Shown: positions 1 to 32,888 of the stretch, one piece after another | How positions within the stretch are numbered: position 1 is the stretch's first letter | How the letters are laid out: each line of letters opens with the position of its first letter | Source: Candidatus Auribacterota bacterium | GTDB taxonomy: Bacteria; Auribacterota; Tritonobacteria; UBA1439 | Assembly (NCBI GenBank): GCA_026392015.1 | Contig: JAPLCW010000141.1 | Span: 1 to 32,888, forward strand | Length of the DNA: 32,888 nt | Direction of reading: 5' to 3' | Made by a program: the position numbers and the translations under genes | Notes under the pieces: generated by a model | What the model was told of the DNA's origin: nothing | The model's database searches: none | The model's input: only the letters and a program-made list of their open reading frames with translations

Positions 1-26
1 TCTGGTTTTACTGTGTTCATATCTCT

Positions 27-206
27 TTAACTCAAGATGCTCTTGTTCTGCTCATATCGCAACAGCATCTCTATAACCTCTTTAATATGATCACGCCCAT
101 CTCCACGCAGAAATCCCCACAAATCCTTTTCCGCCTCTCTGCGCATGAACGCTAAATCCTGTGCATTAGGCTCAAAATTCAGTAAACTACGACTCGTTCG
201 TATCAT
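27..206 (-). CDS. Small hypothetical protein, 59 aa
   Basis: I do not recognise a family. The ORF runs from ATG at 206 to TAA at 27 and encodes a charged, mostly helical-looking protein (a basic N-terminus, an acidic/basic middle with RREAEKDLW, and an amphipathic C-terminal helix around EVIEMLLRYEQ). No signal peptide or membrane segment is visible. A strong ribosome-binding site (GGAGAGG, 6 nt spacing) supports translation. That site lies inside a perfect 15-bp hairpin described separately, so translation may be controlled by RNA structure. It could be an antitoxin-like or regulatory protein, or a fragment left by a mobile element. Function is unknown. Confidence 0.5.
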   Translation of the reverse strand: MIRTSRSLLNFEPNAQDLAFMRREAEKDLWGFLRGDGRDHIKEVIEMLLRYEQNKSILS

Positions 207-255
207 AAGTATCCTCTCCTTTCTTTCTTGGTTGATTGAAGGAGAGGATACTTAT
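205..255 (-). promoter_or_regulatory. 15-bp hairpin covering the RBS of the 59-aa ORF
   Basis: Positions 205-219 and 241-255 are perfect inverted repeats (arm ATAAGTATCCTCTCC on the plus strand) with a 21-nt loop. On the minus-strand mRNA the 3' arm contains the Shine-Dalgarno GGAGAGG and ends on the first two bases of the ATG. The folded RNA would hide the start site. It could be a translational switch or an end of a mobile element. Confidence 0.6.
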
Positions 256-347
256 TTTTAGGCCCTATTCCCATTTTTTTAGCCCTTTCTGACACACCTC
301 CCTATCTCAATTTGCATAAAAGATTGTACGTTACCGTTGCCGCGAAA

Positions 348-506
348 GTGATGGGTCACTTATGGGTGGCACATTGCTGAATATGTCATTCCTGCGAAAG
401 CAGGAATCCAGGTTTCATAATGGATCCCCGCTCGAGTTTACACTGAGCGCAGTCGAAGTGCCGGGATGACAAGCGAAATGGATACCACCCATAAGTGACC
501 CCTTAC
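348..506 (+). repeat. MITE-1 copy A (IS66-like ends, 8-bp TSD)
   Basis: This is a 159-bp element with terminal inverted repeats (left end GTGATGGGTCACTTATGGGT, right end its near reverse complement finishing CCTTAC). Inside are a CCTGCGAAAGCAGG hairpin and a TCGAGTTTACACTGAGCGCA segment. It is flanked by a perfect 8-bp direct repeat CCGCGAAA (340-347 and 507-514), the footprint of transposition. There is no coding capacity. Other copies are at 7024, 18782, 20891, 27639 and 30191. Confidence 0.88.
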
Positions 507-514
507 CCGCGAAA

Positions 515-893
515 CGGTCCGCGAATAGTGCGGACAAAAGTCAATCTCAAGCGAGGTATCCGCGAAAAATCCAAAATTCAAAATAAATCGCAGAATAGCC
601 GTAAGGATTAAGCCGTAAGCTATAAGCAAAATGCGTACTGCGTACCGCTTAGCTCTGACTTGAGTTTTGAGGTTTGAGTTTTCGGAACGCGACCCATGAG
701 TATTCATCCGCCGTTGCGGGAAGTAATGGGTCAGTTGCGGTGGGGTCTGGAATTATATCCCCTCCCCCTCCGAAGGAGAGCCTGTCCTGTCGAAGACCTG
801 AGCGCAGTCGAAGGAACCCTGCCGAAGGAAGGGCGGGGGGGGGGGTATCTCCCATCCCATAATTGCCCCATTGCTCCGGGAATGCTTTTTCTC
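515..893. other. Non-coding stretch with a solo MITE-like end and a G11 tract
   Basis: No gene is supported here. At 723-746 there is a single GTAATGGGTCAGTTGCGGTG-type end resembling one terminus of MITE-1, without a clear partner. At 765-833 there is a C-rich/G-rich palindromic repeat containing the TGAGCGCAGTCGAAGG word seen in other repeats of this window. At 835-845 there is an uninterrupted run of 11 G residues. Confidence 0.5.
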
Positions 894-921
894 TTGCATC
901 CGCTTTGCGATGCTGTAGAAT
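894..921 (+). promoter_or_regulatory. Putative sigma-70 promoter of the HU gene
   Basis: TTGCAT (894-899) and TAGAAT (916-921) are separated by 16 nt, 25 nt upstream of the HU start codon. The resulting leader would be about 18 nt and include the Shine-Dalgarno site. This is called from consensus similarity only. Confidence 0.5.
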
Positions 922-946
922 AGCACCCACGAAAGGAGGTTTCGTT

Positions 947-1225
947 ATGAATAGAGCGGAGATGATCGAAGCTGTCGTCGCCAATAAGAAATCAGGCATT
1001 GAGACAAAGGCGGGGGCTGACAGGGCACTTCAGGCTGTACTCGACGCCATCAAAGTTGGTCTCAAGAAGGATGGTTTGGCGAGCGTTGTGGGGTTTGGCA
1101 CATTCAAGGTCAAAACCCGTGCTGCGCGCATGGGACGCAATCCCCAGACCGGAGAATCAATCAAGATCGGCGCCCGCAAGGCGGTTACGTTCAAGGCAAG
1201 TACGGATCTGAAGAAGTCAGTCTAA
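947..1225 (+). CDS. hup: HU family DNA-binding protein
   Basis: This encodes a 92-aa nucleoid protein of the HU/IHF family, which binds and bends DNA as a dimer in the cytoplasm. Length is typical. The family signature is intact (GFGTFKVKTRAARMGRNPQT followed by GESIKI), covering the DNA-binding beta-arm with its conserved Arg-Asn-Pro tip. The N-terminal MNRAEMIEAV helix also fits. The reading frame is open further upstream, but ATG 947 is chosen because a strong Shine-Dalgarno (AAAGGAGG) lies 6 nt before it and homology starts there. It is monocistronic: own promoter upstream, strong terminator downstream, and the convergent ACT gene beyond. HU versus IHF subunit is not decided, but a lone gene favours HU. 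Confidence 0.95.
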   Translation: MNRAEMIEAVVANKKSGIETKAGADRALQAVLDAIKVGLKKDGLASVVGFGTFKVKTRAARMGRNPQTGESIKIGARKAVTFKASTDLKKSV

Positions 1226-1252
1226 GTGTCGCGACAGATTTCATGCGGCAAT

Positions 1253-1288
1253 AAAAAACCCTCCCCCCATAACGGGGGAGGGTTTTTT
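1253..1288. terminator. Bidirectional rho-independent terminator
   Basis: The inverted repeat AAAAAACCCTCCCCC / GGGGGAGGGTTTTTT has a 6-nt loop (1268-1273). The A-run on one side and T-run on the other make it work on both strands, ending the HU transcript and the convergent ACT-gene transcript. Confidence 0.93.
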
Positions 1289-1335
1289 GCTGCCGTGCGC
1301 ACGAGCGAGGATCATGCGCTCGAGCCCGTGGACGA

Positions 1336-1734
1336 TCACTTCCCTCCGGCGAAGAGCATATCCGCCTTTAATGGATCATCCACCGCAAAGATGAGCATTG
1401 CCCTCTCGGATCCGGGGGAGATACTTCCGTAGCAGTAGTTGACGTTATATTTGTTCTTGCCGAGTTTCGTCATCACCTCGCCCAGCATCCCGGGCCGGTC
1501 GTCCAGGACAAGCGTGAGCACCACACGGACGAGGACGGCGTATCCTTTCTCACGGAGCAGCCTGACTGCTGCGCGGTCATCGCCCACGACCAGCCGCATG
1601 ACCGCCCCTTCCGTGAACTCGGATACGGAGATGGCCTCGATGTTGATCCCGGCCTCTTTGAGTATGCTGCACAGCTTGGAGCCTTCTCCCGCCTGATTCA
1701 CCACAGTGATCGAGAGCTGTTTCTTTAGCGCCAT
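1336..1734 (-). CDS. Tandem ACT-domain amino-acid-binding protein
   Basis: This 132-aa protein appears to consist of two ACT domains (about residues 6-65 and 70-128). The first begins QLSITVVNQAGEGSKLCSIL with GINIEAISVSE; the second has LVLDDRPGMLGEVMTKLGK followed by YNVNYCYGSI. ACT pairs bind amino acids allosterically. Stand-alone proteins of this size are common and usually lack an attached enzyme, so a regulatory or sensor role is inferred. ATG 1734 is preceded by GGAGG about 7 nt upstream. It is transcribed toward HU and shares the bidirectional terminator. No signal peptide, so cytoplasmic. The ligand cannot be named. Confidence 0.85.
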   Translation of the reverse strand: MALKKQLSITVVNQAGEGSKLCSILKEAGINIEAISVSEFTEGAVMRLVVGDDRAAVRLLREKGYAVLVRVVLTLVLDDRPGMLGEVMTKLGKNKYNVNYCYGSISPGSERAMLIFAVDDPLKADMLFAGGK

Positions 1735-2064
1735 TTCCCGCCTCCTTCCTCATAATAGTGAATAATAGCCACGGATGAACACGGATAAAACGACAATTGA
1801 TAATTTAAAGATGCAAAGTCAGGAAATAGCGTCGCATTATAAGTGAGACACTTTCGGCTGTGCCGTTCCTTCACGTGTATCTGTCTGGATCCGCGGTTGC
1901 ACGCTCCTCTTTCACTATGCTAGCAAATGGTCATAGCCCGGGTGAACAATTTTAAACCGGTTCTCACATCCGCCTCTTCTCATGATCTCGCCTGCCAGGC
2001 GGTGGCCGGCGAGAGATCTTTCTCCAGCATACCATAGAGCGCGAAATTCACCAAGGAGGCACGG
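1735..2064. other. Intergenic region without a supported gene
   Basis: This holds the presumed promoter of the ACT gene (not resolved) and a hairpin-forming stretch near 1984-2021 (GATCTCGCC ... GGCGAGAGATC). No coding sequence is supported on either strand. Confidence 0.4.
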
Positions 2065-2323
2065 ACAGGAAATTCCCCAAAATGGTGAGCACTAAATTCA
2101 TTACTGACTCATTACCAGACAGATTAAAAATTCAGCATCTGTAGTATTCCAAGTTTGGGGAAAAAGAGATCATGTATTTCACCGCGGAGACGCGGAGGAC
2201 GCAGAGATGATAGATCATGCAGAGAGCCGGGCTAGTATGAAGTATTCTTTGCGATCGCTCTTTGCGTGCTCTGCGCCTCTGCGGCGAGCTATTAATCTTT
2301 TGAAAAAAAAGGGGAAAGTCCTG
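2065..2323 (+). repeat. MITE-2 copy 1 (about 259 bp)
   Basis: The element has imperfect terminal inverted repeats (ACAGGAAATTCCCC left, GGGGAAAGTCCTG right). Its core carries a long interrupted palindrome, CACCGCGGAGACGCGGAGGA ... TGCGCCTCTGCGG. Two more copies lie at 3818-4077 and 16643-16903 in the same orientation. No protein is encoded. A clean target duplication is not visible at this copy. Confidence 0.8.
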
Positions 2324-2336
2324 GGCGCGGAGGATG

Positions 2337-2479
2337 GTAGAGTCTCAATTACATGCAGAATATAACTATTCTATGTTGTAGGGGCGCGATTTACTTATCC
2401 TGAGCAAAGTCGAAGGATCGCGCCCGGGTTCGACAAATCGAACCCCTGCAAATTAAAGGTATCCAAATTGAGCCACTAC
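2337..2479. repeat. MITE-6 copy 1 (about 143 bp)
   Basis: Termini are GTAGAGTCTCAATT (2337-2350) and AATTGAGCCACTAC (2466-2479), an inverted repeat with one central mismatch cluster. The core is a palindrome-rich segment beginning GTAGGGGCGCGAT and ending CGAACCCCTGC. It matches the family seen at 7221-7365. No coding capacity. Confidence 0.65.
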
Positions 2480-2559
2480 CTCAATTTCAAATCTATTTCA
2501 TCCCAGTGGCGGTTGTGCAACAATAACTGCCGCATTCTCCATTCATTGAGGAAAAGCCG

Positions 2560-3729
2560 ATGCACACACCCCTGATCGTCGCCGCGCTGAGGACCCCCAT
2601 TGGTGCATTCCATGGCGCCCTCAAGAACACGTCCCCGCCACAACTTGCCGGCCTCGTGCTGAGAGAGCTTCTCCACCGCAGCGGAATAACGCCTTCCGAT
2701 GTCGACGAAGTGATTCTGGGCAATGTTCTCCGCGCCGGCCTCGGTCAGAACCCCGCGAGGCAGGCAGCTGCCGCCGCGGGGATCCCCTTCTCTTCATCGG
2801 CGCTCACCATCGATATGGTGTGCGGCTCCGGTCTGCGCGCGGTCTGTCTTGCGGCTCAGGCACTGCGGATGGGCGAGGGCGGCGTGGTGATAGCCGGCGG
2901 AATGGAGAATATGAGTGCTACCCCCCAGCTTCTCTGCCGGGATAATCCCTCCCGCACGCTGGTCAACTCCATGCGACGCGACGGCCTCACATGCGCGTTC
3001 CATGGAGAGGCGATGGGGGTTTTCGCCGAGAAGCTCGCGCAGGCCAACAATATCACCCGCGAGGAACAGGACCGATACTCGCTGGAGAGTCATCGGAAAA
3101 CGGTATCGAGCATCCGGGGAAGTCTCTTTTTGTCGGAGGCCGTGCCCGTGCCGCTCCCCAACGGGGAGGAGAAGGCCTTCCGCAGCGATGAATGTCCCCG
3201 CAGCGATTGCACAATGGAGAAACTCGCCCGCATCAAACCGGCGTTCGACAAAAATGGGACGGTCACCGCGGGGAACGCGACGCCCATCGCAGATGGGGCT
3301 GCGGCTGTGAGCGTCGTTTCAGATGTTTTTGCGCGCCAGAGGGGTATGCGGCCCCTCGCGCGCATCCTCGACTGGTGCGTGGTGGGGGTCGAACCCGAGC
3401 AGACCTTTGCCGCACTCGGCAGTGCGGTGAAGAAGATTCTCCGGAGGAACACGCTCCTACTGGAAGATGTGGACCTTTTTGAGATCGCGGACTCCTTCGC
3501 GGTCGAGGGGATTGTGTGCATCCGTGAGCTGGGAATCCCGCCCGAAAGGGTGAACGTGAGAGGGGGCACGCTTACCCTGGGCCATCCGCTTGGTGCGAGC
3601 GGCTGCAGGATCCTCGTGACACTTCTCCACACGCTGAAAGATGAGCGAAAGCGGCTGGGGCTGGCTGCGGTGTGCTTCGGCGGCGGGAATGCGCTGGCGA
3701 TGCTCGTGGAAAATCTTGACAGGGATTAG
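2560..3729 (+). CDS. Thiolase (acetyl-CoA acetyltransferase family)
   Basis: A 389-aa enzyme of the degradative/biosynthetic thiolase I/II superfamily, which condenses or cleaves acyl-CoA with CoA in the cytoplasm. Length is typical. Visible signatures are the nucleophile Cys88 in DMVCGSGLRAV, GNATPIADGAAAV (238-250), His342 in TLGHPLGASG, and the acid/base Cys372 in CFGGGNALAM. One feature is odd: the NEAF loop that supplies the catalytic Asn is ADSF here (310-313), so the Asn is Ala. Substrate preference may therefore differ, or activity may be reduced. Start ATG 2560 follows GAGGAAAAG with suitable spacing. It stands alone between two direct MITE-2 copies, with no beta-oxidation or polyhydroxybutyrate genes nearby, so the pathway is unknown. 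Confidence 0.92.
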   Translation: MHTPLIVAALRTPIGAFHGALKNTSPPQLAGLVLRELLHRSGITPSDVDEVILGNVLRAGLGQNPARQAAAAAGIPFSSSALTIDMVCGSGLRAVCLAAQALRMGEGGVVIAGGMENMSATPQLLCRDNPSRTLVNSMRRDGLTCAFHGEAMGVFAEKLAQANNITREEQDRYSLESHRKTVSSIRGSLFLSEAVPVPLPNGEEKAFRSDECPRSDCTMEKLARIKPAFDKNGTVTAGNATPIADGAAAVSVVSDVFARQRGMRPLARILDWCVVGVEPEQTFAALGSAVKKILRRNTLLLEDVDLFEIADSFAVEGIVCIRELGIPPERVNVRGGTLTLGHPLGASGCRILVTLLHTLKDERKRLGLAAVCFGGGNALAMLVENLDRD

Positions 3730-3817
3730 ACCGCTGACTTTTCGGATGCACGCGGATTGAAGGAGGGAGCTCCGTGTCATCGGCGTGATCCGCGGCTCAC
3801 GCCATGGGCTTTGGGAG

Positions 3818-4077
3818 ACAGGAGATCCCCCAAAATAGTGAGCACTAAATTTATTACTGACTAATTACCAGACAGATACCTAATTCAGCATCTGTACTAC
3901 TCCAAGTTTGTAAAAAGAAGAGATCATATATTTCACCGCGGAGACGCGGAGGACGCAGAGATGATAGATCATGCAGAGAGCCGGGCCATTATGAATTATT
4001 CTTTGCGATCGCTCTTTGCGTGCTCTGCGCCTCTGCGGTGAGCTATTAATCTTTTGAAAAAACGGGGAAAGCCTTGT
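3818..4077 (+). repeat. MITE-2 copy 2 with target duplication
   Basis: A 260-bp copy of the family at 2065 and 16643, with ends ACAGGAGATCCCC and GGGGAAAGCCTTGT. It is flanked by the direct repeat TTTGGGAG (3810-3817 and 4078-4085), consistent with an 8-bp (possibly 9-bp) target duplication. It sits 15 bp beyond the end of the minus-strand lipoprotein gene and forms a direct pair with the copy upstream of the thiolase. Confidence 0.83.
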
Positions 4078-4092
4078 TTTGGGAGAGAACAG

Positions 4093-5121
4093 CTATTGCA
4101 GGTCCTTCATCAGTTTCTGGATCCGGGCGACCGTTTTGATATAGCGATCCGATCTCGTGTTCCTGACAAGGGCGTTCTGATAAGCCTTGTACGCCAGATC
4201 AAACATTCCCCTTCGCTCAAACCCCACGCCCATATCGTAATATGCAGCGGGGTCGTCCGGCTTTGCCTTAATCGCCTGCATCCATTTCTCCATGGCTTCA
4301 TCCCAGAGGTTGTTCTTTGCGAGCTCCACACCGAGGCGCGTCGAGTGAAAGATGCCATACTCGAGAATGCGCTCCTCCTCGACCGGATGCGCGGCGATCT
4401 TTCGGACAAATTTCTTTATCGCGCGGTCAAGGAGGAGGTCGAAGATCATGTCGCACGTCGGGAGCTCAGCGATCTCCGCCGATCCTGTCCCTTCCCAGCT
4501 CCCCGACTCTGATGCGGTGTCGGCGCAGATTACGTTTCCTAGAAAGGCATCTGCCATGCGCACGTGCAGATTAAGCACGGCATAGCGTTTGAGACGGTTC
4601 TTCTCGACCAACTGCTTTACAAAGCGTTTCCGTGGCATCGACTCTCCTGTGCTGCGTATATCCGACATGATATTCCCCTGCCCGTCTCTCACGTAGTCGC
4701 CCGTCCATACCGGCTCCCTGGCCTCCACAGCGCGGGACTCCTCGTCACACTGGGACTTCTCCAATTCCCCATAGAGAAGCGCGTCAACACCGAGGGCAGT
4801 TCCCATCCGCCTCACCATGGAGGCGTCAGGGGGATAGGAAAACTGGATTCCCGCTCGAGCGAGAAGACTCTTCATCTGATCATCTTTCATCACCCGGTAG
4901 CGCCCCGTATTCGCCACCACCTCCGCGAGGTGCTGTGCGACGACCTGGCCCCGCGCGCTGCCCGTCACATCGTCGCCGAACGGGAGCACTGCAATCTCGC
5001 TGATGCCGCTCACATCGGCGTCCGGGGGATCGAGCTTCTCGATCATCACGCGCGCGGTGGGCGCGCAGCCCGAGAGCGCAATGCACGCGACGACGACGGA
5101 AGACATGCTACGTGTCCTCAT
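4093..5121 (-). CDS. CsgG-like lipoprotein with C-terminal TPR repeats
   Basis: An exported lipoprotein of about 342 aa. The signal peptide (MRTRSMSSVVVACIALSGC) ends in a lipobox LSGC, predicting lipidation in the periplasm. The mature N-terminus has a CsgG/TolB-type strand (ISEIAVLPFGDDV), a helix with HLAEVVANTGRYRV and a following GVDALLYGELEK strand, typical of periplasmic CsgG/FlgO-like domains. The last 80 residues carry TPR-like helices (ELAKNNLWDEAMEKWMQAIK, PDDPAAYYDMGVGFERRGM), suggesting protein-protein contacts. It overlaps the upstream bifunctional-nuclease gene by 14 nt at ATG 5121, so the two are probably co-translated. Frame-compatible alternatives are a TTG at 5154 and ATG 5106. 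Function is unknown; an outer-membrane assembly role is inferred. Confidence 0.8.
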   Translation of the reverse strand: MRTRSMSSVVVACIALSGCAPTARVMIEKLDPPDADVSGISEIAVLPFGDDVTGSARGQVVAQHLAEVVANTGRYRVMKDDQMKSLLARAGIQFSYPPDASMVRRMGTALGVDALLYGELEKSQCDEESRAVEAREPVWTGDYVRDGQGNIMSDIRSTGESMPRKRFVKQLVEKNRLKRYAVLNLHVRMADAFLGNVICADTASESGSWEGTGSAEIAELPTCDMIFDLLLDRAIKKFVRKIAAHPVEEERILEYGIFHSTRLGVELAKNNLWDEAMEKWMQAIKAKPDDPAAYYDMGVGFERRGMFDLAYKAYQNALVRNTRSDRYIKTVARIQKLMKDLQ

Positions 5122-5560
5122 GGCCCTCCCCGTGTCCTTCTTCTCCCGCATCAAGCATGTTGCTCACGTCCTCAACCTGGTTCAATACATGTTGGTCTAT
5201 ATAGATTGGCGCGCCGTTCTGTTTCGCGAGCACCAGACAGTCGCTCGGACGGGCATCGAGTTCGACAACGCGCTTCCCCCGCTCGCTTTCCTCCCTCAGG
5301 AAAAGGCGCGCGTAAAATGTGACGCCCTTGAGGTCGTTGATCACCACCCGCTCCACACGCACCCCGAGACCGGCGAAGATGCTCGTGATGAGATCGTGCG
5401 TGAGTGGTCGGACCTTGCTCACTCCCTCGAGACTCATCGAGAGCGCCATGCCCACCCCGGGCCCCACATACAGGACGAAGGTCTTGTCACCGTTCCCCAG
5501 GAAGATGGCCCATGTCTCCGGCGTGGCAACAATCCTCTTGATATCCACCTTCACGAGCAC
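5108..5560 (-). CDS. Bifunctional nuclease family protein (DUF151)
   Basis: Cytoplasmic protein of about 150 aa with the BFN (DUF151) domain across nearly its whole length. Hallmarks are LYVGPGVGMALSMSLEGV, a RPLTHDLITSIFAGLGVRV helix, VVINDLKGVTFYARLFL and the signature DARPSDCLVLA. Members have reported DNase/RNase activity or regulatory roles in plants and bacteria; the role here is unknown. The frame extends to a TTG at 5584, but GTG 5560 is preferred because GGGAG sits 8 nt upstream and family proteins begin at this point. The C-terminal tail (EEGHGEGHEDT) is acidic/histidine-rich. Its 3' end overlaps the start of the CsgG/TPR lipoprotein gene, forming a two-gene operon. Confidence 0.88.
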   Translation of the reverse strand: MLVKVDIKRIVATPETWAIFLGNGDKTFVLYVGPGVGMALSMSLEGVSKVRPLTHDLITSIFAGLGVRVERVVINDLKGVTFYARLFLREESERGKRVVELDARPSDCLVLAKQNGAPIYIDQHVLNQVEDVSNMLDAGEEGHGEGHEDT

Positions 5561-5720
5561 TAGGTTTTCTCCCTGCGCACCCAAGTAACCCCAAAAAGGT
5601 CGGGTAACTGATTAAATCCTTCACCCAGTAGGTGCGGCTGAGTCTAGAACGATAATTTGCAGGGGCTTGCCGAAGGATCCGACCCCGGCATCATCCGTCA
5701 TTTCGGGTACCCGGCGGGCG

Positions 5721-5749
5721 TTGACCGGTGCATCGCGGTGTGAGATAAT
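5721..5749 (+). promoter_or_regulatory. Promoter TTGACC-17-GATAAT, leaderless configuration
   Basis: TTGACC (5721-5726) and GATAAT (5744-5749) are separated by exactly 17 nt. Only 7 nt lie between the -10 box and the GTG at 5757, so the predicted transcription start falls on or next to the start codon. No Shine-Dalgarno is evident. Confidence 0.72.
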
Positions 5750-5756
5750 ACCCCGC

Positions 5757-6284
5757 GTGAGAGACATCCGCGTTCTTTCAAGTTACCTCACCGTCATCGT
5801 AATCTACGTGTGCCTCATCCCGGCGCTCATCATGTTGCTTGGCCCGAGGCTGGATCTCCTCATCGGTCTCCCCTCGCTTCTCCGCCTCCCGGCGAATTTC
5901 GTTGCGGGAGCCGTTATCCTCGCCTATGCATGGTTCTGGATCATCTGGTCTCAGCTCTTCCTCATAAGACACGGGAAGGGACATCCGAATGAGATACTCG
6001 GATACGAACTCGGGCCTCTCACCCAGCAGTTGGTCATTGGGGGGCCCTATCGCTACACGAGAAACCCGATGGCGTACGGCCTGCTCATCTTCTATTTTGT
6101 CGCACTCGCCCTTCTCTGCAACGCCACCTCGGTACTCCTCCTCTTCCCCATTGCATGTCTCTTCGAGGTCTGGTACCACCGGAGATACGAAGAGCCGGGG
6201 CTCCTCAGACGCTTCGGGACGGAATACATGCGGTATCGGGAGACGGTGCCGGTCCTTCTCCCCTGCTTCTGGAGGTCGCGCTAA
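5757..6284 (+). CDS. Isoprenylcysteine/phospholipid methyltransferase family membrane protein
   Basis: Integral membrane protein of 175 aa, of the ICMT/PEMT-like methyltransferase superfamily, which uses S-adenosylmethionine at the membrane. Hydrophobic helices are visible at about residues 7-27, 45-72 and 103-138. The family motifs are intact: GGPYRYTRNPMAYG (SAM-binding loop) and the C-terminal EEPGLLRRFGTEYMRYRETV. The substrate in bacteria is generally unknown. The frame is open to 5667, but the upstream part lies in repeat DNA; GTG 5757 is chosen because a good promoter ends 7 nt before it. It converges on the coiled-coil gene with a single base between the two stop codons. Confidence 0.88.
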   Translation: MRDIRVLSSYLTVIVIYVCLIPALIMLLGPRLDLLIGLPSLLRLPANFVAGAVILAYAWFWIIWSQLFLIRHGKGHPNEILGYELGPLTQQLVIGGPYRYTRNPMAYGLLIFYFVALALLCNATSVLLLFPIACLFEVWYHRRYEEPGLLRRFGTEYMRYRETVPVLLPCFWRSR

Positions 6285-6285
6285 T

Positions 6286-6969
6286 TCACTCAGACTCGGA
6301 GGGTGGGGGTGCAACTTCGATCCGCGGGACGGAGAATAGCTTTGGAGGGCGTTCTACTCTCTCTTTCCCAACTTGTTCGGCCTGGCGCTGGAGATTCTGC
6401 TGCTGAAGGAGCAAGTTCTGTTCCCTGAGGCCGAGCTGTTGCTCGCGAAAATCCATATCCCTCTGCCTCTGGTCCAGGCGGCCCTCGATATCCTTAATTC
6501 GCCGCTCCATATCTTGAAGATCTTTCTTCTGCTGCTCGACACTCTTCTCCCAGTCGTCCTTCTCTTGCGTAAACCCCTTCTCAATTTCGTATGCCTTCTC
6601 TGCCGGAACCCACGTGTCCTGGTACTTCACCATGCCCTTCGCACGCTGCTCCTCCTCGAAGAGCTTCGCCTGCTTCACCTTCGCCTTTTCCTGTTCCCGC
6701 TCTTCCTGCCATTGCGATTGGAGAACTTTATTGTCGTCTGCTTTAGAACGCTCGATCTTTGCGATCGCCCCCTTGGACAGGACGATGGTTCCCAGGTTGG
6801 ATTTGATCTCTATTGATGCTTCTGTCTCGCTGCTGATCACCCCCATGACCTTCCCGCCCTTTTTGAGATACACTGTGTCGGCGGCTGTTTCCACTGCGAT
6901 GAGGAAAGCGGCAGCGAATACGCACGCGCCTGCGCCGCGCGGGATGCCGGAGAGGAAAGAAACGCTCAT
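6286..6969 (-). CDS. Exported coiled-coil protein
   Basis: A 227-aa protein of unknown function. An N-terminal hydrophobic segment (about residues 11-28, GACVFAAAFLIAVETAAD) looks like a signal peptide ending near AAD. Residues 31-75 form a small beta-rich domain (TVYLKKGGKVMGVISSETEA, IEIKSNLGTIVLSKGAI), similar in style to SH3-like/Lsm-like modules. From about residue 80 to 208 it is a long charged coiled coil rich in Glu, Gln, Lys and Arg, followed by a Pro-rich tail. ATG 6969 has no Shine-Dalgarno but lies 6 nt after a TAGAAT box, suggesting a leaderless mRNA. Periplasmic scaffold or envelope protein is an inference. Confidence 0.75.
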   Translation of the reverse strand: MSVSFLSGIPRGAGACVFAAAFLIAVETAADTVYLKKGGKVMGVISSETEASIEIKSNLGTIVLSKGAIAKIERSKADDNKVLQSQWQEEREQEKAKVKQAKLFEEEQRAKGMVKYQDTWVPAEKAYEIEKGFTQEKDDWEKSVEQQKKDLQDMERRIKDIEGRLDQRQRDMDFREQQLGLREQNLLLQQQNLQRQAEQVGKERVERPPKLFSVPRIEVAPPPSESE

Positions 6970-6975
6970 AACGTT

Positions 6976-7004
6976 ATTCTAGCATGCCACCCTATTCATA
7001 ACAA
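6976..7004 (-). promoter_or_regulatory. Promoter TTGTTA-17-TAGAAT, leaderless configuration
   Basis: On the minus strand TTGTTA (7004-6999) and TAGAAT (6981-6976) have a 17-nt spacer. Six bases separate the -10 from ATG 6969, so transcription would start at about the A of the ATG. Confidence 0.6.
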
Positions 7005-7023
7005 ACACTATTGCGTTGTATCG

Positions 7024-7204
7024 GTAATGGTTCACTTAGGGGTGGTATCCCTTTTACTTGTCATCCCGGCACTTCGACTGCGCTCAGTGTAAACTCGAGC
7101 GGGGATCCAGTATGAAACCTGGATTCCTGCTGGATTTTACCCTCGTGAAAACGGGGGCAGGAATGACATATTCAGCAATGTACCACCCATAAGTGATGCA
7201 TTAC
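7024..7204 (-). repeat. MITE-1 copy B with 8-bp TSD
   Basis: A 181-bp long-form copy in inverted orientation. Its ends are GTAATGGTTCACTTAGGGGT and the matching CATTAC terminus. It is flanked by a perfect direct repeat TTGTATCG (7016-7023 and 7205-7212). It carries the expanded internal hairpin CCTCGTGAAAACGGGGG shared only with the copy at 27639. Confidence 0.88.
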
Positions 7205-7220
7205 TTGTATCGCATTGTAG

Positions 7221-7365
7221 GTAGTGGCTCAATTTGGTGCCGTTGATTTGCAGGGGTTCGATCCTTCGGCTGAGTTTATACTGAGCGCAGCCGAAGTGCT
7301 CAGGACAAGTTTATCACGCCCCCACAACATGGAATAATTGCGTCCTACAAATAATGAGCCACTAC
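7221..7365. repeat. MITE-6 copy 2, abutting MITE-1 copy B
   Basis: Termini are GTAGTGGCTCAATTT and its partner ending TGAGCCACTAC. The core contains GCAGGGGTTCGATCCTTCGG and a CTGAGCGCAGCCGAAG word. The direct repeat CGCATTGT occurs at 7211-7218 and 7366-7373, consistent with an 8-bp target duplication offset by two bases on the left. Its target overlaps the duplication of the neighbouring MITE-1 copy. Confidence 0.7.
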
Positions 7366-7519
7366 CGCATTGTGATACTGTATCCCATCTTGCGTAAATT
7401 GCTTTGGAGGGTAATAAAAAGGGTGTATCTCGCCGCTGTCAAACATGCACGAAATACAACTGCTTGAGCGGGATTACAGTGCAAAAATATGTGGCAAATT
7501 GCTTGCGGCAAATTGCTCG

Positions 7520-7548
7520 TTGACAAAAGCCATTGAGTATGATATAAG
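7520..7548 (+). promoter_or_regulatory. Promoter TTGACA-17-TATAAG upstream of the radical SAM gene
   Basis: A consensus -35 TTGACA (7520-7525), a 17-nt spacer and TATAAG (7543-7548). ATG 7561 follows after 12 nt and there is no Shine-Dalgarno, so the 5' leader would be only about 5 nt. Confidence 0.75.
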
Positions 7549-7560
7549 TATCCGTCAATA

Positions 7561-8667
7561 ATGAAAGCAACACGCAGGGATTTTCTGATACACACAGGAT
7601 TGGCGGCGTGCGCAGTGGGGCTTCTCCCACGCCGCTGTTGGGCCGCAGCCGATGCCTCGGGGCGCGAGGCAATGCACTATGAGCCGATGGCGGGCGGACT
7701 CATACACTGCAAGCTCTGTCCGCGCAATTGCGTGATCTCTGAAGGGCTAAGAGGGCGTTGCGGCGTCCGGGAGAACCGCAAAGGGAAGCTCTATTCGGTC
7801 GTCTTCGGCCGCCCCTGCACCTATCATAACGATCCGATCGAGAAGAAACCGTTTTTCCACTTCCTCCCCGGCACCAATGCGTTCTCGATTGCCACCGCCG
7901 GTTGCAACTTCAGCTGCAAGTTCTGCCAGAACTGGCAGATCTCGCAGTCGAGGCCCGAGGAGGTGATCTCATCCGACATGCCTCCTGAAAAGGTGGTGGA
8001 GATGGCCCTCCAGGAGGGGAGCCCCACCATTGCCTATACCTATACGGAGCCGGTCATCTATTATGAGTACATGTACGAGACTGCAAAACTTGGGAAGCGC
8101 AAGGGATTACGCAGCGTCATGGTCACCAACGGCTTTATTCAGAGGAAGCCGATGAAGGATCTTTGCGAGCACCTGGCGGCGGTCAAGGTCGACCTGAAGG
8201 CGTTTAGCGAGAAATTCTATCGCGAGATATGTGATGGAACGCTCTCTCCGGTTCTGGATACCCTGAAGCTCTTGAAAGAGGTGGGGATCTGGCACGAGGT
8301 TGTGGTACTGCTCGTTCCGACGCTTAATGATGGCGATAAAGAGATTACCGAGCTCTGCCAGTGGGTGAAGCGGGAACTCGGCCCGGATGTCCCCCTCCAC
8401 TTCACCCGCTACTATCCGACGTACAAGATTAAGAACATTCCGCCCACGCCCGTCGCGACGGTTGAGAAGGCGTACGATATCGCGACGAAGACCGGCCTCC
8501 GGTTCGCGTATGTCGGAAATGTCCCCGGCCACCCCAAGGAGAACACCTTCTGCCCCCACTGTGGCAAGCTCATCATCAACAGGGTCGCCTCCCATGCAGA
8601 TCCTTCCGGCATGAAGGCAGGGGCGTGCAAATCCTGCGGATCCCCAATCCCGGGTGTGTGGGCGTAA
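7561..8667 (+). CDS. amrS: AmmeMemoRadiSam-type radical SAM protein with Tat signal
   Basis: A 368-aa radical SAM protein of the AmrS family (related to pyruvate-formate-lyase-activating enzymes). An N-terminal twin-arginine signal (TRRDFLIHTGLAACAVGLL, residues 4-22) predicts Tat export of the folded protein. Next comes a Cys-rich motif CKLCPRNCVISEGLRGRCG (50-68), then the radical SAM cluster motif C115-x3-C119-x2-C122 in CNFSCKFCQNW. Two CxxC pairs near the C-terminus (CPHCGK and CKSCG) look like a zinc ribbon. Companion AMMECR1 and Memo genes are absent from the window. The substrate is unknown. Transcription likely starts a few bases before ATG 7561; the hairpin at 8704 may end the transcript. 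Confidence 0.9.
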   Translation: MKATRRDFLIHTGLAACAVGLLPRRCWAAADASGREAMHYEPMAGGLIHCKLCPRNCVISEGLRGRCGVRENRKGKLYSVVFGRPCTYHNDPIEKKPFFHFLPGTNAFSIATAGCNFSCKFCQNWQISQSRPEEVISSDMPPEKVVEMALQEGSPTIAYTYTEPVIYYEYMYETAKLGKRKGLRSVMVTNGFIQRKPMKDLCEHLAAVKVDLKAFSEKFYREICDGTLSPVLDTLKLLKEVGIWHEVVVLLVPTLNDGDKEITELCQWVKRELGPDVPLHFTRYYPTYKIKNIPPTPVATVEKAYDIATKTGLRFAYVGNVPGHPKENTFCPHCGKLIINRVASHADPSGMKAGACKSCGSPIPGVWA

Positions 8668-8703
8668 TTGATTAAAATCCTCCTTCTTCTTTTTCTCTCT
8701 ACC

Positions 8704-8741
8704 GTAGCCGGCCCTTAAGGGCCGGCAAGCCTGTGGATAAC
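8704..8741 (+). repeat. REP element 1 (upstream of RAYT)
   Basis: GTA followed by the perfect palindrome GCCGGCCCTTAAGGGCCGGC (8707-8726), then the tail CTGTGGATAAC (8731-8741). Architecture matches REP 2 at 9317 and the copy at 24594: a GTAG-type head, CTTAAG centre and TGTGGATAAC tail. T-rich DNA follows, so it may also terminate the radical SAM transcript. Confidence 0.8.
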
Positions 8742-8840
8742 TTTTTTATCTTTTTTCGGGAATAAAACTCCTCCTCGACTCGTCTACTTAAGTGGGCACT
8801 CTAACTATTTCATTTAGATTATCCAAGGGAGGGGGTATCC

Positions 8841-9320
8841 ATGAATGGATTAAGACACTACGATTCGCCGGGAAGCATTTATTTCATTACTACGGTAACA
8901 AAGAGACACCAGACGCTCTTTTACAGCGCACAGGCATGCAGATTTCTTCCGGTCTGTCTGGAATATCATAAATATATCTTCCAATATAACCTATATGGTT
9001 TTGTCATTATGCCGGAACACCTGCACTTTATAATTCAGCCGAGCGGAAGCTTCAAAATCTCAAAGATCATGAACCATATAAAAGGCAACTTTGCCCGAAA
9101 GTACAATGTATTAAGGGGAGTAAATGAATCTATCTGGCAGGAAGGTTATTTCGATGAGGGGATACGAAGTACGCGGCAATTTATTAACGAATTAAATTAT
9201 ATGCACTATAACCCTGTTCGCAGAGGCTTAGTGGCTCTTCCGGAAGACTATACTTATTCCAGTTATCGGTATTATCATGGCAATGAGTACACAAATTTAA
9301 TTGATCGGATAATTCTGTAG
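8841..9320 (+). CDS. REP-associated tyrosine transposase (RAYT, Y1_Tnp)
   Basis: A 159-aa member of the IS200/IS605-like Y1 single-strand transposase superfamily, RAYT branch, which is thought to process REP hairpins. Motifs seen are an N-terminal beta strand GSIYFITTVTKR, the metal-binding His-x-His in MPEHLHFII (H60, H62), IWQEGYFDEGIR (98-109), and the conserved NYMHYNPVRRGLV (119-131), where the catalytic tyrosine is expected to be Y120 or Y123. Length is typical. The start has a strong Shine-Dalgarno (GGGAGGGGG). It is flanked in direct orientation by two REP elements; the downstream one overlaps its stop codon. The gene looks intact. Confidence 0.93.
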   Translation: MNGLRHYDSPGSIYFITTVTKRHQTLFYSAQACRFLPVCLEYHKYIFQYNLYGFVIMPEHLHFIIQPSGSFKISKIMNHIKGNFARKYNVLRGVNESIWQEGYFDEGIRSTRQFINELNYMHYNPVRRGLVALPEDYTYSSYRYYHGNEYTNLIDRIIL

Positions 9321-9355
9321 AGGGGGCCTTAAGGCCCCCCTACGTTGTGGATAAC
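9317..9355 (+). repeat. REP element 2 (downstream of RAYT)
   Basis: GTAG, one bulged A, then GGGGGCCTTAAGGCCCCC closed by CTAC (9317-9343), followed by GTTGTGGATAAC. The head overlaps the RAYT stop codon. The tail ends one base before the stop codon of the convergent CsgG-family gene, so the REP fills the entire convergent gap and could stop both transcripts. Confidence 0.85.
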
Positions 9356-10771
9356 TTATTCGACCTTGACCAGGTCGCCGGCTTGGAATCCGGAGCCCAT
9401 GAGCGACGTTGCGTAGGCGATCTTTTCTTTCACCTTGGTCACGCTGATCCGGCCGATCTTCTTCGTTTCCACGTCGAGGAGTTCACCCGTCGTGGGGTCG
9501 CGCAGTTCGCCCCCCTGCCGGTACACGTTGAACTCATAGCCGGGCTGCATGCCGTCCTCCGAACCTCCGCGGATGATGATGCTGCCCTCATCGGCCTTCA
9601 CGACAGTCGACTTCCACGGCTGCTTGGCAAGCTCCTGGATGATGAAATACACCGTGTTATCGATGCAGACCTGCATCGCCTTGTTGACGGGCGTGTGCTT
9701 TTGCTTCCCACTTTGTATCTGCCCCCCCGACACGTACGGGAGCGCGAGCCCGCCGCCGGCCCCATGGCCCTCGGCCTTCCCCTCCATGCGCTGGGACGCA
9801 ATTACCGTCCCGGAGGTGGTGTCGATCAGGTCAATGACCACCGCCATATGGGCCCTCGACTTCCCGCCCGAAATGCCCACCCCGTACATGCTGAATCCCT
9901 TGCTGTCTGAGGCTTCCGCCTCATCGTACTCAGTCACCGTTCCCCGGACAAGGTACTGGGCGGTGATGGCCTTCCCGATCTGGGCCGTCTTGCTCTCCGC
10001 CATGCGGCCGCTCTGCGCGAGGTCCTGCTCGCCGAAAACATCCTTCAAGAGCTCCTGCTCACGAACAATAAACTTTCCGCTTCTGCTCAAGGCGTTGATG
10101 AGCTGCGCCTGCATCCCCTCACCGAGATTGACCTGCGAGGCGGCATTCGCTTTATTGTCAAATTTTGCGACCGCGACTATCTTCTTCAAACTGAGAGGAC
10201 CGGTCGTCGAGGATTCCGCGGGAGCCGCGCCGCCGGCTGCCGGAGCTCCGGCAGGCGCCCCTCCGGCCCCCGGGGCGGGAGCCATGTCAACCTTGCCGGT
10301 GGTTGCGGCGTGGACCGCTTCCGGAGACGCGCCCATCTGTTCCGCGCCGGGGCCGCCGGGCGTTTCTCCCTTGCGGTTCACCGTCTTCTGATCACCCTGG
10401 AGCAGTGACTTGCTCTCCATGATCGGGATCCGCACGGACTTGCTCGTCTTGCCGCCGCTGGAATCCGTGAATCTCAATTTAACCTTGTCGCCCTGTGTGC
10501 CGTCCACCGTGATAGAAAAACTCCCGTCGGGATTCACCGTTGCCTCTGACTTCTCCGCCGTGTCCTTATCGAGTGAGACAACCTTAATCGGGTGCACACC
10601 CGTCACCGTGCCCGGCGGCGCGTTAATCACATACTGCCCGGTGTTGCTCATGGGCGTGAATGTCAAGTCATCCCTGCTGGTCACCTTGACGCTGCCCGCA
10701 ACCGCCACGCCGCTCACAAGAACGAGCATCGCGGCTGCCGTGACACCTGTCACACTGCCTCTTACCTTCAT
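9356..10771 (-). CDS. Exported CsgG-family protein with FlgT-C-like domain
   Basis: A 471-aa secreted protein. A signal peptide (residues 1-26, cleavage near AVA-G) is followed by a beta-rich Ig-like region (48-115), an Ala/Pro/Gly linker (160-190), and a CsgG-like domain (about 195-385) with KKIVAVAKFDNKA, LINALSRSGKFIVREQELL and QYLVRGTVTEYDE. Residues 387-471 resemble the FlgT C-terminal domain (GSIIIRGGSEDGMQPGYEFN, GRISVTKVKEKIAYA, GFQAGDLVKV). There is no lipobox Cys, so it is periplasmic rather than lipidated. A strong Shine-Dalgarno (GGAGGAGG) supports ATG 10771. It closes the envelope-protein cluster; a role with the FlgT-like and LPP20 proteins is inferred. Confidence 0.85.
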   Translation of the reverse strand: MKVRGSVTGVTAAAMLVLVSGVAVAGSVKVTSRDDLTFTPMSNTGQYVINAPPGTVTGVHPIKVVSLDKDTAEKSEATVNPDGSFSITVDGTQGDKVKLRFTDSSGGKTSKSVRIPIMESKSLLQGDQKTVNRKGETPGGPGAEQMGASPEAVHAATTGKVDMAPAPGAGGAPAGAPAAGGAAPAESSTTGPLSLKKIVAVAKFDNKANAASQVNLGEGMQAQLINALSRSGKFIVREQELLKDVFGEQDLAQSGRMAESKTAQIGKAITAQYLVRGTVTEYDEAEASDSKGFSMYGVGISGGKSRAHMAVVIDLIDTTSGTVIASQRMEGKAEGHGAGGGLALPYVSGGQIQSGKQKHTPVNKAMQVCIDNTVYFIIQELAKQPWKSTVVKADEGSIIIRGGSEDGMQPGYEFNVYRQGGELRDPTTGELLDVETKKIGRISVTKVKEKIAYATSLMGSGFQAGDLVKVE

Positions 10772-10827
10772 CTGATCCTCCTCCGTTACTTATTTTTGCT
10801 GAGACTATTCACAGCCATTTATCATTA

Positions 10828-10856
10828 AAAATAGCATAAAAAACTACTCGGTGCAA
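10828..10856 (-). promoter_or_regulatory. Putative promoter of the CsgG/FlgT-C gene
   Basis: On the minus strand TTGCAC (10856-10851) and TATTTT (10833-10828) have a 17-nt spacer. The leader would be about 50 nt and contain the Shine-Dalgarno. The -10 match is only moderate. Confidence 0.45.
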
Positions 10857-10969
10857 ATTTTTGTCCGCTCTCCCCGTAATGCGTCAGAAGGTGTGAATAG
10901 ATTAGTTTTACGCATTGCTGTAGGGGTCGGATCCTTCGGCAGGCTCAGGACAAGTTTCATCCGACCCCC

Positions 10970-11161
10970 CCTAACCTGATCTATTCACCAACTCAAAACT
11001 GATATACCTGCCCAATAGCACAACAGACTACAACGATTTTAACCACTGAAGACGCGGAGATCACTGAACGGTTCACACAACTATTTCATTGATATCTTAA
11101 TCGCTATTCAGGACGCAGATGAACGCAGAACACGCAGATACAAAATCAGCTTGCGGCTAAA
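10970..11161 (+). repeat. 192-bp dispersed repeat, copy 1
   Basis: The copy at 23922-24113 differs by one base only (A to G in CAATAGCACAAC). It begins CCTAACCTGATCTATTCACC, similar to the MITE-3 terminus, and contains direct words such as GACGCGGAGATC and AGGACGCAGATGAACGCAG. It is non-coding. A preceding 50-bp palindrome (10919-10968, GGTCGGAT ... ATCCGACC) abuts it. Confidence 0.85.
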
Positions 11162-11227
11162 CAGTCGCGGGAGGGTGAGGAGTGATTTCCCAATGGGTAA
11201 CGGGAGCCTTCGCTCTCCCCCGCGCCA

Positions 11228-12454
11228 TTATTTTCCCTCCGGAATCTCCTGCATTCCTCCCGCCTGGGCCGGCGCTGCCTTGTCCTTCAATTTGCAGTCG
11301 ATCCTGTTCTGCGTCTTCGCGGTAAGCTCGACTCCCACACCGGGAAGGCCCTCGATCCGTTTGTCAAAATCGCTCCAGATTGCGCCATCGACATCCAGAT
11401 CGAGCTCAAGCACCTCGTTCGTCCAGCTCCGCTCGGACACGTTCCGCACGCCACGGATCGCTGCGAGGTCCTTCTCGAACGCGCGCCTGCGGTCGTTATT
11501 TGCGTTGGTTGCGATGATCTGTATCGTCGAAGTGTTGAACGCCTCGCTCCGCCACTTCTCCAGAATCTGATCGCGCATCGCCTGGGCGAGCTTCTCGCCG
11601 GCGATTTTCAGCGCTTCCTTGGCGGCGGTTGCGCGACCGCCCTTCACGACGCGTCCCGAGGTGACGCTCTCGCGCGCGATGATCTGTGCGTTGTCGGTTT
11701 TTACCGCCTTCGCGGAGATCTGGGCGTCACAGTGGAACACCGCGACGCCGTGCGGGGAGCTCTGGTCCATCTGCGCGCTCGTCGCCTCGCCTACGATCAC
11801 CACCTCCGCTCCTGCGCGCTTGCCGAGCGCGGCCGCCTTATTCGCGTCGTTGTATGCCGTTTTCTCGTCCCGCTCGTTGATCTCGCCCATCTGCGCCTTG
11901 TCCACGAGGGGGAAGTCGAGACGCAAAAATTCTTTCTCGATTGCGCTCTGCGCTACCTCGCCGCCTTTGGCGAAATCCGCTCCGTACTCGGGGTCTTCAA
12001 AAAATTCTCTCATCACCACCATGATGCGCGGGTTGTTCTTCTTGGCCTTGATGATGTTGAGCGCCTTGACGTCCTTTTCAAGCTGGGCGAGCGCGACCGT
12101 GGCCTCGATCGTAACGCTGTAGACGCCGCCCTCGCCGTTGTTATCCTTGATGATCTTGAAACCGGTGACGTATCCCTTGACCTGGGAGAGGACCTTGTCC
12201 TCAAGCAGCTGGAAATTTTCCACCATCGTTTCGGAATCCACGATTGTCCCGACACCCTGCTCGATCGCCCTCCTCTGCGCCCGATTGATCGCTTCGTCCT
12301 TGGCGAGCAGCAGCGCCTCGGGCCCCGTCCCCTTCACCGCAGCGTCCCCCGTGGCCACAACCACTTTCTCGGGAATCGCGAGCGTGTTCCAGGGCAAGGC
12401 AGCCCCCAGCGCCAGCCCGACAATCCAGGCACCGCACACAGACATTCTTACCAT
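11228..12454 (-). CDS. FlgT-like exported protein
   Basis: A 408-aa secreted protein. The signal peptide spans about residues 1-27 (hydrophobic GAWIVGLALGAALPWNTLA). Residues 45-125 carry the FlgT N-terminal/LPP20-like pattern: AKDEAINRAQRRAIEQGVG, TMVENFQLLEDKVLSQVKGY, then a GGVYSVTIEATVALAQLEKD strand. The middle (about 140-300) resembles a TolB/FlgT middle fold (RIMVVMREFFEDPE, KRAGAEVVIVGEAT). The C-terminal part (310-390) holds a beta-alpha module (IQIIATNANN, RGVRNVSERSWTNEVLELDL). FlgT supports the flagellar H-ring in Vibrio, but no flagellar genes are present here. ATG 12454 is preceded by AGGTGATC. It is 299 bp from the small-lipoprotein operon and separated by a MITE, so probably has its own promoter. 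Confidence 0.82.
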   Translation of the reverse strand: MVRMSVCGAWIVGLALGAALPWNTLAIPEKVVVATGDAAVKGTGPEALLLAKDEAINRAQRRAIEQGVGTIVDSETMVENFQLLEDKVLSQVKGYVTGFKIIKDNNGEGGVYSVTIEATVALAQLEKDVKALNIIKAKKNNPRIMVVMREFFEDPEYGADFAKGGEVAQSAIEKEFLRLDFPLVDKAQMGEINERDEKTAYNDANKAAALGKRAGAEVVIVGEATSAQMDQSSPHGVAVFHCDAQISAKAVKTDNAQIIARESVTSGRVVKGGRATAAKEALKIAGEKLAQAMRDQILEKWRSEAFNTSTIQIIATNANNDRRRAFEKDLAAIRGVRNVSERSWTNEVLELDLDVDGAIWSDFDKRIEGLPGVGVELTAKTQNRIDCKLKDKAAPAQAGGMQEIPEGK

Positions 12455-12543
12455 ATGATCACCTCACCTCCATCGGCCAGATCATTCAAGAGAGGCACCC
12501 GCGCCCCATCAAGAAAGGCGGCCTAATTGATACACAATGCCCA

Positions 12544-12740
12544 CCTGATCTATTCACCAGCTTTTAATGTTTTAACCGCGGATTACGCTGGTTACGCAGA
12601 TTCGCATTGTGTAATCCGCACAATCCCTGCCTATGCCGAAGCGGAGCTCCGGCTCCGCGCAGGCAGGCGCGCAATCTGCGGTTACATATGTTAGGCTGTT
12701 AAAATTGCTCTTTATCCGTCTGCTGAAAAATCCAGGCTAA
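12544..12740. repeat. MITE-3 copy 1 with nested hairpin
   Basis: Related to the elements at 16443 and 24270: a CTGATCTATTCACCAGC-type left end, TTTTAACCGCGGATTACGCT core, and AAAATCCAGGCT right end. It is longer because an extra palindrome (CCTGCCTATGCC ... GCGCAGGCAGG, about 12627-12668) interrupts the core. It separates the small-lipoprotein operon from the FlgT-like gene. Confidence 0.7.
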
Positions 12741-12753
12741 AAATATCGCCGAA

Positions 12754-13119
12754 TCACTGGACGACTGTCGTTTCCTCCGTTGTCGACCCATGCTGCACCG
12801 GGACGCCCGGAGCGGGCATCATAGGCGGAACGGGACCGCCCGGCTGAACCACCACGCCGTGCACGCCGACATCCCCGCCCGATTCTACATGGAGCGGAGC
12901 CACGCGCGACTGTCCGCCGATTCCGCGGGCGCCCTTGATCTTCACACTGCCGTCATCCTTGTACTTGACCTTCATTATGTCATCGGGCGATTTCATTTTC
13001 ACGATCTCGCCGTTCGGGCCGTACATTACGTCCGTGCTCTTCAGCGTCGGTATCTTGCATCCGGCGGCGAGCAGGCCCGCCAGGCAGATGCACCCCATCA
13101 CCAGCAACACGTGTCTCAT
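12754..13119 (-). CDS. Small lipoprotein, 121 aa
   Basis: A lipoprotein of unknown function. The signal peptide MRHVLLVMGCICLAGLLAAG ends in lipobox LAAGC (Cys21). The mature part starts with KIPTLKSTDVMYGPNGEIVK, followed by DIMKVKYKDDGSVKIKGARG, then a Pro/Gly/Val-rich low-complexity tail ending GVPVQHGSTTEETTVVQ. The DGSVKIK stretch resembles the NGSKIKM stretch of the 60-aa lipoprotein just upstream, and the GVPVQ...ETTVV tail resembles that of the 49-aa lipoprotein. Strong Shine-Dalgarno (GAGGGGGG). It is the last gene of the five-gene minus-strand run, 19 bp after the 60-aa gene. Confidence 0.82.
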   Translation of the reverse strand: MRHVLLVMGCICLAGLLAAGCKIPTLKSTDVMYGPNGEIVKMKSPDDIMKVKYKDDGSVKIKGARGIGGQSRVAPLHVESGGDVGVHGVVVQPGGPVPPMMPAPGVPVQHGSTTEETTVVQ

Positions 13120-13138
13120 ATTTCCCCCCTCCTCACTA

Positions 13139-13321
13139 CTATTTGACTTCCACCCTCTCCGCCGGCTTCATCTTGATCTTGCTGCCGTTGTCCTTCGACT
13201 GCATCTCCACCCAGCCCTGGTCCGTGGGAACCAGGTATGCTTCTTTCTTGAACATGCCACAGCCGGAAAGGAACGCAGTGGCCACGACCGCACCCACGCC
13301 CAGCACTACTGCCCTGCTCAT
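13139..13321 (-). CDS. Small lipoprotein, 60 aa
   Basis: The signal peptide MSRAVVLGVGAVVATAFLSG is followed by a lipobox Cys (LSGC). The mature 40 residues (GMFKKEAYLVPTDQGWVEMQ, then SKDNGSKIKMKPAERVEVK) are hydrophilic and beta-prone. ATG 13321 is chosen over a GTG two codons upstream because the G-rich Shine-Dalgarno (GAGGGGGGG) then has proper spacing. It is 44 bp after the 49-aa lipoprotein gene and 19 bp before the 121-aa one, in one apparent operon. No family recognised. Confidence 0.8.
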   Translation of the reverse strand: MSRAVVLGVGAVVATAFLSGCGMFKKEAYLVPTDQGWVEMQSKDNGSKIKMKPAERVEVK

Positions 13322-13365
13322 GTGCACCCCCCCTCTCTAAGATTTCATTCATGGGAACAGACGCG

Positions 13366-13515
13366 TTACTCCACGACTGTTTCCGATTGAACGGGAACTC
13401 CCTGGTCGATAATCTCCTCGCTCACTCTCGGAACGTATCTTTTCTTGCAGCCGGCGATCAACGCGACGCCGAGGATCATCCCGATGACCGCGCACCACAT
13501 CACCATCCTTCTCAT
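13366..13515 (-). CDS. Very small lipoprotein, 49 aa
   Basis: ATG 13515 follows a strong Shine-Dalgarno (GAGGAGG), and the ORF ends with TAA at 13366. The first 22 residues (MRRMVMWCAVIGMILGVALI, then AG) form a lipoprotein signal with lipobox IAGC (Cys23). The mature peptide is only 27 residues (CKKRYVPRVSEEIIDQGVPV, then QSETVVE), comparable with Lpp-size or smaller lipoproteins. It is easily missed by length filters, but position, RBS and lipobox support it. It lies 34 bp downstream of the triple-LPP20 gene. The C-terminal GVPVQ-(x)n-ETVV motif recurs in the 121-aa lipoprotein. Function unknown. Confidence 0.78.
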   Translation of the reverse strand: MRRMVMWCAVIGMILGVALIAGCKKRYVPRVSEEIIDQGVPVQSETVVE

Positions 13516-13549
13516 GGTTCCAACCTCCTCTTTCATCTCCCCAAAACCC

Positions 13550-14875
13550 TCACTCTCCCTCTCCCTGCGCTACTGTCGAGCCGCTCACAATCTGCCATAG
13601 CCCTTCGAGCGGGATTTCCAGCTCCACCTCGATCGAGCCATCCGGCATCACTCTGGGCTCGCCCACGATGTTCGCGCCCGCGAGGAACTGGTCAACCTGG
13701 GTCCTCACCTGGTCGTTGACCGTGATGTAATCGCGCACGGTCGTCGTCGCGTCTATGTGCACGCCGTACACCTTCTCAACAAGGTTCCTGCGCGCCACGG
13801 CTTCCGCAGCCCGCTCCGTATTGAGACGCGCGGCGGTGCCCGCCTCTCCCTCTCTCGGCACGCCGGTGCCCGTAGCTCTGGCCGACTGACCGGCCCAGGA
13901 CGGCAAGGCCGACTGCGCCTCGCCCGTCGATGCCGAGGAGGCGGCCGGCTTTCCCCGGAGATAGCCCTTGGGCGGTACGGCGCCGTTCCCGGTTGCCTTG
14001 ATCATTTTGGGAGGACCCCAGTCGATGATCTTCTCGAAGGTGACGTCGTGGAATACGCTCTGTGGCGGGAAGCCCGCGTAGTAGTGCGTACGCAGCGTGT
14101 TGAGCTGTTTGACCACATCCTGGATCGTCACCTCCACATCCACCTCGCTGATTCCGTCCGGGAGATACCGGTAGGGACCGTCTTCCTTGATCCCGTTGAT
14201 GAATGTGTTGAGGCTCGTTTGGATCTGGTCGTTCAGCACCACAAAATCCCTCACGTAGGTGTTCCCTGTGACCTTCAATCCCTTGACCGTCTCTGCAAGG
14301 TTGCGCCTCGCATCGGTGAGCGCAGCCCGCTCTGCGAGGAGGCGGCCCTGGGGCGTCACGTTCTCCCATCCGGGTATGCCGGCGGTCTTCATATCGGTCC
14401 CCTTGGGCGCCATGGACTCAGGCTTCTGGCTGGGAGGCAGACCCACGCCGGTTGCGGTGTACACGGTCTTCTTCGTGTATTGCCCCATCTGGTCGAAGCT
14501 CATCCGCGTCCGCTTCGGGTCCGGGTAATCCAGATTGATCCTCTTCAGGCATTGCATGACCTGCTGGAGGGTGACCTTCACGTCCACCTCGCATGTCCCG
14601 TCCGGCATGTAGCGCGGCTGCCCGTCGACCTTCAGCCCCTTGATGAATTCACTGAACGAGCTGTTGATCTGGTCGCTCTCCGCGATAAAATCCCGCACGT
14701 AGGTCGTGGAGTTGATCTGCAAGCCCTTTATCTCCTCGGTGAGTTTACGATATGCGTCGACCTGCGCTGCCCTCTTCGCCATCAGCTTATCCTGCCCCGG
14801 CGAGAGCGGCTGAGCCGTACAGAGGCCCGCAAGCCCCGCCACACACATCATCATAAACAGCATCTTTATTTTCAT
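13550..14875 (-). CDS. Exported protein with three LPP20-like repeats
   Basis: A 441-aa secreted protein. Signal peptide MKIKMLFMMMCVAGLAGLCT is cleaved near TAQ; no lipobox Cys. Three homologous modules follow at about residues 30-108, 177-258 and 348-426. Each has an Ala-rich helix (AKRAAQVDAYRKLTEEIKGL in the first), T-x-VRD(F/Y), a DQ(I/V) segment, and a PDG(x)3EV-type strand. This is the LPP20/FlgP pattern, normally present once per protein. Linkers are Pro/Gly/Ser-rich. ATG 14875 is used because GGAGGAAGG precedes it and the signal peptide starts there, although the frame opens 14 codons earlier. LPP20 proteins form outer-membrane rings or lattices (FlgP); multimeric surface or periplasmic assembly is inferred. 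Confidence 0.85.
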   Translation of the reverse strand: MKIKMLFMMMCVAGLAGLCTAQPLSPGQDKLMAKRAAQVDAYRKLTEEIKGLQINSTTYVRDFIAESDQINSSFSEFIKGLKVDGQPRYMPDGTCEVDVKVTLQQVMQCLKRINLDYPDPKRTRMSFDQMGQYTKKTVYTATGVGLPPSQKPESMAPKGTDMKTAGIPGWENVTPQGRLLAERAALTDARRNLAETVKGLKVTGNTYVRDFVVLNDQIQTSLNTFINGIKEDGPYRYLPDGISEVDVEVTIQDVVKQLNTLRTHYYAGFPPQSVFHDVTFEKIIDWGPPKMIKATGNGAVPPKGYLRGKPAASSASTGEAQSALPSWAGQSARATGTGVPREGEAGTAARLNTERAAEAVARRNLVEKVYGVHIDATTTVRDYITVNDQVRTQVDQFLAGANIVGEPRVMPDGSIEVELEIPLEGLWQIVSGSTVAQGEGE

Positions 14876-14917
14876 AGGGATCCTTCCTCCTCTTATATCA
14901 ATGTTCACATCCCGCAC

Positions 14918-15529
14918 TCATGGCTGTGATACATTATGTTGCCCCAGTAGTTCGCGCCACTCAGTTTCGCTGATCTTCGCACCTCCTTTCTCAACGGAAA
15001 TCAGCCCTGTATTGTGTTCTTCTCGCTCTTCTTCGGGAGCTGCAGAAAACATTTCCCACCTCCGGCAGAATGTGCCCGGAAGTTCTATATCCACCTCCAC
15101 ATCGCCGTTTTGATAATAGCGTGTTTCCACAAGCCGTGCACCTTTAAGAAAACCCTCAGCCCGTTCGTTCCCCGTTCCCCCTGCGGGCTGCGAGGTCACG
15201 CCCCCCACATGCTTCACCATATTCTTATACGCCTCGAGCATCGCAGCCCGCTTCGCCATGAGCTTCTGCTTCGCCTTCGATCCGGGTGAGGCGGGAGGGC
15301 GTCCCCTCCCTGTGGCGGTCAGCGGTTCGCTCGGCGGCGACCCCGACCCGGACGACGGTGATGGAACGGGGGGGGGAGGGCCAGCCCACATCATGCCGGG
15401 GTATATACAGAGGGCAGATGCGCACAGAATGCAAATAACAATAATATGGCCAAAGCCCGTATGCACGTAAGAATGCGGCCTCGCACAATAGGAGAATATA
15501 CCATAAACAACCCTGAATTTCCTCTTCAA
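14918..15529 (-). CDS. Exported single-LPP20-domain protein
   Basis: About 203 aa from a TTG at 15529. A basic N-region (KRKFR) and a hydrophobic segment (HIIVICILCASALCI) precede AWA-type residues (GMMWAG), giving a signal peptide or anchor. A Pro/Ser/Gly-rich stretch follows, then one LPP20-like module (KQKLMAKRAAMLEAYKNMVK, FLKGARLVETRYYQNGDVEV). The C-terminus is acidic and unrelated. The start is uncertain: the frame is open to 15583 through repeat-like DNA, and no convincing Shine-Dalgarno was found; TTG 15529 (G-rich run upstream) and GTG 15466 are alternatives. It ends 42 bp before the triple-repeat gene, so it is probably first in the operon. Confidence 0.7.
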   Translation of the reverse strand: MKRKFRVVYGIFSYCARPHSYVHTGFGHIIVICILCASALCIYPGMMWAGPPPPVPSPSSGSGSPPSEPLTATGRGRPPASPGSKAKQKLMAKRAAMLEAYKNMVKHVGGVTSQPAGGTGNERAEGFLKGARLVETRYYQNGDVEVDIELPGTFCRRWEMFSAAPEEEREEHNTGLISVEKGGAKISETEWRELLGQHNVSQP

Positions 15530-15670
15530 AAAGAACACCCCCCATTTAGTAGTTAGGGTCTGGTAGCTAGAGGTTAGGGACAATGTTCCCTTAACTACTA
15601 ACTTTTAGCTCTTGGATTAGATCATCCCAAGAATGTCTCCGCACGATCCGCTATTCATCCTCCCCTCTCT

Positions 15671-15901
15671 TCACCTCAATCTGGCAGCCCCCCCGCCGGA
15701 GCCGACCAATTCCCGATAGCGCAGCAGTGCTTTCTCCGCCCATTCTTTGAACAGGAGCCTGGATTTTTCGATGCTGATGTTGTAGTGGAGGAGCATTTCT
15801 AGTGTCACTCCGTACAGATTCAGCACGCCTGCCTCCAATAGACTATCCAACTCGCTGAATATTTCATTTTTGCACGCATCGCCCTCGCTGTTTATCTTCA
15901 T
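15671..15901 (-). CDS. Hypothetical protein, 76 aa
   Basis: ATG 15901 has a strong Shine-Dalgarno (GGAGG, 6 nt spacing). The product is soluble and predicted helical (EIFSELDSLLEAGVLNLYGV, EMLLHYNISIEKSRLLFKEW, LLRYREL) with a Gly/Ala/Arg tail. No signal peptide or recognised domain. It lies upstream of the envelope cluster in the same direction, with about 140 bp between. It could be a cytoplasmic helper or regulator of that cluster, but nothing in the sequence shows this. Confidence 0.55.
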   Translation of the reverse strand: MKINSEGDACKNEIFSELDSLLEAGVLNLYGVTLEMLLHYNISIEKSRLLFKEWAEKALLRYRELVGSGGGAARLR

Positions 15902-16267
15902 CCCGGGCCTCCATTCTTCTCGCTATCCCTTCGGGCGCATCGTTCGTCTCTTGCTCTGTAAAGATGGCGCCAATTTATTCTTATAGCAAGAACAGTGCCA
16001 AACTTCTGAAAATTATCCCGTCGCAATCAATATTTTATTCTTTTGCGTGCCAATATATTACAACGCGAATGCGGGCGTGCATAATTAGATCCATCATCCG
16101 CGCCTGAATCACGTGCTCCGAATCGGCGGACTTTTGCAGGGACATGCTCCATTCCGGCGCATTATGCGCGCTGCCCAAAATTGCGGATAACCTAGGTGGG
16201 CGGATCCTTAGTACACATAGTCATAACTACGGTGACATAATAGAGGACATACAAAATAATCTATCCT
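15902..16267. other. AT-rich intergenic region
   Basis: No gene is supported. It should contain the promoter of the 76-aa gene, not resolved. Together with the repeats that follow, this leaves more than 1 kb without coding sequence before the sigma-54 activator. Confidence 0.4.
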
Positions 16268-16365
16268 GTCATTGCGAGGAGCCGGAGGCGACGAAGCAAT
16301 CTCTCGCTCAAAAAGGCCAACATAGTAGAGATTGCCGCGCCCCACTCCATGGGGCTCACAATGAC
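16268..16365. repeat. GTCATTGCGAGG palindromic repeat
   Basis: Begins GTCATTGCGAGGAGCCGGAG and GCGACGAAGCAATCTC, and closes with GAGATTGCCGCGCC and TCACAATGAC, giving an imperfect long palindrome of about 98 bp. This motif type is a common dispersed repeat in diverse bacteria. Single copy in this window. Confidence 0.65.
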
Positions 16366-16442
16366 GCATTATGAATGATTGAGCCTGTAATGAACGGCTA
16401 ACAATAATATACTACTTCACCGAACTTATGACCCAGAGCACT

Positions 16443-16600
16443 TAGCCTGGATTATTCACCAACTATTAATGTTTTAACCGCGGATTACGCTGATTACGCG
16501 GATTTGCATTGTGTAATCCGCCTAATCCGCAGAATCCGCGGTTGCTTACTTTGATCCATTTAAATTGCTCTTTTATGCTTCTAATGAATAATCCAGGGTA
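16443..16600. repeat. MITE-3 copy 2
   Basis: Terminal inverted repeats AGCCTGGATTATTCACC and TGAATAATCCAGGGT, with a core AACCGCGGATTACGCTGATT that is itself palindromic with AATCCGCGGTT. The inverted copy at 24270-24425 is closely similar. Non-coding. Confidence 0.78.
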
Positions 16601-16642
16601 AAATTTACCCCCTATCGGTGCTGCCGACAACGGTGCTTCCGA

Positions 16643-16903
16643 CCAGGAGATTCCCCAAAATATTGGGCACTAACTTCATTACTGAATAATTACTAGAGAG
16701 ATACAAAATTTAGCATCTGTACTACTCCAGGTTTGGAAAAAGAAGAGATCATATATTTCACCGCGGAGACGCGGAGGACGCAGAGATGATAGATCATGCA
16801 GAGAGCCGGGCTGTTATGAATTATTCTTTGCGATCGCTCTTTGCGTGCTCTGCGCCTCTGCGGTGAGCTATTAGTCTTTTGAAAAAAACTGTGAAAGTCC
16901 TGG
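16643..16903 (+). repeat. MITE-2 copy 3
   Basis: About 261 bp with ends CCAGGAGATTCCCC and GTGAAAGTCCTGG. The core matches the copies at 2065 and 3818. Near-identical sequences GTGCTTCCGAC and GTGCTGCCGAC lie on either side, possibly a decayed target duplication. It sits directly upstream of the sigma-54 activator promoter. Confidence 0.8.
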
Positions 16904-16917
16904 GTGCTGCCGACAAA

Positions 16918-16946
16918 TTGCTTTCATCCTTTCGTTTTGTTATAGT
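16918..16946 (+). promoter_or_regulatory. Promoter TTGCTT-17-TATAGT, near-leaderless
   Basis: TTGCTT (16918-16923) and TATAGT (16941-16946) with a 17-nt spacer. ATG 16956 follows only 9 nt later without a Shine-Dalgarno, so the leader would be about 0-3 nt. Confidence 0.6.
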
Positions 16947-16955
16947 CATTTCGCT

Positions 16956-18464
16956 ATGACACTCAAGAAGGAGGATACAGGCCTCAGCCTCCTTAGCAGG
17001 GAGCAGCTTGTGGAGCTTCTCCAAGCCGATTTCCTGCTCAACTCCACACTCGCATCGGACAAGGTGCTCGAATCACTCATGGAGCTCGTCAACAGGCTTC
17101 TCGATGCGGAGGCGAGCTCCCTTATCCTCATCGACGAGAGGGGAGAGCGTCTTTTCTTCAGGGCAGCCGCCGGAGAGAAGGCCGACCAGCTCTCGCGCTT
17201 CACCCTCGACGCGGGCAAGGGTATCGTAGGGTGGGTGATCGGGAATGCAAAACCCTACCTCACGGACGATGTCAGTTCCGATCCCCTCTGGTCGCAGGAT
17301 ATTTCCACGCGCATCGGTTTCCCCACTCGCTCGCTCCTATGCGTCCCGCTCCTCAGCCGCGGCACGCTCATCGGGGCGATCGAGGCAATTAACAAGAAAG
17401 GGGGGAAGGGATTCGGTGATTCAGACGTCGCCCTCCTCACCGCGCTCGCGCCCCACGCCGCGCTCGCGATCGAGAATGCCCGACTCCACACGGAATTGGA
17501 AAGGGACAACGAAAAGATTCTCGAGGAGATAAGGCTTGAGCACCATATCATCGGCAACTCGCCGCGGATAGCGCAGCTCCTCGATCTCATCCGCAAGGTC
17601 ACGCCCAGCGACTCCACCCTCCTTATACGCGGCGAGAGCGGGACCGGCAAGGAACTCATCGCGAGGACGATCCACTACAACTCCCCGCGCCGCGGCAAGC
17701 CGTTCACCTGCGTGAACTGCACGCTCTACAGCGAGACGCTCATTGAGAGCGAGCTCTTCGGGCATGAGCAGGGATCGTTCACCGGCGCCTCGAAGAGGCG
17801 GATCGGCCGCTTCGAGCAGGCCGACGGCGGGACCGTCTTTCTCGATGAGGTGGGGAGCGTCTCTCCGGACGCCCAGCTCAAGCTGTTGCGCGTGCTTGAG
17901 AATCGCGAGTTCGAGCGGCTGGGAGGCTCCGAGACGATCAGGGTCAACGTGCGCGTCATCGCCGCAACGAACGAAGACCTCGAGAGCGCCATCAGGAGCG
18001 GTCGCTTCCGCGAAGACCTTTACTACCGGCTCAAGGTGATCGAAATCAACGCCCCGGCGCTCCGCGAGCTCCGGGAGGACATCCCCGGGCTCGTCACGTA
18101 TTTTCTCCATGACCTGGTACAGAGGATGGGGCGGCAGGTGCGCGAGGTGAGTCCTGAGGCGATGTCCCTCCTCACCTCCTATCGATGGCCGGGCAACGTG
18201 CGCGAGCTCAAGAACACCATCGAACGGGCAGTCGTCCTCGGGAGCGGCAGCACTCTCCTTCCCGAGCACCTCCCTGTGGAGATCCGCGCAATGTCGCACG
18301 AGAAGCAGGGCGGCCCGGCGCTCAAGGATGCCGAGCGGGAGCACATCCTCCAGGTGCTCGAGGAGGCGAACTGGAATAAGAGCAAGGCAGCCTCAATGCT
18401 CGGCATTTCCCGCAACCGGCTGGACAGGAAGATCGTGGCCTACAAGATCACGCGAGCCTCGTAA
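16956..18464 (+). CDS. GAF-AAA+-Fis sigma-54-dependent transcriptional activator
   Basis: A 502-aa bacterial enhancer-binding protein (NifA/FhlA type) that remodels sigma-54 polymerase using ATP. Domains are a GAF sensor (about 35-180), a coiled linker (180-193), an AAA+ domain (about 198-425) and a C-terminal Fis-type helix-turn-helix (472-495, NWNKSKAASMLGISRNRLDR). Key motifs are Walker A GESGTGKE (226-233), sigma-54-contact loop GSFTGA (273-278, Ser instead of the usual Ala), Walker B GGTVFLDEVG (291-300) and FREDLYYRL (351-359). There is no receiver domain, so small-molecule or redox sensing by GAF is likely. It is an orphan gene. I found no clear -24/-12 promoter in the window, so targets are unknown. 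Confidence 0.95.
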   Translation: MTLKKEDTGLSLLSREQLVELLQADFLLNSTLASDKVLESLMELVNRLLDAEASSLILIDERGERLFFRAAAGEKADQLSRFTLDAGKGIVGWVIGNAKPYLTDDVSSDPLWSQDISTRIGFPTRSLLCVPLLSRGTLIGAIEAINKKGGKGFGDSDVALLTALAPHAALAIENARLHTELERDNEKILEEIRLEHHIIGNSPRIAQLLDLIRKVTPSDSTLLIRGESGTGKELIARTIHYNSPRRGKPFTCVNCTLYSETLIESELFGHEQGSFTGASKRRIGRFEQADGGTVFLDEVGSVSPDAQLKLLRVLENREFERLGGSETIRVNVRVIAATNEDLESAIRSGRFREDLYYRLKVIEINAPALRELREDIPGLVTYFLHDLVQRMGRQVREVSPEAMSLLTSYRWPGNVRELKNTIERAVVLGSGSTLLPEHLPVEIRAMSHEKQGGPALKDAEREHILQVLEEANWNKSKAASMLGISRNRLDRKIVAYKITRAS

Positions 18465-18637
18465 TGCAGTAGCCAGAAGACAGAAGACAGTAGTTGGGGA
18501 AACCGCAGATCGGTCGCTTACCAGCCTTAGATCAAAATATTCCGCCCGAGACCGATTCTTTACATGAAGACATAACAAATCTACTGGGTCAAGTACCCTG
18601 GGGGCTGCGGGCTTTGTCCGGACATGCAGATTTTATT
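18465..18637. other. Short intergenic region
   Basis: No gene or clear terminator was identified downstream of the sigma-54 activator. The stretch AGTAGCCAGAAGACAGAAGA is a simple purine-rich repeat. Confidence 0.35.
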
Positions 18638-18744
18638 GTAGCCACGGATAGACAGTGTGGGAGCGGCTTCCCGCCGCGATAATCGGGGCAAGATGCCCCT
18701 CCCACAATTGAACCACCTGAGACAATCCGGGTTCATCCGTGGTT
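18638..18744. repeat. Nested palindromic repeat
   Basis: Outer ends GTAGCCACGGATAGACA and TTCATCCGTGGTT form an inverted repeat. Inside is a second palindrome beginning TGTGGGAGCGGCTTCCCGCC and ending GCCCCTCCCACA. No coding capacity. Confidence 0.6.
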
Positions 18745-18781
18745 TATATACGGCTGTGAAACTGACCCATGACTAAAAATT

Positions 18782-18920
18782 GTAATGGATCAGTCTCGCT
18801 GGGGTGCGAATTCTAAAACATGTCACTCCTGCGGAAGCAGGAGTCCAAGCTTTATGCTGGATCCCCGCTTTCGCGGGGATGACAATTGAACTGAATACCC
18901 CACCAAGACTGACCCCTTAC
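18782..18920 (+). repeat. MITE-1 copy F (diverged)
   Basis: A 139-bp copy with ends GTAATGGATCAGTCTCGCTG and GACTGACCCCTTAC. The internal hairpins CTCCTGCGGAAGCAGGAG and CCCCGCTTTCGCGGGG are intact. Flanks TAAAAATT and TAAAAAAT look like a target duplication with mutations. It is more diverged from the other copies, suggesting an older insertion or a subfamily. Confidence 0.75.
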
Positions 18921-18939
18921 TAAAAAATACAAAAAAATA

Positions 18940-18968
18940 TTGACACTGAATAGGCCGTTACGTATAGT
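18940..18968 (+). promoter_or_regulatory. Promoter TTGACA-17-TATAGT for the 72-aa lipoprotein
   Basis: Consensus TTGACA (18940-18945), 17-nt spacer and TATAGT (18963-18968). The leader is about 37 nt and includes a GGGAGG Shine-Dalgarno 6 nt before ATG 19013. Confidence 0.8.
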
Positions 18969-19012
18969 GTGTCAAGAAGAATCAGGATAGGCTGTTATCC
19001 CGGGAGGGTACA

Positions 19013-19231
19013 ATGGCGAAAAGATTTACGGTTACGATGCTCCTGCTAGCCGCTGTGCTGATCTGTGTCGCCGGTTGCCGCAACTATGGCTACAGACCTG
19101 CGTTTGCAGGCGGGCCGCACATCGGTTATAAGCCTTATTGGCCAATACCTGTCTTTATAAACCATGGGCCGGTGCCGTACGAAGAGCTTAAAGAGGTTTA
19201 CCCTCCGCAGCTGAATATATCGTCAAAGTAG
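19013..19231 (+). CDS. Small lipoprotein, 72 aa
   Basis: Signal peptide MAKRFTVTMLLLAAVLICVA with lipobox VAGC (Cys22). The mature 50 residues are rich in Gly, Pro and Tyr (NYGYRPAFAGGPHIGYKPYW, then PIPVFINHGPVPYEELKEVY). No known domain. A strong consensus promoter and Shine-Dalgarno suggest good expression. The gene is monocistronic, with its terminator lying inside the 3' end of the convergent CobA-HemD gene. Confidence 0.85.
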   Translation: MAKRFTVTMLLLAAVLICVAGCRNYGYRPAFAGGPHIGYKPYWPIPVFINHGPVPYEELKEVYPPQLNISSK

Positions 19232-19252
19232 ATCCTGGCGATCCGGACATAC

Positions 19253-20809
19253 TTATACGGGCACACTTCCTATACGGTGTGCCTGTTTTCTTTTCCAGTA
19301 GTGCACGATTGCCGCCACAAGCCCCTCGTCGGTATGCTGTTTTGCCTCCACCGCCACCTTCAACCCGAGGGTTCTTGCCGCCATCGCAGTGACGGGTCCG
19401 ATCGCCGCGCACAGGGGAGCATGAAATTTCTCCGCCGAAATTTTCTTGAGCATACGCGCATACCCTTCGGCAATCGACGGGCTCGTGAGAAGTATAAAAT
19501 CGATCCTCTCCTTTGTAATCAGAGTTCCTAGTTCACGGAGAATTCTCTCCGATATCACTGTCCTGTAGGCGTGCACCTCCACACACCGCCCCCCGAGACG
19601 GGCGAGCGCGTCGGGCAGCTCTCTCCCGGCGAGGTCGCTGCGGGGAAGCAGGAAAGATCTCCCCTTTACCTCGCCGCGCGACGATAATTTCCTGACGATG
19701 GCAGCCGTCGTGAAACTCGGAGGGACGCACTCCGCGCGCACGCCCCACCGACGCAGTTCCGCCTCAGTGGCTCCTCCAATGGCGCAGATCCGCACTCCCG
19801 CTAGGGCTCGCGCATCGAGGTTGCGGAGATGTAGGCGGCCCATGAATGCCCGGACTGCGTTCACACTCGTGAAGATGATCCAGCCGTAGCCCCGGACCCT
19901 CCGTATCTCTTTATCCAATGGAGCGAAGCTTCGCGCGGGCCGTATCCGGATGAGGGGGTTCACATAGGGTATTGCCCCACATCGTTCGAGAAGTTTCACA
20001 ATACCCTCCGCCTGTGCATAGGGGCGAGTCACGAGCACCCTCACCCCGCGTAGGGGCACCGCAGCCCGGCGACTCACTTTCTTTCTGAGAGAGACGGCTT
20101 TGCCCACCACGAGAATCGCCGGCGCGGTGATGCGTCTCTGCCTGGCGATGTGCGCAATCCTCGCGAGGGGCGCGGTGATAACACGCTCTCGCGGAGTGGT
20201 GCCATTCTCGACGAGCGCCGCGGGCAGGAGTGGGCTCTTCCCCGCCGCGAGGAAACGCCGCACGATCTCCGCGAGATTCCTGACTCCCATGAGGACGACA
20301 AATGTCGAATCGGCCTTCAGCAGGTTCTTCCAGTCGACCCCATTCCGGTCCTCCAGATCGGCCTCGTGACCGGTAAGGATTGTCACAGACGAGCTTACAC
20401 CCCTCATGGTGAGCGGGATTCCCGCGCAGGAAGGGACTGCGAGCGCCGCCGAGACCCCCGGGACAACTTCACAGGCTATGCGGTTTCTCAGGAGATGGAG
20501 CAGCTCCTCGGCGCCGCGCCCGAAGAGGATCGGGTCTCCCCCCTTGAGGCGCACCACAATTTTCCCCCGCTGGGCGTTGCGCACGAGCAGCCTGTTGATT
20601 TCCTTCTGGGGGATATTTTTCCGCCCGCCTATCTTCCCGACGGATATCCTCTCCGCGTCTTCCCTCGCGGAGAGAAGGAGGGAAGGATTGGCGAGGTGAT
20701 CGTAGAGGATAACATCCGCGAGGGCAAGGATGCTCCTGCCCTTCTCCGTGATGAGGCCGGGGTCGCCAGGTCCGGCGCCCACGAGGTACACTTTGCCCGA
20801 TGATTTCAT
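19253..20809 (-). CDS. cobA-hemD: Uroporphyrinogen-III C-methyltransferase / uroporphyrinogen-III synthase fusion
   Basis: A 518-aa bifunctional cytoplasmic enzyme of tetrapyrrole synthesis. The N-terminal half (about 5-245) is SUMT/CobA, which methylates uroporphyrinogen III to precorrin-2 using SAM. Motifs are VYLVGAGPGDPGLIT (7-21) and VVRLKGGDPILFGRG (85-99). The C-terminal half (about 255-510) is HemD, which cyclises hydroxymethylbilane (start RGVRVLVTRPYAQAEG; later IIFTSVNAVRAF, DFILLTSPS). Such fusions are known in several phyla. ATG 20809 is chosen over 20839 because the domain starts there; no strong Shine-Dalgarno. It lies downstream of the precorrin-2 dehydrogenase gene in the same direction, interrupted by MITE-1 copy C. 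Its last codons overlap the terminator of the convergent lipoprotein gene. Confidence 0.93.
   Translation of the reverse strand: MKSSGKVYLVGAGPGDPGLITEKGRSILALADVILYDHLANPSLLLSAREDAERISVGKIGGRKNIPQKEINRLLVRNAQRGKIVVRLKGGDPILFGRGAEELLHLLRNRIACEVVPGVSAALAVPSCAGIPLTMRGVSSSVTILTGHEADLEDRNGVDWKNLLKADSTFVVLMGVRNLAEIVRRFLAAGKSPLLPAALVENGTTPRERVITAPLARIAHIARQRRITAPAILVVGKAVSLRKKVSRRAAVPLRGVRVLVTRPYAQAEGIVKLLERCGAIPYVNPLIRIRPARSFAPLDKEIRRVRGYGWIIFTSVNAVRAFMGRLHLRNLDARALAGVRICAIGGATEAELRRWGVRAECVPPSFTTAAIVRKLSSRGEVKGRSFLLPRSDLAGRELPDALARLGGRCVEVHAYRTVISERILRELGTLITKERIDFILLTSPSIAEGYARMLKKISAEKFHAPLCAAIGPVTAMAARTLGLKVAVEAKQHTDEGLVAAIVHYWKRKQAHRIGSVPV
19260..19294 (+). terminator. Terminator embedded in the cobA-hemD 3' end
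   Basis: Hairpin GGCACAC (19260-19266) / GTGTGCC (19277-19283) followed by TGTTTTCTTTT. It serves the plus-strand lipoprotein gene while also encoding the last codons of the minus-strand fusion enzyme. Confidence 0.75.
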
Positions 20810-20890
20810 AGTCACCGCTTTCAGAATAATAAAAGACAAAATTCAAAAGACAAAATAAGTCCAAATGGCATAATCAAAATACCAAAACCG

Positions 20891-21049
20891 GTAATGCATC
20901 ACTTACGGGTGGTACATTGCTGAATATGTCATTCCTGCGAAAGCAGGAATCCAGGTTTCATACTGGATCCCCGCTCGAGTTTACACTGAGCGCAGTCGAA
21001 GTGCCGGGATGACAAGTAAAAGGGATACCACACATAAGTGACCCATTAC
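20891..21049 (+). repeat. MITE-1 copy C with 8-bp TSD
   Basis: A 159-bp copy with ends GTAATGCATCACTTACGGGT and AAGTGACCCATTAC. Perfect flanking direct repeat CAAAACCG (20883-20890 and 21050-21057). It is inserted between the two siroheme genes. Confidence 0.88.
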
Positions 21050-21169
21050 CAAAACCGAGTAAAGTGCCTTCGGAGGTAAATATTTTGGCTTAACCACGAA
21101 TGTCACTCCGGCGTGCAGGCACGAATTGAACGAATAGAATTTGTCTTTCATTGCATTCTATGATTTCCC

Positions 21170-21207
21170 TAACTACTAACTACTAACTACTAACTACTAG
21201 CTTCTGG
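21170..21207. repeat. Simple direct repeats (TAACTAC)n
   Basis: Tandem heptamer-like units CTAACTACTAACTACTAACT extend over about 35 bp just beyond the end of the precorrin-2 dehydrogenase gene. A similar but shorter tract lies near 15545-15605 upstream of the LPP20 gene. Confidence 0.6.
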
Positions 21208-21214
21208 CTGCCAG

Positions 21215-21868
21215 CTACTGCTTCCCGTTGATTGCTTTTTCAACTATTTCTTCCATCGCACGCCGCACGGCAGCCTTCTTGCCCGCCCGGAGGAGCCGGA
21301 CCATCGCGGGACTTGCCATCGCGTGGAAGACTCCGGCGCGCTTCGCCTGTGGTACACGGTGCGCCACTCGTGGCCTGAGACCGGTTGCCATTCGCAGGAG
21401 CTCGGCGTATTCGCTTCCGTATCTCATGGATAGCTCTTTGCCTATCCGCGCCGCGAGAGCGGGGCTTGCGCCCCCGGTGGAAATGGCGATCTGAAGACGG
21501 CCGCGCCGCACGACCGACGGCAGGTAAAAATCGCAGTGCGCGGGAGAATCGGCGACGTTGGCCATCACCCCTTTCGCCGCCGCTTCGGAGGCGACGCGCG
21601 CGTTGACCGCAGGGTCATCCGTGGCGCACAGTGCGATGAATTTTCCTTTGAGATCGGAGGCGCGGAAACGCCGTCGGAATAAGTTTACGATGTTTTTCCC
21701 TGCGAGGCGCGCGATCCCGGGAGTTGCCATTTTCGCCACGACGGTAACAGTTGCGCCGGTGGCGACGAGCCCTCTCACCTTCCGCTCTGCAACCCGGCCG
21801 CCCCCTACCACAATGCAGTTCCGTCCGCGCAGGTCGAGGTAAATCGGATACAGGGCGCGCGCGCGCAT
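21215..21868 (-). CDS. Precorrin-2 dehydrogenase / sirohydrochlorin ferrochelatase
   Basis: A 217-aa cytoplasmic enzyme of the Met8/CysG N-terminal family, which oxidises precorrin-2 with NAD+ to sirohydrochlorin and may insert iron to give siroheme. The Rossmann motif VVGGGRVAERKVRGL (16-30) and the family signature ADSPAHCDFYLPSVVRRGRL with ISTGGASPALAARIGKEL are intact. The start ATG overlaps the stop codon of the preceding gene by one base (TGATG), implying translational coupling. Together with CobA-HemD it supplies siroheme, the cofactor of sulfite/nitrite reductases, which fits the adjacent serine acetyltransferase. Confidence 0.92.
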   Translation of the reverse strand: MRARALYPIYLDLRGRNCIVVGGGRVAERKVRGLVATGATVTVVAKMATPGIARLAGKNIVNLFRRRFRASDLKGKFIALCATDDPAVNARVASEAAAKGVMANVADSPAHCDFYLPSVVRRGRLQIAISTGGASPALAARIGKELSMRYGSEYAELLRMATGLRPRVAHRVPQAKRAGVFHAMASPAMVRLLRAGKKAAVRRAMEEIVEKAINGKQ

Positions 21869-22305
21869 CAGTTTCTTCCCGTCATCAGATTATTTCCCCA
21901 TCCCTGCTCGATCTTCTTCACCATGAAGCAATTTCGCCGGATGTCTATTGTCCCATGCATCACGATCGGCGTCCCCCTCTTCAGATCCTTGAGGAGTTTT
22001 GCGCTCTTCGCATTGGATTCCATCCGACAAGTCAGATCCCCTCCGCCGGCGGCGACGCAGAACGACAGGGGATGACGGGAGGATTTTCCGGGCTGCGCCT
22101 GAAGGCCGCTGAGGCTTTCGGAGTCACTCACGAATCGAGCCTTCACCCTGAGCGCACAGCCGGCAAACTCCTGAATTTTTGCAAAATCCCCTTCCGATGT
22201 TCCGAACCATTGTTCTTTAGGCTCTTCAGGTACGGCATAGGATAATGCCATGAGGCAACACACTATAACGCCACCCCGCACCGCCGATTGCAGAATTCTC
22301 ATCAT
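21868..22305 (-). CDS. Exported protein, possible OB-fold
   Basis: About 145 aa. Signal peptide from MMRILQSAVRGGVIVCCLMA to near SYA. The mature part has a beta-rich pattern: a KIQEFAGCALRVKARFVSDS strand pair, SFCVAAGGGDLTCRM, and GTPIVMHGTIDIRRNCFMVK, which looks like a small OB-fold of the kind found in periplasmic tRNA-anti-like proteins. No firm family. The frame opens at 22362, but ATG 22305 follows a G-rich Shine-Dalgarno (GGGGGA) and begins the signal peptide. It is translationally coupled (TGATG) to the precorrin-2 dehydrogenase gene, an odd pairing of an exported and a cytoplasmic protein. Confidence 0.72.
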   Translation of the reverse strand: MMRILQSAVRGGVIVCCLMALSYAVPEEPKEQWFGTSEGDFAKIQEFAGCALRVKARFVSDSESLSGLQAQPGKSSRHPLSFCVAAGGGDLTCRMESNAKSAKLLKDLKRGTPIVMHGTIDIRRNCFMVKKIEQGWGNNLMTGRN

Positions 22306-22362
22306 TCCCATTCCCCCTATGCCAGAAACTATACACCACTGCCGCGCCGGAAGTAAATCCAT

Positions 22363-22391
22363 TAGTCAAAGCATCCTGCTCGTGCTATACT
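22363..22391 (+). promoter_or_regulatory. Putative promoter of the serine acetyltransferase gene
   Basis: TAGTCA (22363-22368) and TATACT (22386-22391), 17-nt spacer, giving a leader of about 20 nt with AAGGAGATC before ATG 22420. The -35 match is moderate. Confidence 0.55.
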
Positions 22392-22419
22392 TCAGCTGAA
22401 ACCAAGGAGATCTCTTCCT

Positions 22420-23394
22420 ATGCCGAGTGGAGAGAAATTGCGGGAGATGCTCGACCGTACCGTTTCGCGCATCATCCAGTCCTACAACCGCCACGGCGGA
22501 ATTAATCATATCAAGGGCCCATCCCTCCCCGCTCAGGGGGAGATCATTGAGACGCTCGAGAGCCTCGTTTCCATCATCTTTCCCGGCTTCTTCGACACGA
22601 GCGACATCAACCCCGCAAATCTCAAGTACCATGTCGGCACAAAGTGCGAGGCAGTCTATCAGCAGCTTGTGGATCAGATCAACAAATGCTTCCGCTACTT
22701 TTGCAAGAATGAAAGCCGCTGCCGTCCGGAAAGGCTGAGGTGCGCGGTCAGGAGCGATAAGAGCTGTCTCGCAAAGGCCCGGGAGATCGCCCGTGCGCTC
22801 CTTACGGAGCTTCCGGAACTCAGAAAGATACTCTATACCGATGTCCATGCATCGTATCGGGGAGACCCGGCGGCGAAGAGCCTTGACGAGATCATCCTCT
22901 CGTACCCCGGCCTCGCCGCAATCGCAGTTTACCGGATCGCGCACATTCTCTGGGCCAAAAAGGTGCCGCTCCTGCCGAGAATTATGACCGAGTACGCGCA
23001 TTCCCGCACGGGGATTGATATCCATCCCGGGGCGACCATCGGCGAGTATTTCATGATCGACCACGGGACGGGCGTCGTTATCGGCGAAACGACAAAAATC
23101 GGGAAGCACGTCCGCATCTACCAGGGTGTGACGCTCGGCGCGCTCAGCATTCCGCACCACGTCGAACAGTACCGCTGGAAGAAACGCCATCCGACCATCG
23201 AGGATAATGTGACCATCTACTCGGGCGCCACAATCCTCGGAGGGAAGACGGTCATCGGCAGGGGGGCGGTCATCGGCGGAAATGTGTGGATCACGAGATC
23301 TGTTCCCGCGAACACACAGATAATCTTCGAGCCGCCGGCGTTCGCGATGAAGAGGAAAAAGCGTGAAGCTGCACCAACCAAGGAGGGGGTATGA
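22420..23394 (+). CDS. cysE: Serine O-acetyltransferase, EpsC type
   Basis: A 324-aa cytoplasmic enzyme that makes O-acetylserine from serine and acetyl-CoA, the first step of cysteine synthesis. N-terminal helical region (1-180) includes [20 protein letters not shown] and [14 protein letters not shown]. The C-terminal left-handed beta helix has hexapeptide repeats ([20 protein letters not shown], then [20 protein letters not shown], and [20 protein letters not shown]). The His of DHGTG is the expected catalytic base. Length and N-terminal extension match EpsC-like rather than short CysE proteins. Good Shine-Dalgarno AAGGAG. The stop codon overlaps the start of the next gene by 4 nt (ATGA), so the two are an operon. 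Confidence 0.94.
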
Positions 23395-23774
23395 AAACTG
23401 TCATTGCATTTGCTGCTGCCGCGGCTGTTCTCCTGTGCGTGGCGCCTCAGGCCCCCGCACAGGGCACGGTGAGCAAAGACGCGGGATCCGGTGCCAGTAT
23501 CGCAAAAGAGAATCCCTCGGGTGCGAAAGAATCGGGGGCGGTACAAGTTGAATCCTCCGCTCCGAGCAGGCTCTCGGCAATTGCGGGGCCTCGCTTCATC
23601 GGAAATAAGGGGAGCAGGAAGGTCCACCGCGCCAGTTGCGAATGGGGGCAGAAGATCTCCCCGGGAAAGAGAATCTATTTCAATTCCTACGAAGAGGCAA
23701 AAGCGGCAGGCTACATTCCCTGCAGGACGTGCAAACCCGATCAGCCCGCTTCATCTTCCCCCGCACGTCGATAG
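23391..23774 (+). CDS. Exported Ada-type Cys-rich metal-binding-domain protein
   Basis: A 127-aa secreted protein. Signal peptide residues 1-24 ([23 protein letters not shown] cleavage). A low-complexity stretch follows, then residues 68-118 match the Ada metal-binding (Ada_Zn_binding) fold: [39 protein letters not shown], with the HxxxC and CxxC ligand pattern. In Ada the four-Cys zinc site repairs DNA phosphotriesters, but stand-alone exported versions are common and their role is unknown. Here it is translationally coupled (ATGA overlap) to serine acetyltransferase, with GGAGG inside the cysE 3' end as its ribosome-binding site. Metal or thiol handling linked to cysteine supply is only a guess. 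Confidence 0.85.
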
Positions 23775-23921
23775 TACGGCCGCTCCGCCATTGTCGCTAT
23801 CCGGGGCCGGGCGATTCCGCATTTTTCTTACGTTCATTCGCGAATACGTTGCCGCGTCGCATCCCGGCAATTCTCGGCTCCTGCGCTCGCTTGATCTATA
23901 CAACTTTTATTTTCAAGCCCT
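23775..23921. other. Intergenic region, no feature recognised
   Basis: Region after the Ada-type gene. No clear terminator hairpin with a T-run and no gene. Confidence 0.35.
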
Positions 23922-24113
23922 CCTAACCTGATCTATTCACCAACTCAAAACTGATATACCTGCCCAATAGCGCAACAGACTACAACGATTTTAACCACTG
24001 AAGACGCGGAGATCACTGAACGGTTCACACAACTATTTCATTGATATCTTAATCGCTATTCAGGACGCAGATGAACGCAGAACACGCAGATACAAAATCA
24101 GCTTGCGGCTAAA
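23922..24113 (+). repeat. 192-bp dispersed repeat, copy 2
   Basis: Identical to 10970-11161 except for one base, in direct orientation 12.95 kb away. Non-coding. Near identity indicates a recent duplication or gene conversion, more recent than the MITE copies. Confidence 0.85.
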
Positions 24114-24269
24114 ACCTTGCCCTTTCTGGAAACTGGAACTATTTGTGGAGTTCTTGATCATGAAAATGCCCTGCAACAAAGAGTAAAAGAGGGTCGAGCT
24201 AAATTGCCGGCCAAAAGATCAAACGTACATTCTCCCTCTTTTTCTCTTTAACTCTTTGTTAAAAGCCTA

Positions 24270-24425
24270 ACCTGGATTATTCATCAGACGAATAAAAGAA
24301 CAATTTAAACAGCCTGACATATGCAACCGCGGATTCTGCGGATTAGGCGGATTACACAATGCAAATCCGCGTAATCAGCGTAATCCGCGGTTAAAACATT
24401 AATAGTTGGTGAATAATGCAGGCTA
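24270..24425. repeat. MITE-3 copy 3 (inverted)
   Basis: Ends ACCTGGATTATTCATCAGAC and GGTGAATAATGCAGG. Core GCGTAATCCGCGGTTAAAAC is the reverse complement of the copy at 16443. Non-coding. Confidence 0.78.
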
Positions 24426-24532
24426 AATATCTTGATCTCATAGGAATTTGCTTTATTATTTTTAGATTAACCCGTTGATTCCAAAAGAGTTGATTCCAGG
24501 GGGGAAGGGACTATAATTTATAGCCCAAGCGT

Positions 24533-24555
24533 GTAGCCGAGGCTTCAGCCTCGGC
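24533..24555 (+). repeat. REP-like hairpin
   Basis: GTA followed by GCCGAGGCT-TC-AGCCTCGGC, a 9-bp perfect stem. It shares the GTAG head of the RAYT-associated REPs but lacks the CTTAAG centre and the TGTGGATAAC tail. Confidence 0.6.
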
Positions 24556-24593
24556 GCGGCGGCGGGGCAATGAAATGTAACTATTAAGGGCTT

Positions 24594-24631
24594 GTAGCCG
24601 CGACTTAAGTCTCGGCTACGCTGTGGATAAC
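24594..24631 (+). repeat. REP element 3
   Basis: GTAGCCG-C-GACTTAAGTC-T-CGGCTAC (24594-24619) followed by GCTGTGGATAAC. Same head, centre and tail as the two REPs flanking the RAYT gene, 15 kb away. It ends 4 nt before the start codon of the DUF1566 gene, so it lies in its 5' leader. Confidence 0.82.
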
Positions 24632-24635
24632 CCGG

Positions 24636-25082
24636 ATGAAAAAGTTAATCATGGTCACGCTGGGTGTTATGTGCCTGCCAATCCTCTCCTGCCATTCCCC
24701 TGATGCGCAATGGTACGTGATGTGCGGCCCAGGCGGGCAGGATAAAGTTGTCCGGATGGGGAGCACATATGTGGCGAAATGGACAGACAATGAAGGGACC
24801 GACTCTAATGGCAGAAAAACATGGCAGGCGGCCATGGATTGGGCTGAGGGTATGACCTGGCTCGGCAAAGATGATTGGAGGATGCCGACAAAAGATGAAC
24901 TTTTAAGCATATACGCTTCCAGGGGGACTCTGGGGAGTTATGAGTTGGCCCATTATTGGTCTTCTACCGCGCCGCTGGGGAGCGTTGACTGTGCGCTGAG
25001 CGTCTACTTTCTCGATGGCGAAATTTACGGAGCGAATAAGCCCCATACCGCCTGTTTCCGCGCCGTCCGCGGTGGCGGATAA
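24636..25082 (+). CDS. Exported DUF1566 (Lcl C-terminal) domain protein
   Basis: A 148-aa protein. The N-terminus MKKLIMVTLGVMCLPILSCH is a signal peptide with a possible lipobox (ILSC, Cys19). The rest is a DUF1566/Lcl_C domain: TWQAAMDWAEGMTWLGKDDW, RMPTKDELLSIY, YWSSTA and the terminal CFRAVRGGG, a fold related to C-type lectin/formylglycine-generating-enzyme-like modules found in surface proteins. No Shine-Dalgarno is visible; instead a REP hairpin lies directly in front of ATG 24636, so translation initiation may be unusual. Surface adhesion or ligand binding is inferred from the family. Confidence 0.82.
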   Translation: MKKLIMVTLGVMCLPILSCHSPDAQWYVMCGPGGQDKVVRMGSTYVAKWTDNEGTDSNGRKTWQAAMDWAEGMTWLGKDDWRMPTKDELLSIYASRGTLGSYELAHYWSSTAPLGSVDCALSVYFLDGEIYGANKPHTACFRAVRGGG

Positions 25083-25570
25083 TCGTCATTATGATATTGA
25101 TGGCGTGGGAATCACTTGCTTCTCTCACTGGAGATTCTGCCACGGATTTTGTCTGCGTCTGGCTAAACTGGGGCGAAGTGCCTAACGGGGCGTCCTTGTG
25201 TAGAGAGCAACATTTCAATTGGAGCGCCTATGCCCAGGGAAGATGAAAAAGTCCCTCGTGAGATGTGCAATATTGTCATCGTCAACATCACCATGGCATA
25301 CCCCATGCTGCGCGCATTTTTTTCTGGATTGTATACAAAGTTTACACTTTTAGCGCTTGGAGGTGTAAACAAAGTATGCAAATCTGACTTTTGGGGAATA
25401 TTTCGGGAACATTCGCCTTGGCTTGCGGAATTGTAACCGTTTCCCCCCATGGTTGTTATGATTATTTTTCATTAATAAATGAAAAATAGGGCTATTGGCA
25501 CGAAAAATGCAGGCTAGATAACAGTAGTTCGTAAATTTGTGCTGATTTTGTTTTCTCTATACGAGGAATT
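25083..25570. other. Intergenic region with an imperfect palindrome
   Basis: No supported gene; a 68-aa frame at 25230-25436 has a weak RBS but no protein-like character. At 25331-25379 there is an interrupted palindrome (GTATACAAAGTTTACAC and GTGTAAACAAAGTATGC) that could be a stem with an internal loop or an operator. A CAGGCTAGA fragment near 25510 resembles a MITE-3 end. Confidence 0.45.
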
Positions 25571-26392
25571 ATGGCCTGCATTATCTTTGCCGTTGCGTTT
25601 TTCGCAGTCTCCACTGCCAATGCCGTATCCGCTTATTCCTCCTTTCCTCAGCCCTATGATTCTCCTTCTGCCTCCAATTCGGAAAGAATAGACATCCTCC
25701 ATCAACACGTCATGCCTGCGGCGAGGGTTGGAGGAATTATCGAAGGCCATAATCTGACCTGGGGGGAGAGCATAGGGTGGGTCAATCTTAAAGAGAAACA
25801 AGCCGATCTAAAGATCGGGTCGGATATATTGACAGGCTGGATCTGGCTTGAAAATTGCGGCTGGGTGTGCCTCGGTGGAGGGCGTCCCCTGGACGGGGGG
25901 CGCTATTCCAATAAAAGCGTCCATGATTGGGGGGTCAATAACGATGGGCAGGGTAATCTGTCAGGCTATGCGTGGTCGGAAGTCACAGGTTGGATCAGCT
26001 TCCAGACCAGTCATTCGCGAGTATATCTGGGTGAGACGGGCCAATTTTACGGTTATGCGTGGGGAGAGAACGTTGGCTGGATGCATTTCGGGCCCGGCAG
26101 GAGTGTGAGATATCTTGCGAAGGCTGATCCCGGACCATGGAAGGGGATCGCCCCGGGAGCCGGGAATAGATTCGCCGGAGACTCGAGCGGCTCTGAGCTA
26201 TGCAGCGATTTCGGCTCAGGCACCGGCCTGAACAACATTCAAGAAAGATATAGCAAGAATGCCCGGATAGTTTGTTCGCTGAGTTTGGTAAGAGATGATT
26301 TCTGTGCCCGTATCCGGTGTTGCGATACGCCGGTTTATATAAGTGGTCTCGCCGAGATTTCTCCCATCCGCGCCCCTCCTGCAATTAATTAA
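25571..26392 (+). CDS. Exported GW-repeat protein
   Basis: A 273-aa secreted protein of unknown function. Signal peptide residues 1-20 (MACIIFAVAFFAVSTANAVS). Residues 60-175 contain four degenerate Trp/Gly repeats: LTWGESIGWVNL, LTGWIWLENCGWVCLG, LSGYAWSEVTGWISF and FYGYAWGENVGWMHFGPG. Such repeats form beta-rich surface domains in large exported proteins of environmental bacteria. The last 85 residues are Cys/Arg-rich and do not continue the pattern, so the 3' part could be a non-homologous tail or a shifted frame. Shine-Dalgarno GAGGAA supports ATG 25571. It lies 100 bp upstream of the next exported-protein gene, in the same direction. Confidence 0.72.
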   Translation: MACIIFAVAFFAVSTANAVSAYSSFPQPYDSPSASNSERIDILHQHVMPAARVGGIIEGHNLTWGESIGWVNLKEKQADLKIGSDILTGWIWLENCGWVCLGGGRPLDGGRYSNKSVHDWGVNNDGQGNLSGYAWSEVTGWISFQTSHSRVYLGETGQFYGYAWGENVGWMHFGPGRSVRYLAKADPGPWKGIAPGAGNRFAGDSSGSELCSDFGSGTGLNNIQERYSKNARIVCSLSLVRDDFCARIRCCDTPVYISGLAEISPIRAPPAIN

Positions 26393-26492
26393 CCCGCTGG
26401 TTATCACGAGTTCTCCTGTCCATCTGGACGGAAGTATGGGGTGTGGCAATCTCGCCTCTTTCAATTTCACGATAAATCAAGAAAGGATCAGT

Positions 26493-27581
26493 ATGAGAAT
26501 GAAAAAATCAATCATTGCAGCTCTGTGCCTATTGTTCGCGATATGCGTGTCTTACACCGCTGTCGCCGGGAGCCTTGATTCTCCGGGAGTTCCTTCGGCA
26601 GGGAGCGGGATGTACACGCTTCAGAACCTGTATGACTATCTGACGAGCGGAACGGCGCTCACGGTGCAGACCGCTTTCCAAGAGCCCCCATCGGCGCCCG
26701 GATCCACAATGAAGACGACGAAGGAGATCGGGGATGCGATCAAAGCGTTGCACGATCTGTGCAATGTGACCGCTGATAATGTTGAGTTGGGCAAGACATT
26801 TTTCTGCACGCAGCCAGGAAGCTGGGGCGTACAGACGGGAACATTAGTTGTGCCGCCAACACCAACACCAACATTAACCCCAACCATAACTGCGACTCCT
26901 TTTGTATTGAACCCAGGCACATGTAACGCTACCGCCCTTCCCGGATGGAGTTGGCTCAACGGCGCCTGCTGGTCGCAAGCCATCGCGGATTCGGTTTCCT
27001 GGAATAAAGGAGTTGGTGACGACACCTCAAACACCGGAACTTACACATGCAACAGCGTGGGCACATTAAAAAGCCGGATGGAAGCGGCGGTGGCAGGTCG
27101 CTGGTCGGAGATCGTCACGAGTGTCGACGTGCATACCTTCACCACCGCTGATAACGATGTGAACGGTAAGCCCTACATCTCCGCTCTGGCCATTGCCGAT
27201 TGTGTGGATGGCACCAGGGACATTGGTCCCGCCATAACCGGAAGTCCTGATGATTGGCAGGGACGATCAAATGTTCTTTATGTCTGGGCCAGAGCAGCCG
27301 GACATTCGGCCCTCCCAGCTGTGAAATATGACGGCACGAGCAACGAGTATGAGGCTGCATGTCTTGAAGCAGGGGGAGGAATTTGGAGCAACAACACATC
27401 CCTCTTATCGCCAGACGATAACTATGCCGCGGCGGCCGTCATCGGTTATACCACCGGCGAGCACTATTTAGACTACACTCGCATGGTGGGCAGGTACGCG
27501 TGCGCGGATCAGACTGTCGGCGAAACCTCGGGCGCATACTCCAACCGGACGTTTCGTGTGGTTGTGCGGCCTGCAGATTGA
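26493..27581 (+). CDS. Exported protein with Thr-Pro linker and DUF1566-like C-terminus
   Basis: A 362-aa secreted protein. Signal peptide MRMKKSIIAALCLLFAICVS, cleavage near VAG. The first domain (about 25-130) includes SGMYTLQNLYDYLTSGTALT and FFCTQPGSWGVQTGT, a module often found in front of Lcl/DUF1566 domains. A Pro/Thr linker (PPTPTPTLTPTITATP) follows, then a Cys-containing domain (about 150-360) ending NRTFRVVVRPAD, similar in style to the FRAVRG ending of DUF1566. ATG 26493 is chosen because AAAGGATCAGT precedes it and the signal peptide starts there; the frame is open upstream. Probable cell-surface protein; the ligand is unknown. Confidence 0.82.
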   Translation: MRMKKSIIAALCLLFAICVSYTAVAGSLDSPGVPSAGSGMYTLQNLYDYLTSGTALTVQTAFQEPPSAPGSTMKTTKEIGDAIKALHDLCNVTADNVELGKTFFCTQPGSWGVQTGTLVVPPTPTPTLTPTITATPFVLNPGTCNATALPGWSWLNGACWSQAIADSVSWNKGVGDDTSNTGTYTCNSVGTLKSRMEAAVAGRWSEIVTSVDVHTFTTADNDVNGKPYISALAIADCVDGTRDIGPAITGSPDDWQGRSNVLYVWARAAGHSALPAVKYDGTSNEYEAACLEAGGGIWSNNTSLLSPDDNYAAAAVIGYTTGEHYLDYTRMVGRYACADQTVGETSGAYSNRTFRVVVRPAD

Positions 27582-27638
27582 GTTGGTCTATTCCGTCATC
27601 CGCAGGTGGGCAGGCGCCACGTTGAAATTACATCGTGA

Positions 27639-27818
27639 GTAAGGGGTCACTTATGGTGGTATCCATTTCGCTTGTCATCCCGGCACTTCGACTGCGCTCA
27701 GTGTAAACTCGAGCGGGGATCCATTATGAAACCTGGATTCCTGCTGGAGTTTACCCTCGTGAAAACGGGGGCAGGAATGACATATTCAGCAATGTACCAC
27801 CCATAAGTGACCCCTTAC
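27639..27818 (-). repeat. MITE-1 copy D
   Basis: A 180-bp long-form copy, inverted, with ends GTAAGGGGTCACTTATGGTG and AAGTGACCCCTTAC. Internal hairpin as in the copy at 7024. Flanks CATCGTGA and GCATGGCG are not a clean duplication, so it may have arisen or been altered by recombination. Confidence 0.82.
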
Positions 27819-27882
27819 GCATGGCGGATACTGCAGGGGTCGGAATCATCCGACCCGCTTCAGGGCTTGATAAATCAAGCTC

Positions 27883-28122
27883 CTACAAATAATCTTTCTT
27901 TGAGAATCTGCGCATCGTGTGGTGGCGGCAATCCGCCACGTAGACCGCGTCCCCCTTCTTCCCGATCGCGACCCCCATGGGGAAGCTGCGCATAGGCGAT
28001 CCCATCTCCGTCGGCTTCACTATCCACTTCAACTTACTGTCTCTTAACTTATTGCACGCCTGGTACATCAATATCGCTATCGAACATCCGAACCTTCTTG
28101 TTGCATGTGTCGGCCACGAAGC
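27883..28122 (-). pseudogene. Truncated NHL-repeat protein fragment
   Basis: On the minus strand, FVADTCNKKVRMFD (about 28120-28079) reads as an NHL blade. In another frame down to TAG 27883 comes SFPMGVAIGKKGDAVYVADC with RHHTMRRFSKKDYL. This matches the C-terminus of the large NHL protein at 30357 (SFPMGIVVEKKGEAVYVVDC, RHHRICKFSKKDFK). A frameshift separates the parts and no start or upstream blades exist, so it is a decayed duplicate. It overlaps the 3' end of the glycosyltransferase gene in a different frame. Confidence 0.8.
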
Positions 28123-28865
28123 CGCATCTTCCGGGACTTCCAGATAAGCAGGAAATAGCCCATGATGGTGCGCCCGGCGCGCATCTTGCTCTTCCCCTCT
28201 TTCAAATCATAGCGCAGCTCAAAGGGAACCTCGGCGAACCTGGCGCCAAGAGCCGAAGCCTTGACGATCGCTTCAACCGCGCAGATGAAGCCGAATCCGC
28301 GTATCTCAAGGAAGTCGTCCCCGTAGCGGCGTACGCACTCCTTCACCAGACTGGCGCGGAATGCCCTGAAGCCGCACGCATAATCCCTGACATTTTTTAT
28401 TCTGAGGAAAGTGCGGCAGAGAAGATTCGCCCCGAGGCTGAAGAGTTTCCTTGACCACTGGACACCCTGTACTACCGCACCCGGCTGATATCGCGAAGCG
28501 ATGACAACGTCGTACCCCTTATCCAGCATCTCGACCATCCGAGGTATGTACCGGGGGTCCTGGGTATCATCCGCGTCCATTGTGATGACCACATCTTCAT
28601 CCCCGGAGATGCGAGCTGCCTCCTTGTACCCGTCCTCCATTGTATCCCTCAGCCCCTTGTTCACCTCATGGGTGATGGGAGAAACATCCATCCGCGCCGC
28701 CGCCTCGGCTATAACTCGCGGGGACTCATCAACGCTACCGTCATCCACCGCTACCACCACAATTTTGCAGGGGAGCGTCACGCCAACCTCCCGCACCTTC
28801 TCCAGAAGATGGGGAAGCCTCCCGGCTTCGTTGTAGATCGGGAGGACGACTATAATTTTTCTCAT
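28077..28865 (-). CDS. GT2-family glycosyltransferase (DPM1/polyprenyl-phosphate type)
   Basis: A 262-aa cytoplasmic or membrane-associated GT-A fold glycosyltransferase. N-terminal IIVVLPIYNEAGRLPHLLEK, the nucleotide-binding AVDDGSVDES, metal-binding region ITMDADDTQDPRYI, then VIASRYQPGA and ACGFRAFRASLVK, all typical of dolichyl/polyprenyl-phosphate hexose synthases. No C-terminal membrane helices. ATG 28865 overlaps the wecB stop (ATGA) and has GGAG 6 nt upstream; a longer start at 28877 is possible. The last 14 or so residues are encoded within the NHL pseudogene, suggesting the native C-terminus was replaced. It probably makes a lipid-linked sugar used by the GT39-type protein nearby. 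Confidence 0.9.
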   Translation of the reverse strand: MRKIIVVLPIYNEAGRLPHLLEKVREVGVTLPCKIVVVAVDDGSVDESPRVIAEAAARMDVSPITHEVNKGLRDTMEDGYKEAARISGDEDVVITMDADDTQDPRYIPRMVEMLDKGYDVVIASRYQPGAVVQGVQWSRKLFSLGANLLCRTFLRIKNVRDYACGFRAFRASLVKECVRRYGDDFLEIRGFGFICAVEAIVKASALGARFAEVPFELRYDLKEGKSKMRAGRTIMGYFLLIWKSRKMRLRGRHMQQEGSDVR

Positions 28866-30010
28866 AAGGTTCTCCATGAGAGCAGCGCCCTCACAATCCG
28901 GCGCGCCGCTCTCCCATCGCCGTAAGGGTTTTTTGCGCGCGACATTCTCCGGTAGATGCCGCCCTTGTTGTCTAAAACCGCCTGCGTCTTTCTTACAATA
29001 CTCGCGGCGGAAGTCCCGGCGAGAATCCCCGCGCCCACGGAAAGGACCTCAGGCCGCTCTGTCACATCCCTGAGGATGATGACCGGTTTGTGCAGAGAGG
29101 GGGCCTCCTCTTGTATCCCCCCGGAGTCTGTCATGATCAAATAGCATCTCTTCATCAGGTGAACCATGACGCCGTAATCCACAGGCTCAATGAGGTGGAT
29201 TCGGGGAGTATTCCCGAGCAGATGCCGGGCGGTGTCGTGAACGTTGGGGTTCATGTGGACGGGATAGACGACCTCGACGTCCTCGTTTTTCTCAACGATT
29301 CTCTTTATGGCGGAAAAAATGTTCCTCAAAGGAACACCGAAGCTCTCCCTCCTGTGCCCCGTCACCACGATGAGACGCCTGCGCGGATCGCACCTGTCTA
29401 TGATTGACCTGAACCGCGCGCTCTCCGGCATCCGCGCCGCAATGAGAAGGGCATCGATTGAGGTATTCCCCGTCACCGTGATCCGCCGGGCCGGCACCCC
29501 CTCTCTGAGAAGGTTTCCCCTGGATACATTTGTGGGGGCAAAGTGGATGTCCGCAAGACCGGTGGTTATCTTCCTGTTGATTTCCTCGGGAAAGGGGGAA
29601 TATTTGTCATACGTCCTCAATCCCGCCTCGATGTGCCCGATGGGTATCCTGCCGTAATACGCGGCGAGCGAAGCGGCGAACGTCGTTGTTGTGTCGCCCT
29701 GCACAAGGATCAGGTCCGGCTTCACCGAGGCGAGAACCCTGTGAAGGGATACGAGGAGCCTCGCCGTCAGCCACTCGAGCGTCTGGTTCCGCCGCATGAG
29801 ATGGAGATCGTAATCCGCCCTGATCCTGAAAAGATCAAGGACATGGTCCAACATCTCCCGATGCTGCGCGGTCACGCACACAATCGTCTTGAAACAGCGC
29901 CTTTGTGCGCGCATCTCCAATATAACGGGGGCGCACTTGATCGCCTCCGGCCTGGTGCCGAATATGATCAGCACCTTCTTTACCCGTGATCGCCTCTCTT
30001 TTTTATTCAT
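28862..30010 (-). CDS. wecB: UDP-N-acetylglucosamine 2-epimerase (non-hydrolysing)
   Basis: A 382-aa cytoplasmic enzyme converting UDP-GlcNAc to UDP-ManNAc for envelope polysaccharide synthesis. Signatures are IIFGTRPEAIKCAPV, LVQGDTTTTFAASLAA, GHIEAGLRTYDKYSPFPEE, VVTGHRRESFG and TDSGGIQEEAPSLHKPVIIL, with the conserved Asp, Glu and His residues of the family. Length is typical. ATG 30010 has no strong Shine-Dalgarno. It is coupled to the downstream glycosyltransferase by ATGA overlap. A MITE and repeats separate it from the NHL/GT39 gene upstream, but orientation and theme suggest one surface-glycan locus. Confidence 0.95.
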   Translation of the reverse strand: MNKKERRSRVKKVLIIFGTRPEAIKCAPVILEMRAQRRCFKTIVCVTAQHREMLDHVLDLFRIRADYDLHLMRRNQTLEWLTARLLVSLHRVLASVKPDLILVQGDTTTTFAASLAAYYGRIPIGHIEAGLRTYDKYSPFPEEINRKITTGLADIHFAPTNVSRGNLLREGVPARRITVTGNTSIDALLIAARMPESARFRSIIDRCDPRRRLIVVTGHRRESFGVPLRNIFSAIKRIVEKNEDVEVVYPVHMNPNVHDTARHLLGNTPRIHLIEPVDYGVMVHLMKRCYLIMTDSGGIQEEAPSLHKPVIILRDVTERPEVLSVGAGILAGTSAASIVRKTQAVLDNKGGIYRRMSRAKNPYGDGRAARRIVRALLSWRTL

Positions 30011-30054
30011 AATTCAGAACTAATGCTCCGGTCCATGAGCGAACGGCTATTTTG

Positions 30055-30133
30055 GTGCGGGCTTGATAAAACTTGTCCTGTCGAAGACCCTGAGCGAAGT
30101 CGAAGGGACCTTGCCGAAGGATCAAGCCCCTAC
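30055..30133. repeat. GGGCTTGAT palindromic repeat
   Basis: Begins GCGGGCTTGATAAAACTTGT and ends GATCAAGCCCCTAC, an inverted repeat whose loop has CCTGAGCGAAGTCGAAGG. Related words occur at 2378, 7250, 10919 and 27828. Non-coding. Confidence 0.6.
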
Positions 30134-30190
30134 AGATTCTATTTTGTCGATCACAAAAATCCGTCATGAGGCTGAATCTTTGCATGACTC

Positions 30191-30350
30191 GTAATGCGTC
30201 AGTTATGGTGTGTATATTACCAAGTATGTCATTCCTGCGAAAGCAGGAATCCAGATTCCATACTGGATCCCCGCTCGAGTTTACACTGAGCGCAGTCGAA
30301 GTGCGGGGATGACAATGGAACTGAATACCACCCTGAGACTGACCTATTAC
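30191..30350 (+). repeat. MITE-1 copy E inserted at a stop codon
   Basis: A 160-bp copy with ends GTAATGCGTCAGTTATGGTG and GAGACTGACCTATTAC. Perfect flanking 8-bp duplication CATGACTC (30183-30190 and 30351-30358). The right copy includes two bases of the TGA stop codon (30357-30359) of the NHL/GT39 gene. Confidence 0.88.
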
Positions 30351-30356
30351 CATGAC

Positions 30357-32888
30357 TCACTTGAAATCTTTTTTCGAGAATTTGCATATCCTGTGGTGGC
30401 GGCAATCCACCACGTAGACCGCTTCCCCCTTCTTCTCTACGACAATCCCCATGGGAAAGCTGAGCATCGGCTGACTTTCCTCCATCGGCGCCAGCGTCCC
30501 TGCGAGTTTTCCCTTTTGCGAGAACCTGAGGACGCGATTCCCCGGGGGGTCGGTGAGAAAGACTTCTCCCCTCGAATCGACATCCAGATAAGGCTCATTG
30601 AACGCCCCCTGCTTCCATCCATCGACAGGGAACTCCCTCAGATAGCCTCCCTCCTTATCCAATATCTGAACTCGCTTATTCCCTGTGTCGGCCACATAGA
30701 TATTCCCCTTCTGATCCATTGCGATGCCGGTGGGACTATCGAATTCCCCATTTCCTTTCCCCTTCTTTCCGATCACCTTGATATTTTCCCCTTTCCCGGA
30801 GAATATCTTCACCACCCCGTTCCCGCTATCCGCAACCCAGATCCTTCCGCTTCTGTCCACCGCGATGCCGCGAGGTGCGTAGAAGTCGCCCCCGAAATTA
30901 AAAATATATTTACCGTCCCTATCGAACACCTGGATACGATTATTAAACGTGTCGGCAACATACACTTTCCCATCCCCCCCCACCGCGACACCGCAGGGAT
31001 CGTTGAATTGTCCGCGACCGTCCCCTCGCCCGCCCCACGCGAGGACGAATTGTCCGCTTCGATCGAACTTCTGCATCCGGTAGTTGCGGAAATCGGCGAC
31101 ATAGACGTTCCCCTTGTTATCGAGGGCGATCCCGCGCGGCTCGTTATATTCCCCCGGCCCCTCCCCACGGGCGCCCCCGGAGATCCGGGCGGGGCGGACC
31201 GGCGAGGCAGTCGGGGTGGGAGATGCCCTATGTTCCTCACGCGAGGGGGCAGCCTCTTCGACCCGCGGGAGGGCGACCGGAGCATGGGGTTCCCCGCGCT
31301 GCGACAATTCCTCGCGGGATATTGCATATGTCCGGCACAATGGCGAGCCTCTGGAATGGTCAAAATAGTCCTTATCCAGTTTATACTGCTCGAGTTTCCC
31401 CTCCGGGAATGTCGCTTTGAGGATCCCTATAATCGCGTCACCATTGGCGGGAACGCAGAACAGCGTCCCCTTGGGCCCCGCGCGAAGGGCAGGCAAAACC
31501 TTATTTTCCAGCTCTTCCTTCTGGAAGAACGTTACCGGCAGCTCCTTATGGGACTCACGTTCATTCTCAGGGAAAGCCTTCTTGAGAAGTCCGATAATCG
31601 CGTCCCCCGCGCCTATGGAGGAAGCGCCGAACACCGTCCCCTGGGGGCCGACCCGAAGGGAAGGCAAAGCCTCCTTTGCCGGCTCTCCCTTACGAGAGAA
31701 TGTTACCGGCAGCTCCTCTTGCCCCGCCGGGCAATAGCTGCCGCAATACACCCACACATCCTCTTCAATCTGGTGCGGCTCGTAATTCAGATACACATAG
31801 TAATCCTGGATATTCTCGCACACAATTTCAGCGATGCGCCGCTGTTCCACGTGATAGCGCTCCTCATAGACGACGGTGTGGTAGTAGAAAGCGGCGAAGG
31901 CGGCCGAGGAAAATAGCACCAGGCCGGCGGCGGCAAGAAGATTCCGAAGGATCTTCAGCCTCGCCGGGAGAGCACGGGCAAGGGGAGCGCATCCGATCAT
32001 CACCGATAGCGCAGCCATCATATAGATCACGGGATTTGCACAAATTATCCTCCGCGCAAAAACGTTGGGAGAAAAGATCGTCGGGATCACCCCGATGGCA
32101 AACCACAGAACCAGCAACGCGTATGTCGTGTCCCCCACCCTCGGGAGACACCACGCAAGCCCGCAGAGGAAAGCAATGCTCACCGGCCAGAGGAGGATTG
32201 CTCCCTCCTTTTCGAACCAAGTATCCATATCGGTGCTCTTCAGCAACAGCGATTGCGCGAGCTTCATAATATTCAATCCGGCGACCTGCAAAGATTGCGT
32301 GGCGTAATCGGCTCTCTGGCCAACAGGATTGTTTATCAGACGAATCTTGCTCACCGGACCGAACAGGTGAGTCCTGGGAGCTATTAACAATGCAACTACG
32401 ATTAAAGTCAGGAGTCCACAGAAGAGGCAACGCCTCCAGTACTCCCGATGTCGAACCATAGAGTAAAGCCAGAATAGAACGAGGACAAAAACAATAAATT
32501 GCGCGCTGGGATAGATGTAGAAATCGAATGCCAGGGCAAGCACCGCCAGCACTATCCAGCCCAGCCTCCTCTGCCGCAGTGCCTTGACGACAAAATAAAC
32601 GGACAATAGGGTAAACAGTATCGCGATCGAGAAGATAACCTGAGTATACCGGGAATGAGCATTGTGCCAGGGACTGACTGCCATGAAAAAAGCCGCGAGC
32701 AAGCCTGTCCATGAGCCAAATAGCTCCTCCGTGAGCAGGAAAAGAACATATATGCAGAGAACCCCCATCACCACAGACAGCCCTCTCTGCAAAACCAAGT
32801 TCGATTTCCAGATAGAGAATGTGATCCAGTCAAGAATAATCGGAATCCCGTAGGTGCCGCCGCCCTCCGTCGATAACGCGAGCGGAAC
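30357..32888 (-). CDS. GT39-type membrane glycosyltransferase fused to NHL propeller (partial, 5' end off window)
   Basis: At least 843 aa; the frame is open to the window edge, so the N-terminus is missing. The first half has multiple membrane helices of ArnT/PMT style, starting PIILDWITFSIWKSNLVLQ and RGLSVVMGVLCIYVLFLL, with AVSPWHNAHSRYTQVIFSIA, where GT39 proteins usually carry the loop after the DxD helices; the DxD itself would lie upstream of the window. A periplasmic region follows with an internal duplication (ELPVTF...GDAIIG, two units of about 57 aa). The C-terminal 280 residues form an NHL beta propeller of about six blades (EPRGIALDNKGNVYVADFRN, DPCGVAVGGDGKVYVADTFN). Transfer of lipid-linked sugar, with the propeller as a binding domain, is inferred. 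The stop lies inside a MITE target duplication. Confidence 0.88.
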   Translation of the reverse strand, partial: VPLALSTEGGGTYGIPIILDWITFSIWKSNLVLQRGLSVVMGVLCIYVLFLLTEELFGSWTGLLAAFFMAVSPWHNAHSRYTQVIFSIAILFTLLSVYFVVKALRQRRLGWIVLAVLALAFDFYIYPSAQFIVFVLVLFWLYSMVRHREYWRRCLFCGLLTLIVVALLIAPRTHLFGPVSKIRLINNPVGQRADYATQSLQVAGLNIMKLAQSLLLKSTDMDTWFEKEGAILLWPVSIAFLCGLAWCLPRVGDTTYALLVLWFAIGVIPTIFSPNVFARRIICANPVIYMMAALSVMIGCAPLARALPARLKILRNLLAAAGLVLFSSAAFAAFYYHTVVYEERYHVEQRRIAEIVCENIQDYYVYLNYEPHQIEEDVWVYCGSYCPAGQEELPVTFSRKGEPAKEALPSLRVGPQGTVFGASSIGAGDAIIGLLKKAFPENERESHKELPVTFFQKEELENKVLPALRAGPKGTLFCVPANGDAIIGILKATFPEGKLEQYKLDKDYFDHSRGSPLCRTYAISREELSQRGEPHAPVALPRVEEAAPSREEHRASPTPTASPVRPARISGGARGEGPGEYNEPRGIALDNKGNVYVADFRNYRMQKFDRSGQFVLAWGGRGDGRGQFNDPCGVAVGGDGKVYVADTFNNRIQVFDRDGKYIFNFGGDFYAPRGIAVDRSGRIWVADSGNGVVKIFSGKGENIKVIGKKGKGNGEFDSPTGIAMDQKGNIYVADTGNKRVQILDKEGGYLREFPVDGWKQGAFNEPYLDVDSRGEVFLTDPPGNRVLRFSQKGKLAGTLAPMEESQPMLSFPMGIVVEKKGEAVYVVDCRHHRICKFSKKDFK

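Follow-up and report, generated by a model that had tools for sequence, protein, structure and literature searches.

The contig is part of the genome of a non-flagellated member of the Auribacterota near Ca. Tritonobacter, which is 94% complete. The window, by which we mean the whole stretch of 32,888 nucleotides that was analysed, carries a module of seven adjoining genes: two for LPP20 proteins (one single, one triple), three for tiny lipoproteins, and one each for a FlgT-like and a CsgG/FlgT_C protein. The initial annotation had described seven adjoining genes on the minus strand, and all seven were found to be present. The module and the elements upstream of it are as follows:

9356..10771, minus strand: CsgG-domain exported protein with an N-terminal Ig-like part and a C-terminal FlgT_C/TsaP-like domain (PF03783, fold, TsaP profile)
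11228..12454, minus strand: FlgT-like exported protein (structure search) with an LPP20/FlgT_N-like domain, a CsgG/LpoB-like middle domain and a third, C-terminal domain
12754..13119, minus strand: 121-aa lipoprotein with the C-terminus -TTVVQ (lipobox LAAGC, Shine-Dalgarno site; kept in four relatives)
13139..13327, minus strand: 62-aa lipoprotein (lipobox FLSGC; kept in four relatives of the family)
13366..13515, minus strand: 49-aa lipoprotein with the C-terminus -SETVVE (lipobox LIAGC, common tail, Shine-Dalgarno site)
13550..14875, minus strand: L3, exported protein with three LPP20 (FlgP-type) domains (three PF02169 matches; likely start ATG 14875)
14918..15583, minus strand: L1, exported protein with one divergent LPP20/FlgP-like domain (family profile, syntenic homologues; true start uncertain)
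15671..15901, minus strand: 76-aa ORF, likely the first operon gene (GGAGG Shine-Dalgarno site 6 nt before the ATG)
15985..16000, minus strand: predicted sigma-54 type -24/-12 promoter TGGCACTGTTCTTGCT upstream of the operon (score 14.7 of 15.4)
16956..18464, plus strand: divergent GAF-AAA-Fis sigma-54 activator, probable operon regulator (Sigma54_activat 3.3e-70, GAF, HTH_8)

Profile and fold searches identified FlgP, FlgT, CsgG and TsaP as relatives of the module proteins. For L3 the open reading frame spans 13550-14917, with ATG 14875 as the likelier start, and PF02169 matched this frame in three stretches with an E-value of 2.4e-17, as expected from the claim of a triple LPP20 protein. The score of 63.6 bits lies above the curated cut-off of 25.9, and FlgP-type structures were matched with E-values of 8.8e-15 to 4.1e-9. 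L1, whose gene is similar to that of L3, had no Pfam match, and alone it did not reach the curated cut-off of PF02169. The profile of the L1 family, however, matched solved FlgP-type chains (9hmf_C, 2.1e-11; Vibrio FlgP 8z5n_2, 3.5e-6), which bears out the claim of a single LPP20 domain.

The predicted structure of the FlgT-like protein had Vibrio FlgT as its two best PDB matches (8z5n_0, 8.5e-10; 3w1e, 1.1e-8), in agreement with its first description, although Pfam FlgT_N gave an E-value of only 0.14. Since the TM-scores were low (0.26-0.30), the packing of the domains may differ from that in FlgT, and the fold of the C-terminal domain is uncertain. The family comprises 17 members with 32-82% identity; from its tree, in which the row of G005 was misframed, no more than the grouping by families was taken. 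The CsgG protein matched PF03783 over the full domain length (1.8e-33), and its fold matched FlgT (1.7e-14) and CsgG (7e-9). The FlgT_C-like domain proposed for its C-terminus had a Pfam E-value of 0.03, and of 0.0013 in a homologue, and the family profile matched TsaP chains (6ve2, 1.6e-11; 3jc8, 3.5e-10). A further lipoprotein at 4093-5154, annotated as CsgG/TPR, has the TPRs and a lipobox but no Pfam CsgG match. It lies outside the conserved module, which it adjoins only in L036.

A lipobox was present in all three small genes, as had been claimed. The 49-aa lipoprotein is encoded by the smallest gene, with ATG 13515 as the most likely start, and showed a pS of 0.71 against a pN of 0.24. 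Throughout the phylum, the gap between the triple-LPP20 and the FlgT gene held tiny lipoproteins in every readable case and most of these end in -VVE or -VVQ, a tail that the 62-aa lipoprotein does not have. The tail was found in 20/53 lipoprotein-like ORFs compared to 6/3042 other ORFs, and the tail-bearing lipoprotein ORFs have Shine-Dalgarno sites and a pS above pN. A consensus RNA fold computed from two sequences of the gap that precedes the FlgT gene gave no convincing structure.

Of the upstream regions of 12 orthologous loci, 9 had comparable sigma-54 sites on the sense strand, where 0.32 were expected, and none had one on the antisense strand. Among the 12 loci, a strong promoter usually lay beside a divergent sigma-54 activator gene, which adjoins the module in 9 loci; in L036 and L037 the activator was present but no strong site was found. 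With the predicted promoter, the activator gene and rpoN all present in the genome, the operon appears to be regulated by sigma-54. The 76-aa ORF has a homologue in G003 (58% over 60 aa), and was rejected as a common first gene since it was found only in the family of the window's genome. In other families, a Tyr-rich exported protein occupies the first position of the operon. The sigma-54 promoter with its divergent activator, the common -VVE tail and the TPR/SLH cassette of other phyla described below had not been mentioned in the initial annotation.

The gene order of the module recurs in six families of the phylum and in many genera, so that the neighbourhood is kept across families. Genome-wide searches of the window's genome found neither FlhA nor FlgH, which supports and extends the observation that a FlgO/FlgP/FlgT-type domain set lies here with no flagellar genes nearby. 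Of the 16 genomes in the phylum that have L3, 13 lack FlhA, and L3 showed no association with FlhA (3/16 with L3, 4/28 without; p 0.69). In the flagellated relatives, no flagellar genes were found among the module neighbours tested.

Other phyla have a related cassette in the order LPP20, TPR/SLH lipoprotein, FlgT-like protein, CsgG and FecR, mostly in the absence of flagella. It shares with the module the core gene order and a lipoprotein between LPP20 and FlgT, but it has one LPP20 domain instead of three and the TPR/SLH lipoprotein instead of tiny lipoproteins with a tail, which in the Auribacterota take the same slot. No SLH domains were found in 43 Auribacterota. The suggestion that the module was rebuilt from flagellar parts was not borne out, as related cassettes are found outside the phylum in many bacteria that have no flagellum. 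A search of one library of papers found none joining CsgG with LPP20, nor LPP20 with CsgG and FlgT. New here are the sigma-54 promoter with the divergent activator, the tiny lipoproteins in the gaps between triple-LPP20 and FlgT genes, and the related cassette in other phyla.

FlgP-, FlgT- and FlgO-type proteins are known parts of flagellar motors. In the H-ring, FlgP and FlgO are lipidated, and the three-domain FlgT is not a pore. Here, a reading of the N-termini showed no lipobox in L3 or the CsgG protein, and the other larger proteins of the module likewise have none in this genome. The Vibrio H-ring is composed of FlgO, FlgP and FlgT (PMC7990780). The module resembles it in the LPP20/FlgP-type and FlgT-type folds and in a member of the CsgG superfamily, but differs in its triple-LPP20 protein, its extra tiny lipoproteins and a genome without FlhA and FlgH. 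In Campylobacterota, FlgP forms a basal disk, and the small lipoprotein FapH is encoded beside flgP in H. pylori (PMC11756786). FlgP-type units and a small lipoprotein beside an LPP20 gene are found here as well; FapH, however, belongs to a flagellar motor, and the module has no flagellum. With the curli channel CsgG, the module protein shares the CsgG domain, but it has a C-terminal FlgT_C-like domain and no lipobox. Curlin repeats (PF07012) were not found in the genome, and a curli system was rejected.

Homology and folds, synteny, the promoter, the tail and the missing flagellar markers were all computed, and for assembly, tethering and function we infer from them what follows. The set probably forms a cell-envelope scaffold. 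We see an even chance that it is a sigma-54-controlled, flagellum-independent periplasmic ring or lattice that is attached to the outer membrane by lipopeptides. The LPP20 proteins, above all the triple one, would be FlgP-type units that polymerise into a disk or ring, and, by analogy with FlgT and FlgO of Vibrio, the FlgT-like and CsgG/FlgT_C proteins would assemble into rings that are concentric with it or lie at its centre. The tiny lipoproteins may be anchored in the outer membrane by their N-terminal lipid and may dock on the ring with their conserved, beta-strand-like C-terminal tail (-VVE/-VVQ). We propose that the ring is in this way tethered under the outer membrane, where it might stiffen or anchor the envelope or brace a machine across the outer membrane. 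The outer-membrane ring or lattice of the initial annotation is a natural inference from the homologues; for its service in secretion or surface attachment the analysis gave no such backing, a role in secretion being possible but not specifically supported.

Secretion would be the function if the CsgG protein were an outer-membrane pore of the CsgG type, with the LPP20 and FlgT-like proteins as its collar in the periplasm, and exported some surface polymer yet to be named. The full-length PF03783 domain is consistent with this, as are the hairpin-1 segment, which aligns to CsgG with its length unchanged in nearly all homologues, and the Tyr-rich protein that opens the operon in some relatives. 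E. coli CsgG, however, has a longer hairpin 2, the window's protein has no lipobox, curlin repeats were not found in the genome, and the fold is closer to that of FlgT, which forms no pore, than to that of CsgG. We consider such a channel unlikely. A residue alternation test on the hairpins was uninformative on a pore since E. coli CsgG itself reaches only a z of about 1. It is also improbable that the module braces a secretin of a type IV pilus or of type II secretion, although its CsgG protein matches TsaP, the secretin-associated ring protein around PilQ of type IV pili, in the C-terminal domain. TsaP has a LysM domain, which a Pfam search did not find in the module protein with its CsgG domain, and no pilus genes were identified adjoining the module. 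In favour of the brace, secretins are present in 42/43 genomes of the phylum, including that of the window; since nearly every genome has them whether or not it has the module, the two show no correlation and the comparison is uninformative.

A retained part of a flagellar H-ring, left from a flagellated ancestor that lost the motor, would explain that FlgT-like and CsgG genes occur together in 6/7 flagellated genomes of the phylum and that FlgT shows a mild association with FlhA (p 0.03). In flagellated members the pair may work for the flagellum. Non-flagellated families, however, strongly conserve the complete module, L3 and lipopeptides included, no flagellar genes were found among the neighbours tested even in the flagellated relatives, and both the conserved promoters and the sequence constraint seen in the tiny lipoproteins speak for a functional module, which makes a mere remnant very unlikely. 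We give equally little credence to a putative sensor of the envelope state, in which the LPP20 proteins would signal via FecR-LPP20 to a neighbouring CHASE2 adenylate/guanylate cyclase. FecR-LPP20 and DUF3307 genes, mostly with a CHASE2-cyclase, do adjoin the module in several families, and FecR genes come after CsgG in the cassettes of other phyla, but within the family to which the window belongs, FecR-LPP20 is encoded elsewhere in the genome, unlinked to the module.

For the tethered ring we tentatively suggest a wider setting. It may belong to a widespread, undescribed outer-membrane scaffold of FlgP/FlgT/CsgG-type rings that spans phyla with and without flagella, and the flagellar H-ring could have branched off from it as one specialised form. 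In Auribacterota, lipopeptides of about 20 residues would be the tether, their C-terminal strand plugging into the ring. If the set is conserved and separately regulated in the absence of a flagellum, such rings would exist in their own right, and the module bears on the origin of flagellar accessory rings. If the tether reading is true, the module also offers a new and small kind of membrane tether, made of a lipid and some 20 residues that carry a fixed tail.

The window is one contig of a genome of 3.85 Mb (216 contigs, 94% complete). The seven adjacent minus-strand genes described in the initial annotation are present, as is a promoter-type site upstream.

9356-15583, minus strand: module of seven adjacent genes
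16000-15985, minus strand: -24/-12 site upstream of a 76-aa ORF

The proposed domains were confirmed by Pfam for the CsgG protein (CsgG domain, E 1.8e-33) and for L3, the triple-LPP20 protein (three LPP20 stretches, E 2.4e-17). The single-LPP20 gene L1 gave no match in the Pfam search, yet its family profile reached FlgP-type structures (2.1e-11). The L3 family profile matched FlgP-type structures (8.8e-15) and Vibrio FlgP (2.4e-11). For both the FlgT-like and the CsgG protein, the AlphaFold model (mean pLDDT 75 and 71, respectively) matched Vibrio FlgT best among PDB structures (8.5e-10 and 1.7e-14). For the FlgT-like protein the TM-scores of this match were low, and therefore domain content, not packing, is supported. 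The C-terminal part of the CsgG protein matched TsaP. The gene at 4093, annotated as a CsgG/TPR lipoprotein, encodes a TPR lipoprotein, had no CsgG match in Pfam and lies outside the conserved set.

A 37-nt direct repeat (8710-8746 and 9324-9360, 76%) brackets a Y1 (IS200-like) transposase gene at 8841-9320, and the second repeat copy overlaps the CsgG gene end. The transposase gene looks settled, not mobile, because it is syntenic in three other loci (L035, L036, L058). In gaps of the module, an 83-nt REP-like repeat occurs at 12544-12713 and 16446-16573 (two copies 88% identical, plus a fragment of 46 nt); it contains hairpin-like GCGGATTA/TAATCCGC pieces and is possibly connected with the transposase. 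Elsewhere in the genome, a second CsgG/FlgT_C protein, 57% identical to that of the module, is encoded close to a gene for an aminoacyl-tRNA synthetase (L054 8724-10016); the other module genes do not accompany it. Also from this genome, a 1049-aa protein combines NHL repeats and fibronectin III domains with a partial CsgG domain, an unusual CsgG architecture (L055 8155-11304).

The module is common to Ca. Tritonobacter lacicola, Ca. Auribacter fodinae and other Auribacterota, which probably places the window's genome in this phylum. The neighbourhood proved conserved, with the order L1, L3, tiny lipoproteins, FlgT and one or two copies of CsgG in six families (f1, f2, f4, f5, f7, f14). Nine loci have a divergent GAF-AAA-Fis sigma-54 activator gene adjoining the module; rpoN is present as well. 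Strong sense-strand -24/-12 sites were found upstream of 9 of 12 operons (0.32 expected when these sequences supply the background) and none on the antisense strand. The 76-aa ORF after the window's site has a good Shine-Dalgarno site. In other families Tyr-rich exported proteins are encoded first in the operon (L042 6544-6942, L043 4395-4796, L044 5113-5463, L045 upstream of 12290); those of f4 have a VVIVEE-type strand near the C-terminus, then WW.

Every readable L3-FlgT gap of the phylum contains 1-4 lipoproteins of 41-121 aa, most of them ending in VVE, VVQ or close variants. In the window the tails are -SETVVE and -TTVVQ, and the 62-aa lipoprotein is without one; the mature part of the L042 protein reads CTEKYVVTERTVVETREVVVE. 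The tail occurred in 20 of 53 lipoprotein-like ORFs of the loci versus 6 of 3042 other ORFs, and all 20 lie in the L3-FlgT gap or, in L072, directly upstream of the FlgT gene. Tail lipoproteins were also read by eye in L045 and L047. Since the genes have Shine-Dalgarno sites and synonymous exceed non-synonymous changes between pairs of close orthologues, the ORFs are very probably real genes. The shortest genes, of 41-45 aa (L042 8896-9018, L043 2401-2523, L045 10166-10300, L047 9003-9137), encode lipopeptides whose mature part has about 20 residues and a constant -VVE/-VVQ terminus; at such length they are probably missed by annotation. On the L072 contig, labelled Methylacidiphilum, a 45-aa tail lipoprotein gene precedes a FlgT-like gene (43% identical), reflecting either transfer or a misbinned contig.

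The initial annotation had noted no flagellar gene nearby; in the window's genome as a whole, neither FlhA nor FlgH was found. Within the phylum, every member with FlgH also had FlhA, which 7 of the 44 sampled genomes carry. The presence of L3 does not follow that of flagella, since only 3 of 16 genomes with L3 have FlhA (p 0.69). FlhA accompanies the FlgT-like protein in 6 of 19 genomes (p 0.03), and therefore the FlgT-CsgG pair may serve flagella in genomes having them. The flagellated families f8, f10 and f11 retain FlgT and CsgG but not L3.

In a profile search of 384 genomes, full-length triple-LPP20 matches were confined to Auribacterota and one outside genome (G216, L071 contig). In other phyla, single-LPP20 relatives form a cassette with a FlgT-like gene, which often also includes CsgG; of 20 genomes outside Auribacterota with LPP20 relatives, 13 have no FlhA. 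The gene between LPP20 and FlgT encodes a TPR/SLH protein in five loci (L122, L125, L126, L132, L052), and FecR follows CsgG in L122, L124 and L132. Among 43 Auribacterota genomes none showed an SLH domain, and thus the tiny lipoproteins occupy the slot of the SLH lipoprotein, which they may also replace in function.

A FecR-LPP20 fusion and DUF3307, mostly together with a CHASE2-cyclase, adjoin the module in L045-L048, L060 and L038 (neighbours in L046-L048 assigned via similarity to L045 genes); L038 lacks the cyclase. In the window's genome the fusion and DUF3307 lie away from the module (L074), and in genome G003 they occur with the cyclase at L075. FecR-LPP20, DUF3307 and the CHASE2 adenylate/guanylate cyclase (L045 3470-7602) form a conserved triad (also L046, L047, L048, L060, L074, L075), beside the module in some families and separate in others.

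The folds and families of the module proteins are already known. No paper with LPP20 and CsgG together was found in the literature that could be searched, where the tail lipopeptides, the LPP20 - FlgT-like - CsgG cassette of other phyla and the joint occurrence of FlgP/FlgT/CsgG-type proteins without a flagellum all appear undescribed. The Vibrio H-ring consists of FlgO, FlgP and FlgT (PMC7990780). The basal disk of Campylobacterota is built from FlgP; in H. pylori, flgP has as its neighbour the gene for the lipoprotein FapH, which contributes to the tightness of the outer membrane (PMC11756786). The H-ring and the basal disk serve here as analogies, not tests. The outer-membrane-associated ring or lattice proposed initially stands, from the FlgP-, FlgT- and CsgG-type homologues, as the best-supported reading of the module: FlgP-type LPP20 units would polymerise, FlgT/CsgG-type proteins would add further rings, and lipopeptide tethers would hold the structure to the membrane.
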